Shown here piece after piece: positions 1-63,310 of a DNA stretch of 63,310 nucleotides (position 1 is its first letter; every line of letters starts with the position of its first letter). The translations under genes and the position numbers were made by a program. This stretch comes from Pseudomonadota bacterium (lineage in GTDB: Bacteria > Pseudomonadota > Alphaproteobacteria > Rhizobiales > JAKPQE01). The stretch spans positions 1-63,310 of the forward strand of contig JAKPQE010000052.1 of the NCBI GenBank assembly GCA_029572955.1, written 5' to 3'. The notes under the pieces are model-generated. The model saw only the letters and a list, made by a program, of their open reading frames with translations. It made no database searches and was not told the origin of the DNA.

Positions 1-1921
1 TGTCGCCGAAGACATGGGCGGCGAGCAGCACCGTGTCGAGCACCGGGCCGTCGAAGCGGAGGCCGCACTCGTCCTGGCTCATCGTGACGAATTTCATGTC
101 GAAGGCGGCGTTGTGGGCGACGAGCACGGCGTCGCCGACGAAGCCGTGGAAGCGCGGCAGCACCTTCTGGATCGGGTCGGCCCTGGCCACCATCTCGTCG
201 GTGATGTGATGGATCTTGGTCGAGGCCGGCGGGATCTTGCGCTGCGGGTGGACGAAGGAGTTGAACACCTCGCCGCGCAGCATGCGTCCGTTGACGCAGC
301 GGATGCCGGCGATCGAGATCACCTTGTCGCCGTTGGCCGGCTCGAGGCCGGTCGTCTCGGTGTCGAACACAACATAGGTCAGCGATTTCAGCGTCGCGTC
401 GTTGATGGTCGAGCGGTCGACGCCGGCGGCGAGGTCGAAATCGTAGAACTCGGCCCGCTCGGCAAGGCGCACCTTCGGCGTCGCGGCGCGCTCGTAATGG
501 TCCTCGGCAAGGCCGAGCGGCAGGCGGATGCGCGCCTCGCCATTGCCGAGATCCTCGCACCACATGTCGGTGTTGTGGCGCGACAGCACGTCGTGGCCGG
601 ACACCGAGCCGACACCCTCGTCGAGCGGCTCGCTCAGCCACTCGGTGAGGGTGGCGATCGACACCGGCCGGCCTCTCCAGGAGAGGTCGACATAGGCGTG
701 CTCGTCCGCCGCGGTGGCGCCGAGGCGGAACTTGTCGACGCCGGTCTGGACGGCGACCCGGTTCATGACGCGGTCGATGAGGTCGACCATCGAGGCGCTG
801 TCGCAATGCACCCAGAGCGGCTTGCCGACCACCTCGCAGGTGGTCTCGCGGCCCTCGGAACGGCGCTCGGCGGCACAGGTGAGCAGCGTCGGCGTGATCA
901 GGCTCGACATCGGCCAGGCGCTCGCCATCAGGTCGCCCGAGGCGAGATCCAGCCGTTCCAGCCGCTCGCCGAGGGTCTTGGGCTCGCGGGCGAGCACCTG
1001 CTCGGCGGCGAAGCGCTCGTCGTCGCTGAGCTCGCCGCCATGGGCCAGCATCTCGCCGGCCACCACCAGCGCCGCGATGCGCTGGCGGATGTCGGCGGTG
1101 ACGTCGTGCAGCAGGCGGTCGCGCCAGATGCCGGCGGCGATCTCGTCGGTCACGTCGTCGAAGGCGATGACATAGCCGACCGGCTTCTCGTTGGCCGTAT
1201 CGAGGGTCAGCGTCAGCCGGCCCTTCAGCGTGCGCCCGCCCTGGCGGGTGTGCACCACGACGAGGGTCGTCAGGCCGTCCTCGTGGTCGACATGGCGACC
1301 GCTGTGGAAGCGCGCCGTCAGCCGCTGGATGGCGTGGGCAAGCGCCTGCGGCGCGATGAAGACGAGGAGCGAGCGGCCGAGGCCGAGCTCGCCGGAGACA
1401 TGCAGGATCTCGAGGGCGCGGCGATTGTAGAGCAGCACCATGTGGTCGAGATTGCAGATGAGCACGCCCTGGCGCAGGTCGCGCAGCACCGCCTCGAGCC
1501 GCCGCGTCTGCCGGTCGACCTCGGCGGTCGCCGCCGCGACGGCGGCATCGGTCTCGGTGCGTGCCTCGCGCAGTGCCCCGGTCACCTCGCGCACGGCGGG
1601 GGCGAGGAAGCCGAGATAACGCGCCGCCTCGCCGCCGATCTCGCCCTGCGCGTCGGCATGGACGGCGGCCCTGACGTCACGGGCGATCGCCGTGATCGGC
1701 CGCGAGACGTTGTCGTCGAATTTCAGCCAGACCCAGATGACGAGGCCGACGATGGCGAACGCCGCCGTACCGCTGGTCAGCACGAGATGCGGGATCGCTT
1801 CGGCGCCGATCCGCGCGGCGGCGAAATAGGCGCCGACGGCGATCGCGGCGACGGCGCCGGCCGCGATCAGCGCGAAGAACAGGAAGATGCGGAAGCGCAG
1901 GCTCCATTTGTCGATCATCAT
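1..1921 (-). CDS. Membrane-anchored PAS/DnaQ-type 3'-5' exonuclease, C-terminus cut by window edge
   Basis: I translated this from the minus strand; it stays open to the left edge, so about 640 residues are visible. Two hydrophobic segments lie at about residues 8-34 and 46-68. A helical linker follows, then a PAS-like domain (about 145-250) and a region resembling a degenerate histidine-kinase core. From about residue 515 there is an RNase H-fold exonuclease with motif FDTETTGL, then HHITDEM and a later AHNAAFDM block, as in DNA polymerase III epsilon and PolC-type exonucleases. The ATGATG start overlaps the stop of the upstream response regulator in an ATGA arrangement, so the two are translationally coupled. 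Exonucleases of this class are known neighbours of VC_2705-type symporters and DUF294/CBS proteins. The substrate is unknown. Confidence 0.85.
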   Translation of the reverse strand, partial: MMIDKWSLRFRIFLFFALIAAGAVAAIAVGAYFAAARIGAEAIPHLVLTSGTAAFAIVGLVIWVWLKFDDNVSRPITAIARDVRAAVHADAQGEIGGEAARYLGFLAPAVREVTGALREARTETDAAVAAATAEVDRQTRRLEAVLRDLRQGVLICNLDHMVLLYNRRALEILHVSGELGLGRSLLVFIAPQALAHAIQRLTARFHSGRHVDHEDGLTTLVVVHTRQGGRTLKGRLTLTLDTANEKPVGYVIAFDDVTDEIAAGIWRDRLLHDVTADIRQRIAALVVAGEMLAHGGELSDDERFAAEQVLAREPKTLGERLERLDLASGDLMASAWPMSSLITPTLLTCAAERRSEGRETTCEVVGKPLWVHCDSASMVDLIDRVMNRVAVQTGVDKFRLGATAADEHAYVDLSWRGRPVSIATLTEWLSEPLDEGVGSVSGHDVLSRHNTDMWCEDLGNGEARIRLPLGLAEDHYERAATPKVRLAERAEFYDFDLAAGVDRSTINDATLKSLTYVVFDTETTGLEPANGDKVISIAGIRCVNGRMLRGEVFNSFVHPQRKIPPASTKIHHITDEMVARADPIQKVLPRFHGFVGDAVLVAHNAAFDMKFVTMSQDECGLRFDGPVLDTVLLAAHVFGD

Positions 1922-2298
1922 GCCCTCCCGCCGCTGAACGCCGCTTCTTCGACGACGGCAATGAGCTCGTTGGCCGAGAACGGCTTGGCGATATAGGAGG
2001 CGGCGCCGAGCGCCAGCGCCTTGCCGATTTCCGACGGCCGGCTGGCGGTGCCCATCAGGACGATCGCGATGTCGCGGCCGGCATCGCCGCGCCGGATCGT
2101 CTCGCAGATGTCGTAGCCGTCGCGGTCCGGCATCAGCACGTCGAGAACGACGATGTCCGGCCGCGCCGCGGCGATCGCGGCGATCGCTTCCTGGCCCGAG
2201 GCGGCGGTCGCGACCTCGTAGCCCTGGCGGCCGAGGAGGTTGGCGAGACCCAAAGTGATGATGTCCTCGTCGTCGACGACGAGCACCCGCTTGCCCAT
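1918..2298 (-). CDS. Single-domain response regulator
   Basis: A 126-residue CheY-like receiver with no output domain. The acidic pocket is D9/D10, the phospho-acceptor is D53 in VVLDVLMP, the switch threonine is T84 and the conserved lysine is K105 in AKPF. The start ATG at 2298 is the only good one near the receiver's first strand. It sits between a small membrane protein gene and the exonuclease gene, overlapping the latter by four bases. It probably receives phosphate from a kinase encoded elsewhere; the PAS/kinase-like section of the neighbouring exonuclease is a tempting but untested partner. Confidence 0.9.
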   Translation of the reverse strand: MGKRVLVVDDEDIITLGLANLLGRQGYEVATAASGQEAIAAIAAARPDIVVLDVLMPDRDGYDICETIRRGDAGRDIAIVLMGTASRPSEIGKALALGAASYIAKPFSANELIAVVEEAAFSGGRA

Positions 2299-2430
2299 GT
2301 TCGTTTCCCCCGTCCGGCCTTGTTGGATGTGGCGTCTGGCGCCGGCCGGTTCAGTCGCGTCGGAGTTTCGGTCCTCCGCCGCTTTCGCGAAAGGCGACCT
2401 TGGTCTATCCCCCGATCGACCCGGGTCGTC

Positions 2431-2952
2431 TCAGTTGACGGAACAGGCAATGGCCCGCAGCGGATCGTCCGCGGCGAGCTCGATCCATTCCGGATTGGTC
2501 GGCAGGCCATCCTCGCCGAACGTCGTCGAGGCGGCAATGTCGGCCCGGCGCGGCATTTCGCAATCGAAGATCTGCAGCGTCGTGACCGTTTCGGCGAGCT
2601 GGCTGACCAGCAGCACCTCGGCGAGCACGTAGCCCGGCGCGTTCGGATTGCGCCTGACCTTGGCCCGGTCGATCGCCGAGAAGCGGTCGGTCGAGGCGAT
2701 GAGATAGCTCCACGGCTTGAACACGCTGGGCTGGGCATAGGCCTGGCCGACGACGATGGTCTCCGGCAGCAGCGCGGTGGTGCGCGAGAACCAGGTGTAT
2801 TCGTTCCACACCTGGTAGCCGATCATGGCGAGGCCGGCGGCCGCCGGCAGCAGCCAGCGCGGCGCCTTGCGGCCCAGGATGCGGAAGATGCCGTGCAGCG
2901 TGCCGACGACGCCGACGCCGATGAGGAAGGTGATGATGAGGTTCATCAGCAT
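2431..2952 (-). CDS. Small membrane-anchored protein of unknown function
   Basis: A 173-residue protein that I do not recognise. It starts with two close ATG codons (2952 and 2946) behind GAGGG. The N-terminus has two hydrophobic stretches (about residues 4-22 and 33-48) separated by a short basic loop. The rest is a soluble domain of about 120 residues without cysteine pairs or known catalytic motifs. It lies 11 bases downstream of the DUF294 gene and upstream of the response regulator, so it belongs to the same operon. By position it may help regulate or assemble the symporter system; this is inference. Confidence 0.7.
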   Translation of the reverse strand: MLMNLIITFLIGVGVVGTLHGIFRILGRKAPRWLLPAAAGLAMIGYQVWNEYTWFSRTTALLPETIVVGQAYAQPSVFKPWSYLIASTDRFSAIDRAKVRRNPNAPGYVLAEVLLVSQLAETVTTLQIFDCEMPRRADIAASTTFGEDGLPTNPEWIELAADDPLRAIACSVN

Positions 2953-2963
2953 GGCGATCGCCC

Positions 2964-4805
2964 TCAGGCACTGCGGGCGCTGAGCGCCGACTGCAGCGTG
3001 GTGATGACGCCGAAGGCGTCCTTCAGATGGCGGCGTTCCAGGGCCGAGAGCGAGCCCGGCGCCATGTAGTTGTCGGGCTTCTGGCCGGCGCGGATCTGCC
3101 GGGCCTGATGCTCGAGCCGCATCTTGGAGATGAAGTCGAAGGCGTCGATGAGGTCGTCGGCGCCGGACTCGCTGACGGTATGGGCCTTGCGCGCGGCGAT
3201 CAGCCGGTCGCGCGTGTTGACGTCCTCGATCGAGCCGGCAAGGGCATAGACCCGGGCGAGATCGACGATCGGCACGATGCCGCCGTGCTTCAGATCGACC
3301 GTGTCCTTGTGCTCGCCGCTGCGGATCAGCGCGAAGCCGCCGAGGAAGCCGATCGGCGGCGTGTGCTTCAGCGAATTGGCGATCATGTGCGCCCGGAAGA
3401 TGCTGTTCTTCTTGGCAAGCTCCAGCGTCTCGCGCTGCAGGCCCTCGAACAGGCTCGTGTCGCCGGCGATCGGGCGCAGGTCGAACATCACGCTCGACAG
3501 CATCTGCGCCATCGGATCGGGCTGGTCGATCCAGCCGCGGAAATAGCGCCGCCAGACCTTCAGCGGCTGACGCCAGCGCGGATTGGTCGCCATCATGTCG
3601 CCCGGGCAATAGAAATAGCCGCAGGCATCGAGGCCGTCCGAGACGAACTTGGCGAGCGCCGCGAAGTAGTCGCCGTGCTCGGCCTCGACATAGTCGTCGG
3701 AAAGGATGAGGCAGTTGTCCTGGTCGGAGACGCCGGTCTGCTCGCGCCGGCCCTGGCTGCCGCAGGCGAGCCACAGATAGGGGACAGGCGCCGGACCGAG
3801 ATTCTCGATGGCGAGCGTCAGCAGGCGCTTGGTCAGCGCGTCGGTGATCGTCGTGACGAGGTGGCCGACCTTGAACGGCTCCATGCCCGATCCGACGAGC
3901 TGGGCGAGCAGCTGCGGCACCTTGCCGACGACCGCGGCAAGGTCGTCGATGGCTCTGTGCTTGCCGATGTCGCTGATCATGAACACCGCCGAGAGCGACT
4001 GGCGGCGCACGAGGTTGGTCTGGGTGATGATGCCGGCCGGCCGGCCGTCGTCGGTGATCGGCAGGTGGCCGATGCCGTTCTCGCTCATCAGCAGCATCGC
4101 CTCGAAGACGAGGTCGCCCGGCTCGAGCGTATAGGGATAGGCGGTCATCACCTCGGCGACGGCGATTTCCGGCGAGCGCCCTTCGGCCACCACCCGGCCG
4201 GCGAGGTCGCCGGCGGTGAGGATGCCGGTCAGCTTGCCCTCTTCCTCGACGAGGACGCAGGAGATGTTCTTCGCGCGCATGATCCCGGCCGCCTCGCGAA
4301 CGCTCACCGCGGGCGCCACGGTGATCGGATCGGCAGTCATGATCTCGGCGACCGTGCTCGAGGCGAGCATGTTGGTCGGCTCGAGCGAAACGGCGGCCTT
4401 GCGCTCTGCCGACGGCCGCACCCGGTCGAAATAGTCGCTGAAGGCCTTGTGCTTGCGGATCAGTTCGAGGAAGGCGGTCGCCGGAATGCAGACGAGTTCC
4501 GACGATTCGACCGCGATTACCCGGGCCGAGGTGATGCCGTCGCGCAGCAGGGCGCGCGCGCCGAAGCTCTCGCCGGTCGACAGCCGGGCGATCGGCTGGC
4601 CCTCGGGCGACTGGGCGTCGAGAACGCCGCGGCGCACCAGATAGAAACAGGCGAGCCGCTCGCCGATCTCGAAGACGACGTCGCCGGCCTCGACCTCGCG
4701 CAGCATGGCGAGTTCGCCGGTGGCCTGCAGCACGTCCTCCGGCAGGGCGTCGAACGGCGCGTGGCGCGCGGCGAAGCGGACGAAATCCTCGACGGCGGTG
4801 GTCAT
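2964..4805 (-). CDS. cNMP-binding/CBS-pair/DUF294 nucleotidyltransferase-like protein
   Basis: 613 residues. An N-terminal cyclic-nucleotide-binding fold (about 20-120) is followed by two CBS domains (about 145-270). Then comes a nucleotidyltransferase-like domain with the signature GSQGRREQ...DQD near residues 349-362, and an alpha-helical DUF294 substrate-binding domain to the end. Proteins of this build are predicted sensors that bind an adenine nucleotide at the CBS pair and may nucleotidylate a partner. It is read in the same direction as the symporter genes, about 270 bases downstream of them and beyond a hairpin terminator. It probably adjusts symporter activity to energy state; the target is not known. 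Confidence 0.9.
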   Translation of the reverse strand: MTTAVEDFVRFAARHAPFDALPEDVLQATGELAMLREVEAGDVVFEIGERLACFYLVRRGVLDAQSPEGQPIARLSTGESFGARALLRDGITSARVIAVESSELVCIPATAFLELIRKHKAFSDYFDRVRPSAERKAAVSLEPTNMLASSTVAEIMTADPITVAPAVSVREAAGIMRAKNISCVLVEEEGKLTGILTAGDLAGRVVAEGRSPEIAVAEVMTAYPYTLEPGDLVFEAMLLMSENGIGHLPITDDGRPAGIITQTNLVRRQSLSAVFMISDIGKHRAIDDLAAVVGKVPQLLAQLVGSGMEPFKVGHLVTTITDALTKRLLTLAIENLGPAPVPYLWLACGSQGRREQTGVSDQDNCLILSDDYVEAEHGDYFAALAKFVSDGLDACGYFYCPGDMMATNPRWRQPLKVWRRYFRGWIDQPDPMAQMLSSVMFDLRPIAGDTSLFEGLQRETLELAKKNSIFRAHMIANSLKHTPPIGFLGGFALIRSGEHKDTVDLKHGGIVPIVDLARVYALAGSIEDVNTRDRLIAARKAHTVSESGADDLIDAFDFISKMRLEHQARQIRAGQKPDNYMAPGSLSALERRHLKDAFGVITTLQSALSARSA

Positions 4806-5071
4806 ATCGGCCTCATCTCCCGGTCGGGCTCAGCTTGGGCGGGTTTCCGGCGGTCGCTTTATCATGCTTCGTCTGGTTCGGCGAGGCGAGCCCGACGAAA
4901 CGCGAAACGGCCCGTCCGAGGCGGCATGGGAACGGTTATCGCACCGGCGAATTCCGTGTCGCGGTCGTCCGGATGTCCGGTGCGAGGCTGACGGAATTGG
5001 CGGGAGCCTGTCCCACAAAGAACGGACCCCGCCACTGGCGGGGTCCGCAGATGTTGTCGGGATGCGATCGG
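4806..5071. other. Intergenic region between the symporter and DUF294 genes
   Basis: 266 bases with no convincing ORF. It holds the intrinsic terminator of the symporter transcript (see the separate entry) and then about 220 bases leading to the DUF294 start, where a second promoter on the minus strand would be expected. I see no clear -35/-10 pair. Confidence 0.5.
5024..5046 (-). terminator. Rho-independent terminator after the symporter gene
   Basis: A perfect 10-bp stem (GGACCCCGCC / GGCGGGGTCC) with a 3-base loop. On the minus strand it is followed by a T-rich tract (GTTCTTTG). It lies 26 bases past the symporter stop. Confidence 0.8.
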
Positions 5072-6850
5072 TCAGTGACCGGTGGCCGCACCGGCGCCAC
5101 GCGGAATGCGGACGCTTTCCACCAGATCCTGGATGTGGGCCGGCGGAGCCTTGGTCGCCTTCGAGACGACGTAGGCGACGACGAAGTTGACGAGAGCGCC
5201 AACCGCACCGAAGGCTTCCGGCGAAATGCCGAGGAACCAGTTGTCGACGGAGTTCTTCGCCATCTCGGTACCCGGGATGAAGAACCAGCCCTTGAACCAG
5301 AAGATGTAGATGAGGGTGATCAGCAGGCCGGCGATCATGCCGACCGTCGCGCCAAGGCTGTTCATCCGCTTGTTGAAGATACCCATCATGATCGCCGGGA
5401 AGATCGAGGCCGCGGCGAGACCGAAGGCCAGCGCCACCACCTGAGCCGCGAAGCCCGGAGGATTGAGGCCGAGATAGGCGGCGATCGCGATGGCGACGGC
5501 CATCGAGATGCGGGCCGCGAGAAGCTCGCCCTTTTCAGAGATGTTCGGGTTGAACACGCTCTTGACGAGGTCGTGCGACACGGCCGAGGCGATGGCCATC
5601 AGCAGGCCGGCGGCCGTCGAGAGCGCGGCGGCGAGACCACCGGCGGCGACGAGCGCGATGACCCAGTTCGGCAGGCCGGCGATTTCAGGGTTCGCGAGAA
5701 CCATGATGTCGCGGTCGACCGAGACCATCTCGTTGCCCTTCCAGCCCCAAGCTTCGGCCTTGGCGGCGAAGTCCTTGTTGGCGTCGTTGTAGTACTGGAT
5801 GCGGCCGTCGCCGTTCTTGTCCTCGAACTTCAGGAGGCCGGTGGTCTCCCAGCTCTTGAACCACTGCGGACGGGCCTCGTAGGAGAGGTTGCCTTCCGGC
5901 GAACCGATTTCACCGGTCTGGATGGTGTTCATCAGGTTGAGGCGAGCCATGGCGCCGACGGACGGGGCCGTGGTGTACAGGATCGCGATGAACACGAGGG
6001 CCCAGCCGGCCGACCAACGGGCGTCGGCGACCTTCGGCACGGTGAAGAAGCGCATGATGACGTGCGGCAGACCCGCGGTACCGATCATCAGCGACAGCGT
6101 GTAGAGGAACATGTTGAGCGTGTTCGTCGTATCCGCCGTGTACTGCTTGAAGCCGAGGTCCATGACCACCTGGTCGAGCTTGGCCAGCAGCGGCATGCCC
6201 GAGGCGGAATGGTCGGAGAACAGGCCGATCTGCGGCAGGAAGCTGCCGGTCAGCGACATCGAGATGAAGATCGCCGGAACCGTGTAGGCGAGGATCAGCA
6301 CGATGTACTGGGCAACCTGGGTGTAGGTGATGCCCTTCATGCCGCCGAGAACGGCGTAGACGAACACCACGGCGGTGCCGATGAAGAGGCCCGTCGACTG
6401 CTCCACTTCGAGGAAGCGCGAGAAGGCGACGCCAACGCCCTTCATCTGGCCGATAACGTAGGTGATCGACGCAGTGATGAGGCAGATGACGGCGACGATG
6501 CGCGCGGTCTGCGAGTAGAAGCGGTCGCCGATGAACTCCGGCACCGTGTACTTGCCGAACTTGCGCAGATACGGCGCAAGGAGCATGGCGAGCAGCACGT
6601 AGCCGCCGGTCCAGCCCATGAGGAACAGCGAGGCGTCATAGCCCATGAAGGCGATGAGGCCGGCCATCGAGATGAAGGACGCGGCCGACATCCAGTCGGC
6701 GGCGGTGGCCATGCCGTTCATCACCGGATGAACGCCACGACCGGCGGCGTAGAATTCGCTCGTCGTACCGGCGCGCGCCCAGATGGCGATGCCGATGTAG
6801 AGCGCGAAGGTCGCGCCCACGACGATGTAGGTGAGTGTCTTGAGATCCAT
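5072..6850 (-). CDS. Sodium:solute symporter, VC_2705/ActP-like
   Basis: 592 residues with at least 12 hydrophobic segments typical of the SSS family. The early FYAAGRGVHPVMNG motif and the following ADWMSAASF block are characteristic of the acetate/monocarboxylate ActP and VC_2705 branch. A hydrophilic insert of about 80 residues sits mid-protein (about 320-400). The gene starts 15 bases after the DUF4212 gene; the two are always paired in this subfamily. The expected role is uptake of a short-chain carboxylate such as acetate driven by sodium. The substrate cannot be read from the sequence. Confidence 0.93.
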   Translation of the reverse strand: MDLKTLTYIVVGATFALYIGIAIWARAGTTSEFYAAGRGVHPVMNGMATAADWMSAASFISMAGLIAFMGYDASLFLMGWTGGYVLLAMLLAPYLRKFGKYTVPEFIGDRFYSQTARIVAVICLITASITYVIGQMKGVGVAFSRFLEVEQSTGLFIGTAVVFVYAVLGGMKGITYTQVAQYIVLILAYTVPAIFISMSLTGSFLPQIGLFSDHSASGMPLLAKLDQVVMDLGFKQYTADTTNTLNMFLYTLSLMIGTAGLPHVIMRFFTVPKVADARWSAGWALVFIAILYTTAPSVGAMARLNLMNTIQTGEIGSPEGNLSYEARPQWFKSWETTGLLKFEDKNGDGRIQYYNDANKDFAAKAEAWGWKGNEMVSVDRDIMVLANPEIAGLPNWVIALVAAGGLAAALSTAAGLLMAIASAVSHDLVKSVFNPNISEKGELLAARISMAVAIAIAAYLGLNPPGFAAQVVALAFGLAAASIFPAIMMGIFNKRMNSLGATVGMIAGLLITLIYIFWFKGWFFIPGTEMAKNSVDNWFLGISPEAFGAVGALVNFVVAYVVSKATKAPPAHIQDLVESVRIPRGAGAATGH

Positions 6851-6865
6851 ACTCGTCTCTCCCGA

Positions 6866-7129
6866 TCAGTCTTCGTGCACGTCGAACTGCCGATCGAGTG
6901 CATTCATACGCCAGGCGTAGAAGAAGATCAGCGCGAGGAAGACATAGATGGAGCCCTGCTGGGCCATGAAGAAACCAAGATCGGAGCCGCCGATCTTGAT
7001 GCCGGAAAGCATCGGCCGGAACAGAATTCCGAGGCCGAAGGAAACGAATGCCCAGATGACAAGGCAAATGGAGACGAGTCGAATGTTCGCCTTCCAGTAA
7101 GCCGCCCCGGACGAGCTATTCTCACTCAT
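6866..7129 (-). CDS. DUF4212 small solute symporter subunit
   Basis: 87 residues with two transmembrane helices (about 16-37 and 54-72) and the FYAWRMNALDRQF ending typical of DUF4212. This small membrane protein is consistently encoded just before VC_2705-type symporters and is thought to be their accessory subunit. The start at 7129 is preceded by GGGAGAACCC, a good ribosome binding site. It is the first gene of the minus-strand operon. Confidence 0.93.
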   Translation of the reverse strand: MSENSSSGAAYWKANIRLVSICLVIWAFVSFGLGILFRPMLSGIKIGGSDLGFFMAQQGSIYVFLALIFFYAWRMNALDRQFDVHED

Positions 7130-7593
7130 TGGGTTCTCCCTATGACCGTCGACCGCAACGGTCGAATTCGTCGTTGGCCGCGCGTGCCCATCGGGACACG
7201 TGACCTGATTGCGAGGACCGCACCGGGAGACGGCGCCCTGACAAAGTTGCTCGATCGGAAAAAACGCCTTTCATCGTCGGGGTTTATCCCCGATCTTGAC
7301 GAAAGTAACTCCCCCCACCCGAGACGATGCCCTGGCGCTGTCGCCGGCTCGACCCATCGGTTTGGAATGCCGGCAGCCGTCCGAACATCCCGCTCCTCGC
7401 TAAGACCTTATAAGGAAGACGTCCAGATTCAAAACATCGACGTTAGGCTAATCCCGGGCGAGGCATAGCGACGCTGCCGGCCGCCGCGGCCGGTTCGGCG
7501 GGGCTGGAGCCGGCGCCCGCGATCTGCTTGAATTGCCCGATTGCCGCGCCCGGGCGCGGACGAGAATCGGTCGGCGAGGGAGCGCGGAAACGG
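7130..7593. other. Divergent intergenic promoter region
   Basis: 464 bases between the symporter operon (minus) and the tautomerase gene (plus). I see no credible ORF. It contains an A/T-richer stretch and a hairpin at 7274-7302 (TCGTC outer arms and CGGGG/CCCCG inner arms around TTTAT), which could be an operator for the symporter operon. No textbook promoter hexamers stand out. Confidence 0.5.
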
Positions 7594-8040
7594 ATGCCCG
7601 TTGCGAGAATCAATGTCGTTGCGGGCCATGCCCGCGCCGATCTCAAGGCCGTCCTCGTCGAGGTCGCGGCCGCCATGTCCGGCGTGCTCGGCGCGCCGGT
7701 CGAGCGTCTGCAGGTCTGGCTGAACGAGGTCGATGCCGATTTCTGGCTCGTTGCCGGCGCGCCGGCGAGCGAGGCCCGAAAGACCCGCCCGGTCGGCGAG
7801 ACGGTCGCCGCGCTCGTCGAGGTGTCGCTCCTGAAAGGGCGGCCGATCGCCCAGCATCGGGCGCTGATCGCGGCCCTGACCGATGTCCTCGCCGAAGGGC
7901 TCGGCATCGACCGGTCGCGCATCCGCGTGCTGGTCGCCGAGCTGTCGCCGGAGAGCTGGGGCATCGGCGGCGTGCCGGCGAGCGAGGTGAGGGCGGCCGA
8001 GATCAGGGCGCGCGCCGCGGCGGCCGAGAAGGGCGACTGA
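7594..8040 (+). CDS. Tandem 4-oxalocrotonate tautomerase-like protein
   Basis: 148 residues starting MPVARINVVAG; the catalytic Pro-1 exposed after Met removal is typical of the tautomerase superfamily. Two tautomerase-like halves follow one another (about 1-65 and 78-140), each ending in a related block (WLVAGAPASE and WGIGGVPASE). Because the second half is fused, it lacks its own free N-terminal proline. The ATG at 7594 was preferred over an upstream in-frame start at 7528 because only this one exposes the proline. It stands alone, next to tRNA-His. The substrate is unknown. Confidence 0.85.
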   Translation: MPVARINVVAGHARADLKAVLVEVAAAMSGVLGAPVERLQVWLNEVDADFWLVAGAPASEARKTRPVGETVAALVEVSLLKGRPIAQHRALIAALTDVLAEGLGIDRSRIRVLVAELSPESWGIGGVPASEVRAAEIRARAAAAEKGD

Positions 8041-8119
8041 CCGCACCGGGAGACGGCGCCCGGCGCACGACGGCGATCCCCGGGAAAGGGGCGTCGAGGG
8101 CGGCGATTTTTCTTGTGAA

Positions 8120-8196
8120 TGGTACAGCTGGGTGGATTCGAACCACCGACCTTCGGATCCACAATCCGACGCTCTAACCAACTGAGCTACAGCTGC
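8120..8196 (-). tRNA. tRNA-His (GTG)
   Basis: A complete cloverleaf on the minus strand: acceptor GCAGCTG, D-arm TAGCTCAG, anticodon loop with GTG, T-arm GGTTCGAATCC and encoded CCA. The discriminator is A and no extra G-1 pairs with it, as is usual for alphaproteobacterial tRNA-His. Confidence 0.96.
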
Positions 8197-8353
8197 ATGG
8201 AGGCGTTTTTCGCGAGCCGGAAACTAAGTGCAAAGTCCTGCTTTGGCAAGTGCCATGACGCAATGGCCAGAGACCTCTCGCCGCGCGGCGAAACCGGCCG
8301 TTGCGCAGTCCCGCATTCCGGTGCCTTCGCCCGGCCCGGGGCCGGACATGCGA

Positions 8354-8381
8354 CTGGCCCGGGAAGGGGAACCCGGGCCAG
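8354..8381 (-). terminator. Strong GC hairpin after the first phasin gene
   Basis: A perfect 10-bp stem CTGGCCCGGG / CCCGGGCCAG with an 8-base loop, 64 bases past the phasin stop. It lacks a T-run on the minus strand, so it may be a Rho-assisted terminator or a 3' stabiliser rather than a classic intrinsic terminator. Confidence 0.45.
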
Positions 8382-8444
8382 CCGATGTGTCGCGCATGGG
8401 AGTGTCGCGCAAGGGACGGACGCCGCGATGGCGCCCCGGTCGCG

Positions 8445-8906
8445 TCAGGCGACCTTGATGTCCTTCATGCCCTTCTCGAAGACGTCCTTGGCCGGCTTCA
8501 GGGCCTCGGTCGTCACCTGGCCGAGGATCTCCTGCATCGCCTTGGACTGCGCGCTGACCACGTCGAAGCGGTCACGCAGGAAGGCCGACTGCAGCTCGAC
8601 CATCTCGGCGACGGTCTTGGCGGAAATGATCTTCTTGGCGAAGTCGAGCGCGGCGGCGGTGTTTTCCTGGACCGCGTCGATCGCCTTCAGGTTGACGGTG
8701 GTCAGGCCGGCGCGGGCCGACTCGAACGTGTCTTCCATGGCGTCGGTGGCCTCTTCGGCCGCCGTCTTGATCTTGGCGAAAGCCTCCTGAGCCTGCTGCA
8801 CGGACTTCTCGGCAGTCTCGCGAACGGCGGCGGGGACGTCGATCTGGTTCATGGCGAAAACTTCCTCTTTCGGAGCCTTGGCCTTGGTCTTGGGGGCGGT
8901 GTTCAT
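8445..8906 (-). CDS. Phasin (polyhydroxyalkanoate granule protein)
   Basis: 153 residues, all-helical, with a Lys/Pro-rich N-terminal tail followed by the phasin core. Typical features are the central stretch of alternating Ala and charged residues, KKIISAKTVAEMVELQSAFL and the C-terminal KPAKDVFEK. Phasins coat PHA storage granules. The ATG at 8906 is preceded by GAGGA. A longer ORF runs upstream but is dominated by low-complexity Arg/Pro and is rejected as the start. A second phasin gene follows upstream in the same direction, and both share a TGC-rich promoter box. Confidence 0.92.
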   Translation of the reverse strand: MNTAPKTKAKAPKEEVFAMNQIDVPAAVRETAEKSVQQAQEAFAKIKTAAEEATDAMEDTFESARAGLTTVNLKAIDAVQENTAAALDFAKKIISAKTVAEMVELQSAFLRDRFDVVSAQSKAMQEILGQVTTEALKPAKDVFEKGMKDIKVA

Positions 8907-9024
8907 CGGTTGATCCTCGTCTTCGGCTGAAGCCGCGCCGGGGCAGGGAGGAGGACCCGCGCGACCTGAATTCTCGTCGTCATGGCGTTTGTCGCCGACG
9001 ATCGGAATATAGGCAGTGTTTTGG

Positions 9025-9052
9025 TGCAGCGCAACATTTATTTTGCACTGCA
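9025..9052 (-). promoter_or_regulatory. Candidate PhaR-type operator of phasin 1
   Basis: Two inverted copies of one motif: TGCAGCGCAA at 9025-9034 and TTGCACTGCA at 9043-9052. The first extends to TGCAGCGCAACATT, matching 13 of 14 bases upstream of the second phasin gene. PhaR repressors of PHA-producing alphaproteobacteria are known to bind TGC-rich sites at phasin promoters. The assignment to PhaR is inference. Confidence 0.55.
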
Positions 9053-9110
9053 CAATAATTCCGTCTGGGCAACCCGATGCGAAGGCCGGAAAGGCCGCCC
9101 GCAAACGAAA

Positions 9111-9133
9111 GAGGCGGCCGCAAGGGCCGCCTC
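9111..9133 (-). terminator. Rho-independent terminator of phasin 2
   Basis: A 9-bp stem GAGGCGGCC / GGCCGCCTC with a 5-base loop, followed on the minus strand by TTTCGTTT. It lies 29 bases past the phasin 2 stop. Confidence 0.8.
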
Positions 9134-9162
9134 GACAGGGCGCGAGGCCGGTGCGTTGCCGC

Positions 9163-9552
9163 TTACGGCTTGCTCTTCTTGGCGATCTCGCCGGCGGCCT
9201 TGGCCACGCTCTCGCCGATCGACTTGGTCTGGTCGGTATAGGCCGCGATCTGCTTCTGGATGAAATCCTGCTGCAGCGACAGGAACTCGTGCGGGTCCTT
9301 GGCGTGCACCAGCCGCTGGGCGAAGGCGAAGGCGGCGTTGACATTGGCCTCGGCGTAGTCGATCGCCATCCGGCCGACGTCCATCGTGCCGGCCTGCACC
9401 GCGCTGGTCGAATCCTCGACGTTGGTCACCGCCTTCTGCGTCGCCGACATGAAGCTGTCGAACGCCCGGCGCGCCTGCTCCATGCTCTGATCGGCGAACT
9501 CCCGCATCTGCTCGGGGATCTCGAAACCCATATCAACCTTCTTGTCCGCCAT
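9163..9552 (-). CDS. Phasin, second copy
   Basis: 129 residues, helical, of the phasin_2 type. It has the FAQRLVHAKDPHEFLSLQQDF segment, which aligns with the same region of the downstream phasin, and a Lys-rich C-terminus ending KKSKP. The start ATG at 9552 is preceded by GGGAGGCC. It has its own terminator and its own copy of the TGC-rich box, so it is probably a separate transcript co-regulated with phasin 1. The two proteins are diverged paralogues rather than a recent duplication. Confidence 0.92.
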   Translation of the reverse strand: MADKKVDMGFEIPEQMREFADQSMEQARRAFDSFMSATQKAVTNVEDSTSAVQAGTMDVGRMAIDYAEANVNAAFAFAQRLVHAKDPHEFLSLQQDFIQKQIAAYTDQTKSIGESVAKAAGEIAKKSKP

Positions 9553-9623
9553 CGTGGCCTCCCGTCATGAGGGCGGCGCCGCGCCGCCGGTTGGTGGTGC
9601 CGGATTCATAGCACCCGCGATGC

Positions 9624-9637
9624 TGCAGTGCAACATT
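9624..9637 (-). promoter_or_regulatory. Candidate PhaR-type operator of phasin 2
   Basis: TGCAGTGCAACATT lies 72 bases upstream of the phasin 2 start and matches 13 of 14 bases of the box at 9025-9038. The core TGCAGTGCA is nearly palindromic. Confidence 0.55.
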
Positions 9638-9725
9638 CGCCTTCCCATTGGTCGGATTCACCATTTTGCCAATCGGTTGCGCCCGGTCCGGCCCCGAATG
9701 TGGACCGTTCCGGGCTTTCGCGGTA

Positions 9726-9740
9726 TTAACAAAGGGTAAA
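9726..9740 (+). promoter_or_regulatory. CtrA-like site upstream of the histidine kinase
   Basis: TTAA-N7-TAAA, one mismatch from the CtrA consensus TTAA-N7-TTAA, in an otherwise GC-rich region about 200 bases ahead of the kinase start. It is a weak motif, and regulation by CtrA is inferred. Confidence 0.35.
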
Positions 9741-9938
9741 CGCGTGAGGGGCGGCAAGCGGCGCTGCCCCTGGGCGCGCGGCCGAGAGAGAGGCCATCGG
9801 CTCCGGAGATTGACAACGGGGGTCGCCGCGGTGATCGCGAGCGGCCTCGAACGACGCGAGGCGCGGGCGGAGAGGGCGAGGGGCCCGGACCGTCCTGTCG
9901 AGCGTGGCCGAGTTGCGGCGTATCGCGAGTGGTCGGGC

Positions 9939-12900
9939 ATGAACGAAAAGATCGACGCCTTTCTCGAATTGACGGCTCACCCGGAGGTCGGCCCGCACGT
10001 CCTGTCGGCGCGCGCCGCCTGGGTGTGGAGCGCGGACGGCACGCGCATCCTGTGGGCGAATGCCGCCGGCGGTGCCTTCTTCGGCGCCGACAGCGTCGGC
10101 CCGGTGCTGGCCCGCAACTTCGGCGCCGAGTCGCCGACCGCCCGCCAGATCGCCGGCTTCGTGACGACCGGCGAGGTCTCGGTCGGCCAGCTCGAGCGCC
10201 TGCGCTTCTTCATCGGCCTGCGCGCCCATTCGCTGACCGCCGCCGTCACGCCGATCCGCCTTGCGAGCGGTGCTCTTGCAGTGCTCGTCGCCTCGGCCGA
10301 GGCGCTGGCCGGGCCGGCGCGGCGCGGCGAGAACGCCGACGCCTTCGCCGACTTCCTCGCCAATTCCCATGCGGTGGCCGCCGTCCTCGACCCCTATGGC
10401 GAGGTCATCGGCGCGTCCGGCCGCTATGAAGAACTCTCCGACGTCGCCGCCGACATCGACAAGCTGCTGACCGATGCCGAGATCGGCGAGATGCCGCTCA
10501 TTACCCGCGACGTGCTGACCGCCGAGGGCGAGCGCCGCGCCGGCGTTGCCCGCATCGTCGAGGGCGACGAGATCTGCCATGTGCTGATCGTCTGGCCGCC
10601 GGACCTCGATGCCGCCGAAGCCGCGACCGGGGCCGCGCCGGAGGCGGTGGTCGCCGCGCCGGCCGTGGTCGAGGCCGTCGAGGCCGAAACGGCCCTGGAG
10701 GAATATGTCACGCGGCCGGAAGTGCCGGGTTCCGAACCCGGGCAGGCGGTCGCTGCCGACGAGGCTCCCGAGGACGAGGGCGAGGACGAAGACGACGTCG
10801 CCGGCGAGGCGCCGGACGAGACCGGCTTCGACGGGGCGACGATTGCCGAATACGAGGCGGCGTTCGCGGCCGTCGAGGAAGGCTGGGTGCCGGCCGGCGA
10901 GGGCGAGGGCGTGGCGGGCGACGAGCCGCTGGCGCTGATCGAGGCCGGCGAATGGCCGCAGGAAACCCCGCCCGCCGAACTGCCCGCCGAACCCGCCGCA
11001 GAAACGCCGGCCGAGGCCGCCGAAACCGAACCCGCCGAAACCGAACCCGCCCTGGCCGAGGCGGTGCTGCCGGCCGCCGCCGCCGCAGTGGCATCGGCGG
11101 CTGCGATGACCGCCATCGATCTCGAACCTGCCACGGCCGACGACGACGTCGAGGCGGCGATGATCGTCTCCGAGTTCGAGGCCGAAAGCCCCTCGGAGAC
11201 GGAAGTCCTTGCCGAGGGCGAGGTCGGCGAGATCGCCGCCGAGCCGGGCGTGGCCGCCGAAGACGCTGCCGCAAAGCCCGCCGGTTTCCTGTTCGAGCCG
11301 CGCCTGCAGCCCGACCGGTTCCTCTGGGAACTCGACGGCGACGGGCGGTTCCAGTTCCTTTCGGGCGATCTCGCCCGGGCCGTCGGGCCGGCCAGCGCCG
11401 CCCTCGAAGGCCTCACCTGGACCGAGGTCGCCGACCGGTTCGGCCTTGCCGACGGCTCGATCGCCGATGCGATCGCCTCGCGCGACACCTGGAGCGGCCT
11501 CGAGATCGACTGGCCGGTCGAAGGTACCGGCCTCACCGTTCCGGTCGAGCTTTCGGCGATCCCGGTTTTCGGCCGCGATCGCGCCTTCCGTGGCTATCGC
11601 GGCTTCGGCATCTGCCGCACGGCCGACGCCATCGGTCCCGCCAGGCGGGCGAATGTCGTGCCGCTCGCCGGCGCCGGCTCGCTCGCCGCGGTCGAGGAAG
11701 AGATCGGCATCGCCGAGACGGCCGAACGGGCGCCGGCGCTTGCCGGCGAGACTGCGACCCTTCTCGGCGCCGCCACCGCCGGCATCACCGGCGCCGATGC
11801 CGTCAATCGCGACGAGGTCGAGGAACTGGCCGCGGCCGAATTCGCCGAGCCGACCGAGGCGCCCGCTGCCGAACGCGCCGCCGCCGAGCCGGTCGAGGTC
11901 ATGGCCGAACAGTCGATTGCCGAGGTCGAGGAGACCGTCGCCGAGGTCGCAGAGCCGGTTGCCGAGGTCGAGGAGACCGTCGCCGAGGTCGCGGAGCCGG
12001 TTGCCGAGGTCGCGGAGACCGTTGCCGACCTCGAGGAGGAAGACGAGTGGATCCGTCCGCCGTTCTGCCCGCCCGAGGAGAAATTCGACGAGGCCGCCGA
12101 GCCGCCAGCAGTTTCCGAGCCGCCAGCAGTTTCCGAGCCGGAAGCCGTTGCCGAGCCGGACGTACCGGCCGCCGCGCCTGCGGAGGACGAACCCGCGACC
12201 GCCGAAACGCCTTCGGGCTGGGCCGCGGCCAGCGGTTTTGCCGCGCTTGCCGGTGGCGTTGCCGCCGGTGCCTGGGCCGGCGAGGCGAACGACGACGAGA
12301 TCGCGGCGCCCGAGCCGGCCGAAACGGCGCCCGCCGAACCGGCGAGCGCCCTCGATGTCGCCGGCACGATCTTCGAGGAGGTCTCGCAAGCCCGCGCCGC
12401 CGTGTCCGGGGAGATCGCGGAGAGCCTCGAGGCCGTAGCCGAGACGGTCGAGACCGCCGCGACCGAGATCGCCGATATCGGCGATGAGATTGCCGCGAGC
12501 GCCGATGGTCTCGGCGCCGAGGCCGAAGCGCTGGTGGCCGCGACGGTCGCCGAAGGCGAGGCTCTGACTGAAGACGCCGGGGAAGTCGCCGGCGAGTTCA
12601 CCGAGACGGCTGCCGAAGCCGCCGGCGAGGCGATCGAGGCTGCCGGGGAAACCCTCGGGGAGATGTCCGGGACGCTCGGCGAAACCGTCGAGGATGCCGG
12701 TGCGGCACTGGCGGCGACGGCAGCGGCCGGTGCAGCGGCGATCGCCGGGATTGCCGCCGATCGGCCGGACGGCATCGCCGATCGCGCCGAAATGACGCTC
12801 GGTGCCGAACCGGCGCCAGAGACCTCAGCCGACGAAACGCCCGGGGACGCCGCGACGGCCGATGTGGCGGCGGAATCGCCTGCCGGCGAGACGATCGCCG

Positions 12901-14867
12901 AGGCAATCGACGAAACACCCGCCGAGCCGCAGGCCGCGACGCCCGCCGAAACGCCCGCCGGGGCCGCGCCGGTGGCGCCCGGTGCTGACCTGCCGAGCTT
13001 CCTGCCGGGCACCGGCGCGACGCCGGCCGGGATCGCGGACGTGACGCCGGATGCGACGTCCGAGGCGATGCCGGATACGACGGCCGCCGAGGAAGCCGTG
13101 GTTGCCTTCGTCGACCGGGCGCTCGACGACAAATCGAGCGGCAAGTTCTCCGGGGCCGAGGTGGTCGCCGTGCCGACCCGTGGCCGCGACAGCAAGATCG
13201 TGCGCCTGCGCACCCCGCGTCCGGGCGAGCTGGAAGAAGCCGGCGCGCGCCTTGCCGCCCACGAGCGCTCGGCCTTCCGCGAAATCGCCCGCGCCCTCGG
13301 CGCCCGCATCGAGGGCGACGAGACCGAGCCCGAGGCACCGGCGAGCGAACCGGTACGCCCGGCGGTAACGCCGGCCCCGGCCGCCCTGCGCGGCAATGGT
13401 GCCGGCGAGGCGCCGAAGCGTCCGTCCGCCTCGATGATCGATGCGCGCCTGCTCGACCGACTGCCGGTCGGCCTCCTCGTCCTGCGCGGTGAGGAGCTGC
13501 TGCACGCCAACCGCGCCGTATTGCAGCTGCTCGGCCATCCCGACATCGAGTCCCTCGCCCGCGCCGGCGGCCTCGACAGCCTCTTCGTCGACGGTCCGGA
13601 CTGGAAGATGCAGAGCGCCGAAGGCCGCACGCCGATCGAGGCCTGTGCCAGCGACGGCCGGCGCCTGCCGGTCGATGCCCGGCTGATGTCGGTGACCTGG
13701 CAGGGCGAGGCGGCGGCCATGCTGATGGTCGACGAGCGCAGCGCCGATGCCGGCCGCCTCGAGGAACTGGAGGCAATCGTCGGCACCGCCATCGACGGCG
13801 TCGTCACCCTCGGTTCCAAGGGCGACATCCGCGGCCTCAACGCCCGCGCCCGCGATCTCCTCGGCTATGCCGACGACAGGATCGCCGGCCTGCCGCTGAT
13901 CGAGATCTTCGCAGCCGAAAGCCAGCCGATCGTTGCCGACTATTTCGCCGCGCTCGACGGCGATGCCGTCGCCGCGATGCTCGACGAGGGCCGCGAGGTC
14001 GAGGCGCTCGCCGCCAGCGGCCGCATCATTCCGGTGCACCTGTCGATCGCCACGATCGGCGGCAAGGGCGGTCGCCGTCTCGCCGTGCTGCGCGACATCA
14101 CGCGCTGGAAGGATGCCGAGCGCGAAGCGCTCGCCGCCAAGCGCGCCGCCGAGAACGCGAGTGCCCTGAAGTCCGAGTTCCTCGCCCGCATCAGCCACGA
14201 GATCCGCACGCCGCTGAATGCCATCATCGGCTTCTCGGAAGTGATGATGGCCGAGCGTTTCGGCCCGATCGGCTCGGATCGCTATCGCGGCTACGTCTCC
14301 GACATCAACGCCTCGGGCACCCATCTCGTCGGCCTCGTCAACGACCTGCTCGACCTTTCCAAGATCGAGGCCGGCAAGCTGGAACTCAACTTCCAGAGCG
14401 TCGACCTTGCCGAGATCGTCCAGGCCGTCGTCACGATCATGCAGCCGCAGGCCAATCGCGAGCGGATCATCATCCGCACCAGCCTGCCGGCCGGCGTGCC
14501 GCCGGTCGTCGCCGACCAGCGCGCGATGCGCCAGATCGTGCTCAACCTCCTCGGCAACGCCATCCGCTTCACCCAGGCCGGCGGCCAGGTGATCGTCTCG
14601 ACGGCGCTCGAGGAAAACGGCGAGGTGGTGCTGAGGGTGCGCGATACCGGCGTCGGCATGTCGGAAAAGGACATCGCCCTGGCGCTCGAGCCGTTCCGTC
14701 AGCTGACAACGACCCCGCGCGGCAGCCTCGGCGGCACCGGGCTCGGCCTGCCGTTGACCAAGGCCCTGACCGAGGCGAACCGGGCGACCTTCACCATCGA
14801 CAGCGCCGTGGACGAGGGCACGCTGATCACCGTCGCCTTCCCGGCGCAAAGGGTCCTCGCCGAATAG
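9939..14867 (+). CDS. PdhS-like PAS sensor histidine kinase with long Ala/Glu-rich insert
   Basis: 1642 residues from the ATG at 9939; this start gives a folded PAS-like N-terminus (AWVWSADGTRILWANAAGG). PAS-like segments are seen near residues 20-130, 145-210, 460-570, 1165-1260 and 1270-1400. The kinase core follows: phospho-acceptor H1420 in ISHEIRTPLNAIIGFSE, an LLGNAIRF N-box, DTGVGMS and GGTGLGLPL. The H-box and next segment (MMAERFGPIG, DINASGTHL) match the PdhS/PleC/DivJ group that controls cell polarity in Hyphomicrobiales. There is no membrane segment, as in PdhS. Much of residues 220-460 and 600-1130 is acidic, Ala/Glu/Pro-rich low complexity with exact tandem repeats, making it far longer than usual PdhS (about 1000 residues). 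DivK is the known partner of the family. Confidence 0.85.
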   Translation: MNEKIDAFLELTAHPEVGPHVLSARAAWVWSADGTRILWANAAGGAFFGADSVGPVLARNFGAESPTARQIAGFVTTGEVSVGQLERLRFFIGLRAHSLTAAVTPIRLASGALAVLVASAEALAGPARRGENADAFADFLANSHAVAAVLDPYGEVIGASGRYEELSDVAADIDKLLTDAEIGEMPLITRDVLTAEGERRAGVARIVEGDEICHVLIVWPPDLDAAEAATGAAPEAVVAAPAVVEAVEAETALEEYVTRPEVPGSEPGQAVAADEAPEDEGEDEDDVAGEAPDETGFDGATIAEYEAAFAAVEEGWVPAGEGEGVAGDEPLALIEAGEWPQETPPAELPAEPAAETPAEAAETEPAETEPALAEAVLPAAAAAVASAAAMTAIDLEPATADDDVEAAMIVSEFEAESPSETEVLAEGEVGEIAAEPGVAAEDAAAKPAGFLFEPRLQPDRFLWELDGDGRFQFLSGDLARAVGPASAALEGLTWTEVADRFGLADGSIADAIASRDTWSGLEIDWPVEGTGLTVPVELSAIPVFGRDRAFRGYRGFGICRTADAIGPARRANVVPLAGAGSLAAVEEEIGIAETAERAPALAGETATLLGAATAGITGADAVNRDEVEELAAAEFAEPTEAPAAERAAAEPVEVMAEQSIAEVEETVAEVAEPVAEVEETVAEVAEPVAEVAETVADLEEEDEWIRPPFCPPEEKFDEAAEPPAVSEPPAVSEPEAVAEPDVPAAAPAEDEPATAETPSGWAAASGFAALAGGVAAGAWAGEANDDEIAAPEPAETAPAEPASALDVAGTIFEEVSQARAAVSGEIAESLEAVAETVETAATEIADIGDEIAASADGLGAEAEALVAATVAEGEALTEDAGEVAGEFTETAAEAAGEAIEAAGETLGEMSGTLGETVEDAGAALAATAAAGAAAIAGIAADRPDGIADRAEMTLGAEPAPETSADETPGDAATADVAAESPAGETIAEAIDETPAEPQAATPAETPAGAAPVAPGADLPSFLPGTGATPAGIADVTPDATSEAMPDTTAAEEAVVAFVDRALDDKSSGKFSGAEVVAVPTRGRDSKIVRLRTPRPGELEEAGARLAAHERSAFREIARALGARIEGDETEPEAPASEPVRPAVTPAPAALRGNGAGEAPKRPSASMIDARLLDRLPVGLLVLRGEELLHANRAVLQLLGHPDIESLARAGGLDSLFVDGPDWKMQSAEGRTPIEACASDGRRLPVDARLMSVTWQGEAAAMLMVDERSADAGRLEELEAIVGTAIDGVVTLGSKGDIRGLNARARDLLGYADDRIAGLPLIEIFAAESQPIVADYFAALDGDAVAAMLDEGREVEALAASGRIIPVHLSIATIGGKGGRRLAVLRDITRWKDAEREALAAKRAAENASALKSEFLARISHEIRTPLNAIIGFSEVMMAERFGPIGSDRYRGYVSDINASGTHLVGLVNDLLDLSKIEAGKLELNFQSVDLAEIVQAVVTIMQPQANRERIIIRTSLPAGVPPVVADQRAMRQIVLNLLGNAIRFTQAGGQVIVSTALEENGEVVLRVRDTGVGMSEKDIALALEPFRQLTTTPRGSLGGTGLGLPLTKALTEANRATFTIDSAVDEGTLITVAFPAQRVLAE
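11919..12023 (+). repeat. 21-bp tandem repeat inside the histidine kinase gene
   Basis: Five consecutive 21-base units beginning GCCGAGGTCG, alternating between an ...GAGACCGT and an ...GAGCCGGT ending. They encode AEVEETV / AEVAEPV heptads. The heptad periodicity and acidic composition suggest an extended or coiled-coil spacer. Confidence 0.85.
12099..12134 (+). repeat. 18-bp direct repeat inside the histidine kinase gene
   Basis: Two identical adjacent 18-base units (GAGCCGCCAGCAGTTTCC) encoding EPPAVS twice. Exact identity points to recent slippage. Confidence 0.85.
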
Positions 14868-14880
14868 GGCCGCCGCGGCA

Positions 14881-15408
14881 TCACAGCCGCGGCTGGCCGT
14901 CCGGATCGCCGCGGTGGTCGAGGACGAGCTGCATGAAGACGAGGTCGAGCCAGCGGCCGAACTTCGTGCCGACTTCGCGCATCTCTCCCGTCGTCGCAAA
15001 GCCGAGGCTCTCGTGCAGCCGGATCGAACCGGCGTTCCCGGCCTCGATGGCGGCGACCATCACATGCTTGCCGGCAAGGCGCGCCCGGTCGACGAGCGCG
15101 GTCATGAGGGCCCGGCCGATGCCTCTGCCGCGCGCCTCGCGCCGGACATAGACGGAATGCTCGACGGTGTGGCGAAAGCCCTCGAAGGCGCGCCAGTCGC
15201 CGAACGAGGCATAGCCGAGCACGGCCTCGTGCTCGTCGAGGGCGACGAGCACCGGATAGCCCAGCTTGTGGCGCGCTTCGAGCCAGGCGAGGCGGTCGGC
15301 CGCCTCGACCGGCCGTTCGTTCCAGATCGCGGTCGTGTTGACGACGGCGTCGTTGTAGATCGCGACGATGCCGTCGATGTCGTGTTTCGTCGCCTCGCGG
15401 ATCTGCAA
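14881..15408 (-). CDS. GNAT N-acetyltransferase, phosphinothricin/methionine sulfoximine type
   Basis: 175 residues. The start is a TTG at 15408: an in-frame TGA lies two codons upstream and no ATG precedes the first beta strand (IREATKHDIDGIVAIYNDAV). The family hallmarks are TTAIWNERP, the acetyl-CoA loop ARGRGIGRALM, AAIEAGNAGSIRLHESLGF and the closing GRWLDLVFMQ. Enzymes of this group acetylate the amine of phosphinothricin or methionine sulfoximine/sulfone. It stands downstream of, and convergent with, the histidine kinase, 13 bases from its stop. Confidence 0.9.
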   Translation of the reverse strand: MQIREATKHDIDGIVAIYNDAVVNTTAIWNERPVEAADRLAWLEARHKLGYPVLVALDEHEAVLGYASFGDWRAFEGFRHTVEHSVYVRREARGRGIGRALMTALVDRARLAGKHVMVAAIEAGNAGSIRLHESLGFATTGEMREVGTKFGRWLDLVFMQLVLDHRGDPDGQPRL

Positions 15409-15541
15409 CTCTCAACCCCGCCCAGAAGCCCAAGGGAACGCATATGATCCCTCAGCTAGCCACGGGCGCAACGCCGGCGCAAGCGGGCGGCAGCGGTTGT
15501 CGGGCCAGTGCGACGACCGGCCCGGCGGTGGCGATCCGTCG

Positions 15542-16018
15542 TCAGGACGCGACGCACTCGTTGCACACCTTGCCCGAATTGACCGCCGCCGTGTTGCGGC
15601 AGACATAGCCGACGCCGCAATCGTCGTCCTTGCTGCACTGGCCGCAGAAGGCGAGGGCCGGCGCGGCGAGGAACACCGGCATCGAAGCGATCGCGCCGAT
15701 GCCGGCGGCACGGGCGATGATGGCGAGCGTCCCGCGCCGGCTGATGCCCGCCGTCGTGCCGGGTCGCACCGCGCGCTGCCGGGCACGGCGGAGGGCGCGT
15801 CCGGCGAAGGCCGCGACATGGGCGAGCCAGAGCGCCGTCAGCCCGATGGCCGCGACGCCGGCAAGGCTCGCCGCCAGGGTCCCGGGCAGGACGCGGCCGG
15901 CAAGGCCGCTCGCCGCCCCGGCCGCAAGGGCGGTCAGCAGCGACAGCCGCATGCATGTCGAGCAACGGCCGAGTTTCGATTGGAGATGGTCGATGAATTG
16001 GGCGATCGACTGAAGCAT
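15542..16018 (-). CDS. Membrane protein with secreted six-cysteine C-terminal domain
   Basis: 158 residues from the ATG at 16018, preceded by an excellent GGGAGGAACCA site; a longer in-frame ORF upstream is rejected. A CSTC motif (residues 19-22) precedes two hydrophobic segments (about 25-45 and 50-72). A basic stretch with SRRGTL leads into a third hydrophobic segment ending APALA near residue 122. The final 35 residues carry six cysteines in the pattern C-x2-C-x5-C-x5-C-x11-C-x2-C. The SRRG-hydrophobic-ALA layout resembles an internal Tat-type signal, so the tail may be exported as a disulfide or metal-binding domain. I do not recognise the family. Confidence 0.75.
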   Translation of the reverse strand: MLQSIAQFIDHLQSKLGRCSTCMRLSLLTALAAGAASGLAGRVLPGTLAASLAGVAAIGLTALWLAHVAAFAGRALRRARQRAVRPGTTAGISRRGTLAIIARAAGIGAIASMPVFLAAPALAFCGQCSKDDDCGVGYVCRNTAAVNSGKVCNECVAS

Positions 16019-16423
16019 TGGTTCCTCCCGCAACTGTCGATTTCTCGGCGGCGCATTTTTTCTTTTCCGCCGGATCTCGGAGGATGCTGTCGAAATGCGC
16101 CCGCGCCAAGCGGCCGACGGTTGTGTTTCCGGGTGTGGCCGGTGCTCTCGCGCCGGTGGACGGGCTCTCGAAATCTCTTGGAGTCCGCTGAATTCCAAGG
16201 TTTCAGGCCCGCAGGGCGGGCGCGCCGGAGCGCAATCGATAAAATTTGAATCAAATTCGTCTCGAATTTTATTACTTAGAATTCGCCTCAAATACGGCTC
16301 GATTCCAACACGGTTATTTCAAAACTGCCTGCTATGTTGGCCACACTTCGCCGATGAGATCTGGACGACAGAGCCGGGCCGGGCGGGGGAACAGGGGTCA
16401 ACAGGACAGGTAAGGGCAGGCGA
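16019..16423. other. AT-rich divergent intergenic region
   Basis: 405 bases between the Cys-rich protein (minus) and DUF5330 (plus). The right part (16236-16330) is clearly AT-richer than the surroundings. It contains an imperfect inverted repeat, ATAAAATTTGA at 16239-16249 and TCGAATTTTAT at 16262-16272, which could be an operator for the DUF5330 gene. No confident promoter hexamers. Confidence 0.5.
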
Positions 16424-16750
16424 ATGTTTCTGATCAGGATGGCTTTCTGGCTCGCCGTGGTGGTGATGCTGCTGCCGGCGGATAGCAGCTCGAAGAACAT
16501 CGATGTCGGCGCCGAACAGGCCGATGTCGGCGCGATCGAGGCGATCGGCGCGGCGCGCGCCGCCCTCGACGACCTCTCCGGCATGTGCGAGCGCCGCCCG
16601 GCGGTCTGCGAGACCGGCCAGGAAGCGCTCCAGGCCTTCGGCCAGAAGGCCAAGTACGGCGCCAAGCGCCTCTACGAATATCTCGACGAGAATGTCGACG
16701 GCGAGGCCCGCTCCGGCGCCGCGCTGCCGGCGAACCCTCGAAACGGCTGA
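16424..16750 (+). CDS. DUF5330 domain protein
   Basis: 108 residues. One N-terminal hydrophobic segment (MFLIRMAFWLAVVVMLLP) is followed by a small helical domain with two cysteines in CERRPAVC and the segment AFGQKAKYGAKRLYEYL. This build and length match DUF5330, a family restricted to Hyphomicrobiales, of unknown function. It is a single gene followed by several hairpins and a terminator about 210 bases further on. Confidence 0.85.
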   Translation: MFLIRMAFWLAVVVMLLPADSSSKNIDVGAEQADVGAIEAIGAARAALDDLSGMCERRPAVCETGQEALQAFGQKAKYGAKRLYEYLDENVDGEARSGAALPANPRNG

Positions 16751-17094
16751 TCTTCGAGCCCGCCGGCAGGGGCGGCGGCGGGACACGCTCTTCCACCCCA
16801 CGAGTGGACCTTGCCCGGCCGCGGGGCCGAGCCCCCTCGAAACCCCGCGGCCGGGAAATACCGCAAGGCCGGCACATTTCCGACCCGCCAAAGGCGGGCG
16901 AGCACGAGGACAATCCACCCCGACCTCCAATCTCTGACTGACTGCGGCCTGACCTCTGCCGAGCCGTATGCGGCGACTGCCCTTGCCGCATACGGCTTCT
17001 TTTTTTCGTGCCGCCGCGAGCGATGCTCTATATGTTGCGGCGGGCGTTGCAGGAGGCGCCCGGGCGCGACGCGAGAAGGGGATCTGGAGCCGAC
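16751..17094. other. Hairpin-rich intergenic region between DUF5330 and sufE
   Basis: 344 bases without a credible ORF. It holds a perfect 13-bp stem at 16814-16826 / 16843-16855 (CCCGGCCGCGGGG and its complement, 16-base loop, no T-run), a small CCCGCC/GGCGGG hairpin near 16883-16897 and the strong intrinsic terminator listed separately. No promoter for a separate small RNA could be identified. Confidence 0.55.
16962..17007 (+). terminator. Strong Rho-independent terminator
   Basis: A 13-bp perfect stem (16962-16974 with 16985-16997; arm AGCCGTATGCGGC) with a 10-base loop, followed by TCTTTTTTT. It ends the DUF5330 transcript or an unrecognised transcript starting further upstream. Confidence 0.9.
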
Positions 17095-17517
17095 ATGTCC
17101 ATCGACGACATCCTTGCCGATTTCGAGGTTCTCGACGACTGGGAGGCCCGCTACGGATATGTGATCGAGCTCGGCAAGGCGCTGCCGGCCTTCCCCGAAA
17201 GCGCCCGCAACGACGCCAACAAGGTCGAGGGCTGCGTCAGCCAGGTGTGGCTGGAAACGACCGTCGCCGAGGGCCCCGAGGGACCGGTTCTCACCTTCAT
17301 CGGCGACAGCGACGCGCTCATCGTGCGCGGCATCATCGCCATTCTCCTTGCCCTTTATTCCGGCCGCCCGGCCGCCGAAATCCTCACCACCGACGCCGGC
17401 GACCTCTTCGAACGGATCGGCCTCAGGGAAGCTCTCAGCCGCCAGCGCTCCAACGGCCTCGTCTCGATGGTCCAGCGCATCAAGGGCGACGCCCGCGCGG
17501 CGCTCGGCGAAGGCTGA
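17095..17517 (+). CDS. sufE: SufE family Fe-S cluster assembly protein
   Basis: 140 residues. The SufE fold is recognised from DDWEARYGYVIELGKALP, the sulfur-accepting cysteine C47 in NKVEGCVSQVWL and GLVSMVQRIK near the end. SufE takes persulfide sulfur from the SufS desulfurase and enhances its activity in Fe-S cluster building. The ATG at 17095 is preceded by GGAG; an upstream in-frame start at 17008 would add an Arg-rich tail not seen in SufE. The gene is isolated from any suf operon, which is common in this order. Confidence 0.93.
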   Translation: MSIDDILADFEVLDDWEARYGYVIELGKALPAFPESARNDANKVEGCVSQVWLETTVAEGPEGPVLTFIGDSDALIVRGIIAILLALYSGRPAAEILTTDAGDLFERIGLREALSRQRSNGLVSMVQRIKGDARAALGEG

Positions 17518-17536
17518 CGACTCTTCGGGCTGTGGC

Positions 17537-18199
17537 TCAGAACCGGCGCTGGCAGGAGAGCGTGCCGTAGCCGCTGACCGGTTCGTCCTCTTCCTCCGGG
17601 CTCATGGCGGCACCGGCCGAGACGGCCCAGTCGTATTTCGCGAACCTGATCCCCTCGAGCCGGGCGTCGGCCCGCCAGGCGCGATGGGCGTTCGCGACCG
17701 TGCCTGCGCCGGCGACGATGAGTTTCGGCAGGGGCTTCGCCCAGGCCTCGAATCCCAGACGGGCGCCGCCGCGGGTGCCGTTGACCGGATTGCCCGGATC
17801 GAAGGGTTTGAGCCTGTGCCGTTCCAGCACGGCGCCGACGAGCACCGCGCCGCCGGCCCGCGGCCAGACCTTCTGGAAGCCGAGCGAGGCGGTGGAGAGC
17901 TCGACGAAGCCGACGACCTCGCCCGGTAGTCGGGCTCCCGGCTCGTAGGCGTAAACCCCGGTCGCACCGCCCAGTTCGATGAATTTCCCGGTCTTGTCGA
18001 GCCGCCCGCCCAGCGCCCGCCGCTCGCCGAAATAGAGCGAGAAGTTGGCCTTGCCGATTTCGCTGCCGATGAAGACGAGGCGGCGATAGGACGTGTCGGG
18101 CGACAGGTCGGGGATGAGCGACAGCGGCTCGCCGGAAAACGCCGGACCCGATCCCGCCAGAAGGGCGGCAAATCCGAGCCCCAGCCGCTTGGCCGCCAT
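17537..18199 (-). CDS. Cellulose biosynthesis BcsS-like exported protein
   Basis: 220 residues with a signal peptide (about 1-22, cleavage after AFS). The mature part is rich in beta-strand patterns: YRRLVFIGSEIGKANFSLYFG, then ALGGRLDKTGKFIELGG and GVYAYEPG. This aligns by eye with the BcsS family, a predicted outer-membrane beta-barrel encoded near some cellulose synthase operons. No other cellulose genes are in the window. It is convergent with sufE (19 bases apart). A GTG/ATG-rich upstream extension was rejected because the signal peptide begins at MAAKRLG. Confidence 0.65.
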   Translation of the reverse strand: MAAKRLGLGFAALLAGSGPAFSGEPLSLIPDLSPDTSYRRLVFIGSEIGKANFSLYFGERRALGGRLDKTGKFIELGGATGVYAYEPGARLPGEVVGFVELSTASLGFQKVWPRAGGAVLVGAVLERHRLKPFDPGNPVNGTRGGARLGFEAWAKPLPKLIVAGAGTVANAHRAWRADARLEGIRFAKYDWAVSAGAAMSPEEEDEPVSGYGTLSCQRRF

Positions 18200-18429
18200 G
18201 ATCCGCCCGTCCCCCCTTCCGCCGGCGATCGATGTCGCCGTCTGCACCCTTGCACAATCTAGAGGCGCAATCGGACACCCGTCGACGGGAACAAAACGCT
18301 ACTCGGGCGTGATGCACCGGGAAATGCGCCCGCATGCCGGTTGCCGCGACGCGGTGCCGCGCCAAAAGCAAAGGGGCGATCCGAAGACCGCCCCTTCCCG
18401 TTCCGTTTCTGCTTCCCGAGGTCGGGAAA

Positions 18430-20209
<1,780 letters not shown>

Positions 20210-20225
20210 GGGATTGGGACCGCCC

Positions 20226-20513
20226 TTAGGCGATGATGCCCATGATGTCGGTTTCCTTCATGATCAGCAGCTCTTCGCCGTTGATCTTGACCTCGGTGCC
20301 GGACCACTTGCCGAACAGGATGCGGTCACCGGCCTTGACGTCGAGGGCGACGAGCTCGCCCTTGTCGTTGCGCACGCCCGGGCCGACGGCGACGACTTCG
20401 CCTTCCTGCGGCTTCTCCTTGGCGGTGTCCGGGATGATGATGCCACCGGCCGTCTTCTCTTCGGACTGGAGACGGCGAACGACCACGCGGTCGTGGAGCG
20501 GACGGAAATTCAT
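20226..20513 (-). CDS. groES: Co-chaperonin GroES (10 kDa)
   Basis: 95 residues beginning [14 protein letters not shown], with [13 protein letters not shown] (mobile loop) and the ending [10 protein letters not shown], typical of GroES. Seven copies cap the GroEL ring. The ATG at 20513 follows AGGAAGAG. It is the first gene of the operon, about 75 bases downstream of the CIRCE element. Confidence 0.99.
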
Positions 20514-20588
20514 GAGTTCGCTCTTCCTTTTCTGTGCGCCCCGCGAGACCTGCCCGCGGGCGGCAAAGGGGCTCTGAATGGGAAGCCG

Positions 20589-20615
20589 TTGGCACTCCCG
20601 CAATGTGAGTGCTAA
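20589..20615 (-). promoter_or_regulatory. CIRCE element (HrcA operator)
   Basis: Read on the minus strand: TTAGCACTC-N9-GAGTGCCAA, one base from the consensus TTAGCACTC-N9-GAGTGCTAA. It lies upstream of groES and is the binding site of the HrcA repressor. Confidence 0.95.
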
Positions 20616-20628
20616 CAGGCGAGCCCGA

Positions 20629-20656
20629 GGTAAGGACGGGGCCCTTCCGTGTCAAG
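20629..20656 (-). promoter_or_regulatory. Heat-shock (sigma32-type) promoter of groES-groEL
   Basis: On the minus strand CTTGACA (from 20656) is followed, after a spacer, by CCTTACC (20635-20629). This resembles the alphaproteobacterial RpoH consensus CTTG - CYTAT. It sits directly upstream of CIRCE, as expected for dual RpoH/HrcA control. Confidence 0.65.
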
Positions 20657-20720
20657 GGGACGGCACCAAGATTCTTTTCGAGAGCGCGGAAAACGGCCAA
20701 AAAGGGTGAATGGCGACGGC

Positions 20721-22718
20721 CTACCGCGCCCCGAGAACCAGCGGGCCAGCCGCCTCGACGAGCCGTTTCGCACCGTGCCAGCTGACATGGTTGGCGTCGT
20801 GGAAGAGCGGCAGCTCGTCCACCGTCGTCGAGGCGCAGCGATCGCCCGTGCAAAAGAGTGGACGGGTATCGACGACCGCGGCACCCTCGAGTCGAGCGAA
20901 CACCTCCAGCACTTCGCGGTTGCGCGCCTCGTAGGCGGCGAGCGGCATTGCCGGCGCCGCCTCGGCGAGCGATCCGTCGCGAAGGCCCTGGTTGTAGAGG
21001 ACCGAGAGCCGCTCGAAGACCGGCTGGGTGAACTCCGGCGTCGGCCCGATGACGACGACGCGCTTGCCGGCGGCGCGGATCGCAGCGACGGTCTTCTTCA
21101 ATGAACGCTCGAACACCGCCGGATTGTCGGCGACCGACGCGGCCGGGCCGTCGTCGTCGACAACGATCGAGGCGATGGCATCGTCGCGGTGGCCCTTGGT
21201 GTAGTTCGCCCATTCGCCATAGAGCACGATCGTCTCGATCGCCGGATCGGCGATGAGGGCGGAAAGGCCGGCGGCCATCGTCGCCGGACAGCGCGCCTTG
21301 GCGTAGCGCTCGAGGCGGAAGCCGTTGAGGAGCGGTGCGCAGAAGCCGCCCGAGAGCGCGTCGAACGACCGACCCTCCCGTTCGGCCGCCGCGGCGAAGG
21401 CGTCGAACAGGGCGCCGGCGTGCGAATCCCCGACGATCGCGAAGCTTGCCGGCACGTCGGCGCCGAGCTTGCAGAAATCGCCGGCGGCGAGCCGTTCCGG
21501 GGCGCGCGGCTTCTCGATGTGACAGCGGCTCTGCAGCACGGTGCGGGTGGCGGCAACGCTCGGCGGCGTCACCCGCGCCGTTACCCGGTCCGGCGCGAGG
21601 GTGCCGAGAGTGCTGACCGCGAGCAGGACGAGGGTGCCGGCGCCGACCGCCTTGAGGAGGCGCGGCCGGGGCATCCGCGCCCGGTCGCGAAACGGCGTCT
21701 CGACGAAGCGCCAGGACAGGTATGCCGCCGCGAAGGTGACGCCGATGAGCCCGATCGCCATGCCGACGCCGGGCTCGGTGAAGGTGAAGGCGCGATAGAA
21801 GGCAAAGACCGGCTGGTGCCAGAGATAGGCCGAGTAGCTGACGAGGCCGATGCCGACGAGCGGGGCGAGCGACAGGATGCGGGCGGCGAGCGTGCCGCCG
21901 GTCGCAAAGAGGATGACGAGGAGGGCCCCGAGCGTCGGCACCAGCGCCCAGAGGCTCGGGAAGGGCGTCGCCTCGTCGAAGCCGACGACCGAGGCGGCGA
22001 TGAGGGCAAGGCCGACGAGGCCGAGGATTTCGGCGAGCGCATCGCCGCCGAGGAGCCGGTCGAAGGTGGCGCGGTGCCGGGTCAGGGTGACGGCGGCCAT
22101 CGCCCCGAGGAGGAGTTCCCAGAACCGCGTCTCGAGCATGTAGAAGGCGCGCACCGGATGGTCGGCGACGTCGATCTCGGCCCAGACGAGGCTGGCGAGT
22201 GCGGCGAGGGCCATCACGCCGACGAGGCGGCGGGGCAGGAAGCGGATGGCGAGGAAGAAGAGGATCGGGAAGAGGATGTAGAACTGCTCCTCGACGCCGA
22301 GGCTCCAGGTGTGGATGAACGGCTTGAGGCCCGAGTCCGTGTCGAAATAGCCGGCTTCCCTGGCAAAGAGGAAGTTCGAGATGAAGACCGTCGTATAGCG
22401 GATGCTGTCGAGATAGGGCTTCACCTGCGAGGGCAGCAGCGTCAGCGCGGCAAAGGGCAGGCTGGCGAGCATGACGACGTAGAGCGTCGGCAGGATGCGC
22501 CGCACCCGGCGTTCGTAGAAGCGGGCGAGCGAGAAATTGCCGCCGTCGATCTCCCTGAGGATGATCGAGGTGATGAGATAGCCCGAGATCACGAAGAAGA
22601 TGTCGACGCCGACATAGCCGCCGGAGAAGAAGGCGAATTCGGCGTGATAGAGCAGCACCGGCACGACGGCGAGGGCGCGCAGCCCGTCGATCTCCCGCCG
22701 GTAGGCAATGGCGCTCAT
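20721..22718 (-). CDS. OafA/YrhL-type acyltransferase with C-terminal SGNH domain
   Basis: 665 residues. The N-terminal part (about 1-370) is an acyltransferase-3 membrane domain of about 10-11 helices. It begins YRREIDGLRALAVVPVLLYH with RRVRRILP and SLGVEEQFYI, and the catalytic His of family 3 lies in VLLYHAEF. The C-terminal part (about 425-660) is a periplasmic SGNH hydrolase-like domain with IVGDSHAG and a closing DANHVSWHG. Such fusions move acetyl groups across the membrane onto O-antigen, peptidoglycan or other surface glycans. It sits beside two DUF1214/1254 genes and a PBP gene, so an envelope role is likely. The acceptor is unknown. Confidence 0.93.
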   Translation of the reverse strand: MSAIAYRREIDGLRALAVVPVLLYHAEFAFFSGGYVGVDIFFVISGYLITSIILREIDGGNFSLARFYERRVRRILPTLYVVMLASLPFAALTLLPSQVKPYLDSIRYTTVFISNFLFAREAGYFDTDSGLKPFIHTWSLGVEEQFYILFPILFFLAIRFLPRRLVGVMALAALASLVWAEIDVADHPVRAFYMLETRFWELLLGAMAAVTLTRHRATFDRLLGGDALAEILGLVGLALIAASVVGFDEATPFPSLWALVPTLGALLVILFATGGTLAARILSLAPLVGIGLVSYSAYLWHQPVFAFYRAFTFTEPGVGMAIGLIGVTFAAAYLSWRFVETPFRDRARMPRPRLLKAVGAGTLVLLAVSTLGTLAPDRVTARVTPPSVAATRTVLQSRCHIEKPRAPERLAAGDFCKLGADVPASFAIVGDSHAGALFDAFAAAAEREGRSFDALSGGFCAPLLNGFRLERYAKARCPATMAAGLSALIADPAIETIVLYGEWANYTKGHRDDAIASIVVDDDGPAASVADNPAVFERSLKKTVAAIRAAGKRVVVIGPTPEFTQPVFERLSVLYNQGLRDGSLAEAAPAMPLAAYEARNREVLEVFARLEGAAVVDTRPLFCTGDRCASTTVDELPLFHDANHVSWHGAKRLVEAAGPLVLGAR

Positions 22719-22724
22719 CGCTCC

Positions 22725-23360
22725 TTACCGCTTCGGGTTCGGCAGCGGCAGCGGCTCGGCGGTCACGTCGCGCGGCTTCTCGCGCTCGGGCAATTCGAAG
22801 GACTCGCAGCCCGACTCGGCCATCGCCCGGAAGACGTCGGGCTCGCTCGCCGGCTGGTCGACGAAGGCGCGGATCAGCGCGAAGCCTTCCTCGACCGGCG
22901 CATCGACCAGCACCATCTTGTCGAGGTCCGGCACCGGCGATTCGCGAAAGCGCGTCGACTGCAGCGGCGTCATCAGCCGGAGATCGAGGGCGCGCCGCTC
23001 GGCGACCCGGTTGTTGACCGAGAAGAAGTTGATGCCGCCGCGGCTGTAGAGCGCCAGCGACCAGTAGGGCGCCGGGATCGCCATCTGGATCCGCAGGGGA
23101 TCGTCGGCGAGCGAGAAGTGGCAGACCGCATAGCGCATGTTCGGATCGAGCATGACCAGCGCTTGGCTGCCGGGCTTCGGCGTCGGGATCAGGTTGAACT
23201 GGTGCTCCGGGCCGAAGGCCGAGATCGTCGCGAAGGTGTCGCGCGTCGCCACGTTCGGCAACAGGATCACCGAAACGAGGTGGACGATACCGGCCATGAG
23301 CAGGCCGCCGACCACCCAGATCAGCGTCTCGCGACGCTTGTCCATCGCCGTCTTTCTCAT
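22725..23360 (-). CDS. DUF1254 domain protein
   Basis: 211 residues with one N-terminal transmembrane helix (about 12-34) and a soluble periplasmic part. PYWSLALYSRGGINFFSVNN is typical of DUF1254. The ATG at 23360 overlaps the stop of the DUF1214 gene (ATGA), so the pair is translationally coupled. The two families are usually encoded together, sometimes fused. The molecular function is unknown; the link with envelope genes on both sides suggests a cell-envelope role. Confidence 0.85.
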   Translation of the reverse strand: MRKTAMDKRRETLIWVVGGLLMAGIVHLVSVILLPNVATRDTFATISAFGPEHQFNLIPTPKPGSQALVMLDPNMRYAVCHFSLADDPLRIQMAIPAPYWSLALYSRGGINFFSVNNRVAERRALDLRLMTPLQSTRFRESPVPDLDKMVLVDAPVEEGFALIRAFVDQPASEPDVFRAMAESGCESFELPEREKPRDVTAEPLPLPNPKR

Positions 23361-23932
23361 CGGCAGCGCCCCCGGATGATGTGGGGCAGGGTGAGGTCGG
23401 TGAAGTCGGCACCGGTGGTCAGCGGCGTGTCGTAGACCCGCAGCGCCAGCATGATCTTGCCGCCGGGGGCGGTCTGGATCCAGTTGCCGGGGCGGGCCAT
23501 CGGCGCGAGCACGATCTCGAAGCTGCCGTCGGGGCGGCGCACGACCTCGCGCGAGGAAAAGCCGGTGCGGCCGAGGTCGGTGGCGAGAAGCTGGCCGGTG
23601 GCGCTGTAGACGGTGAGCGTCCACAGCCGCGCCGCCGGCGTGCGCCCGGCGACGATGTATTCGCACAGCGGATCGAGCGGCACGCCCTCGGCGTCGGTGG
23701 AGGTGGTGAAGGCGAGGCCTTCGCCGGCGCCGAGCGGGATCTCGCCGGTGCGCGTCAGCTTGGCCCGGGTGTAAGGGTCCGCATCGAAGCGGCCGGCCTG
23801 CGGCCAGGCGGTCCATTCCCCGGAATGCACGACGCCGAGCAGCCGGCCGTGCTCGATCGCCAGATAGGTGAGGCCGAGCCCGATGACCAGCGCAATCGCC
23901 GAAGCCAGGGAGAGGTTGAAGAGGAATCGCAC
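23357..23932 (-). CDS. DUF1214 domain protein
   Basis: 191 residues from a GTG at 23932, chosen because it begins directly with the membrane helix (RFLFNLSLASAIALVIG). A GTG at 23971 in the same frame would add 13 residues. Family features are WTAWPQAGRFDADPYTRA, ADPY/A-L-T-RTGEIPL, the central C-E-Y and WTLTVYS, and a late GNWIQTAPGGK. It is probably a periplasmic, membrane-tethered protein. Its function is unknown, and it is coupled to the following DUF1254 gene. Confidence 0.85.
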   Translation of the reverse strand: MRFLFNLSLASAIALVIGLGLTYLAIEHGRLLGVVHSGEWTAWPQAGRFDADPYTRAKLTRTGEIPLGAGEGLAFTTSTDAEGVPLDPLCEYIVAGRTPAARLWTLTVYSATGQLLATDLGRTGFSSREVVRRPDGSFEIVLAPMARPGNWIQTAPGGKIMLALRVYDTPLTTGADFTDLTLPHIIRGRCR

Positions 23933-24045
23933 TGATGGTCCGTCGTCTGGCGTCGTTGGCAGAAGTGGCACGAACGGAACCGCGCCGCCGGTCCCGCGTC
24001 AACTCCTATCGAACGCGCGCGGCGGCGCGCACTTTCCTCTTGGCG

Positions 24046-26244
24046 CTAGCGAACCGGGTTCGGCTCGCCCGCCTTGGCTGCCTCTGCGGGCGAAATCGGC
24101 GCGGCGGCGCTCTGGCGGATCGGCGCGGCGTCGTTCGCCGCGGACTCGATCGCGCCGCGCATCAGCGTCTCGATGTGCTCGATGACCGCCACCGATTCGC
24201 TCGACAGCGACAGCGGCACCGCCGAGCTGATCGTCGCCTGGCCGTCGGGGTAGAGCGTCGCGACGACCTGCTTCTTCTTCCTCAGGATCTGGCCGTCCGA
24301 GCCGACATAGGGGATCGGCTTCAGGTCGACATTGGCGTGGGCGAACTTCATCACCTGCTGCCAGGTCTGTGCCGGCAAGGAGCCGCCGGTAATGCGGTTG
24401 GTCGAGGTGTAGTCGTCGTTGCCGAGCCACACCGCGGCGCAGTAGTTGCCGGTGAAACCGATGAACCAGGCATCGCGATAGGCCTGGGTCGTGCCGGTCT
24501 TGCCGCCGACCTGGACGCCGTCGATCGCCGCCCGCCGCGCCGTTCCCCAGACCGGGATCTGCACGAGGATCGAGTTCATCGCCGCGACCGTCTCTTCCGG
24601 CAGCACCCGTTCGGGCTTCGGCGCGTCGCGGGCGTGATCGTAGATGACGTCGCCCTTCGAGGTGCGGATCTCGGTGATGCCGTAGGGCGTCGCCTTGAAG
24701 CCGCCATTGGCGAAGGTCGCGTAGGCGCCGGCCATGTCGATCACCTTGACGCCGGACGAGCCGAGCGCCAGCGTCGGGTCGCGCGTCAGCGGGCTGGTGA
24801 GGCCCATCTTGCGCGCCGTCTCGATGATCTTGTCGCGCCCCATGGCGACGCCGAGGCGCACCGGCACGGTGTTGATCGACTTGACGAGGGCGGTCGTCAG
24901 CGTCACGCGACCGGCGTAGCTGCGCCCGTAGTTCTTCGGGCTCCAGTTGCCGATGGTGATCGGCGCGTCGGGGACGACGCTGTTCGGATTGTAGCCGTTC
25001 ATCATCGCCGTGGTGTAGACGAAGGGCTTGAACGAGGAGCCCGGCTGGCGCTCCGAGGCGGTCGCCCGGTTGAAGACGGATTCGCCGTAGTCGCGACCGC
25101 CGACCATCGCCCGGACCGCGCCGTCCGGTTCGACGAGGACGATCGCGCCCTGTCCGACATGCGACGCGCGGCCGAACTGGCGCAGCGTCGATTCGAGGGC
25201 GTTCTCGGCTTCCTTCTGCAGGTTCCGGTCGGCGGTGGTGCGCGCAAAGAGGATGCGGTCGCCGCCCGGCGCCAGGCGCTTGGCCTCCTCGAAGGCCCAG
25301 TCGAGGAAGTAGTTCGGGGCGTCGTCGTCGAGCCGGTCGATCGGGCTCGCCGGATTGCGCCGCGCCGCCACCACCTGGCCCTCGGTCATGAAGCCGGCCT
25401 CGACCATGTTGGTCAGCACCTCGTTGGCGCGGGCGCGGGCGGCGGCGAGGTCGTTGTGCGGGGCGTATTTGGTCGGCGCCTTGAACAGGCCGGCGAGCAT
25501 CGCCGCCTCGGCGAGCGTCACGTCGCGCACCGACTTGCCGAAATAGTACTGCGCCGCCGCCTCGATGCCGAAGGTGCCGCCGCCCATATAGGCGCGGTCG
25601 AGATAGAGCTTCAGGATCTCGTTCTTGGAGAAATTGACCTCGAGCCAGATCGACAGGAACGCCTCGCGGATCTTGCGCTCCAGCGTGCGCTCGTTGGAGA
25701 GGAAGAGGTTCTTGGCGAGCTGCTGGGTGATCGAGGAACCGCCCTGCACCACGGTATTGGCGCGGGCATTCTCGACGATGGCGCGGATCGTGCCGAGGAT
25801 GTCGATACCGAAATGGTCGTAGAAGCGCCGGTCCTCGGTGGCGAGCGCCGCCTTGATGGCGTAGTCCGGGATTTCCTCGAGCGGCACCGTGTCGTTCTGC
25901 AGGATGCCGCGCTTGCCGACCTCGTTGCCGAAGCGGTCGAGAAAGGTGATCGAATAGTCGGTGCGGGTCCGCCAGTCGGTCTCGGTCGATTCGAACGCCG
26001 GCAGGGCGAGGGCGAGTGCGAGCACGCTGCCGAGCGTGCCGAAAGTCGCCGCATCCGAGACGAGTTCGATGAAGAGGCGCGAGACGCCGCTGAGCTGCCA
26101 GCGCCGCATCCAGACGTTGAACGCGTCCCAGCGCGTGCGCAACGTTTCGCCGGTGCGGTAGAGCGTGGTGTCGAGCCAGGCGTCGATCCCGAGGAAGAAA
26201 TAGCGCAGACGGTGCGGCTTGCGGTTTTTCGGCTGCTCGTTCAC
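24046..26244 (-). CDS. Class A penicillin-binding protein (PBP1A-like)
   Basis: 732 residues. A basic cytoplasmic tail and one membrane helix (about 65-84) precede a GT51 glycosyltransferase domain with catalytic E137 in [26 protein letters not shown] and RKIREAFLS. The transpeptidase domain carries S403-x-x-K406 (PGSSFKPF), SIN at 456-458 and KTGT near residue 571. It polymerises glycan strands and cross-links peptidoglycan in the periplasm. The C-terminal tail is an Ala/Pro-rich low-complexity stretch. It is divergent from YcgN. Confidence 0.95.
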
Positions 26245-26321
26245 GGTCGTTCTGCACCTGGTACGGCGGGGGCCCCATCCCGCCGGTTTTGTCGGGCATT
26301 ACGGAAAGGAACGCAAGCCTC

Positions 26322-26831
26322 ATGGCGAAATTTCGGCCGCCGGTCCACCGCCCGGCAGACGCGGTCTCGGGCCGCTCGCAGGGCGTGCCGTTCTGGCGCG
26401 CCAAGCGGCTCGAGGCGATGACGGCCGAGGAATGGGAGAGCCTTTGCGACGGCTGCGCCCGCTGCTGCCTGATGAAGCTGGAGGACATCGACACCGGCGA
26501 GATCGCCTGGACCGACGTCGCCTGCACGCTGCTCGAGACCGACAGCTGCCGCTGCCGCGACTATCCCGGCCGCCACGACATCGTGCCCGACTGCATCAGC
26601 CTCGATCCGAAGACCGTGCGCACGCTCTCCTGGCTGCCGCCGACCTGCGCCTATCGCCTCGTCGCCGAAGGGCGCGACCTCGACTGGTGGCATCCGCTCG
26701 TCTCCGGCTCGGCCGAGACGGTGCACCGTGCCGGCATCTCGGTGCGCGGCCGCGTCGTCCGCGAGGACGAGGTCGATATCGACGACCTCGAGGATCACGT
26801 CGTCGACTGGCCGGAAGAAGGCGGCGCGTGA
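26322..26831 (+). CDS. YcgN family cysteine cluster protein (UPF0260)
   Basis: 169 residues. The conserved cysteines are CDGCARCC (about 43-50), [17 protein letters not shown] and PDCI/PTCAYR, matching the YcgN/YcgM-type cysteine cluster thought to bind a metal or Fe-S centre. The ATG at 26322 is preferred over an in-frame TTG at 26289. No function is firmly known for the family. It is a single gene, divergent from the PBP. Confidence 0.92.
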
Positions 26832-27157
26832 GGCCTTGGCGGGCCGCGAGCGCCTGACGGCGGAACCGCCCGCACCGGCAGTTCGATTGTCCGCATTCCA
26901 AGGAAATCCCGAGATCGTTCCGTGTAGTGTCACGGAAATGAAATATATCGCGCATCGGCGATCGAATTTCACGTTTGAATTATCGCAGATATGCAGAAAT
27001 GCGGCGAAAATAATACGAGAGTCTGGCGCGATTTGCGCGAGTTTGACTGCTTGTTCGGAATGGTAGCCATGCACATGCGGCATGGGTCGCGCCTTTTTCT
27101 TGCCGGGAAGCCGTCGCATATGCGGGTCATCGTGCGGTCGGCCGAAAGGAAGAGGTA
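26832..27157. other. Intergenic region with palindrome
   Basis: 326 bases without a credible gene. It includes a perfect inverted repeat TTCCGTG-N6-CACGGAA at 26918-26937 and, to its right (26938-27060), an AT-richer stretch likely to hold the promoter of the following unknown gene. The palindrome has the size of a dimeric repressor operator. Confidence 0.5.
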
Positions 27158-27643
27158 TTGACCCAGAGGTGGCTACAGATCAGGGGCGACCCGTCGATCC
27201 GGCGCTTCCTGTTCGCCCAGACGCGACAGCAGAGCGCCCTCGACGGTCGCTACAATGCGGTCATGTACCGTGCGGTGAAGCTGTTCACCGAGCGCGGCAT
27301 CTTCCACATCCAGATTCATTTCTCGAGCAGCCAGATCACCGTGTGGTCGCTCGACGATCCGTGCAATTATCAGGTGTTTCTGATCGACGAGTTCCTCGCG
27401 CCCGAACAGATCGCCCGCCACGACGATCGCGACTATCCGCGCGAGGCCGTCGTGCGTCCCTTCGAGATCGCCGCGGTGCTCGAACGGCTCGGCCAGTTGC
27501 GGTTTTCCGACGAGGTCGTCTATCTGCGCTCCGGCTCGCTCAATATCATGAACGGCACGGTCGGGCTGACCTTCTCGTGCGACGGCAGCCACTATCTCGA
27601 CTATCGCGAGTTCCTGGCGAGCGAGCAGTTCCGCGCGAACTGA
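27158..27643 (+). CDS. Hypothetical protein
   Basis: 161 residues, not recognised. The start is a TTG at 27158, supported by a strong AAGGAAGAGG ribosome binding site five bases upstream. No signal peptide or membrane helix is seen. Predicted mixed alpha/beta content includes GIFHIQIHFSSSQITVWSLD and a C-terminal DYREFLASEQF. It stands alone between an AT-richer region and tRNA-Val. Confidence 0.7.
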   Translation: MTQRWLQIRGDPSIRRFLFAQTRQQSALDGRYNAVMYRAVKLFTERGIFHIQIHFSSSQITVWSLDDPCNYQVFLIDEFLAPEQIARHDDRDYPREAVVRPFEIAAVLERLGQLRFSDEVVYLRSGSLNIMNGTVGLTFSCDGSHYLDYREFLASEQFRAN

Positions 27644-27721
27644 TGGCCGCCGGCGCCGCCGCCGACCGACAGGCTGCCCTGTCGCGGGCCGGTGCGAAGC
27701 GGACTCTTTTTTCTGGAAAAA

Positions 27722-27796
27722 TGGTGGGCGCGACTGGGATTGAACCAGTGACCCCTACGATGTCAACGTAGTGCTCTCCCGCTGAGCTACGCGCCC
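27722..27796 (-). tRNA. tRNA-Val (GAC)
   Basis: A complete cloverleaf on the minus strand: perfect acceptor stem GGGCGCG/CGCGCCC, D-arm TAGCTCAGCGGGAGAGC, anticodon GAC in the loop TTGACAT, T-arm GGTTCAATCCC and encoded CCA. Confidence 0.96.
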
Positions 27797-27919
27797 TCCG
27801 GTCGGCGTTGCCGACGAAGCCAGTGGGGTATAACGGGCTTTGCCGCAGGGCGCAAGCACCCTCTGGCGAACTTTCTCGAGCGGCCCGGCGCGGCCGCCCG
27901 CGGCTCCTCGGAAGGGGCT

Positions 27920-28279
27920 TCAGGCCGCGAGGATCTTCTCGACCTCGTTGACCAGATCGCGCAGATGGAAGGGCTTCGAAAGGACCTTGGCGTCCTTCGG
28001 AGCCTTCGAATCCGGATTGAGCGCGACGGCGGCAAAGCCGGTGATGAACATCACCTTGAGGTCCGGATCGAGCTCGGTTGCCCGGCGGGCAAGCTCGATG
28101 CCGTCCATCTCGGGCATGACGATGTCGGTCAGGAGCAGCGTGAACGGCTCTTCGCGCAAACGTTCGTAGGCGGAAAGGCCGTTGTCGAACGAGATCACGT
28201 CGTAGCCGGCGTTCTGCAGCGCCTTGGTGAGGAACCGGCGCATATCGTCGTCGTCTTCTGCAAGCAGGATTCGCGGCAT
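27920..28279 (-). CDS. cpdR: CpdR response regulator
   Basis: 119 residues, single receiver domain. D52 is the phosphorylation site (LLTDIVMPEMDG) and the lysine lies in LSKPFHLRDLVNEV. The sequence is almost the standard Hyphomicrobiales CpdR (LLAEDDDDMRRFL, GLSAYERLREEPF, VMFITGFAAVALNPDS). In its unphosphorylated form CpdR brings ClpXP to substrates, including CtrA-pathway proteins, and it is phosphorylated via CckA-ChpT. The ATG at 28279 follows GGAAG; the 23-residue upstream extension is rejected. Confidence 0.96.
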   Translation of the reverse strand: MPRILLAEDDDDMRRFLTKALQNAGYDVISFDNGLSAYERLREEPFTLLLTDIVMPEMDGIELARRATELDPDLKVMFITGFAAVALNPDSKAPKDAKVLSKPFHLRDLVNEVEKILAA

Positions 28280-28504
28280 GGATTGTCTTCCGATGGTCGT
28301 TTTGCGCGCGCCCCGGCGCGCCTCGTCTCGAGTAACCTTAGACGCCATCCGTGGTAAAGATCAGGTGAAGACGCCGACGACGGCGGCACGGCTGTGGCCG
28401 GGAAGTCGGGCGAAGTAGACAAGTTCCCGGCTGATTTGGCAATATTGCCGCACCCGCCGGCAAAAGACTCGCCCGCTATTCGTTCGAGAAGGACCGCCGA
28501 ACCG

Positions 28505-29395
28505 ATGGATATCGCAGACGATTTCCACCGCGTTTCCCCGTTCGAGATCCGCCGGCCGGTGGCTCAGACGGCGCCCTTCGTCTTCAATTCGCCGCACAGC
28601 GGCCGTCACTACCCGGCCGCCTTCCTCGCCGCCTCGCGCCTCGATCCGCTGGCGATCCGCCGCTCCGAGGACGCCTTCGTCGACGATCTCTTCGCCGACG
28701 TCGTCGAGCACGGCGTGCCGCTCGTCGCGGCGAACTTTCCGCGCGCCTATCTCGACGTCAATCGCGAGCCCTACGAACTCGATCCCAAACTCATCGCCGA
28801 CGACCTGCCGAGCTATGCCAACAGCCGCACGCCGCGCGTCGTCGGCGGCCTCGGCACGGTCGCCCGCGTCGTCGGCGACGCCGTCGAGATCTATTCCGGC
28901 CGGATTCCGTTGACGAGCGCCCTCGACCGCATCGAGCGGCTCTACAAGCCCTATCACGCGGCGCTCCGGCGCGTGCTGGCCGAGACCCACGTCACCTTCG
29001 GCGCGGCGATCCTGATCGATTGCCACTCGATGCCGACGACGATCCGCACGGCCGCCGGCCGGCCGCGCGGCGATTTCATCCTCGGCGATCGCGACGGGCG
29101 CAGCTGCGCGCCCGAGCTCACCGACCTCGTCGAGACGGTGCTCATCCGCCAGGGCTATACGGTGGTGCGCAACAAGCCCTATGCCGGCGGCTTCATCACC
29201 GAGCACTATGGTCGGCCCGCCAAGGGCCTGCACGCCCTGCAGATCGAGATCAACCGCGGCCTCTATCTGGACGAGATCCGCATCGAGAAGCGTCCCGCCT
29301 TTGCCCGGCTGAAGGCGGCGATGGGCGAACTCGCCGCACGGCTGACCGAAATGCCGGCCGAGACGTTCGAGGCCGGGCGGCTCGCCGCCGAATAG
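28505..29395 (+). CDS. N-formylglutamate amidohydrolase family protein
   Basis: 296 residues. Family features are FVFNSPHSGRHYP, the RSEDAFVDDLF block, PRAYLDVNREPYELDP, the metal-site ILIDCHSMP and the late GLHALQIEINRGLYLDE. These enzymes release formate from N-formylglutamate in histidine breakdown, or act on related N-formyl or amide substrates. No hut genes are nearby, so the physiological substrate is uncertain. The ATG at 28505 is chosen over an upstream start because the added residues are non-conserved. It is divergent from cpdR. Confidence 0.9.
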   Translation: MDIADDFHRVSPFEIRRPVAQTAPFVFNSPHSGRHYPAAFLAASRLDPLAIRRSEDAFVDDLFADVVEHGVPLVAANFPRAYLDVNREPYELDPKLIADDLPSYANSRTPRVVGGLGTVARVVGDAVEIYSGRIPLTSALDRIERLYKPYHAALRRVLAETHVTFGAAILIDCHSMPTTIRTAAGRPRGDFILGDRDGRSCAPELTDLVETVLIRQGYTVVRNKPYAGGFITEHYGRPAKGLHALQIEINRGLYLDEIRIEKRPAFARLKAAMGELAARLTEMPAETFEAGRLAAE

Positions 29396-29520
29396 CCCGT
29401 CCTGAATTCATTCCGCGCGAGACTGCCGGGGCGCCCGTCGCGAGGCGCCGCGTCGATCGTTTTCGTCAAAGGGGAGAGGTGCCGTCCGGCGTCCGGGCGC
29501 GCAAGGCGAGGTGGCCCCGG

Positions 29521-29617
29521 AAAAGAAAAGGGGCCGCACTCTTTCGAGGCGGCCCAAGTCTAGGGAGGAAACGCCCAAGGAGGGCAGCGATATCGCGAAC
29601 CAGTCGCCATATCGCAC
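29521..29617 (-). ncRNA. Candidate small RNA with anti-Shine-Dalgarno motifs (AbcR/alpha-r15-like)
   Basis: About 97 nt read on the minus strand. Three hairpins can be drawn. The first is an 11-bp stem with one G-G mismatch (GCGATAT...ATATCGC extended by GCGA/UCGC). The second is GCCC-UCCUU-GGGC (29585-29573), which presents UCCUU in its loop. The third is an intrinsic terminator GGGCCGC-CUC-GAAA-GAG-U-GCGGCCC followed by a U-tract. The linker between hairpins two and three holds UUUCCUCCCUAG, a second strong anti-SD sequence. The start is set 7 bases after a good -10. Size, layout and exposed CUCC motifs resemble AbcR/alpha-r15 (or alpha-r14) sRNAs of Rhizobiales, which repress transporter mRNAs at their ribosome binding sites. 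The family name is inference. Confidence 0.65.
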
Positions 29618-29623
29618 TGCAAT

Positions 29624-29652
29624 AATATGCGGCTGCACCGCAAAAAGGTCAA
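29624..29652 (-). promoter_or_regulatory. Promoter of the candidate small RNA
   Basis: On the minus strand TTGACC (29652-29647), a 17-base spacer, then CATATT (29629-29624). The spacer and start region contain TTGCGGTGCA and ATTGCAGTGC, close to the TGC-rich boxes at the phasin promoters. Confidence 0.65.
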
Positions 29653-29850
29653 GCATTTTTCTCGATTTTTTTACGAAGCGAATTTTCCGTTTAAAATCAA
29701 TGTACTTATGCGACCTAACGCCGCATTACGAAGGTCGCAGAGAGGGTGCGTCGCAACAATATCGATTTTCACGGTCACCGAAAATCGGCGGAATTGCGCC
29801 GATGTAATTTGTGCGGTGCAACATATCAAAGGGTGCGTCGCCGAAACGAA

Positions 29851-29880
29851 ACGGCGCTGCAAAAATGCATTCCGCGCCGT
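29851..29880 (-). terminator. Rho-independent terminator after the MFS gene
   Basis: A 7-bp stem ACGGCGC (29851-29857) / GCGCCGT (29874-29880), with an inner TGCA/TGCA pairing, followed on the minus strand by TTCGTTTC. It lies 13 bases beyond the MFS stop. Confidence 0.65.
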
Positions 29881-29893
29881 CTAGGCCTTTCGT

Positions 29894-31192
29894 TCAATGC
29901 GCCGGGGGCTTGCCAGCCATCGGGTCGCGGGAGCGCCCGTAAACGATGAGGCCGATCGTCAGCATGCCGAAGATCGTCAGGAACACCGCCTGATAGGCCT
30001 CGATCGGCAGGCCGATTCCGGCGCCGCCGGACGACGCGAAGCGGCCGGCGATGAAGCCGGTGACGGACTGCATGATGAAGACGCCGCCCATCGTGCCGAC
30101 ATTCATCATGGTGATGCCGCGGCCGACGAAGCGGCGCGAGAACAGCGAGCGCCCGTGCGCGATGAGCACCGGCGAGACGCCGGAGACGAAGCCGAACAGC
30201 GGGAACCACAGGGTGAGCAGCCACAGCGGCGGCTTTCCGACGAGACCGAGCAGGCCGATCATCGCGGCGGTCAGGAAGACGCCGAACATCACCGGTCCCT
30301 TGCGCGAGCCGATGATGCGGTCGGCCGGACCCCAGAGGAACACGCCGACGATCTGGCCCGCCGCGAGCAGCAGGAGGTAATGGCCGCGGCCGGCGAGGTC
30401 GAGGCCGTAGATGTCGGTGAGATAGGGGCCGCCCCACAGGCCGAGCATCGAGGCGAACCCCGAATAGAGAATGAGATGGAGGCCGAACACCGGCCAGAAC
30501 GACGGCGCGCGGGCGACGTCGAGAAGGCCCATCATGCCGGCCCGGAAGGTTTCGTGCGGCCGTTCCGCCGGCGGCGAGCCGGGCGGGTCGTCGCGCACGG
30601 CAAGGAGCACGAGGAGGCCGGCGAGTGCCGAAAGCACGGCAAAGCCGACGAAGGCGGTGCGCCAGCCGAGCGTCGCGGCGACGCCGGCGAGCGGCCCGGT
30701 GGCGAGCAGCGTGCCGAAACTGCCGAAGCCGAGCTGGATGCCGGTCAGCGTCGAGAAGCGCTCCGGCGCGAACCAGCGCGAAAAGAGCGTGAGCGGCGCC
30801 ATGAAGAAGCTCGAGCAGCCGAGACCCATGACGATCCGGCCGGCGACGAGGCTGGAAAGGCTGGAGCCCCAGGCGAATATCACGCAGCCGGCGACGGCAA
30901 GGCCGATCGAGGCGAGCATCGCCGCCTTCGGTCCCCAGCGGTCGAGCGCGACGCCGAGCGGAAACTGCGCCGCCGCGAAGGAGAAGAAGAAGGCGCCGGA
31001 GAGCAGGCTGATGCCTTCCGGGGAAAGGCCGAGTTCGGCCGAAAGGTTCGGGGCGATGACGCCGACCGAATTCCGGAGGAACTGGCTGACCACATAGGTG
31101 AGGCAGACCGCACCGACCAGCAGGACGACCCGCAGTGTCCAGCCCGAGACGAAGGCGGGCTCGGCCTCGGTGGCGGTCTGCGGGTCTTGCAT
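29894..31192 (-). CDS. MFS transporter
   Basis: 432 residues from the ATG at 31192 (ribosome binding site GAGGATC). Twelve hydrophobic segments are seen. The family signature after helix 2 is FPLGVALDRWGPKAAM (A-like motif G-x-x-x-D-R-x-G). The sequence opens with VVSQFLRNSVGVIAPNLSAELGLSPEGISLLSG, typical of the organic-acid/phthalate and nitrate-like MFS branches. A longer in-frame extension upstream is Arg/Pro-rich and rejected. It is divergent from bufA, with a 268-base gap that may hold both promoters. The substrate is unknown. Confidence 0.9.
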   Translation of the reverse strand: MQDPQTATEAEPAFVSGWTLRVVLLVGAVCLTYVVSQFLRNSVGVIAPNLSAELGLSPEGISLLSGAFFFSFAAAQFPLGVALDRWGPKAAMLASIGLAVAGCVIFAWGSSLSSLVAGRIVMGLGCSSFFMAPLTLFSRWFAPERFSTLTGIQLGFGSFGTLLATGPLAGVAATLGWRTAFVGFAVLSALAGLLVLLAVRDDPPGSPPAERPHETFRAGMMGLLDVARAPSFWPVFGLHLILYSGFASMLGLWGGPYLTDIYGLDLAGRGHYLLLLAAGQIVGVFLWGPADRIIGSRKGPVMFGVFLTAAMIGLLGLVGKPPLWLLTLWFPLFGFVSGVSPVLIAHGRSLFSRRFVGRGITMMNVGTMGGVFIMQSVTGFIAGRFASSGGAGIGLPIEAYQAVFLTIFGMLTIGLIVYGRSRDPMAGKPPAH

Positions 31193-31460
31193 CGGGAGAT
31201 CCTCGGCCGGTGCGGCGCCGGAGATGCGGCCCGCCGAAGCTCTTTGCCCGAAAGGTCGGGGCGCGGCAAGCGCCGTGGCGGGCCGCGCCCCGATCACGGC
31301 TTCGTGAGCAGATGTGTCCGGCCCGTCGCTGCCTGTTGATTTCCACTTGAAGGGAAGCCTCGGCAGACTGGCCTTGTCGAACAGGAGGCGCCGATCGCCG
31401 GCCCGGCCCGCTTCGGGGCAGGGCAGCGGGGGTGCCGAAAAACCCAAGGAAGAGAATCAG

Positions 31461-31757
31461 ATGCCGAGCCTCAAGACACCGCTTTCCGCCGCCCTCATCG
31501 CCGCCGCCGTCGTCGGCGCCGCTGCCGCGACGATCCCCTCCGCCCACGCCGCCGAGAAGGAGAAGTGCTTCGGCATCGCCCTTTCCGGCCAGAACGACTG
31601 CGCCGCCGGCCCCGGCACCACCTGCGCCGGCACCTCGACGCGCGACTATCAGGGCAACGCCTGGAAGCTCGTCCCGGCCGGCACCTGCACGACGATCGAG
31701 CTGCCCGAGGGCCGCATGGGCTCGCTCGAGCCGCTGACCCGCGATCTGCCGGGTTGA
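31461..31757 (+). CDS. bufA: BufA-type bufferin precursor (DUF2282)
   Basis: 98 residues. A signal peptide (about 1-30, ending AHAA) is followed by a short mature peptide with four cysteines in [16 protein letters not shown]...TCAGT...AGTCTT. This is the DUF2282 pattern now called bufferin: a ribosomally made, exported peptide whose cysteines are converted by the MNIO enzyme BufB and which sequesters copper. Ribosome binding site AAGGAAGAG; the ATG at 31461 is clear. It is the first gene of a tight four-gene operon with bufB, bufC and bufD. Bufferin 1 proteins normally have this length and these four cysteines. Confidence 0.9.
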
Positions 31758-31783
31758 TGTCCCTGAAGCCGGAAGGAAACGCC

Positions 31784-32710
31784 ATGTCCCGCACCACCCC
31801 CCGCAGAACGGCGTCTTCCGGCGCCTTGCGTCCGGTCCCGGCTCGCGCCGGGATCGGGCTCAAGGGTCCCCATGTCGCCGAGATCGTCGCGACCGCTCCC
31901 GACCTCGGCTTCTTCGAGGTCCATGCCGAGAACTACATGGGCGCCGGCGGCCCGCCGCACCGCTGGCTCGAGGCCGTCGCCGCACGCTATGCCCTCTCCG
32001 TCCACGGCGTCGGCATGAACATCGGCGCGCCGGGTCCGCTCGACCGGGCCCACCTCCAGCGCCTGAAGACCGTCGTCGAGCGCTACCGCCCCGGCCTCGT
32101 TTCCGAGCACCTCGCCTGGTCGAGCCACGGCGAGGCCTTCTACAACGACCTTCTGCCGCTGCCGCTGAACGAGACGACGCTCTGCGCCGTCACCGACCAT
32201 GTGCGCGAAGTCGAGGACGTGCTCGGCCGCCGGATCCTCATCGAGAACCCCTCGACCTATGTCGCCTTCGACGCGACGGCGATGCCCGAGGTCGAGTTCC
32301 TCGGCCGCCTCGCCGAGGCGACCGGCTGCGGCCTTCTCCTCGACGTCAACAACGCTTACGTCTCGGCCACCAATCACGGCTTCGACGCCGACGACTACAT
32401 CGACACGTTCCCGGTCGAGCATGTCGGCGAGATCCACATCGCCGGCCACGCGCCCGACATCGACGATGCCGGCCGGCCGCTGCTCGTCGATGCCCATGAC
32501 CGGGCCGTCGCCGAGGCGGTCTGGACGCTGCTCGGCCGCACGCTCGCCCGCACCGGTCCGCTCCCCGTCCTGATCGAGCGCGACAACGACGTGCCGCCGC
32601 TCGCCGCGCTGCTCGCCGAGGCCGCCCGCGCCGACCTCGCCATCGTCACCGCCACCGCCGGTCGTCCGGCCTTGCAGGGAGGGGCCGAGGATGCGCGACT
32701 ATTCGGCTGA
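31784..32710 (+). CDS. bufB: BufB, MNIO-type (DUF692) peptide-modifying oxidase
   Basis: 308 residues, TIM-barrel family of multinuclear non-heme iron-dependent oxidases. The expected metal-binding segments are present: FFEVHAENYMG, SVHGVGMNIG, LVSEHLAW, ILIENPSTY, LLLDVNNAYV and GEIHIAGHAPD. BufB modifies cysteines of the precursor BufA together with BufC. The ATG at 31784 has a GGAAGGAA site; an in-frame ATG at 31757 overlaps the bufA stop but has no ribosome binding site. The end overlaps bufC by 20 bases. Confidence 0.94.
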   Translation: MSRTTPRRTASSGALRPVPARAGIGLKGPHVAEIVATAPDLGFFEVHAENYMGAGGPPHRWLEAVAARYALSVHGVGMNIGAPGPLDRAHLQRLKTVVERYRPGLVSEHLAWSSHGEAFYNDLLPLPLNETTLCAVTDHVREVEDVLGRRILIENPSTYVAFDATAMPEVEFLGRLAEATGCGLLLDVNNAYVSATNHGFDADDYIDTFPVEHVGEIHIAGHAPDIDDAGRPLLVDAHDRAVAEAVWTLLGRTLARTGPLPVLIERDNDVPPLAALLAEAARADLAIVTATAGRPALQGGAEDARLFG

Positions 32711-33431
32711 CTTTGCCGTTCCCCTGCTCGACCCCGGCGCCGCCGTCCCGCCCGGGGTCGTCGGCGGCACCCGGCGTTTCGGCGTCTATCGCAACAATGT
32801 CGTCGTCGGCCTCGTCGAGGCGCTGGCCGACGCCTATCCGATCGTGCGCACCCTCGTCGGCGAGGAATTCTTCCGCGCCGCCGCCCGCCTCTTCGTCCTC
32901 GACAATCCGCCGAAATCTCCGGTGATGCTCGATTACGGCGTCGGCTTTGCCGAATTCCTCGAGGATTTCGAGCCGGCAGAGAGGCTTACCTATCTCGCCG
33001 ACGTTGCCCGCATCGAGCGCGCGGCGCTCGATGCCTATCACGCCGCCGATGCCGAGCCGCTGGCGATCGCGACGCTCGCCGCGATCGATCCCGATCGCCT
33101 CGAAGCCGTCCGCCTCGTGCCCCATCCGGCGGCGCGGGTGCTCGCGACCCGCCATGGCGCCGCCGCCGTCTGGCGCGCCCACACCGACCCCGGTTCTGCC
33201 GGACCGGTCCGCGCCGAGGGCGATGCCGATCTCGTCATCGTCCGGCCCGACGCCGACGTCGCCGCTCATGTCCTGCCGGCCGGCGCGCTGATCCTCTTTG
33301 CCATGCTGGCCGAAGGAAACACCCTCGGCATGGCGGCCGCGGCGGCGGATGAAGTCGCCGGCTTCGATCTTCAGGCGGCGCTCGTCGCACTCTTTGCCGC
33401 CGGCGCCTTCGCCGCCATTGCCGAAACCTGA
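32691..33431 (+). CDS. bufC: BufC, DUF2063 partner protein
   Basis: 246 residues. The N-terminal half is the DNA-binding-like DUF2063 fold (RRFGVYRNNVVVGLVEALADAYPIVRTLVGEEFF...ARLFV), with ARIERAALDAYHA in the middle. In bufferin and related MNIO systems this protein partners BufB and brings the precursor to the active site. It overlaps bufB by 20 bases. The C-terminus is Ala-rich. Confidence 0.93.
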   Translation: MRDYSADFAVPLLDPGAAVPPGVVGGTRRFGVYRNNVVVGLVEALADAYPIVRTLVGEEFFRAAARLFVLDNPPKSPVMLDYGVGFAEFLEDFEPAERLTYLADVARIERAALDAYHAADAEPLAIATLAAIDPDRLEAVRLVPHPAARVLATRHGAAAVWRAHTDPGSAGPVRAEGDADLVIVRPDADVAAHVLPAGALILFAMLAEGNTLGMAAAAADEVAGFDLQAALVALFAAGAFAAIAET

Positions 33432-33461
33432 GACGACCAACCCGGGGAGGGGGAGACGAAG

Positions 33462-33968
33462 ATGACTGAACGGATGGAGGGATTGCCGGCCCTGGTGGGC
33501 CGCGCGGTCGATCTTGTCGGCCGGCTCGAAGGGCTCATCGCCCGCATGCCGGCCTCGCTCGCGAGTCTGGCGCTGCGCGTCGCCGTGGCGATGCCCTTCT
33601 TCAAGTCGGGCCTCACCAAATGGGACGGCTTCCTCGTCCTGTCGGACTCGGCCCCCTATCTTTTCGCCGAGGTATTCCGCCTGCATATCCTCGGCGCCGA
33701 ATATCCCTTCCCGGCGCCCGGCCTCGTCGCGCTGCTCTCCGGCCTCGGCGAGACCATCCTGCCGGTGCTCCTCGTCCTCGGCCTCGGCACGCGCTTCGCC
33801 GCTCTCGGTCTGCTCGCCATGACGGCGGTGATCCAGCTCACCGTGCCGGACGGCTGGGAGACCTATCATCTGCCCTGGGCCGCGATGCTCACCGGCATTC
33901 TGGTGATCGGGCCCGGCCGGATCGCGCTCGACGCGGTGATCGCCAGGGTCTTCGCCAGGGCGGCCTGA
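33462..33968 (+). CDS. bufD: BufD, DoxX family membrane protein
   Basis: 168 residues with four predicted transmembrane helices. DoxX features are SLALRVAVAMPFFKSGLTKWDGF, the AEYPFPAPGLVALLSGLGETILPVLLVLG block and LPWAAMLTGILVIGPGRI. DoxX proteins close the bufferin operon and may support export or redox steps. Ribosome binding site GGGGAGGGGGAG. It is 30 bases after bufC and convergent with the aldolase gene. Confidence 0.9.
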   Translation: MTERMEGLPALVGRAVDLVGRLEGLIARMPASLASLALRVAVAMPFFKSGLTKWDGFLVLSDSAPYLFAEVFRLHILGAEYPFPAPGLVALLSGLGETILPVLLVLGLGTRFAALGLLAMTAVIQLTVPDGWETYHLPWAAMLTGILVIGPGRIALDAVIARVFARAA

Positions 33969-33970
33969 CC

Positions 33971-35017
33971 TCAGACGAGCGCGGCGAAGCGGTCGATTTC
34001 CTCGGCCGTCGTCGCAAAGCTCGTCACCAGCCGCACCAGCAATTCCCCCGGACCCGGCCGCTCCTGCGGCGCGACGATCGACGGCGTCCAGACGTGGTAC
34101 TGGGCGCCGGCCGCTCTGAGGCGCGCATCCGCCGCCTCGGAGATGATCGCGAAAACCTCGTTCGCCTGCGGCGCCAAGGCGAGGCGGGCCGAACCCGAGG
34201 CCGCAAGGGCCGCGGCGAGCCGCGCCGCCATCCCGTTGGCGTGGCCGGCGAGCGCCAGCCAGTGGTCGTCGTCGAGCCAGGCGAGGAACTGCGCCGCCAT
34301 GAAGCGCTGCTTGGAGACGAGCTGGCCGGCGCGCTTTCTGAGATAGCCGAGCGTCTCGGCCCGTTCCGGCCCGAAGAGCACGATCGCCTCGGCGAACATC
34401 GCGCCGTTCTTCGTCGCCCCGAGCGACAGCGCCTCGACGCCGGCCCGCCAGGTGATCTCGGCCGGGGAGACGCCGAGGCTCGCGACCGCATTGGCGAAAC
34501 GCGAACCGTCCATGTGGAGGGCAAGGCGCCGCGGCCGGCACGCTTCGGCGAGCGCCGCGATCTCGGCCGGCGAATAGACCGTCCCGGCCTCGCTCGACTG
34601 GGTGATCGACAGCAGGGTCGGCTGCACCTGGTGGACGAAGCCCTCGGCGAATTCGCCGAGCGCCTCGGTCACGGCCCGTGGCGCCACCTTGCCCTCGGAT
34701 CCTGCAAGCCCGACGAGCTTTGCCCCGGAATAGAATTCCGGCGCGCCGCATTCGTCGACCATCAGGTGGCTGTGTTCGTGGCAGAGGACCGCGCCCCAGG
34801 GCGGCGTCATCGCCGCGACCGAGAGGGCGTTCGCCGCCGTGCCGGTGGTGACGAGGAAGACGGCGACCTCGTGCTCGAAGACCTCGGCGAGGCGCCCTTC
34901 CAGCGCGCGCGTCAGATCGTCGGCGCCATAGGACGGCGCCGTGCCGGAATTGGCGGCTGCCACCGCCGCCATGATCTTCGGCGAGACGCCCGCCGCATTG
35001 TCGCTACCGAACCGCAT
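33971..35017 (-). CDS. Threonine aldolase family protein (PLP-dependent)
   Basis: 348 residues from the ATG at 35017. The beta-eliminating lyase/threonine aldolase family is recognised by FGSDNAAGVSPKI, VTTGTAANALSV, HEHSHLMVDECGAPE, HMDGSRFANAV and the PLP-lysine segment LSLGATKNGAMFAEA. The enzyme cleaves L-threonine (or low-specificity beta-hydroxy amino acids) to glycine and acetaldehyde. The 12-residue upstream extension from a TTG is rejected. It ends two bases from the bufD stop, tail to tail. Confidence 0.93.
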   Translation of the reverse strand: MRFGSDNAAGVSPKIMAAVAAANSGTAPSYGADDLTRALEGRLAEVFEHEVAVFLVTTGTAANALSVAAMTPPWGAVLCHEHSHLMVDECGAPEFYSGAKLVGLAGSEGKVAPRAVTEALGEFAEGFVHQVQPTLLSITQSSEAGTVYSPAEIAALAEACRPRRLALHMDGSRFANAVASLGVSPAEITWRAGVEALSLGATKNGAMFAEAIVLFGPERAETLGYLRKRAGQLVSKQRFMAAQFLAWLDDDHWLALAGHANGMAARLAAALAASGSARLALAPQANEVFAIISEAADARLRAAGAQYHVWTPSIVAPQERPGPGELLVRLVTSFATTAEEIDRFAALV

Positions 35018-35087
35018 GGCCGTTCTTGTCGCGGGAAACGGCCGGCGCGGCAAGGAAAATCCGGCGCCGCGGACCTCTTCACCAACA

Positions 35088-35129
35088 TGAACGGCAAATG
35101 AAGGAGCGCTTCGGATTGGGTTCAGCCGG
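35088..35129 (+). promoter_or_regulatory. Inverted-repeat element shared with the feuN promoter
   Basis: TGAACGGC at 35088-35095 and GTTCAGCCGG at 35120-35129, the same two arms as at 54680-54687 and 54701-54710 upstream of feuN. The arm distance is 32 here and 21 there, a difference of about one helical turn. This suggests one regulator, possibly FeuP, controls both PepSY-like genes. Confidence 0.45.
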
Positions 35130-35225
35130 CACCTCGTAAGGTCTCACCATGGCGAGCACGGAAAGAGGCTCGCAGCGAGACGAACAGCCCCGGCCTTCCC
35201 GGCCGATACGAAAAGGAAGAGACCG

Positions 35226-35603
35226 ATGACCATCCGCACCACCCTGATCGCCCTTTCCGCCCTCGGCCTTTCGGCCATCGCCGTCGTCCCGGCCAGCGCC
35301 GACAGCCTGACCCTGCGCTTCTCCGACCACGGCGCCGGCATCACCCTGTCGAACGGCTACGGCTACGGCCCCGGCTGGGGCAACCACGGCCCGCGCCATC
35401 GCAACGAGTGGCAGCGCCAGCGCATCTCTGCCCGCGAGGCCTATCGGGAAGTCCGCCAGCGCGGCTTCGACGACATCCGCCTCCTCGACGAGCGCCGCGA
35501 CTCCTACGTCTTCCGCGCCCGCGGCCATCGCGGCCACACCGTCCGCGTCGTCGTCGACGCCCGTGACGGCGACGTGACCGTCATCCGCAACCGCCGGCGC
35601 TGA
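35226..35603 (+). CDS. Small exported PepSY-like protein
   Basis: 125 residues with a clear signal peptide (about 1-25, cleavage ASA-D). The mature N-terminus is Gly/Tyr/His-rich (NGYGYGPGWGNHGPRHR). A PepSY-like alpha/beta unit follows: ISAREAYREVRQRGFDDIRLLDERRDSYVFRA, then VRVVVDARDGDVTVI. The ATG follows AAAGGAAGAG. Its promoter region carries the same inverted repeat as feuN, another PepSY-like gene. It is likely periplasmic. The His-rich stretch could bind metal, but this is speculation. Confidence 0.8.
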   Translation: MTIRTTLIALSALGLSAIAVVPASADSLTLRFSDHGAGITLSNGYGYGPGWGNHGPRHRNEWQRQRISAREAYREVRQRGFDDIRLLDERRDSYVFRARGHRGHTVRVVVDARDGDVTVIRNRRR

Positions 35604-35648
35604 GCGTGTTCCCGAAAAGTGGGTACCGGTTTTCGGACAAGAACACGC
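35604..35648. repeat. Extragenic palindromic repeat
   Basis: Outer arms GCGTGTTC (35604-35611) and GAACACGC (35641-35648) with inner CCGAAAA / TTTTCGG arms around GTGGGTACC. Elements with this ...CCGAAAAGTGG-ACCGGTTTTCGG... core are widely dispersed between genes in Hyphomicrobiales. It starts directly at the PepSY gene stop. Confidence 0.7.
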
Positions 35649-35767
35649 GATAGAATTGTGAGATAGGGCCTATCGAGCGGCCCGGTGCTATCCGGACCTG
35701 CTCGGACCATCTCGCAGACTCGGACGCGGGTGCTGCACCAGCCCCCCCCTCCTGCATCCGCGAACGA

Positions 35768-35804
35768 CCGGCGGCACCGGCAACGGTGCCGCCGGATTTC
35801 GTTT
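35768..35804 (+). terminator. Rho-independent terminator
   Basis: A perfect 11-bp stem CCGGCGGCACC / GGTGCCGCCGG with a 6-base loop, followed by ATTTCGTTT. It would end the PepSY-like transcript. Confidence 0.75.
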
Positions 35805-35927
35805 CCGGGAAGGGAGCCTTGGCCGAAGTCTGGCCGATGGCTACCCTTGCACCCGGCGATTCTGCAGCTTGACAAGCGCCGGCGCCCTTGTTCCTATTTC
35901 GTTCGCAATCGGGGCGCGAGGCGCGGC

Positions 35928-37555
35928 ATGAACAGGCTCTATTACGGCGACAATCTCGACATCCTGCGCCGGCACATCGCCGACGAGTCGGTCGATCTCG
36001 TCTATCTCGACCCGCCGTTCAACTCCAACGCCACCTACAACGTGCTCTTCAAGGCGCCGGACGGTCACGAATCCCAGGCGCAGATCGAGGCCTTCGACGA
36101 TACCTGGCATTGGACCGAGAGCGCCGAGGATGCCTACTGGCAGGTGCTGAAGGGGCCGAACACCGACGCCGCCCGCATGCTGGAAGCCATGCGCGGCTTT
36201 CTCGGCGAGAACGACATGATGGCCTATCTCGCCATGATGGCCATCCGCCTGATCGAACTGCACCGCGTCTTGAAGCCGACGGGCAGCCTCTATCTCCACT
36301 GCGATCCGACCGCCAGCCACTATCTCAAGATCTTGTTGGATGCGGTGTTTGGGAAGGAGCGGTTCCTGAACGAGATAACGTGGAAGCGTCGTGTTGGTAT
36401 GAGTAGTGCTGTCCATTCATCTAATAGATTTGGCATTCAAACTGATACAATTCTCTTTTACTCAAAGCAAAATTGCCATGTTTTTAATCCGCAATACAAT
36501 ATGAATGACGGTGAATATCAGAAATATATTGAAAGCAGGTTCACTCTGCGGGGCGATGATGGAAGGTTGTTTCAGGCGACCAGTCTCGTCAATCCTGCTC
36601 CTCGGCCAAATCTGAAGTATGAATACAAAGGATATGCGCCTCCACCGAATGGTTGGATGATATCCCGCGAAAAGATGGAGCAATGGGACCGAGAGGGGCG
36701 AATCTACTTTCCAAAAGATAAGAGCGGTAGACTTCGGCGGAAAAGCTACGCCGACGAACTCCGGGGTATGCCGATCCAGAATCTCTGGCTGGACATACCA
36801 GAGATCAACTCCCAAGCACAGGAACGCCTCGGCTACCCACCCAGAAGCCCGTCGCCCTGCTGGAACGCATCGTCGCCGCCTCGTCCAATCCCGGCGATCT
36901 CGTCCTCGATCCCTTCTGCGGCTGCGGCACCACAGTGCACGCCGCCGAAAAGCTCGGCCGGCGCTGGATCGGTATCGACGTGACGCACCTCGCCATCTCG
37001 CTGATCGAGCGCCGGCTGCGCGAGGCCTTTCCCGGCATTTCCTTCGAGACCGTCGGGGTGCCGCGCGACTTCGATGCCGCCAGCGACCTCGCCGATCGCG
37101 ACAAGCACGAATTCGAGAAATGGGCGATTGCCCTCATTCCCGACGCCCAGCCCTTCCGTGGCGGCCGGAAGGGCGCCGACACCGGCATCGACGGCGTCGT
37201 CTACCTGCGCACCGGCAAGGGCCAGACCGACAAGGCCATTATCGAGGTCAAGGGTGGCGGCGTCTCGGTCGATCAGATCCACAAGCTGAAAAGCGTCATC
37301 GAACGCGAGAAGGCGCTGGTCGGCCTGTTCATCACCCTGAAGGAGCCGACCAAGCCGATGATCGCCGAGGCTGCGAGCGCCGGCTTTGCCGAGATCGACA
37401 TGGGAACAGGTACCGCGACCTTCCCGCGCATCCAGATACTCACCATCGACGGTCTGCTCTCGGGCAGGGAGCATCCGCGTCTGCCGATCATCGATTCGAC
37501 CGCTTTCCGTCGCGCGCCCAAGGAAAAGAAACAGAATCAGGGCGAGCTGTTCTGA
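35928..37555 (+). pseudogene. Frameshifted DNA methyltransferase with C-terminal nuclease-like domain
   Basis: Two reading frames together form one protein of about 542 residues. The first (35928 to about 36834) gives MNRLYYGDNLDILRR, the DPPFNSNATYN catalytic motif and a variable recognition region. The second resumes with TQKPVALLERI, the cofactor motif DPFCGCGTT, and a C-terminal domain with GADTGIDGVVYL and IIEVKGG that looks like a PD-(D/E)xK nuclease core. At about 36836 one base is missing compared with the expected Gly-Tyr-Pro-Thr-Gln-Lys-Pro reading. The length 1628 is one short of a multiple of three. The recognition segment is AT-rich (31% GC by my count over 36421-36540, against 62% at 35941-36000), so it was probably swapped in. 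A sequencing error cannot be excluded. Confidence 0.85.
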
Positions 37556-37641
37556 GCGGCCTGGCGACTCTGCGCCGATTGGCGGCAAATGCGGCCTGCG
37601 GTCGGTTCGAGCTTCAGGAACAGATCGATAGGAAAATATTC

Positions 37642-37670
37642 TTGACAGCGTGACGGTGATCGGTTAGGTT
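37642..37670 (+). promoter_or_regulatory. Sigma70-like promoter of the GTA cluster
   Basis: A perfect -35 TTGACA (37642-37647), 17-base spacer, -10 TAGGTT (37665-37670). It lies about 165 bases upstream of the first GTA gene, giving a leader of about 160 bases. Confidence 0.65.
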
Positions 37671-37766
37671 TCAGCCATCGTCGCAGAGGTGCGGGCGGGG
37701 ACACTGGTCCGCCGCCGAAGGCCGGTAAGGCCCGTAACGCCCTCCGACGAGTGAGTTTCTTCATCG

Positions 37767-37814
37767 AAGGGCGCAGGGCGACGGGGCGGGCAGCCTCCGG
37801 GCCGGCGCCCTTTT
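37767..37814 (+). terminator. Terminator-like hairpin before GTA g1
   Basis: An 8-bp stem AAGGGCGC (37767-37774) / GCGCCCTT (37805-37812) with a 30-base GC-rich loop, running into TTTT. It is close in sequence to the hairpin before the tail-tube gene (46985-47011). As it lies between promoter and first gene, it could act as an attenuator. Confidence 0.4.
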
Positions 37815-37835
37815 CCATGTCGAGAGGTCCCGAGG

Positions 37836-38417
37836 GTGAACGAACCACCGGAACCGGCCGCCGCGCCGGACGCCGCAGCCATGTCCGATCGACCCGGCCG
37901 GCGGCGCTCCGGCAGGCACGACGAGGCGGTCTGGACCGAGGTGCGACGGCACTACGAGGCCGGCATCCTCCCCGTCGAGGAAATCTGCCGCCAGCACGGC
38001 GTCTCGGCCCGGGGCCTGCGCAACCGGGCCCGCACGCGCGGCTGGAAGCGGCGCGGCCCGGCGAGCCCGGCGGTCCGCACGCTGGCCTTTTCCGGTCGCA
38101 TCGGTGCCGGCGACGGTCCGGTCGACCGGGCCCGCCTGATCGAGCGGCTCTACCGGGCCCTCGACCGCCAGATGCAGGACATCGAGGAGCGCCTTGCCGG
38201 TCTCGGCGAGGCCGGCAGCGCCGGCGAGCGCGAGGCGCGGACCCTTTCGGCACTCGCCCGCACCCTCGACAAGCTGATCGAACTCGAAGACAACGCCGGC
38301 CGGCCCGGCGAAGCGGAAAAGGTGGAGCAGGGTGAGCGCGAACGCTTCCGAGCCGAACTTGCGCGCCGCCTTGCTCGCCTCGGCGGGGCGGCCGGGGATC
38401 GAGGCGATCCTCTCTGA
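37836..38417 (+). CDS. GTA g1, small terminase-like protein
   Basis: 193 residues from a GTG at 37836 (an ATG at 37881 is an alternative). A helix-turn-helix of TerS type is visible: VEEICRQHGVSARGLRNRARTRGWKRR. A long helical C-terminal half follows (LIERLYRALDRQMQDIEERL). Matching position and build, this is the gp1 counterpart of the Rhodobacter capsulatus GTA, which helps the large terminase to package DNA. It overlaps g2 by 86 bases. Confidence 0.85.
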   Translation: MNEPPEPAAAPDAAAMSDRPGRRRSGRHDEAVWTEVRRHYEAGILPVEEICRQHGVSARGLRNRARTRGWKRRGPASPAVRTLAFSGRIGAGDGPVDRARLIERLYRALDRQMQDIEERLAGLGEAGSAGEREARTLSALARTLDKLIELEDNAGRPGEAEKVEQGERERFRAELARRLARLGGAAGDRGDPL

Positions 38418-39663
38418 CCTTGCCGGCTGGCAGATCGAGGCGCTGCTGCACGACTGGGAAATCTGGGCGCGGCCCGACCAGCTCGCCCCCGCCGGCGACT
38501 GGACGACCTGGCTGGTGCTCGGCGGCCGTGGCGCCGGCAAGACGCGGACCGGCGCCGAGTGGCTGCGCGCCCGCGTTTTCGGCCGCGCCGGTCCGCCGGC
38601 AGGACGCATCGCCCTCGTCGGCGAGACCTTCGCCGATGTCCGCGAGGTGATGATCGAGGGCGTCTCGGGCCTGCTCGCCATTCACCCGAAGGACGAGCGG
38701 CCGCAATGGGAGGTCTCGCGCCGTCGCCTCGTCTGGCCGAACGGCGCGATCGCCCAGGCTTTCTCGGCCGAGGACCCGGAAGGCCTGCGCGGCCCCCAGT
38801 TCGATGCCGCCTGGGCCGACGAGCTCGCCAAGTGGCGCTATGCCGACGCCGCCTGGGACATGCTGCAATTCGCACTCCGCCTCGGCGAGGAGCCGCGCCA
38901 GGTGGTGACGACGACCCCGCGCCCGATCCCGCTCCTGCGCCGGCTGATCGAAGATCCGCGCGCCGTCGTCAGCCACGCGACGACGCGCATGAACGCCGTC
39001 AATCTCGCCCCGGGCTTCCTCGATGCCGTCGTCGGCCGCTATGCCGGCACGCGGCTCGGCCGTCAGGAACTCGAAGGGGCGCTCATCGAGGACCGGCCCG
39101 ACGCGCTCTGGCGCCGGCCTGCCATCGAGGCGGCCCGCGTCGAGGCGGCGCCGGGGCTCGCCCGCGTCGTCGTCGCCGTCGACCCGCCCGCCTCGCACCG
39201 CAAGGGTGCCGACGCCTGCGGCATCGTCTGCGCCGGCATTGCCGAGGACGGCACCGGCTACGTGCTGAAGGACGGCTCGCTCGAGGGCGCCCGTCCCGGC
39301 GAATGGGCGGCCCGGGCGATCGCCCTCTGGCGCCGCTACGAGGCCGACGCGCTCGTCGCCGAGGTCAATCAGGGCGGCGACATGGTCGCCGCCGTCATCG
39401 CCGAGGTCGATGCCGGCGTGCCGGTGACCTCGGTGCGCGCGACCCGCGGCAAGTGGCTGCGGGCCGAGCCGGTCGCCGCGCTCTACGAACAGGGCCGGGT
39501 GCGCCATGTCGGCGCCTTTCCCGAGCTCGAGGACGAAATGTGCGATTTCGGTCCGAACGGCCTGTCGAGCGGGCGCAGCCCGGACCGCCTCGACGCCCTC
39601 GTCTGGGCGCTCTCGGCACTGATGCTGAGAAGCGGCGCCGAGCCGAAGGTGAGGAAGCTCTGA
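38332..39663 (+). CDS. GTA g2, large terminase subunit
   Basis: 443 residues, GTG start at 38332 with GGAG upstream. The Walker A is LGGRGAGKTRTGAEW (about residues 62-76). The region QFDAAWADELAKW holds the Walker B acidic pair, and RQVVTTTPRP is the coupling motif. The RNase H-like nuclease domain carries VVVAVDPPASHRKGADACG. It packages host DNA headfully into GTA particles. Confidence 0.95.
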   Translation: MSANASEPNLRAALLASAGRPGIEAILSDLAGWQIEALLHDWEIWARPDQLAPAGDWTTWLVLGGRGAGKTRTGAEWLRARVFGRAGPPAGRIALVGETFADVREVMIEGVSGLLAIHPKDERPQWEVSRRRLVWPNGAIAQAFSAEDPEGLRGPQFDAAWADELAKWRYADAAWDMLQFALRLGEEPRQVVTTTPRPIPLLRRLIEDPRAVVSHATTRMNAVNLAPGFLDAVVGRYAGTRLGRQELEGALIEDRPDALWRRPAIEAARVEAAPGLARVVVAVDPPASHRKGADACGIVCAGIAEDGTGYVLKDGSLEGARPGEWAARAIALWRRYEADALVAEVNQGGDMVAAVIAEVDAGVPVTSVRATRGKWLRAEPVAALYEQGRVRHVGAFPELEDEMCDFGPNGLSSGRSPDRLDALVWALSALMLRSGAEPKVRKL

Positions 39664-39695
39664 AGTCTCGTCCGCAACAGGGGACGTCGTCGAAA

Positions 39696-40940
39696 ATGAT
39701 CGAGAACATGCTGAACTGGCTGGCCGCCGCCGGCCGACCCAACGCCGTCGCGCCCGCCGAGGCCAAGGCCTCGCGCAGCGCCGGCGTCATCGCGCTTGCC
39801 AATGTCGGTCGCCCGGTCTGGACGCCGCGCGACTATGCGGCGCTCGCCCGCGAGGGCTATGCGAAGAATCCGGTGGTCTACCGCTCGGTGCGGATGATCG
39901 CCGAGGCGGTCGCCTCGCTGCCCTGGCTCGTCTACGAGGGCAGGGCCGAGCGCGAGCGCCACGCGCTCCTCGACGTCCTTGCCCGGCCCAATCCGCGCGA
40001 GGACGGCGCCTCCTTCCTCGAGGCGGTCGCCGGCCATCTCCTCGTTGCCGGCAATGCCTATGTCGAGGCGGTCGCCGGCGGCTCGGGCGTTGCCGAACTC
40101 TATGCGCTGCGGCCCGACCGCATGAAGCTGGTGCCCGGTGCCGACGGCTGGCCGGAGGCCTACGAATACACGGTGGCGAGCCGCACCGTGCGCTACGAGA
40201 TGGGCGAGGGGGCGTTGCCGCCGATCCTCCACCTGACGCTCTTCCACCCGCTCGACGATCACTACGGCTTTGCCCCGATCGAGGCGGCGGCGACGAGCCT
40301 CGACGTGCACAACGCCGCCGCCGCCTGGAACAAGGCGCTGCTCGACAATTCGGCGCGCCCCTCCGGCGCCCTCGTCTATGCCGCCAAGGACGGTGCCAAC
40401 CTCACCGAGGACCAGTTCGAGCGGCTGAAGCTCGAACTCGAAGCCGGCTTCCAGGGCGCCGCCAATGCCGGCCGGCCGCTGCTCCTCGAAGGCGGGCTCG
40501 ACTGGAAGACCATCGCGCTGTCGCCGCACGACATGGATTTCATCGAGCTGAAGAACGCCGCGGCACGCGAGATCGCGCTCGCCTTCGGCGTGCCGCCGAT
40601 GCTGCTCGGCATTCCCGGCGACAACACCTATTCGAACTATCGCGAGGCGAACCGCGCCTTCTGGCTCGGCACCGTGCAGCCGCTGGCAAGGAAACTCGCC
40701 GCCGCGCTGACCGCCTGGCTCGCCCCGGCCTTCGGCACGAGCCTGCGGCTCGACTTCGATTTCGACGCCAGCGAAGCGGCGAGCGCCGAGCGCGAGGCCC
40801 TCTGGGCCCGCGTCGCCGGCGCCGACTTCCTGACCCTCAACGAGAAGCGCGCGGCGATCGGTTACGGCCCGCTCGCCGGCGGCGACGCCCCGCCGCCGGC
40901 CTTCGCCGAGGCCCTCGCCGCAGGTCTGCCGCCGTCGTGA
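39696..40940 (+). CDS. GTA g3, HK97-type portal protein
   Basis: 414 residues from the ATG at 39696 (an ATG at 39708 is an alternative; both ribosome binding sites are weak). Portal signatures are AREGYAKNPVVYRSVRMIAEAVASLPW, HPLDDHYGFAPIEAA, the NGxxPSG-like NSARPSGAL, and the LGIPGDNTYSNYREANRAFW block. It forms the dodecameric DNA channel at the capsid vertex. Confidence 0.95.
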   Translation: MIENMLNWLAAAGRPNAVAPAEAKASRSAGVIALANVGRPVWTPRDYAALAREGYAKNPVVYRSVRMIAEAVASLPWLVYEGRAERERHALLDVLARPNPREDGASFLEAVAGHLLVAGNAYVEAVAGGSGVAELYALRPDRMKLVPGADGWPEAYEYTVASRTVRYEMGEGALPPILHLTLFHPLDDHYGFAPIEAAATSLDVHNAAAAWNKALLDNSARPSGALVYAAKDGANLTEDQFERLKLELEAGFQGAANAGRPLLLEGGLDWKTIALSPHDMDFIELKNAAAREIALAFGVPPMLLGIPGDNTYSNYREANRAFWLGTVQPLARKLAAALTAWLAPAFGTSLRLDFDFDASEAASAEREALWARVAGADFLTLNEKRAAIGYGPLAGGDAPPPAFAEALAAGLPPS

Positions 40941-41125
40941 GCGAAATCGCCGAAGTCTTCTCCGAGCGCGGCGATCTCGCCCATCTGGCGCTCTTCCTGT
41001 GGGCGAGCGGCGCGAGCGGATTGCTCGTCTGGTCGCTGAAGGAACTGGCTGCCTCGAATCGTCGTTTCAACGACTTCGTCGCCGAGATCGCGCGGTTGAA
41101 TCATCTCTTCAAGGAACGCGGATGA
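40937..41125 (+). CDS. GTA g3.5, small membrane protein
   Basis: 62 residues. The GTG start overlaps the g3 stop (GTGA). One predicted membrane segment (LALFLWASGASGLLVWSL) is followed by a short amphipathic helix. It matches the small g3.5 gene found between portal and protease in GTA clusters; its role is unknown. Confidence 0.7.
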   Translation: MSEIAEVFSERGDLAHLALFLWASGASGLLVWSLKELAASNRRFNDFVAEIARLNHLFKERG

Positions 41126-41302
41126 ACCGCAAGAACACGAGACAAGAGTCTGATATGAAAGGGATTGTCACCTTGATCCTGAATCGGATTGCAAACCGCG
41201 TACCGCCGCTCGCCGGGCGCTGGTTGAATCATCGCGTGAACCGCGCGGCCGCTCGCCTGAATCATTTTGTGAGGATCGGTCGGGGCCGGCTCGCGCTGAA
41301 TC
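41056..41302. promoter_or_regulatory. Cluster of seven GANTC (CcrM methylation) sites
   Basis: GANTC occurs at 41056, 41098, 41146, 41181, 41226, 41259 and 41298: seven sites in 247 bases at spacings of 33-48 bases. Random expectation is about one per 256 bases and fewer in GC-rich DNA. Five of the seven lie in the context TGAATC. Confidence 0.5.
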
Positions 41303-41397
41303 ACAAGATGATCTTCGCCGACTTCGCCGCCTGCCTTGCCGCAACGCTCGACCGGCCGCGACCGACCCTCAGGGTGCGGGCGCTCGGTGCCGCGTGA
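41122..41397 (+). CDS. Hypothetical small basic protein within the GTA cluster
   Basis: 91 residues. The ATG overlaps the g3.5 stop (ATGA), like most junctions in the cluster, which argues for real translation; an ATG at 41155 is a second possibility. The protein is basic and has three similar turns containing LNH (RWLNHRV, RLNHFV, ALNHKM), produced by repeated TGAATCA in the DNA. I recognise no family. The region's GANTC-rich structure may instead be the selected feature. Confidence 0.4.
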   Translation: MNRKNTRQESDMKGIVTLILNRIANRVPPLAGRWLNHRVNRAAARLNHFVRIGRGRLALNHKMIFADFAACLAATLDRPRPTLRVRALGAA

Positions 41398-41422
41398 TGT
41401 CGAGGGACGAGGGGCGAAAGCC

Positions 41423-42118
41423 ATGAAGACGAATTTCGCAACACGGCGCCGCGAGGTGAAGTTCGCGCCCGTCGACCTCTCCGACGTCGCCGCCGACGGC
41501 ACCTTCTCCGGCTATGCGAGCCTGTTCGGCATTGCCGATCTCGGCGCCGACGTCGTCGAGCCCGGCGCCTTCGCGACGAGCATCGCGGCGCGCGGCGCCG
41601 GCGGCATCAAGATGCTCTACCAGCACGATCCGGCCGAGCCGATCGGCGCCTGGACCGAGATCCGCGAGGACCAGCGCGGCCTCTTCGTGCGCGGCCGGCT
41701 GATGAGCGAGGTGGCGCGCGGCCGCGAGGTGCTGGCGCTGATGCGTGCCGGCATCCTCGACGGCCTCTCGATCGGCTTCGAGACGCGCCGCGCCGTCGCC
41801 GACCCGGCGACCGGCAACCGCCGTCTCGTCGACGTCGACCTCTGGGAAATCTCGATCGTCACCTTCCCGATGCTGCCCGGTGCCCGGGTCGCCTCGGTCA
41901 AGGCCGGTGCCGGTCGCAGCCTGCCGAGCCTTCGCGAATTCGAGCGCCGGCTGACCCGGGACATCGGGCTCAGCCGGAGCGAGGCGAGGGCGGTGATCAA
42001 CACCGGCTACAAGTCGCTGATCGGCACGCGGGACGCTGCCCTCGGCTCTCCCGAGGGCGACCGCAAGATGGCCGACGCCATCCGCCGCGCCGCCCGCATC
42101 ATCCGCAAACCGAGGTGA
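41423..42118 (+). CDS. GTA g4, HK97 family prohead protease
   Basis: 231 residues from the ATG at 41423 (GAGGGG upstream). Protease family hallmarks are GYASLFGIADLGADVVEPGAF, the catalytic His in LYQHDPAEPIGAW, the catalytic Ser in DGLSIGFETRRA and the closing LWEISIVTFPMLPGARV. It cleaves the scaffolding part of the capsid protein during maturation. It sits just before the capsid gene. Confidence 0.95.
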   Translation: MKTNFATRRREVKFAPVDLSDVAADGTFSGYASLFGIADLGADVVEPGAFATSIAARGAGGIKMLYQHDPAEPIGAWTEIREDQRGLFVRGRLMSEVARGREVLALMRAGILDGLSIGFETRRAVADPATGNRRLVDVDLWEISIVTFPMLPGARVASVKAGAGRSLPSLREFERRLTRDIGLSRSEARAVINTGYKSLIGTRDAALGSPEGDRKMADAIRRAARIIRKPR

Positions 42119-42123
42119 AACCG

Positions 42124-43392
42124 ATGACCATTCAGACGGGCCTGCGTGCCCCCGAACTGAAAGCCCTCGACGGCGTGCCGACCTCCTCCGAGGTGGTCGC
42201 CGCCTTCGACGAATTCATGTCCTCCTTCGAGGCCTTCAAGGAGGCCAACGACCAGCGCATCGCCGAAATCGAGACGCGGGTCGGCGGCGCCGACGGCCTC
42301 ACCGGCGATCGGCTCGACCGCATCAACCAGGCGCTCGACGAGCAGAAACACCGCCTCGACACCATGCTGACCCGCGCCCGCCGGCCCGGTCTCGGCACCG
42401 CGGGCGAGCGCTCGAGCTTCGCCGGCCGCGAGCACAAGGCCGCCTTCGAGACCTATGTCCGGCGCGGCACCGACCACGGCCTGCGCCAGCTCGAGGAAAA
42501 GGCCCTCTCGGTCGGCTCCAACCCCGACGGCGGCTATCTCGTGCCCGAGGAGACCGAACGCGAGATCGGTCGGCGCCTCGCCGCGCTCTCGCCGATCCGC
42601 GGCATCGCGGCGGTGCGCCAGGTCAGCGGCTCGGTCTACAAGAAGCCGTTCTCGGTCGAGGGTCCGGCGGTCGGCTGGGTCGGTGAGACCGAGGCGCGGC
42701 CGGAAACGGCGGCCCCGACGCTCGCCGAGCTTCAGTTCCCGACGATGGAACTCTACGCCATGCCGGCCGCGACCGGCACGCTCCTCGACGATTCGGCCGT
42801 CAATATCGACGAGTGGATCGCCTCCGAGGTCGAGGTCGCCTTCGCCGAACAGGAGGGCGCCGCCTTCGTCCTCGGCGACGGCAACGCCAAGCCGCGCGGC
42901 TTCCTCGACTACCCGACGCTCGCCGAGAGCGCCTGGGCCTGGGGCAGCCTCGGCACCATCTCGACCGGCGCCGCCGGGGCCTTCGACACCAACGGCTCGG
43001 ACGCGCTCGTCGACCTCGTCTATGCCCTGAAGGCCGGCTATCGCCAGAACGCCAGCTTCGTCATGAGCCGGCGCACGCAAGGCGAGATCCGCAAGCTGAA
43101 GGACGCCGACGGCAACTACCTCTGGCAGCCGCCGGCGGTCGCCGGAGCCGGCGCGACGCTGATGAACTTCTCCGTCGTCGAGGCCGAGGACATGCCGGAC
43201 ATCGCCGTCGACAGCCCGTCGATCGCCTTCGGCGACTTCCAGCGCGGCTATCTCGTCGTCGATCGCCTCGGCGTGCGCGTGCTGCGCGATCCCTACAGCG
43301 CCAAGCCCTACGTGCTGTTCTATACGACCAAGCGCGTCGGCGGTGGCGTGCAGGACTTCGACGCCATCAAGCTGCTGAAGTTCTCGGCGTAA
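42124..43392 (+). CDS. GTA g5, HK97-type major capsid protein
   Basis: 422 residues from the ATG at 42124, behind a perfect GAGGTG site; a GTG at 42115 is less likely. The N-terminal about 100 residues form a helical scaffold (Asp/Glu/Lys-rich) removed by g4. The capsid body starts near KALSVGSNPDGGYLVPEE. Typical segments are MPAATGTLLDDSAVNIDEWIASEVE, GNAKPRGFLDYPT and the C-terminal FGDFQRGYLVVDR. It is the last gene of the first GTA block; a repeat block interrupts the order here. Confidence 0.96.
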   Translation: MTIQTGLRAPELKALDGVPTSSEVVAAFDEFMSSFEAFKEANDQRIAEIETRVGGADGLTGDRLDRINQALDEQKHRLDTMLTRARRPGLGTAGERSSFAGREHKAAFETYVRRGTDHGLRQLEEKALSVGSNPDGGYLVPEETEREIGRRLAALSPIRGIAAVRQVSGSVYKKPFSVEGPAVGWVGETEARPETAAPTLAELQFPTMELYAMPAATGTLLDDSAVNIDEWIASEVEVAFAEQEGAAFVLGDGNAKPRGFLDYPTLAESAWAWGSLGTISTGAAGAFDTNGSDALVDLVYALKAGYRQNASFVMSRRTQGEIRKLKDADGNYLWQPPAVAGAGATLMNFSVVEAEDMPDIAVDSPSIAFGDFQRGYLVVDRLGVRVLRDPYSAKPYVLFYTTKRVGGGVQDFDAIKLLKFSA

Positions 43393-43440
43393 GGGGGAAA
43401 GGGGAGGGGTTCGCCTCTCCCCTTCCCGGTCCCCTCACCA

Positions 43441-43487
43441 AGACCGCCTAGGGCTTCCCGGCCTAACCGGGAAACCCAAGGCGGTCT
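43441..43487. repeat. Hairpin with AGACCGCCT arms
   Basis: Outer arms AGACCGCCT and AGGCGGTCT with inner TTCCCGG / CCGGGAA arms around CCTAA. A near-perfect long stem that could also stop transcription from either side. Confidence 0.75.
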
Positions 43488-43489
43488 AT

Positions 43490-43611
43490 CCTCTCCCCCA
43501 AAAGGGGGCGAGGGACGGTGCCGTGCCACTGGGCGCGCCCTGATTTGTCGCTGGCTTCCGGAAGGTGTCTCACGGCACGAGGCCATACCCCTCGCCCCCT
43601 TGGGGGAGAGG
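43490..43611. repeat. Inverted-repeat-bounded element (MITE-like)
   Basis: The left end at 43490-43514 (CCTCTCCCCCAAAAGGGGGC...) is the reverse complement, apart from two A/T bases, of the right end at 43588-43611 (CCCTCGCCCCCTTGGGGGAG...). Inside them a shorter GTGCCGTG / CACGGCAC pair continues the stem. The total is about 122 bases, with no coding capacity. Size and ends are those of dispersed palindromic intergenic elements. Confidence 0.7.
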
Positions 43612-43625
43612 GCAACCGGAGCTTC

Positions 43626-43647
43626 GATTTGATCGTCAGATCAAATC
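43626..43647. repeat. Perfect 9-bp stem-loop
   Basis: GATTTGATC-GTCA-GATCAAATC, flanked by CTTC and GAAG which extend the pairing. AT-rich compared with its surroundings. Confidence 0.7.
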
Positions 43648-43682
43648 GTTAGCGAAGGTCGGGTGAGGGGGGCGAGCAACCT

Positions 43683-44687
43683 TCAGTCCGTGACCGTCAG
43701 CACGATCTTGCCGATATGGCCGGAATCGTCGATCCGGGCATGGGCCGCGGCCGCTTCGGCGAGCGGGAAGGTCGAGTCCATCACCGGTCGCACCTTGCCG
43801 GCCTCGACGAGCGGCCAGACCTTTTCTTCCAGCGCCCGGGCGATGCCGGCCTTGACCCCGGTCGGTCGCGCCCGCAGCGTCGAGCCGGTGTGGGTCAGCC
43901 GCTTCAGCATCAGGCGACGGAAATCGACCTCGGCGATGGCGCCGTTGAGGAAGGCGATCTGCACGATGCGGCCATCCTCGGCGGCGGCCGTGTAGTTGCG
44001 CTCGATATAGTCGCCGCCGACCATGTCGAGGATGACGTCGACGCCGCGCTTGCCCGTCGCCGCCTTGATCGCCTCGACGAAGTCCTCTGTGTTGTAGTCG
44101 ATGGCGTGGTCGGCGCCGAGCTTGCGCGCCGCCTCGCATTTCGCCGCCGAGCCGGCGGTGGTGAAGACCTCGGCGCCGAACGCCTTGGCGAGCTGGATTG
44201 CCGTCGTGCCGATGCCGCTGGTGCCGCCATGGACGAGGAAGCGCTCGCCGGCCAGGAGCCGGCCGCGCTCGAAGACATTGTGCCAGACCGTGAAGAAGGT
44301 CTCCGGGATCGCCGCCGCCTCGGCCATCGACAGGCCGGCCGGGATCGAGAGCGCGTTGGAGCCGTGGACCGTGACGTATTCGGCATAGCCGCCGCCGGCG
44401 ACGAGCGCCATCACCTGGTCGCCGACCTGCCAGCGCGGCGTGTTGCGCCCGACCGCGACGACCGTGCCGGCGACCTCGAGGCCGGGCAGGTCCGAGGCGC
44501 CCTTCGGCGCCGGGTAGAGCCCCTGGCGCTGCAGCACGTCGGGCCGGTTGATGCCCGCCGCCGCGACCTTGATGAGGATTTCGCCCTCGAAGGCATGCGG
44601 CATGCGCCGGCTCGCCGGCTTCAGGACTTCCGGCCCGCCCGGCTCGCTGATCTCGATCGCGGTCATCGTTTCGGGAAGGTCGGTCAT
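43683..44687 (-). CDS. NAD(P)H-quinone oxidoreductase, zinc-less MDR family
   Basis: 334 residues from the ATG at 44687 (GGAGAGACGAG upstream). Family features are AAAGINRPDVLQRQGLYP, LPGLEVAGTVVAVG, the Rossmann motif VHGGTSGIGTTAIQLAKAFGA and LGADHAIDYNTEDF. It is the PIG3/QOR-like branch that reduces quinones with NADPH. It is transcribed opposite to the GTA cluster and splits it between capsid (g5) and connector (g6) genes. Nothing links it to GTA function; the ORF extension to 45101 is rejected. Confidence 0.93.
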   Translation of the reverse strand: MTDLPETMTAIEISEPGGPEVLKPASRRMPHAFEGEILIKVAAAGINRPDVLQRQGLYPAPKGASDLPGLEVAGTVVAVGRNTPRWQVGDQVMALVAGGGYAEYVTVHGSNALSIPAGLSMAEAAAIPETFFTVWHNVFERGRLLAGERFLVHGGTSGIGTTAIQLAKAFGAEVFTTAGSAAKCEAARKLGADHAIDYNTEDFVEAIKAATGKRGVDVILDMVGGDYIERNYTAAAEDGRIVQIAFLNGAIAEVDFRRLMLKRLTHTGSTLRARPTGVKAGIARALEEKVWPLVEAGKVRPVMDSTFPLAEAAAAHARIDDSGHIGKIVLTVTD

Positions 44688-44795
44688 CTCGTCTCTCCGT
44701 GCTCGGTTCGCCCTGACCTGGCGCCGCCGGCCCGTCGTGACAACGGGCCGGGCCACCGTTACGATCCATATGGCAGCAAGGGGCAGGTGATTGCC

Positions 44796-44990
44796 ATGGG
44801 TCTTTTCGACGAGGACGACCGTCCGAAAAAGAAGCTCGTGCACGAGATCGGTCAGGATCTGTCGCTCATCTCGGTGGAAGAGCTGAAGGAGCGTATCGCC
44901 CTGCTCGAGGCCGAAATCGAACGGCTGAAGGCGGATATGGCCGCCAAGGAAAAGTCCCGCTCGGCCGCCGAATCGGTCTTCAAGATCTGA
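44796..44990 (+). CDS. DUF1192 family protein
   Basis: 64 residues. It begins MGLFDEDDRPKKKLVHEIGQD and continues with a heptad-patterned helix (LSVEELKERIALLEAEIERLKADM), matching DUF1192, a short coiled-coil family of alphaproteobacteria of unknown role. It is often found next to quinone oxidoreductase genes, as here (divergent, 108 bases apart). Confidence 0.9.
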   Translation: MGLFDEDDRPKKKLVHEIGQDLSLISVEELKERIALLEAEIERLKADMAAKEKSRSAAESVFKI

Positions 44991-45114
44991 CCGGACGGCC
45001 CGCAGCCATTCGACCAAGCAACTGAAATTCGTGACTTCCCGCTGATCCGGGAACGACGACCGCTGCCGGACGCGCGTCCGGCCGCCGATGTTTTGCGCCA
45101 TCCTCCCCGACTGG

Positions 45115-45153
45115 CGGCCCCGCGTTCGACAAGGACCGGGGCCGTCGCCTTTT
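45115..45153 (+). terminator. Terminator-like hairpin before GTA g6
   Basis: Stem CGGCCCC (45115-45121) / GGGGCCG (45138-45144), then TCGCCTTTT. A perfect palindrome GCCGGACGCGCGTCCGGC (45065-45082) lies upstream. It may end the DUF1192 transcript or attenuate the second GTA block. No promoter for that block is evident. Confidence 0.4.
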
Positions 45154-45181
45154 CGGGGCCTCCGAGAGGGAAAGAACCGAC

Positions 45182-45757
45182 ATGACCACGCGAGAACTCT
45201 CGGCCCCGCCGGTCGAGCCCGTCGGCGTCGCCGAGGCCAAGAGCCATCTCCTCGTCGATCACGACGGCGACGACGTCCTCATCGCCGCGCTGATCCGCGC
45301 TGCCCGCCAGCATGTCGAGCGCGAGACCCGCCGCGCCCTCGTGATCCGGCCGTTCCGCCGCTATCTCGACGCCTGGCCGGAGCGCCGCGTCGTCGATCTC
45401 GCGCCGTCGCCACTCCACCGGGTCGTCGAGGTGCGCATCTACGATGCCGAGGGCGCGCCCGAAGTGCTCGACGGCGCGCTCTGGCTCGCCGATCTCGGCG
45501 CCGAGCCCGGCCGGCTGATGCTCCGGCGGGGCGTCATGGCGCTGCCCGGGCGCCCGCTCTCCGGCATCGAGATCGATTTCGAAGCCGGCTATGGGACGGC
45601 GGGCGAAGACGTTCCCGAGGCGCTGCGCCAGGCCGTCCTCGCCCTCGTCGCCCACTGGTACGAGCACCGCTCGGCGGTGGTCGAGGCCGGCGCGATGGCG
45701 GTCCTGCCGCTCGGCCTCGAGGCGACGCTGGCCGGCCATCGCGTGCTCACCCTCTGA
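45182..45757 (+). CDS. GTA g6, head-tail connector (phiE125 gp8 family)
   Basis: 191 residues. VGVAEAKSHLLVDHDGDDVLIAALIRAARQHVERETRRAL is the family's signature helix region. A beta-rich middle and the closing ALVAHWYEHRSAVVE follow. It is counterpart of gp6 of the R. capsulatus GTA, which sits under the portal. Ribosome binding site GAGAGGG. First gene of the second GTA block. Confidence 0.9.
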   Translation: MTTRELSAPPVEPVGVAEAKSHLLVDHDGDDVLIAALIRAARQHVERETRRALVIRPFRRYLDAWPERRVVDLAPSPLHRVVEVRIYDAEGAPEVLDGALWLADLGAEPGRLMLRRGVMALPGRPLSGIEIDFEAGYGTAGEDVPEALRQAVLALVAHWYEHRSAVVEAGAMAVLPLGLEATLAGHRVLTL

Positions 45758-45770
45758 GAAGGCGCCCGCC

Positions 45771-46106
45771 ATGCAGACCCCGATCACCACTCCCGGCCGC
45801 ATGCGCCATCGCCTGACGCTCGAAGCCCCCGTCGCGACGGCTGACGGCGCCGGCGGCCGGGACACCGAATGGCAGGCGGTCGCAACGCTCCGCGCCGAGA
45901 TCCGCCCCGTCGCCGCCGGCCCGCGCGACGCCGCCGACCATCGTGAGATCGCCGTCACGCACCGCCTCACGATGCGCCATCGCAGCGACATCGACGGCAC
46001 CAGGCGTCTGCGCATGGGCGCGCGCGTGTTCACGGTCCTCGCCGTCCTCGATCCGGACGAGACGAGACGTTTCCTCGTCGTCGACGTCGAGGAGGCAAAC
46101 CCGTGA
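45771..46106 (+). CDS. GTA g7, head-tail stopper/closure protein
   Basis: 111 residues. The typical opening GRMRHRLTLEAPVATADGAGG, a D-x-x-W-x-A-V segment and late TVLAVLDPDETRRFLVVDVEE identify the SPP1 gp16-like head closure family. ATG at 45771 with GAGAAGG. It overlaps the next gene by four bases (GTGA). Confidence 0.88.
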   Translation: MQTPITTPGRMRHRLTLEAPVATADGAGGRDTEWQAVATLRAEIRPVAAGPRDAADHREIAVTHRLTMRHRSDIDGTRRLRMGARVFTVLAVLDPDETRRFLVVDVEEANP

Positions 46107-46483
46107 TGAAACTCGCCGCATCGCTCGCCGGCGCCGACGGCCTTGCCGCGCGCCTCGCCGGCCGCCTCGACGGGCGCGCGATCGAGGAAAGCCTCGTCGC
46201 CAGCGCCGACGACGCGATCGCCGCCGTGCGAAAGGCGCTCGCTCCCGAGGACAGTGCCCTCGCCGACGGGCTGCGGGTCGTGGTCCGAGCCGGCGCGGTC
46301 GACATCGTCGCCCCGGCCGAAGCCGCCTTTTCCCGCGAATTCGGCACCATGGAGCGCGAGGCCGAACCCTTTGCCGGCGAACTCGCCGGGACGGCGCGTG
46401 CGGCACTCGAAAGCCGGCTTCGCGACGCCGTTTGCGGCACCGGGTCGCGGCTCCTTGGAATCGTCCCAGTCTGGTCACGTTGA
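46103..46483 (+). CDS. GTA-cluster protein of uncertain role (possible HK97 gp10-like)
   Basis: 126 residues, starting GTG (46103) or ATG (46106). It is Ala-rich and helical, with EREAEPFAGELAGTARAALESRL near the end, which recalls minor tail/HK97 gp10-like proteins found between stopper and terminator genes of siphophages. The R. capsulatus cluster does not have an obvious counterpart. It is followed by an AT-rich 50-base gap with no clear promoter. Confidence 0.6.
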   Translation: MMKLAASLAGADGLAARLAGRLDGRAIEESLVASADDAIAAVRKALAPEDSALADGLRVVVRAGAVDIVAPAEAAFSREFGTMEREAEPFAGELAGTARAALESRLRDAVCGTGSRLLGIVPVWSR

Positions 46484-46534
46484 TGACTTATTAATACACT
46501 ATTGTAAGAATCCGTGAGCACGGAGGATTCGGAC

Positions 46535-46945
46535 ATGCCTCATGCCGGTTGGGCCCTTCAGAAGGGCGTCTACGACAAGCTCTCCGCCGATGCCGTCGTC
46601 ACCGAGCGTCTCGGCGGCGCTCACATCTACGACGACGTTCCGCGCAAACCCGAGTTTCCCTACCTCACCTTCGGCCAGTCGACGCTGTTCGACTGGAGCA
46701 CCGGCACCGAGGAAGGGGGCGAGCACGTCCTCACCCTGCATGTCTGGTCGCGCGGCGGCGGCAAGCGCGAAACCTTCGAGATCATGGACGCGGTAACGGC
46801 GAGCCTTTCCGGCCAGTCGCTCGCGCTCGCCGGTCATCACCTCGTGTCGCTGCGGCTCGAATTCGCCGAGGCCCGGCGCGATCCCGACCGGCTGACCTAT
46901 CACGGCATCCTGCGCTTCCGCGCGGTGACCGAACCGATCTCGTGA
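46535..46945 (+). CDS. GTA g8, tail terminator (DUF3168)
   Basis: 136 residues from the ATG at 46535 (GGAGGA upstream). DUF3168 features are ALQKGVYDKLSAD, IYDDVPRKPEFPYLTFGQS and HVLTLHVWSRGGGKRE. It caps the tail tube and joins it to the head. Followed by a terminator-like hairpin. Confidence 0.92.
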   Translation: MPHAGWALQKGVYDKLSADAVVTERLGGAHIYDDVPRKPEFPYLTFGQSTLFDWSTGTEEGGEHVLTLHVWSRGGGKRETFEIMDAVTASLSGQSLALAGHHLVSLRLEFAEARRDPDRLTYHGILRFRAVTEPIS

Positions 46946-46984
46946 CAGCGGCGGCGCTCGGCGCCGCGACATCGATCCTTTTCG

Positions 46985-47011
46985 AAGGGCGGTCCATCGG
47001 GCCGCCCTTTT
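46985..47011 (+). terminator. Terminator-like hairpin before the tail tube gene
   Basis: AAGGGCGG (46985-46992) / CCGCCCTT (47002-47009), 9-base loop, then TTC. A good intrinsic terminator placed inside the operon, 52 bases before the tail tube gene. It resembles the hairpin before g1. Confidence 0.6.
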
Positions 47012-47062
47012 CGCGTTGCCCGGCGGCGATCGGCCTGCCGGCATGAAGGGAGACTTCTGCAA

Positions 47063-47476
47063 ATGGTTGCGCAAAAGGGCAGGGACCTGCTCCTCAAGAT
47101 CGACGCCGACGGCAGCGGCGGCTTCGTCACCGTCGCCGGGCTCCGGGCCCGGCGCCTCGCCTTCAACGCCGAGACGGTCGATGTCACCGACGCCGAATCC
47201 GCCGGCCGCTGGCGCGAGCTGCTGGCCGGCGCCGGCGTTCGCCGGGCGAGCCTTTCCGGCGCCGGCATCTTCAAGGATGCGGCCTCCGACACGCTCATCC
47301 GCGAGGTGTTCTTCGAGGGAACCATCCGCGACTGGCAGATCGTCGTGCCGGATTTCGGCACGATCACCGGACCGTTCCAGCTCACCGGCCTCACCTTCTC
47401 CGGCGAGCACAATGGCGAGGTCACCTTCGAGATCGCGCTGGAATCCGCCGGCGCGCTCGCCTTCGCGACGCTCTGA
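47063..47476 (+). CDS. GTA g9, major tail tube protein (TP901-1 type)
   Basis: 137 residues. LLKIDADGSGGFVTVAGLRARRLAFNAETVDVTDAES is the classic opening of the TP901-1 major tail family. GAGIFKDAASDTLIREVFFEG and FQLTGLTFSGEHNGEVTFEIALESAG complete it. It forms the hexameric tail tube. Ribosome binding site GAAGGGAGA. Confidence 0.94.
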   Translation: MVAQKGRDLLLKIDADGSGGFVTVAGLRARRLAFNAETVDVTDAESAGRWRELLAGAGVRRASLSGAGIFKDAASDTLIREVFFEGTIRDWQIVVPDFGTITGPFQLTGLTFSGEHNGEVTFEIALESAGALAFATL

Positions 47477-47488
47477 CGGAGGCCCGCC

Positions 47489-47824
47489 ATGGCAAACCCC
47501 CGCCGCGGCGAGGTCGAGGCCGTGATCGACGGCCGCCCGACGACGCTCTGCCTCACCCTCGGCGCACTCGCCGAGCTCGAGGCGGCCTTCGGTGCCGGCG
47601 ATCTCGTCGAACTCGCCGGCCGCTTCGAGACCGGCCGCCTCGCCGCCGGCGACCTCGTCAAGGTGATCGCCGCCGGCCTCAGGGGCGCCGGCCACGAGGT
47701 CACCGCCACCGAGGTCGCGACGATGCGCATCGACGGTGGCGCGGCCGGCGCGGCCCGCCTCGTCGCCGAGCTTCTCGCCGCCACCTTCGGCTCGCCCGGC
47801 GAGGCCGCCGCAAACCCTCGCTGA
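47489..47824 (+). CDS. GTA g10, tail assembly chaperone (GTA-gp10 family)
   Basis: 111 residues. The gp10 signature is LCLTLGALAELEAAFGAGDLVELAGRF, followed by LVKVIAAGLRGAGHEVTATEV and a C-terminal LLAATF. It is related to phage TAC proteins that coat the tape measure protein before tube assembly. It overlaps g10.1 by four bases (CTGA). Confidence 0.9.
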   Translation: MANPRRGEVEAVIDGRPTTLCLTLGALAELEAAFGAGDLVELAGRFETGRLAAGDLVKVIAAGLRGAGHEVTATEVATMRIDGGAAGAARLVAELLAATFGSPGEAAANPR

Positions 47825-48057
47825 CCGCGGCGCCGGAGCCGCCCGGATCGCGGGCGCCGGCGTCGCGGCAGGCCTTTCCCTGGGACGATGCGATCGCTTT
47901 CGGCCTGCGCGTGCTGCGCCTTGCGCCCGACGCCTTCTGGCGCCTGACGCCGCGCGAACTCGCCTGCGCCGCCGCCGGCGGCGATCGCCGTGCCGCCGCG
48001 CCGCCGCGCGCCGCGCTCGCGGCGCTGATGGACCGTTTTCCCGACCACACATCCTGA
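47821..48057 (+). CDS. GTA g10.1, tail assembly chaperone with non-standard start
   Basis: About 78 codons. The typical DUF2376/TIGR02216 pattern is present: FPWDDAIAFGLRVLRLAPDA then FWRLTPRELA, and late ALAALMDRFPDH. No ATG, GTG or TTG exists in frame before FPWDD. The best start is CTG at 47821, overlapping the g10 stop as CTGA, just like the ATGA and GTGA overlaps elsewhere in this cluster. Alternatively it could be made by a -1 frameshift from g10, as in lambda G/GT, though no classic slippery heptamer is visible. The N-terminal 20 residues are Ala/Pro-rich and perhaps only a linker. Confidence 0.75.
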   Translation: MTAAPEPPGSRAPASRQAFPWDDAIAFGLRVLRLAPDAFWRLTPRELACAAAGGDRRAAAPPRAALAALMDRFPDHTS

Positions 48058-48073
48058 CCCGAGGAGGCAGGCC

Positions 48074-48658
48074 ATGAGCTATGGCGAGGACGTCGTCGTC
48101 TCCATCTCCGCCGACACCGGCGAATTCCGCAAGCAGCTCTCCGAGATGGAGGGACTCTCCGCCCGGTTCGGCGGCGCGATCACCGGAGCCCTCAGATCGG
48201 CGATGACGAGCGGCAAGGACTTGTCCGAAATCCTTTCCGACCTCGCCCTGCGCCTTGCCGACATCACGCTGAATGCGGCGCTGCAGCCGGTCGGCCAGTC
48301 GATCTCGTCCTCGCTCTCCGGCCTGTTCTCGGGCCTCCTGCCGTTCGCCGCGGGTGGCGTCGTCGGCAGCGGCGGCCGCGTCGTGCCCTTCGCCGATGGC
48401 GGCGTCGTCGCCGCGCCGACCTTCTTTCCGATGACCGGCAACCGCCTCGGCGTCATGGGCGAGGCCGGCGCCGAGGCGATCCTGCCGCTCACCCGCGCCG
48501 CCGACGGCAGCCTCGGCGTGCGCGCCGCCGGCCAGGCTGTCGCCTCGTCGATCACCGTCAACATCGAGACCCGCGACGTCGAGAGCTTCCGCCGCTCCGA
48601 GGCGCAGGTCTCGGCAATGCTCGCCCGCGCCGTCAAGCGCGGCGGCCGGGCGCTCTGA
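48074..48658 (+). CDS. GTA g11, short tail tape measure protein
   Basis: 194 residues, close to the size of the GTA tape measure (about 220), much shorter than phage ones. Family signs are LADITLNAALQPVGQSISSSLSGLFSGLLPFAAGG, FADGGVVAAPTFFPM and GEAGAEAILPLTRAADG. A good GAGGAGG site precedes the ATG. The short length agrees with the short tails of GTA particles. Confidence 0.92.
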   Translation: MSYGEDVVVSISADTGEFRKQLSEMEGLSARFGGAITGALRSAMTSGKDLSEILSDLALRLADITLNAALQPVGQSISSSLSGLFSGLLPFAAGGVVGSGGRVVPFADGGVVAAPTFFPMTGNRLGVMGEAGAEAILPLTRAADGSLGVRAAGQAVASSITVNIETRDVESFRRSEAQVSAMLARAVKRGGRAL

Positions 48659-48670
48659 GGGGAGGGGCCG

Positions 48671-49315
48671 ATGCCCGCCGCATTCCACGAAATCCGCTTT
48701 CCCCTCGACATCGCCCTCGGCAGCCTCGGCGGCCCGGAACGGCGCACCGAGATCGTGACGCTCTCGACCGGCCACGAGGAGCGCAACGCCCGCTGGGCCG
48801 ACTCGCGCCGGCGCTACAACGCCGGCTATGGCGTCAAATCGCTCGCCGACCTCCACGCCGTCCTCGCCTTCTTCGAGGAGCGCCGCGGCCGGCTCTACGG
48901 TTTTCGCTGGAAGGACCGGGCCGACGATCGCTCCTGCGCGCCGGGCCGCGCGCCGGGACCGCTCGACCAGCCGATCGGCACCGGCGACGGCGTGACCGCG
49001 AGCTTCGTCCTCGCCAAGACCTATGGCGCCACCTTCGCGCCCTGGCGCCGGACGATCGCCAAGCCCGTCGTCGGCACGGTGTGTGTCGCCGTCGACGGTG
49101 CCGAGAAGGTCGAAGGCACCAACTTCACGGTCGATGCGACGAGCGGCGCGGTGACCTTCGCGCCCGCAGCGCTGCCACCGCCGGGCGCGGCGATCACCGC
49201 CGGCTTCGAATTCGACGTGCCGGTGCGTTTCGACACCGATTTCCTCGAGATCGACCACGACGCCTTCGCCGCCGGCGCCATTCCCTCGATCCCGCTGGTG
49301 GAGATCCGCCTGTGA
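48671..49315 (+). CDS. GTA g12, distal tail protein (DUF2460)
   Basis: 214 residues. DUF2460 features are FHEIRFPLDIALGSLGGPERRTEIVTLSTGHEERNA, WADSRRRYNAGYGVKS, FFEERRGRLYGFRWKDRAD and AAITAGFEFDVPVRFDTDFL. In RcGTA this protein forms the distal tail ring. The stop overlaps g13 (GTGA). Confidence 0.94.
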   Translation: MPAAFHEIRFPLDIALGSLGGPERRTEIVTLSTGHEERNARWADSRRRYNAGYGVKSLADLHAVLAFFEERRGRLYGFRWKDRADDRSCAPGRAPGPLDQPIGTGDGVTASFVLAKTYGATFAPWRRTIAKPVVGTVCVAVDGAEKVEGTNFTVDATSGAVTFAPAALPPPGAAITAGFEFDVPVRFDTDFLEIDHDAFAAGAIPSIPLVEIRL

Positions 49316-50202
49316 AGACGCTGCCCGAAGACCTCGCCGCCCATCTCGCCAGCGGCGCCACGACCCTTTGCCGCTGCTGGCTCGTCACCCGCCGCGACGC
49401 CGCGGTGCTCGGTTTCACCGACCACGACCGGCCGCTCGACCTCGACGGCGTCGTCTGCGAGCCGGCGAGCGGATTTTCGGCGAGCGAGGCGACCAGCGAA
49501 CTCGGCCTTGCCGTCGGCAATCTCGAGATCGACGGTGCCCTGTCCTCGGACCGCATCACCGAGAACGATCTCGTCGCCGGGCTCTATGACGGCGCCGCCG
49601 TCGACATCTGGCTCGTCGACTGGTCGGCGCCGGAAAGCCGGCTCCTCCTCCGGCGCTGCCACATCGGCGAGATCACCCGCGCCGACACGGCCTTCCGCGC
49701 CGAGCTGCGCGGCCTTGCCCATCACCTCGACCAGGAGCACGGCCGCATCTTCCGCTACGACTGCGACGCCGATCTCGGCGACGAGCGCTGCGGCATCGAC
49801 ACCGCGCTGCCCGCCCATCGCGCCGAGGGCTCGGTCCTCGCCGTCACCGGCCGGCACTCCTTCGTTGCGACGGGCCTCGAGAGCTTTGCCGCCGGATGGT
49901 TCGCCTTCGGTCGCCTCGACTGGACCGGCGGCGAGAATGCCGGGCGGTCGATCGAGGTGCGCGGCCACGGCCTCGGCGAGACCGGCCCGACCCTCGATCT
50001 CTGGCAGGCGATGAGCGCGCCGATCGCGCCGGGCGACACCTTCCGCGTCGTCGCCGGCTGCGACCGGCGCTTTGCGACCTGTCGCGACAAGTTCGCCAAT
50101 TCCCGCGCCTTCCGAGGATTTCCGCACATGCCGGGCAACGACTTCGCGCTCTCCTATCCGCGCAGCGGCAACGCCAACGACGGCGGGAGCCTCAACCAAT
50201 GA
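49312..50202 (+). CDS. GTA g13, baseplate hub protein (DUF2163)
   Basis: 296 residues, GTG start in the GTGA overlap with g12. DUF2163 features are TTLCRCWLVTRRDAAVLGFTDHDRPL, the central LAHHLDQEHGRIFRYDCDADLGDERCG with its cysteines, and the C-terminal AGCDRRFATCRDKFANSRAFRGFPHMPGND. Four cysteines in these two blocks form the conserved cluster that in RcGTA binds an Fe-S centre. Overlaps g14 (ATGA). Confidence 0.94.
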   Translation: MKTLPEDLAAHLASGATTLCRCWLVTRRDAAVLGFTDHDRPLDLDGVVCEPASGFSASEATSELGLAVGNLEIDGALSSDRITENDLVAGLYDGAAVDIWLVDWSAPESRLLLRRCHIGEITRADTAFRAELRGLAHHLDQEHGRIFRYDCDADLGDERCGIDTALPAHRAEGSVLAVTGRHSFVATGLESFAAGWFAFGRLDWTGGENAGRSIEVRGHGLGETGPTLDLWQAMSAPIAPGDTFRVVAGCDRRFATCRDKFANSRAFRGFPHMPGNDFALSYPRSGNANDGGSLNQ

Positions 50203-50636
50203 CCCCGACCCGCGCCGAGATCGTCGCCGAGGCCCGCACCTGGCTCGGCACGCCCTATCGCCATCAGGCCTCGCTGAAGGGCGTCGGTTGCGACTGCCTC
50301 GGCCTCGTGCGGGGGCTCTGGCGCGCCTTCTACGGCGCCGAACCGGAGGCGATGCCGGCCTATACGCCGGACTGGGCCGAGGCCGGCGGGCGCGAAACGC
50401 TGGCCGGCGCGGCAGGGCGCCACCTCGAGCCGATCGCTCTTGCCGATGCCGGCGCCGGCGACGTCGTGCTCTTTCGCTGGCGCGACAGCCTGCCGGCGAA
50501 ACATGCCGGTATCCTCGTCGATGCCTCCCGCTTCGTGCATGCCCATGACGGCGCCGCCGTTGCCGAGGCGGCACTGTCGCCCTGGTGGCGGCGCCGGCTC
50601 GCCCTCGCTTTCCGCTTTCCCGGAGTGACCGACTGA
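50199..50636 (+). CDS. GTA g14, NlpC/P60 peptidase
   Basis: 145 residues. The NlpC/P60 fold has catalytic C33 in CDCLGLVRGLW and H102 in AKHAGILVD, with a downstream FVHAHDG. It is a tail-tip cell-wall peptidase that helps DNA entry. It overlaps g13 by four bases and g15 by one. Confidence 0.94.
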   Translation: MTPTRAEIVAEARTWLGTPYRHQASLKGVGCDCLGLVRGLWRAFYGAEPEAMPAYTPDWAEAGGRETLAGAAGRHLEPIALADAGAGDVVLFRWRDSLPAKHAGILVDASRFVHAHDGAAVAEAALSPWWRRRLALAFRFPGVTD

Positions 50637-53600
50637 TGGCAACGCTCGCCCTCTCGCTCGTCGGCCAGGCCGCCGGCGCCGCGCTCGGCTCGACGGCCTT
50701 CGCCACCCTCGGCCGGGCCGCCGGCGCCATCGCCGGCTATGCCATCGACCAGGCGCTGTTCGGCAATCGCGGCGGCGGCACCAACCGCACCTACGAGGGG
50801 CCGCGCCTCGCCGACCTCGACATCCAGGCCTCGAGCGAGGGCGCCGCGATCCCGCGCGTCTACGGCCGCGCCCGCCTCGCCGGCCAGATCATCTGGGCGA
50901 CCCGCTTCGAGGAGGTCGTCGTCACCACCACCGAGACGACGTCGACGAGTTCGGGCGGCGGCAAGGGCTTCGGCGGCGGCTCGTCCTCGGCGAGCTCGAC
51001 CCGCACCACCCGCACCTATCGCTATTTCGCCAATCTCGCCGTCGGCATCTGCGAGGGGCCGATCACCCGCATCGGCCGCATCTGGGCCGATGGCGAGCTG
51101 CTCGACACCTCGGCGATTGCCGTGCGCAGCTATCTCGGCAGCGAGGACCAGGAGCCCGACAGCCTGATCGAGGCGAAGGAGGCCGATGCCGTTCCGGCCT
51201 ATCGCGGCCTTGCCTATGTCGTCTTCGAGCGCCTGCCGCTCGAAGGTTTCGGCAACCGCCTGCCGCAGCTCACCTTCGAGATCGTCAACGTGCTGCCGGG
51301 CCTCGAAAGCCGGCTCACCGCCGTGACCGTCATTCCCGGCGCGACCGAGTTCGGCTACGAGCCGGCGCGCGTCGTGCGCACTCCCTCGGCCGGCGTCACC
51401 GACACCGAGAACGCCCATGTCGCCGGCGTGTCGAGCGACTGGACCGCCTCGCTCGACGAGTTGCAGGCGCTCTGCCCCAATCTCCAACGGGTCGCGCTCG
51501 TCGTCGCCTGGTTCGGCACCGACCTGCGCGCCGGCGAATGTCTCTTGCGCCCGGCTGTCGACAACCGCGAGAAGGTGACCTCGGGCGCAACGTGGGGCGT
51601 GGCCGGCCTCTCCCGCGGCTCGGCCGCGCTCGTCTCCGGCCATGACGGCCGGCCGGCCTTCGGCGGTACCCCGTCCGACACCGCGGTGATCCATGCCATC
51701 CGCGACCTCAAGGCACGCGGCCTCGAGGTGATGCTGCATCCCTTCGTGATGATGGACGTGTCGGCGGGCAACACGCTTGCCGATCCCTGGACCGGTGCCA
51801 TCGGCCAGCCGGCCTATCCCTGGCGCGGCCGCATCACCTGCGACCCGGCGCCGGGCCAGCCGGGCTCGCCCGATGGCTCGGCGACGGTTTCGACCGAGAT
51901 CGCCGCCTTCGTCGGCACGGCGACGCCCGGCCAGTTTGCCGCCTCGGGCGACGCCGTCGTCTATTCCGGGCCGGCCGAATGGACGCTGCGGCGCATGCTC
52001 CTTCACTATGCGCGCCTCGCGGCGATCGCCGGTGGCGTCGACGCCTTTCTTCTCGGCTCGGAGCTGCGCGGCCTCACCTCGCTGCGCTCCGGTCCCGGCG
52101 CCTATCCCTTCGTTGCCGCGCTCGCCGCGCTGGCAACCGACGTCCGCGCCATCGTCGGGCCACAGGCGGCGATCTCCTACGCCGCCGACTGGTCGGAATA
52201 TTTCGGCCACCAGCCGGCCGACGGCACGGGTGATGTCTACTTCAACCTCGATCCGCTCTGGGCCGCGCCCGACGTCGATTTCGTCGGCATCAACAATTAC
52301 ATGCCGCTCGCCGACTGGCGTCCCGAGGACAACCATCTCGATGCGGCGCTCGCCGAGAGCCCGGCCGATATCGGCTACCTCAGGGCCAACATCGCCGGCG
52401 GCGAGTACTTCGACTGGTACTACGCCTCGCAGGGAGACCGCGCCGCGCAGGTGCGCACACCGATCACCGACGGCCTCGGCAAACCCTGGGTCTTCCGGCC
52501 GAAGGACATCGTCGCCTGGTGGTCGAACCTCCACTACGACCGCCCCGGCGGTATCGAGATGGCGATCCCGACCGCCTGGCAGCCGGGCCTGAAGCCGATC
52601 CGTTTCACCGAAATCGGCTGTCCCGCCGTCGATCTCGGCGCCAACCAGCCGAATGTCTTTCCCGACCCGAAGTCGGCCGAATCGGGCCTGCCCCATTTCT
52701 CCAACGGGCGCCGCGACGACGATGTGCAGCGCGCCTTCCTCGAGGCGATGCTCGGCTGGTGGGATCCGGCCGATCCGCTGTTCGAGGCGGCCGCCAATCC
52801 GCTCTCGCCAGTCTATGGCGGACGCATGGTCGACCCCGTCGGCCTCTTCGTCTGGACCTGGGATGCCCGGCCGTTCCCGGCCTTTCCGCACATGCTCGAC
52901 GTCTGGGCCGACGGCGGCAACTGGTCCACGGGTCACTGGCTGAACGGCCGCCTCGGCGGCATTTCGCTCGCCGCCCTCGTCGCGACGATCCTCGATCGCG
53001 CCGGCTTTGCCGACTACGACGTCACCGGTCTTCGCGGTGTCGTCGACGGTTATGTCGTCGACCGGCCGATGTCGGCCCGCGACGCCCTCGATCCGCTGCT
53101 GACGGTCGGCCTTCTCGAGGCGGTCGATACCGGCACCGCCTTCGTCTTCCGCAACCGGCCGGTGCGGCCGCGCCGCGTCCTCGGCCTCGCCGATCTCGTC
53201 GAAGAGAAGGAGACCGCGCTCCTTGCCCTGAAGCGGGCCGAGGAGACCGACCTTCCGGCCGAGGTGACGGTCGGCTTCACCGGCAATCTCGTCGACTATC
53301 GCCGCGCCGTCGCCGCCTCGCGCCGTCTCGTCGGCGGCAGCCGGCGCACCGTCTCGGCCGATCTCGCCGCGATCCTCAATCCCGATCTCGGCGCGCGCCT
53401 TGCCGAGGACTGGCTGCACGACCTCTGGGCCGGACGCGAGACCGTCGATTTCGCCCTGCCGCCGAGCGCCGTCGCCCTCGAGCCCGGCGATATCGTCGGC
53501 ATCGAGCGGGACGGCACGCAGCGGCTCTTCGAGGTGACCTCGATCGCCGAGGCCGGCCGACTGCGCGTTTCGGCAAGGAGCATCGATCCGCGCAAACCGG

Positions 53601-54595
53601 CGGGCGAGGGCGCGACCACCCGGCTGCAGCGCCTCGAACGGGCGATCGTCCACGGCAAGCCCTGGCCGCTCGTCCTCGACCTGCCGCTGCTGCCCGGCGA
53701 CGAGACCTCGACGGGTGCCCGCATCGCCGTCCTCGCCGAGCCCTGGCCGGGGTCGGTCGCGGTCTATCGCGCCCCCGTCAGCGAAGGTTACGGCCTCGTC
53801 CTCGCCGTCGACCGGCCGGCGACCATCGGCCGGCTCGCCGCGCCCCTCTCGCCGGGCCCGCTCGGCGTCTGGGATCGCGGCAATCGCATCGAGGTCGTCC
53901 TCGGCGCCGGCGAGCTGTCGAGCCAGCCGCAGAGCCTCGTTCTCGCCGGCGCCAACGCCGCCGCCATTGGTTCGCTCGGGACCGGCTGGGAGATCGTCCA
54001 GTTCGCCGAGGCCGAACTCGTCGACACCATGACCTGGCGGCTTTCCGGCCTCCTGCGCGGCCAGGCCGGCAGCGAGGACGTCATGGCGGCAGGGCACCCG
54101 ACAGACGCGGTCTTCGTGTTGCTCGACGGCGCCGTCGAGCCGCTCGACATCGGCCTCGACCGGCTCGATCTGCCGCTTTCCTATCGTATCGGCCCGGCCG
54201 CCTACGACATCGGCCACGAGACCTACGACGACTTCGTCGCGACCCTTTCCGGGCGCGGGCTGAGGCCGTTGAGCCCGGTCCATGTTCGCGCCCGGCGCGA
54301 TGCCGCGAGCGGCGACATCACCATCGCCTGGACGCGCCGCACCCGCATCGGCGGCGATGGCTGGGCGGCGGTCGACGTGCCGCTCGGCGAGGCAGGAGAG
54401 GCCTACCGCGTCGAGATCCTCGACGGCGCGAGCGTTCGCCGCACGATCGAGACGACGGCGCCGCTCGCGGTCTATTCCGCCGCCGACGAACTCGCCGATT
54501 TCGGAGCCCCCCGGGTGAGCCTCGATCTGCGCGTCGCCCAACTCGGCGCGACGGTCGGTGCCGGCATCGCGCGGACCGTGACGCTGCCGCTCTGA
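50636..54595 (+). CDS. GTA g15, host-specificity/tail tip protein (TIM-barrel plus tail-associated domains)
   Basis: 1319 residues, near the RcGTA counterpart (about 1300). The N-terminus is hydrophobic and Gly/Ala-rich, followed by PRVYGRARLAGQIIWATRFEEVV, a Ser/Gly linker and YRYFANLAVGICEGPITRIGRIWADG. The middle has a glycoside hydrolase-like TIM barrel (ISYAADWSEYFGHQ, NLDPLWAAPDVDFVGINNYMPLADW). Beta-rich phage-tail domains and the Rcc01698-like C-terminal domain complete the protein. It forms the tail tip and recognises or digests surface glycans. It is last in the GTA cluster. Confidence 0.95.
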   Translation: MATLALSLVGQAAGAALGSTAFATLGRAAGAIAGYAIDQALFGNRGGGTNRTYEGPRLADLDIQASSEGAAIPRVYGRARLAGQIIWATRFEEVVVTTTETTSTSSGGGKGFGGGSSSASSTRTTRTYRYFANLAVGICEGPITRIGRIWADGELLDTSAIAVRSYLGSEDQEPDSLIEAKEADAVPAYRGLAYVVFERLPLEGFGNRLPQLTFEIVNVLPGLESRLTAVTVIPGATEFGYEPARVVRTPSAGVTDTENAHVAGVSSDWTASLDELQALCPNLQRVALVVAWFGTDLRAGECLLRPAVDNREKVTSGATWGVAGLSRGSAALVSGHDGRPAFGGTPSDTAVIHAIRDLKARGLEVMLHPFVMMDVSAGNTLADPWTGAIGQPAYPWRGRITCDPAPGQPGSPDGSATVSTEIAAFVGTATPGQFAASGDAVVYSGPAEWTLRRMLLHYARLAAIAGGVDAFLLGSELRGLTSLRSGPGAYPFVAALAALATDVRAIVGPQAAISYAADWSEYFGHQPADGTGDVYFNLDPLWAAPDVDFVGINNYMPLADWRPEDNHLDAALAESPADIGYLRANIAGGEYFDWYYASQGDRAAQVRTPITDGLGKPWVFRPKDIVAWWSNLHYDRPGGIEMAIPTAWQPGLKPIRFTEIGCPAVDLGANQPNVFPDPKSAESGLPHFSNGRRDDDVQRAFLEAMLGWWDPADPLFEAAANPLSPVYGGRMVDPVGLFVWTWDARPFPAFPHMLDVWADGGNWSTGHWLNGRLGGISLAALVATILDRAGFADYDVTGLRGVVDGYVVDRPMSARDALDPLLTVGLLEAVDTGTAFVFRNRPVRPRRVLGLADLVEEKETALLALKRAEETDLPAEVTVGFTGNLVDYRRAVAASRRLVGGSRRTVSADLAAILNPDLGARLAEDWLHDLWAGRETVDFALPPSAVALEPGDIVGIERDGTQRLFEVTSIAEAGRLRVSARSIDPRKPAGEGATTRLQRLERAIVHGKPWPLVLDLPLLPGDETSTGARIAVLAEPWPGSVAVYRAPVSEGYGLVLAVDRPATIGRLAAPLSPGPLGVWDRGNRIEVVLGAGELSSQPQSLVLAGANAAAIGSLGTGWEIVQFAEAELVDTMTWRLSGLLRGQAGSEDVMAAGHPTDAVFVLLDGAVEPLDIGLDRLDLPLSYRIGPAAYDIGHETYDDFVATLSGRGLRPLSPVHVRARRDAASGDITIAWTRRTRIGGDGWAAVDVPLGEAGEAYRVEILDGASVRRTIETTAPLAVYSAADELADFGAPRVSLDLRVAQLGATVGAGIARTVTLPL

Positions 54596-54679
54596 TCGGC
54601 ATTTCGCGGCGACGACGGTTGCCCGTTCCGCCCGGCCCGTGTTCGAATGGCGGCGGAGGGGGCGTCCGCCTATTCTCGC

Positions 54680-54710
54680 TGAACGGCATATTCATCGCGC
54701 GTTCAGCCGG
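54680..54710 (+). promoter_or_regulatory. Inverted-repeat element upstream of feuN
   Basis: TGAACGGC (54680-54687) and GTTCAGCCGG (54701-54710), 38 bases ahead of feuN. The same arms occur at 35088-35129 upstream of another PepSY-like gene. It fits a site for an OmpR-type regulator, possibly FeuP acting on its own operon. Confidence 0.5.
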
Positions 54711-54747
54711 TTGGACGTAATGAGGGCGCAAAGAAACGGGGTATTCG

Positions 54748-55050
54748 ATGCGCGTCTTGCCGAAACTGACGATAGCGGCCCTGGCCGCCCTGTGGCTGAC
54801 TGGCGCTGCCGGCACGGCGGGGGCACAATGCCTCGGCCCGGGCGAGACGCGAGACGCCGTCGCCTCCGGCCAGGCCGTTCCGCTCGCCGAGGTCACCGGT
54901 GCGATCCGGGCTCGCGGCCTCGGCGAGGTGATCGGCGCCAAGCTCTGCCGCGCCGGCGGCCGCCTCGTCTACGAGGTGACCGTGCTCGCCGGCAACGGCA
55001 ATGCCCGCCGGATCTCGGTCGACGCCGCCTCCGGCGCCATCGGCAACTGA
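54748..55050 (+). CDS. feuN: FeuN-like periplasmic PepSY protein
   Basis: 100 residues, signal peptide about 1-26 (cleavage GAQ). The mature part is one PepSY-like unit: VPLAEVTGAIRARGLGEVIGAKLCRAGGRLVYEVTVLAGNGNARRISVDAASGAIG. The location 30 bases upstream of feuP matches Sinorhizobium meliloti FeuN, a small periplasmic inhibitor of the FeuPQ system. Two cysteines (about residues 27 and 67) may form a disulfide. The name is based on position and fold. Confidence 0.75.
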   Translation: MRVLPKLTIAALAALWLTGAAGTAGAQCLGPGETRDAVASGQAVPLAEVTGAIRARGLGEVIGAKLCRAGGRLVYEVTVLAGNGNARRISVDAASGAIGN

Positions 55051-55080
55051 CATCGCGGCAAGAGGGGGACAATCGGGACG

Positions 55081-55752
55081 ATGCGGCTCTTGGTGGTGGA
55101 AGACGATCCCGATCTCAATCGCCAGCTCGTCGAGGCGTTCACCGACGCCGGCTACGTCGTCGACAAGGCCCTGGACGGCGAGGAGGGGCACTTCCTCGGC
55201 GACACCGAACCCTATGACGCGGTCGTGCTCGACATCGGCCTGCCGCAGAAGGACGGCATCAGCGTCCTCGAGGAGTGGCGCCGCGCCGGCCGCACCATGC
55301 CGGTGCTGATCCTCACCGCCCGCGACCGCTGGAGCGACAAGGTCCAGGGCATCGACGCCGGCGCCGACGACTATGTCGCCAAGCCCTTCCATATGGAGGA
55401 GGTGCTGGCCCGCATCCGCGCCCTCGTGCGCCGCGCCGCCGGCCATGCCTCGAACGAGATCGAATGCGGCCCGATCCGCCTCGACGCCCGCTCGGGCCGC
55501 GTCACGGTCGATGGCTCGCCGGTCAAGCTGACCTCGCACGAATACCGCCTGATCGCCTATCTGATGATGCATCTCGGCCGCGTCGTCTCGCGCACCGAAC
55601 TCGTCGAACACCTCTACGACCAGGATTTCGATCGCGATTCCAATACCATCGAGGTCTTCGTCGGACGTCTGCGCAAGAAGCTCAAGGTCGACGTCATCGA
55701 GACGGTGCGCGGCCTCGGCTATCGCATCAATCGGCCCGGGAATGCGGACTGA
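55081..55752 (+). CDS. feuP: FeuP response regulator, OmpR family
   Basis: 223 residues. The receiver has D51 (AVVLDIGLPQKDG), T79 and K101 (VAKPF). The winged-helix DNA-binding domain includes LTSHEYRLIAYLMMHLGRVVSRTELVEHLYDQDFDRDSNTIEVFVGRLRKKL. The sequence closely follows rhizobial FeuP (EEGHFLGDTEPYDAV). In S. meliloti FeuP turns on ndvA and a group of small exported proteins at low osmolarity. The end overlaps feuQ by 11 bases. Confidence 0.93.
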   Translation: MRLLVVEDDPDLNRQLVEAFTDAGYVVDKALDGEEGHFLGDTEPYDAVVLDIGLPQKDGISVLEEWRRAGRTMPVLILTARDRWSDKVQGIDAGADDYVAKPFHMEEVLARIRALVRRAAGHASNEIECGPIRLDARSGRVTVDGSPVKLTSHEYRLIAYLMMHLGRVVSRTELVEHLYDQDFDRDSNTIEVFVGRLRKKLKVDVIETVRGLGYRINRPGNAD

Positions 55753-57094
55753 CTCGCTCGCCTTCCGCCTGTTCGTCGCCGCTGCGGTGTGGAGCGTCGT
55801 TGCGCTCGTCGCCGCCGGCCTCGTCATCAACACGCTCTATCGCCAGTCGGTCGAGCGCGGCTTCGACGCCCGCCTCGACGTCTATGCCAAGACGATCATC
55901 GCCGCCCTCGTCGACAATGCGGCAAGCCCCGAATCCGTCGGCGGCACCTTCGGCGAGCCGCGCTTCGGCCTGCCATTGTCGGGCTGGTACTGGCAGGTCG
56001 AGGAGGCCGGCAAGGTCGTCGCCGCTTCGCCCTCGCTGTTCGACGCGCCGCTGAAAATGCCGACGAGCAGCGTCGCCGCCACCGAGGGCGGGACCGACCG
56101 CGGCTATATCGAGGGCCCGTCCGGCCAGACGCTGCGCATGCTCGTATTGGGCGTCAATGTCGGCAGCCGGTCGTTCCGGGTCGCCGTTGCCGGCAGTGCC
56201 GACGAGGTCGCCGCCGACATCGCCTCCTTCCGCAACAACGTCGCGCTCACCCTCGGCATCTTCGGCGTCGGGCTGGTGCTGACGACGCTCTTCCAGGTGC
56301 GCTACGGCCTGCGCCCGCTCGATCGCATCCGCCAGGCGCTGACGGCCATCCGCAACGGCGAGGCGGCCCGTCTCGAGGGACACTTCGCCGCCGAAATCGA
56401 ACCGCTCGCCACCGAACTCGACGCGCTCCTGAAGTCCAATCAGGAGATCGTCGAGCGCGCCCGCACCCATGTCGGCAATCTCGCCCACGCCCTGAAGACC
56501 CCGTTGAGCGTCATCGCCAACGAGGCGCGCACCTCGTCCGACCCCTTCGCCCGCAAGGTCGAGGAGCAGGCCGGGATCATGCGCGACCAGGTCCAGCACT
56601 ATCTCGACCGGGCGCGCATGGCGGCGCGCGTCAACGTCATCGGTGCCCGCACCGACGCCGCGCCGGCGATCGAGAGCCTTGCCCGCGCCATGCGCCGCAT
56701 CCACGAGGATCGCGGCATCGTCGTCGAGGCCACCGTCGCGCCCGCGGCGCGTTTCCGCGGCGAACGTCAGGATCTCGAGGAGATGGTCGGCAACCTTCTC
56801 GACAATGCCTGCAAATGGGCGTCGGGACGGGTCGCCGTCGCGGTCGAACGCCAGAGCGGGGAGGGCGGTGCCCAGCGCCTGCGCATCACCGTCGACGACG
56901 ACGGCGCGGGCCTCGATCCCGAGCAGCGCGCCGAGGCCCTGCGCCGCGGTCGCCGGCTCGACGAAACGCGGCCGGGGTCCGGTCTCGGCCTCTCGATCGT
57001 CACCGAGCTTGCCGAACTCTATGGCGGCCGTCTTTCCCTCGATACCTCGCCGGCGGGCGGCCTCAGGGCCGTCCTCGACCTGCCCGGCATCTGA
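55742..57094 (+). CDS. feuQ: FeuQ sensor histidine kinase
   Basis: 450 residues. Two membrane helices (about 9-30 and 168-190) flank a periplasmic sensor domain. A HAMP-like segment, then H249 in VGNLAHALKTPLSVIANE, N-box NLLDNACKWA, DDDGAGLD and GSGLGLSIV. The HALKTPL H-box is of the PhoQ/FeuQ type. It phosphorylates FeuP and is inhibited by periplasmic FeuN in S. meliloti. Confidence 0.93.
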   Translation: MRTDSLAFRLFVAAAVWSVVALVAAGLVINTLYRQSVERGFDARLDVYAKTIIAALVDNAASPESVGGTFGEPRFGLPLSGWYWQVEEAGKVVAASPSLFDAPLKMPTSSVAATEGGTDRGYIEGPSGQTLRMLVLGVNVGSRSFRVAVAGSADEVAADIASFRNNVALTLGIFGVGLVLTTLFQVRYGLRPLDRIRQALTAIRNGEAARLEGHFAAEIEPLATELDALLKSNQEIVERARTHVGNLAHALKTPLSVIANEARTSSDPFARKVEEQAGIMRDQVQHYLDRARMAARVNVIGARTDAAPAIESLARAMRRIHEDRGIVVEATVAPAARFRGERQDLEEMVGNLLDNACKWASGRVAVAVERQSGEGGAQRLRITVDDDGAGLDPEQRAEALRRGRRLDETRPGSGLGLSIVTELAELYGGRLSLDTSPAGGLRAVLDLPGI

Positions 57095-57216
57095 CGAAAA
57101 AAAGGCCGCGATGACCAATTTTTGCCGAAATGCTCTGTGAAAAGACCGCCGACCTCGCCCGCAGCGCCGATGTGGCGCCGGACGATCGACCAAGGCACCT
57201 CGGGAGCTGGGACGAC

Positions 57217-57690
57217 ATGATGCGAAATGCGATGATTGCGATGACCCTTGCGGCGGGCGTTGGCCTTGCCGGCTGTACGGAGAATATCGGCCCCAAGCAG
57301 GGTGTCGGCACGGTCGCCGGCGCAGTGGCCGGCGGTATCCTCGGTGCCCAGGTCGGCGAAGGCGAGGGCAAGGCGGTGGCCATGACCCTCGGCATCCTCG
57401 CCGGCGGCCTCATCGGCTCCGAGATCGGCCGCGCCCTCGACGAGAACGATCAGCGCGCAGCGGCGGAAGCCGAATACCGCGCTCTGGAGAGCGGCCGCTC
57501 GGGCACGCCGACCCGCTGGCGCAATCCGGATTCCGGACACTACGGCGACGTCGTGCCGGGGCCGGCCTATCAGGTCAATCGCCTCGACTGCCGCGATTAC
57601 ACCCACACGATCTACATCGACGGCCGGCCCGAGACGGCGCGTGGCACCGCCTGCCGCCAGCCGGACGGCACCTGGCGGCCCGAGAGCTGA
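57217..57690 (+). CDS. Glycine-zipper surface-antigen lipoprotein (RT0821/Lpp0805 type)
   Basis: 157 residues. A lipobox LAGC (Cys about residue 23) directs it to the outer membrane. A glycine-zipper repeat follows (VGTVAGAVAGGILGAQVGEGEG, ILAGGLIGSEIGRALDENDQ), and the C-terminal part has CRDYTHTIYIDGRPETARGTACRQPDGTW, typical of the 17 kDa antigen family. ATG at 57217 with an in-frame ATG immediately after. Followed by a strong terminator. Confidence 0.9.
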   Translation: MMRNAMIAMTLAAGVGLAGCTENIGPKQGVGTVAGAVAGGILGAQVGEGEGKAVAMTLGILAGGLIGSEIGRALDENDQRAAAEAEYRALESGRSGTPTRWRNPDSGHYGDVVPGPAYQVNRLDCRDYTHTIYIDGRPETARGTACRQPDGTWRPES

Positions 57691-57725
57691 GACGCGACAG
57701 ACGGCCCGATCGGTCGCAATTCCGC

Positions 57726-57750
57726 AAGCCGGCGCACCCTGCGCCGGCTT
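57726..57750 (+). terminator. Rho-independent terminator
   Basis: A perfect 11-bp stem AAGCCGGCGCA / TGCGCCGGCTT with a 3-base loop, followed by TTGTCGTTT. It ends the lipoprotein transcript. Confidence 0.9.
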
Positions 57751-57906
57751 TTGTCGTTTCGGCCACCGAAACGCACGAGGGAAACGCAGCCGAAACAGAA
57801 ATTTAAGAGAAATTGTAAATGATCGACAGAATTGGTGGCGCACGTCCGTCGCCGTGATTGTGTTTATGCGGGTCCGGTGCCGACCGACCCCGAAGGTGCT
57901 GCGTCG

Positions 57907-59289
57907 ATGGTGGGGACCAACAAGATCAAGGATTACTTGAGCAGCCTGTCCCCGGACGCCCGGCGCATGCTCGTTCGCGGCATCGAGGATGCCCGCTCCC
58001 GCGGCGAGAATGATCCGAGCCACGACCTGATCCTGAGCATCGCCCGCGAGAGCTTCGCCGGCTCCCGCAGCGAGGTCACCCGGATCAACACCGCCAAGCG
58101 CCTGTTCTTCACGCCGGTCGAAACCCACCTCATCACCGAGACCCTGCCGCACAAGCAGCGCGGCCGCATTCATCGGTCCTCGCTCGACCACATCTGGAAG
58201 TGGATCGAGCGCGATCTCGCCCAGGAGCGCATCGGGCCGGCGATCGCGGCGATCGAACAGGCCGCCGCCATCGGCGACGAACAGGAAATCGAGACGGCGA
58301 CCCGCGTGCTGCGGGCCCGCTTCCTGGCGGTCGCCCGCGAATACATGGCCGCGCTCCTCGCCACGCCGGACGGGCATCGCCGCCTTGCCGGCCATCTCGG
58401 TGGCCAGCGCGTCCTCGACGATCTCGGCGACCTCGTCGACCTGCTCGAATCGGAGCGGGCCCTCACCGCCTTCACCAAGGCGCTGCCCGAGCGACTGACG
58501 CTCGAGCGCCGCGACATCGAGAAGGCCTTGCAGGCTTTCGCCATGTTCGTGCGGGTCGAGCCTGCCAAGACCATTTTCGCCCTGATCGTGATCCTCGAGC
58601 GTTTCGATCCGCGTCAGGACTTTCTGCGGTTCATCGTCGAGGCGGTCGGCTCCGACGATCTCGCCGCCGTCGCCAAGAGCGACTACGCGCAGGGGATCGA
58701 CCTCGCGCTGACCGAGATCGCGCGTCTCATCGAGCGTTTCACCGGCCTGCAGCGCACCTCCGAGAACCGCGAAGCGCTGCAGGACTCCATCCGCCAGTAC
58801 CATCGCTGGGTGCGCACGCTGGAGGTCGCCTTCGAGGTGCAGCCGACGAGCGAATGGGGCAAGCATCTCGCCGAAACCCGCTCGACCATGTCGAACCGGG
58901 TCGCCACCATCGTCGAGCCGACGCCGCAGATTGTGCGCCGCGCCCTTCGCACCACGCGTGTCAACGGCGTGCTGCCGAAGCCCGACGAGGCGACCATCGA
59001 GGAAGCCCTCGTCCACATCGCCCTTCTCGATGCCGCCATTGCCGGCCGCGACAGCCTCGCGCTCAACCGCATGCTGCCCGATGTCCGCAAGAATCTGGAG
59101 CAGGTCGTCGACACCATGGTCAATGGCCTGATCGGCGAGCTGAAGACCTGCGGCGAGGCCGATCGCGCGACCCTTGCCGAATACGCGAGCTTCGGCGTCA
59201 CCATCGCCTCAGCGGTGTTCGGCGAGGACTATGCTGCGCTGATCCACCGCGCCCGGCAGAACGCCCTTTCCCAGAGCGCGGCCCGCTGA
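57907..59289 (+). CDS. Hypothetical conserved helical protein
   Basis: 460 residues, not recognised. It is almost fully helical and hydrophilic, with no signal peptide or membrane helix. The opening is KIKDYLSSLSPDARRMLVRGIE, and a middle region has LTLERRDIEKALQAFAMFVRVEP. The ATG at 57907 was chosen over GTG 57832 because the added 25 residues are low complexity. It precedes the cytochrome c maturation genes by 248 bases, but no known ccm protein has this build. Confidence 0.75.
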   Translation: MVGTNKIKDYLSSLSPDARRMLVRGIEDARSRGENDPSHDLILSIARESFAGSRSEVTRINTAKRLFFTPVETHLITETLPHKQRGRIHRSSLDHIWKWIERDLAQERIGPAIAAIEQAAAIGDEQEIETATRVLRARFLAVAREYMAALLATPDGHRRLAGHLGGQRVLDDLGDLVDLLESERALTAFTKALPERLTLERRDIEKALQAFAMFVRVEPAKTIFALIVILERFDPRQDFLRFIVEAVGSDDLAAVAKSDYAQGIDLALTEIARLIERFTGLQRTSENREALQDSIRQYHRWVRTLEVAFEVQPTSEWGKHLAETRSTMSNRVATIVEPTPQIVRRALRTTRVNGVLPKPDEATIEEALVHIALLDAAIAGRDSLALNRMLPDVRKNLEQVVDTMVNGLIGELKTCGEADRATLAEYASFGVTIASAVFGEDYAALIHRARQNALSQSAAR

Positions 59290-59351
59290 GCGCCGTCCGG
59301 CGCCCGATCGCTCCCGATTGGCGCCATCCGGCGCCCGAGCGCTCCCGATTG
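59290..59351 (+). repeat. 31-bp tandem duplication
   Basis: Two adjacent 31-base copies starting GCGCC and ending CTCCCGATTG, differing at two positions (59290-59320 and 59321-59351). It begins at the stop codon of the preceding gene. Confidence 0.85.
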
Positions 59352-59537
59352 CCTCCCATCCCTTGAGGGAAGTCAACGCGGCCGTCCGTGCCGCCGGTAG
59401 GATCGCGCGATTGCCGCGCCGCCCCTCCCGGTCTATGTGTGCGCGCTGAGTTCTCGCCTCGGCTCGAGGCGCGGCGACACAATGTCGCCGCGGATCTGGT
59501 GTCGAAGCGCACTAGGTCTGCCACCTGAGGAGCACCG

Positions 59538-60968
59538 ATGGGTTTCTGGATCGCCGCCGCCGTCATGACGCTCGCCGCCGCGCTGGCGGTGTTGCTGCCG
59601 CTCGCCCGCAAGCCCGCGGCCGAGCAGCCGGCCGATGATGCGCCCGCCCACGATGCCGCCATCTACCGCGACCAGCTCGCCGAGATCGATTCCGACGAGA
59701 AGCGCGGCCTCGTCGGCGCCGGCGAAGCCGAGGCCGCCCGCATCGAAATCTCCCGCCGCCTGCTGAGGGCCAACGAGCAGAAGTCGGCTCCCGGCGGCGT
59801 CGGATCACTTTGGGGGCGCCGGACCGCCGCCCTTGCCGGGGCCATCTTCGTGCCCGTGCTGACCTTCGGTCTCTATCTCTATCTCGGCTCGCCCGAGATG
59901 CCCGACCAGCCGCGCTCGGCGCGGCTCGACCGGCCCGTCGAGCAGCAGGACATCGATACGCTGATCGCCAAGGTCGAGGCCCACCTCGCCGCCAATCCCG
60001 AGGAGGGCGAGGGCTGGACGGTTCTTGCCCGCGTCTACATGCGCGTCGGCCGGTTCGGCGAAGCGGCCGAGGCCTATGCCAATGCCATCCGCATTCTCGG
60101 CGAGGACGCCGATCGTCGCGCCGACCTCGGCGAGGCGATCGTCATGTCGGCCGGCGGCGTGATTACCGCCGAGGCGCGCCAGGAGTTCGAGAAGGCGGTG
60201 ACGCTCGACGCCAAGGCGGTCAAGCCGCGCTTCTTTCTCGCCCTCGCGCTTGGCCAGGACGGCAAGCATGCCGAGAGCGCCGACGCCTGGCGCGCGCTGC
60301 TCGAAGACGCCAAGGGCGACGAGGGCTGGGCGAGTTCGGCGCGCGAGCAGCTGGCGATCGCCGAGGCCGCCCGGGACGGCAAGCCGATACCCGAGGCCGC
60401 CGCGTCCGATGAGACGCCCTCGATCGACGAGATGGTGGCGCGCCTTGCGACCCGCCTCGAGGAAAACCCGGACGACCTCGTCGGCTGGAGCCGGCTCATC
60501 CGGTCCTATCGCGTGCTCGGCCGCACCGAGGACGCCGCCGCCGCCGAGGCCAAGGCCCGCGGCATTTTCGCCGCCCGGCCGGACGACCTCGCCAGGCTCG
60601 AGGCCTCCCTTGCCGCCGAAACGGCGACCGATGGCGCCGCGCCGGCTCCCGCCGCGCCGGCCGCCCCTGCCGGACCGATGACCGCCGGGCCCGGCCCGAG
60701 CGCCGCCGATGTCGCCGCCGCCAAGGACATGGCGCCGGAAGACCAGCAGGCGATGATCGAGAGCATGGTCGGACGCCTGGCCGACAAGCTCGCCGAGAAC
60801 CCCGACGACATCGACGGCTGGATGCGCCTCATCCGCGCCTATGCCGTGATGGGCCGCGCCGACGACGCCGTCGCCGCAGGCCGCAAGGCACGCGACCACT
60901 TCGCCGGCGATGCCGACAAGACCGCCCGGATCGACGAATTCGCGGCCTCGCTCGGGCTGACGCTCTGA
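59538..60968 (+). CDS. ccmI: Cytochrome c maturation protein CcmI (CycH)
   Basis: 476 residues. Two N-terminal membrane helices (about 3-22 and 96-115) flank the RDQLAEIDSDEKRGLVGAGEAEAARIEISRRLL segment typical of CcmI-1. A periplasmic TPR region follows (AHLAANPEEGEGWTVLARVYMRVGRFGEAAEAYANAIRI), with further repeats near residues 290-340 and 420-470 (PDDIDGWMRLIRAYAVMGRADDA). It delivers apocytochrome c to the CcmF/H ligation complex. First gene of the ccmI-ccmE-ccmF operon. Confidence 0.95.
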   Translation: MGFWIAAAVMTLAAALAVLLPLARKPAAEQPADDAPAHDAAIYRDQLAEIDSDEKRGLVGAGEAEAARIEISRRLLRANEQKSAPGGVGSLWGRRTAALAGAIFVPVLTFGLYLYLGSPEMPDQPRSARLDRPVEQQDIDTLIAKVEAHLAANPEEGEGWTVLARVYMRVGRFGEAAEAYANAIRILGEDADRRADLGEAIVMSAGGVITAEARQEFEKAVTLDAKAVKPRFFLALALGQDGKHAESADAWRALLEDAKGDEGWASSAREQLAIAEAARDGKPIPEAAASDETPSIDEMVARLATRLEENPDDLVGWSRLIRSYRVLGRTEDAAAAEAKARGIFAARPDDLARLEASLAAETATDGAAPAPAAPAAPAGPMTAGPGPSAADVAAAKDMAPEDQQAMIESMVGRLADKLAENPDDIDGWMRLIRAYAVMGRADDAVAAGRKARDHFAGDADKTARIDEFAASLGLTL

Positions 60969-61007
60969 GCGCCCCCCCGGTAACGATTGACGGAGACCAG
61001 CGTTCCC

Positions 61008-61481
61008 ATGGCCATGACCCGCAAACAACGACGCCTGACCATGATCGGTGCTGCCGGCGCGGTGCTCGCGCTCGCCGTCGGCCTCGTGCTCTTTGCCCTC
61101 ACCGACCAGATCGTCTTCTTCAACTCGCCGACCGATCTCGTCGAGAAAGGCGCCCTCAGCGGCCAGCGCGTCCGCCTCGGCGGCCTCGTCAAGGAAGGCA
61201 GCGTGGTGCGCGGCGACGGCACCGAGGTGAGCTTCGCCGTCACCGACACGAATGCCGACGTGAAGGTCCTCTATGTCGGCATCCTGCCCGACCTCTTCCG
61301 CGAGGGGCAGGGCGTCGTTGCCGAGGGCGTCATGGGTGGCGACGGCCTGTTCCGCGCCGACACGGTGCTCGCCAAGCACGACGAGAACTATATGCCGAAG
61401 GAAGTCGCCGACGCCTTGAAGCAGCAAGGTGTCTGGCGCGAGGGCGAGGAATTGCCCTCCACCAAGACCAAAGAGAACTGA
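61008..61481 (+). CDS. ccmE: Cytochrome c maturation haem chaperone CcmE
   Basis: 157 residues from the ATG at 61008 (61014 is possible). Membrane anchor about 10-30, OB-fold domain ([27 protein letters not shown]), haem-binding H124 in AKHDENYMP with Y128. It carries haem covalently from CcmC to CcmF. Located 39 bases after ccmI. Confidence 0.97.
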
Positions 61482-61509
61482 GCGAAACGCAAGCGGGCAG
61501 GACAACGGC

Positions 61510-63310
61510 ATGACCGTCGAACTCGGACACTACGCTCTGGTGCTGGCGCTGGCGCTCGCCCTCGTTCAATCGGTGCTGCCGGTGATCGGCACGCGGACCG
61601 GCGACATTCGCCTGATGTCGGTGGCCGGCCCGAGCGCGATCGCCCAGTTCCTGCTCATCGCCCTGTCCTTCGCCGCCCTGACGCAGGCCTATGTGACCTC
61701 CGACTTTTCGGTGGAGAACGTCTGGGCCAATTCCCATTCCGAGCAGCCGCTGATCTTCCGCTTCACCAGCGTGTGGGGCAACCACGAAGGCTCGATGCTG
61801 CTCTGGGTGCTGATCCTCGCCATGTTCGGCGCGGCGCTCGCGCTGTTCGGCGGCAACCTGCCGCGCACGCTGAAGGCCAACGTGCTCGCCGTGCAGTCGT
61901 GGATCTCGACGGCCTTCCTGCTGTTCATCCTGGCGACCTCCAACCCGTTCGCCCGCATCGCCCAGCCGCCCTTCGAGGGCCAGGACCTCAACCCGATCCT
62001 CCAGGACGTCGGCCTCGCCATCCATCCGCCGCTTCTCTACATCGGCTATGTCGGCTTCTCGATCTCGTTCTCCTTCGCCGCCGCCGCGCTGATCGACGGG
62101 CGCATCGACGCCGCCTGGGCGCGCTGGGTCCGGCCGTGGAACCTCGGCGCCTGGATCTTCCTCACCCTCGGCATCGCCATGGGCTCCTACTGGGCCTATT
62201 ACGAGCTCGGCTGGGGCGGCTTCTGGTTCTGGGACCCGGTCGAGAACGCTTCCTTCATGCCGTGGCTGACCGGCACCGCGCTCGTCCACTCGGCGATCGT
62301 GATGGAAAAGCGCAATGCCCTGAAGGTCTGGACGATCCTGTTGTCGATCCTCACCTTCTCGCTGTCGCTGCTCGGCACCTTCCTCGTCCGCTCCGGCGTG
62401 CTGACCTCGGTGCACGCCTTCGCCAACGATCCGGCCCGCGGCGTCTTCATCCTGCTGATCCTCGTCGTCTTCATCGGCGGCGCGCTGACGCTCTATGCCT
62501 GGCGCGCGCCGATGCTGAAGCAGGGCGGTCTCTTCGCGCCGATGTCGCGTGAAGGCTCGCTCGTCCTCAACAACCTCTTCCTCACCGTCGCCTCGGCGAC
62601 CGTCTTCGTCGGCACGCTCTATCCGCTGCTGCTCGAGGCGCTGACCGGCGAGAAGATCTCGGTCGGCGCACCGTTCTTCGACATGACGTTCGGACCGCTG
62701 ATGATCCCGGTCTTCATCGCGCTGCCGTTCGGGCCGTTCCTCGCCTGGAAGCGCGGCGATCTGCTCGGCGCCGCCCAGCGCCTGATGGCGGCCTTTGCCG
62801 CCGCCCTTGTCACGGTGCTCGCCGTCTACTGGTTCACCCGCGGCGGCCCGGTGCTCGCCCCGCTCGGCATCGGCCTCGCCGTCTGGCTGATGGTCGGTGC
62901 CCTTGCCGAACCGGCCTATCGCATCCGCCTGTTCCGCATCCCGCTCGGCCAGTCGCTGTCGCGTGCCATCGGCCTGCCGCGCTCGGCCTGGGGCACGGCG
63001 ATCGCCCATTTCGGCGTCGGCATGAGCGTCCTCGGCATCGTCGCCGTCACCGCCTGGCAGAGCGAGAACATCCTCGTCATGAACCCGGGCGACAAGACCT
63101 CGATCGCCGGCTACGAGATCACCTTCGACACTTTCGGCGAGCGTCCCGGCCCGAATTTCGACGAGCAGGTCGGCCGCTTCACCGTGCGCGACGGCGACAA
63201 GGTCCTCGCCGTGCTGGAGCCGACCAAGCGCGCCTATCGCGCCCGCCGCATGCCGACCACCGAATCGGCGATCCTCACCCTGCCGATGCGCCAGATCTAC
63301 ATCGCCATGG
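61510..63310 (+). CDS. ccmF: Cytochrome c maturation haem lyase CcmF, C-terminus cut by window end
   Basis: I translated 600 residues from the ATG at 61510 until the window end; no stop is reached. CcmF features are HSEQPLIFRFTSVWGNHEGSMLLWV, the tryptophan-rich WWD motif WGGFWFWDPVENASFMPWL and conserved membrane histidines (IHPPLLYIGY, LVHSAIVM, VHAFANDPARG). At least ten membrane helices are visible. It joins haem to apocytochrome c. CcmF is normally about 650 residues, so only a short C-terminal part is missing. Confidence 0.97.
   Translation, partial: MTVELGHYALVLALALALVQSVLPVIGTRTGDIRLMSVAGPSAIAQFLLIALSFAALTQAYVTSDFSVENVWANSHSEQPLIFRFTSVWGNHEGSMLLWVLILAMFGAALALFGGNLPRTLKANVLAVQSWISTAFLLFILATSNPFARIAQPPFEGQDLNPILQDVGLAIHPPLLYIGYVGFSISFSFAAAALIDGRIDAAWARWVRPWNLGAWIFLTLGIAMGSYWAYYELGWGGFWFWDPVENASFMPWLTGTALVHSAIVMEKRNALKVWTILLSILTFSLSLLGTFLVRSGVLTSVHAFANDPARGVFILLILVVFIGGALTLYAWRAPMLKQGGLFAPMSREGSLVLNNLFLTVASATVFVGTLYPLLLEALTGEKISVGAPFFDMTFGPLMIPVFIALPFGPFLAWKRGDLLGAAQRLMAAFAAALVTVLAVYWFTRGGPVLAPLGIGLAVWLMVGALAEPAYRIRLFRIPLGQSLSRAIGLPRSAWGTAIAHFGVGMSVLGIVAVTAWQSENILVMNPGDKTSIAGYEITFDTFGERPGPNFDEQVGRFTVRDGDKVLAVLEPTKRAYRARRMPTTESAILTLPMRQIYIAM

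Follow-up and report, generated by a model that had tools for sequence, protein, structure and literature searches.

Buf1-type bufferin operons have been catalogued in their thousands, and one of them, that of Caulobacter, has been characterised. In the product of this Caulobacter vibrioides operon (buf1, CC3254-CC3257; bufferin 1) BufB and BufC convert the two central cysteines to 5-thiooxazoles ahead of Sec export, and a disulphide joins the outer pair; the thiooxazoles chelate copper in the periplasm and the system helps growth in copper (PMC12452194), a structure that is backed by further work (PMC13097082). Transcription of Caulobacter buf1 is driven by sigmaF, which is held by NrsF, from a GTAACC-N16-CGAA box (PMC3511200). 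Sinorhizobium meliloti has a Buf1-type set, SMb20530-20527, described as orthologues of CC3254-CC3257 and belonging to RpoE7/EcfR7 (ECF16), and RpoE7 reads a similar box, ATGTAACATCGC...GCGAAT (PMC6180224). The HvfABC/oxazolin and fontiphorin systems (EGKCG captophorins) share the MNIO with its DUF2063 partner, the signal peptide, the 5-thiooxazoles and the link to copper (PMC13097082), but their precursors are Lys-Cys repeat peptides whereas that of the locus described here is a DUF2282 protein.

The window (the whole 63,310-nt stretch of DNA that was analysed) agrees with Caulobacter buf1 in all four gene families and in their order, including a four-cysteine DUF2282 precursor with a signal peptide; its features are collected in Table 1. 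The DUF2282, MbnB_TglH_ChrH, DUF2063 and DoxX matches are each above the Pfam gathering score, and the match of four genes is confirmed as far beyond chance. The genes are spaced by 26 nt (bufA/bufB), -20 nt (bufB/bufC) and 30 nt (bufC/bufD), the overlap taking in the bufB stop, and purine-rich stretches resembling ribosome-binding sites can be read by eye ahead of the starts. A first-pass annotation had described four tightly spaced genes, bufA-B-C-D, with bufB and bufC overlapping, and frames, gaps and Pfam families all agree with it. Across 109 relatives the order A-B-C is kept together with the four cysteines, and here bufABC is followed by the doxX gene. Judged on its sequence, the segment 31461-33968 is a complete, intact and ordinary Buf1 (DUF2282) bufferin operon. 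The nearest relative checked has a BufB 62% identical to this one, which makes the earlier description of the operon as a fresh member of its family a fair one. Our overall reading, in which we place strong confidence, is that the window carries a Buf1 operon predicted to make a copper chelator modified by BufB and BufC, and transcribed outside the sigmaF/NrsF system, probably by way of the upstream element listed in Table 1.

Table 1. Features of the buf1 locus and its immediate surroundings (coordinates are those of the window)
Feature	Coordinates	Strand	Description
MFS gene, divergent	29894-31192	-	upstream of bufA, 268-bp intergenic space
Candidate operator or alternative promoter element TTGATTTCCACTTGAA	31336-31351	+	16 bp, ends ~110 nt before the bufA ATG
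bufA	31461-31757	+	98 aa; Buf1/DUF2282 bufferin precursor; PF10048 E=1.4e-25
bufB	31784-32710	+	308 aa; MNIO (former DUF692) bufferin maturase; PF05114 E=2.6e-100
bufC	32691-33431	+	246 aa; DUF2063 + RRE partner, PME-type 1; PF09836 E=4.1e-22
bufD	33462-33968	+	168 aa; DoxX-family membrane protein; PF07681 E=3.6e-15
PLP enzyme, threonine-aldolase type	33971-35053	-	PF01212; convergent, 2 bp past the bufD stop

BufA matches PF10048 (DUF2282) with 89.5 bits against a cut-off of 22.4, and its DUF2282 core, a 42-residue stretch, is typical. A hydrophobic segment begins at residue 8, and residues 1-30, read by eye, form a Sec-type signal peptide with the cleavage site AHA|AE. The annotation had proposed a signal-bearing precursor with four cysteines in the standard pattern, and it holds good: Cys36, Cys47, Cys55 and Cys76 follow the signal and are invariant in all 109 aligned BufA sequences (the window and 108 relatives). 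The structure model of BufA is of low confidence (pLDDT 69.7) and was left out of the argument. The C-terminal tail (residues 77-98, positions 31689-31754) carries the pattern ELP.GR.GSL..L.RDLP, which is kept in many relatives; Rhizobium BufA has a short MGKLEP-type tail in its place.

The MNIO, DUF2063-partner and DoxX identities given by the annotation are upheld by the Pfam matches and, for BufB, by the NCBIfam bufferin maturase family NF050167 (364.9 bits, cut-off 310). BufB also matches the solved MNIOs 3BWW (E=1.1e-40), TglH and MbnB. Its residues H74, H109, E154, N190, H218, D236, H238, E265 and D267 are among those invariant in 87 sequences, a set that takes in the second copy from the window genome. 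N190, D236 and H238 correspond to HvfB N175, D242 and H244 in an alignment through 3BWW, with the HvfB numbering carried over by motif, and each of these three HvfB residues is essential to thiooxazole formation (PMC13419390). The operon does not belong with the methanobactin (MbnABC) systems: the MbnB profile gives 56.8 bits against a cut-off of 325, and the partner is a DUF2063 protein. That partner, BufC, scores 78.7 bits against PF09836. The only strong PDB matches of its AlphaFold2 model (pLDDT 90.9, from a 36-sequence alignment) are chain A of the TglHI holoenzyme (8hci, 8hi7) and NGO1945 (3dee), the latter being the DUF2063 plus RRE prototype (PMC12452194). As modelled, BufC is a DUF2063 plus RRE-type partner with a fold like that of MNIO partner proteins. 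BufD has four hydrophobic segments, and its match to the HvfX family is below cut-off.

The window genome carries a Buf2 (6-Cys) operon as well (L001/L119; G000:C164, ~78-80 kb), whose BufA2 scores 98.7 bits (cut-off 60) and whose BufB scores 376.7 bits (cut-off 310). Like the operon in the window, it pairs a signal-bearing, cysteine-rich precursor with an MNIO, but the precursor is of another family and the two BufB proteins are only ~36% identical (105/295). Within the Buf2 locus (L119) there is no counterpart of the element that lies upstream of bufA in the window.

How would the Buf1 system work? BufA would be synthesised with its Sec signal peptide, and a cytoplasmic BufB-BufC complex would oxidise Cys47 and Cys55 to 5-thiooxazoles before Sec export. 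BufA would then be exported and cleaved after Ala30, a disulphide would form between Cys36 and Cys76, and the mature peptide would chelate excess copper in the periplasm, with BufD (DoxX) as a putative accessory membrane protein. Homology to Caulobacter Buf1 makes the predicted thiooxazole chemistry and copper role well supported; we infer the disulphide and the periplasmic site of BufA. Our confidence that the system would work as in Caulobacter is high because all of the expected sequence features are present.

What, then, drives bufA? Caulobacter buf1 uses sigmaF and NrsF, but in the window the best match to the GTAACC-N16-CGAA box upstream of bufA has three mismatches, as in most shuffled sequence, and the bufA intergenic region has no sigmaF-box site when up to two mismatches are allowed. 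The Sinorhizobium RpoE7 promoter is absent from the window. A search of the window genome, which is 98.7% complete, gave no NrsF match above cut-off; a lone NrsF-like match was rejected, being below cut-off, containing a stop, and lying in a stretch that reads by eye as HflK/HflC- and DegP-like. The sigma box (at most one mismatch) occurs in 38 of the 85 buf1 upstream regions, which comprise 84 relatives and the window, against 1.2 expected from shuffles. With neither a sigma box nor NrsF found, transcription of the window's buf1 is judged to lie outside the sigmaF (ECF16)/NrsF system. The annotation was right to assign no inducer, and the lack of NrsF in the genome and of a sigmaF-type box in the promoter goes beyond what it had noticed. 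As to the separate upstream promoter region that it had proposed, a conserved element is indeed present there, but a consensus scan of the bufA/MFS intergenic space found no sigma-70-type promoter.

This element is the only match to TTGATTTCCACTTGAA in the window at up to two mismatches (0.10 expected), and exact TTGATTTCCNNTTGA occurs at a single site in the window genome, upstream of bufA. Related blocks begin ~80-135 nt before the buf1 start codon in about 20 loci besides the window, with the consensus GTcACag.cgTTTGATTTCC.ATT.A, and among the genomes searched 11 of 12 exact TTTGATTTCCNATTNA sites are at bufA. Its conservation is what suggests a regulatory role for the element, and bufA in the window is probably controlled through it by a factor encoded elsewhere. 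A wider regulon was considered and rejected: sites with one mismatch are scattered in other genomes, many of them within coding frames. One such site in the window genome, C2:5088 (TTGAATTCCGGTTGA; L129), has a sensor kinase on one side and a response regulator on the other, and is probably due to chance. The matches listed by a literature search with the motif string were all unrelated papers. Three loci (L089, L103, L112) have variant blocks upstream of bufA, for example TGTGATTTGCAAGTGA, which are possibly diverged versions of the element.

In Roseibium, Breoghania and several more families of the order, the gene after bufD, in the same orientation, is a threonine-aldolase-like one (lta; co-directional in L005-L009, L012, L013, L022-L024, L026, L028, L033, L055, L058 and L114-L118). 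It was rejected as a fifth operon gene because it adjoins gltB (glutamate synthase) also where DUF2282 is lacking and because it is convergent in the window. Since gltB and the aldolase-type gene are adjacent in DUF2282-less genomes too (G007, G011, G021, G055 and others), the gap between them looks like a site of buf1 gain or loss, and an ancestral gltB-lta neighbourhood likely gained or lost buf1. The window genome has gltB on contig C28, away from buf1. The block is absent from the four buf1-less gltB-lta regions checked (L120, L121, L122, L126), and the idea that the element is part of a gltB promoter was rejected on that ground.

In one sampled set NrsF is found in none of 16 genomes with a TTTGATTTCC-type block and in all 28 with the sigma box, counts in which many genomes are related ones of Roseibium/Labrenzia, some genomes enter both sets, and the block was defined on some of the sequences later counted. 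In a set spread over families of the order, all five sigma-box genomes have NrsF (G002, G005, G006, G035, G043), and the block genomes G001, G013, G016, G041 and G060 (at most two mismatches) are without it. Another block genome, G058, does have NrsF, ~1 kb from one of its four DUF2282 genes (3571938); its block-bearing DUF2282 copy is a different one, at 4401912, and not near NrsF. Among 26 relatives with neither element an NrsF-family protein is present in some and absent from others, and the two classes therefore leave part of the buf1 operons unaccounted for. On balance we favour the view that buf1 operons include a second regulatory class, so far undescribed, that is switched through a TTTGATTTCC-N-ATT-like element ~80-135 nt upstream in Hyphomicrobiales lineages that lack NrsF, to which the window would belong. 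The operon type itself is already known, and the new part would be this NrsF-independent promoter class, for which the evidence is conservation. If the class is real, the peptide system would have lost its link to sigmaF and come under another sensor, and the factor that reads the element would reveal the cell's cue for bufferin production.

The element might have no regulatory function and be a relic of descent from an ancestral gltB-buf-lta region. Many relatives do have buf1 between gltB and the threonine-aldolase-like gene, so that the locus is vertically inherited in part of the order, and descent may explain some of the element's conservation, since its occurrences fall mostly within a single bacterial order. 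We nevertheless find the relic explanation rather doubtful: conservation in the upstream regions sampled is confined to the block and a few columns next to it, the remainder having drifted, the four buf1-less gltB-lta regions checked are without the block, and in the window it stays next to bufA even though gltB lies on a different contig.

Two further alternatives concern the operon as a whole. A modified bufferin could be made whose main job is to meet some other stress, be it gold, chromate, cadmium or oxidative/chlorine stress. In Cupriavidus, Buf1-type (gig) operons respond to gold, and the operon of Caulobacter does so to chromate and cadmium (PMC12452194, PMC3511200); moreover, the window promoter is unlike the studied class, and therefore its inducer may differ. 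Yet the sole well-studied Buf1 product binds copper and aids growth in copper (PMC12452194), and the precursor, MNIO and partner in the window belong to the families of that copper-binding system, so a main role other than copper seems unlikely to us. That the window genome carries the operon in a silent or decaying state is far more improbable still, given four open frames, intact cysteines and BufB residues, and tight gene spacing.

Turning to the remaining neighbours, the annotation was right that bufA diverges from an MFS transporter gene across a real intergenic space, but such a gene occurs near buf1 in only one of 85 loci, and there it is not divergent. The transporter was accordingly rejected as a part of the system and is a chance neighbour. 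Positions 29516-29592 (- strand) match the Rfam mmgR/suhB small RNA with 68.4 bits (gathering 41). On the other side of the operon, at 35844-37552 (+ strand), an N6_N4_Mtase DNA methylase frame overlaps at its end a second frame, whose endonuclease domain is of the Mrr_cat type. The match to the profile breaks off half-way, as if a frameshift had split a fused restriction-modification gene. Farther along, a phage portal frame (38559-40940, + strand; PF04860 E=3.4e-91), with other sequence ahead of the portal match in the same frame, seems to open a prophage or gene-transfer-agent cluster.
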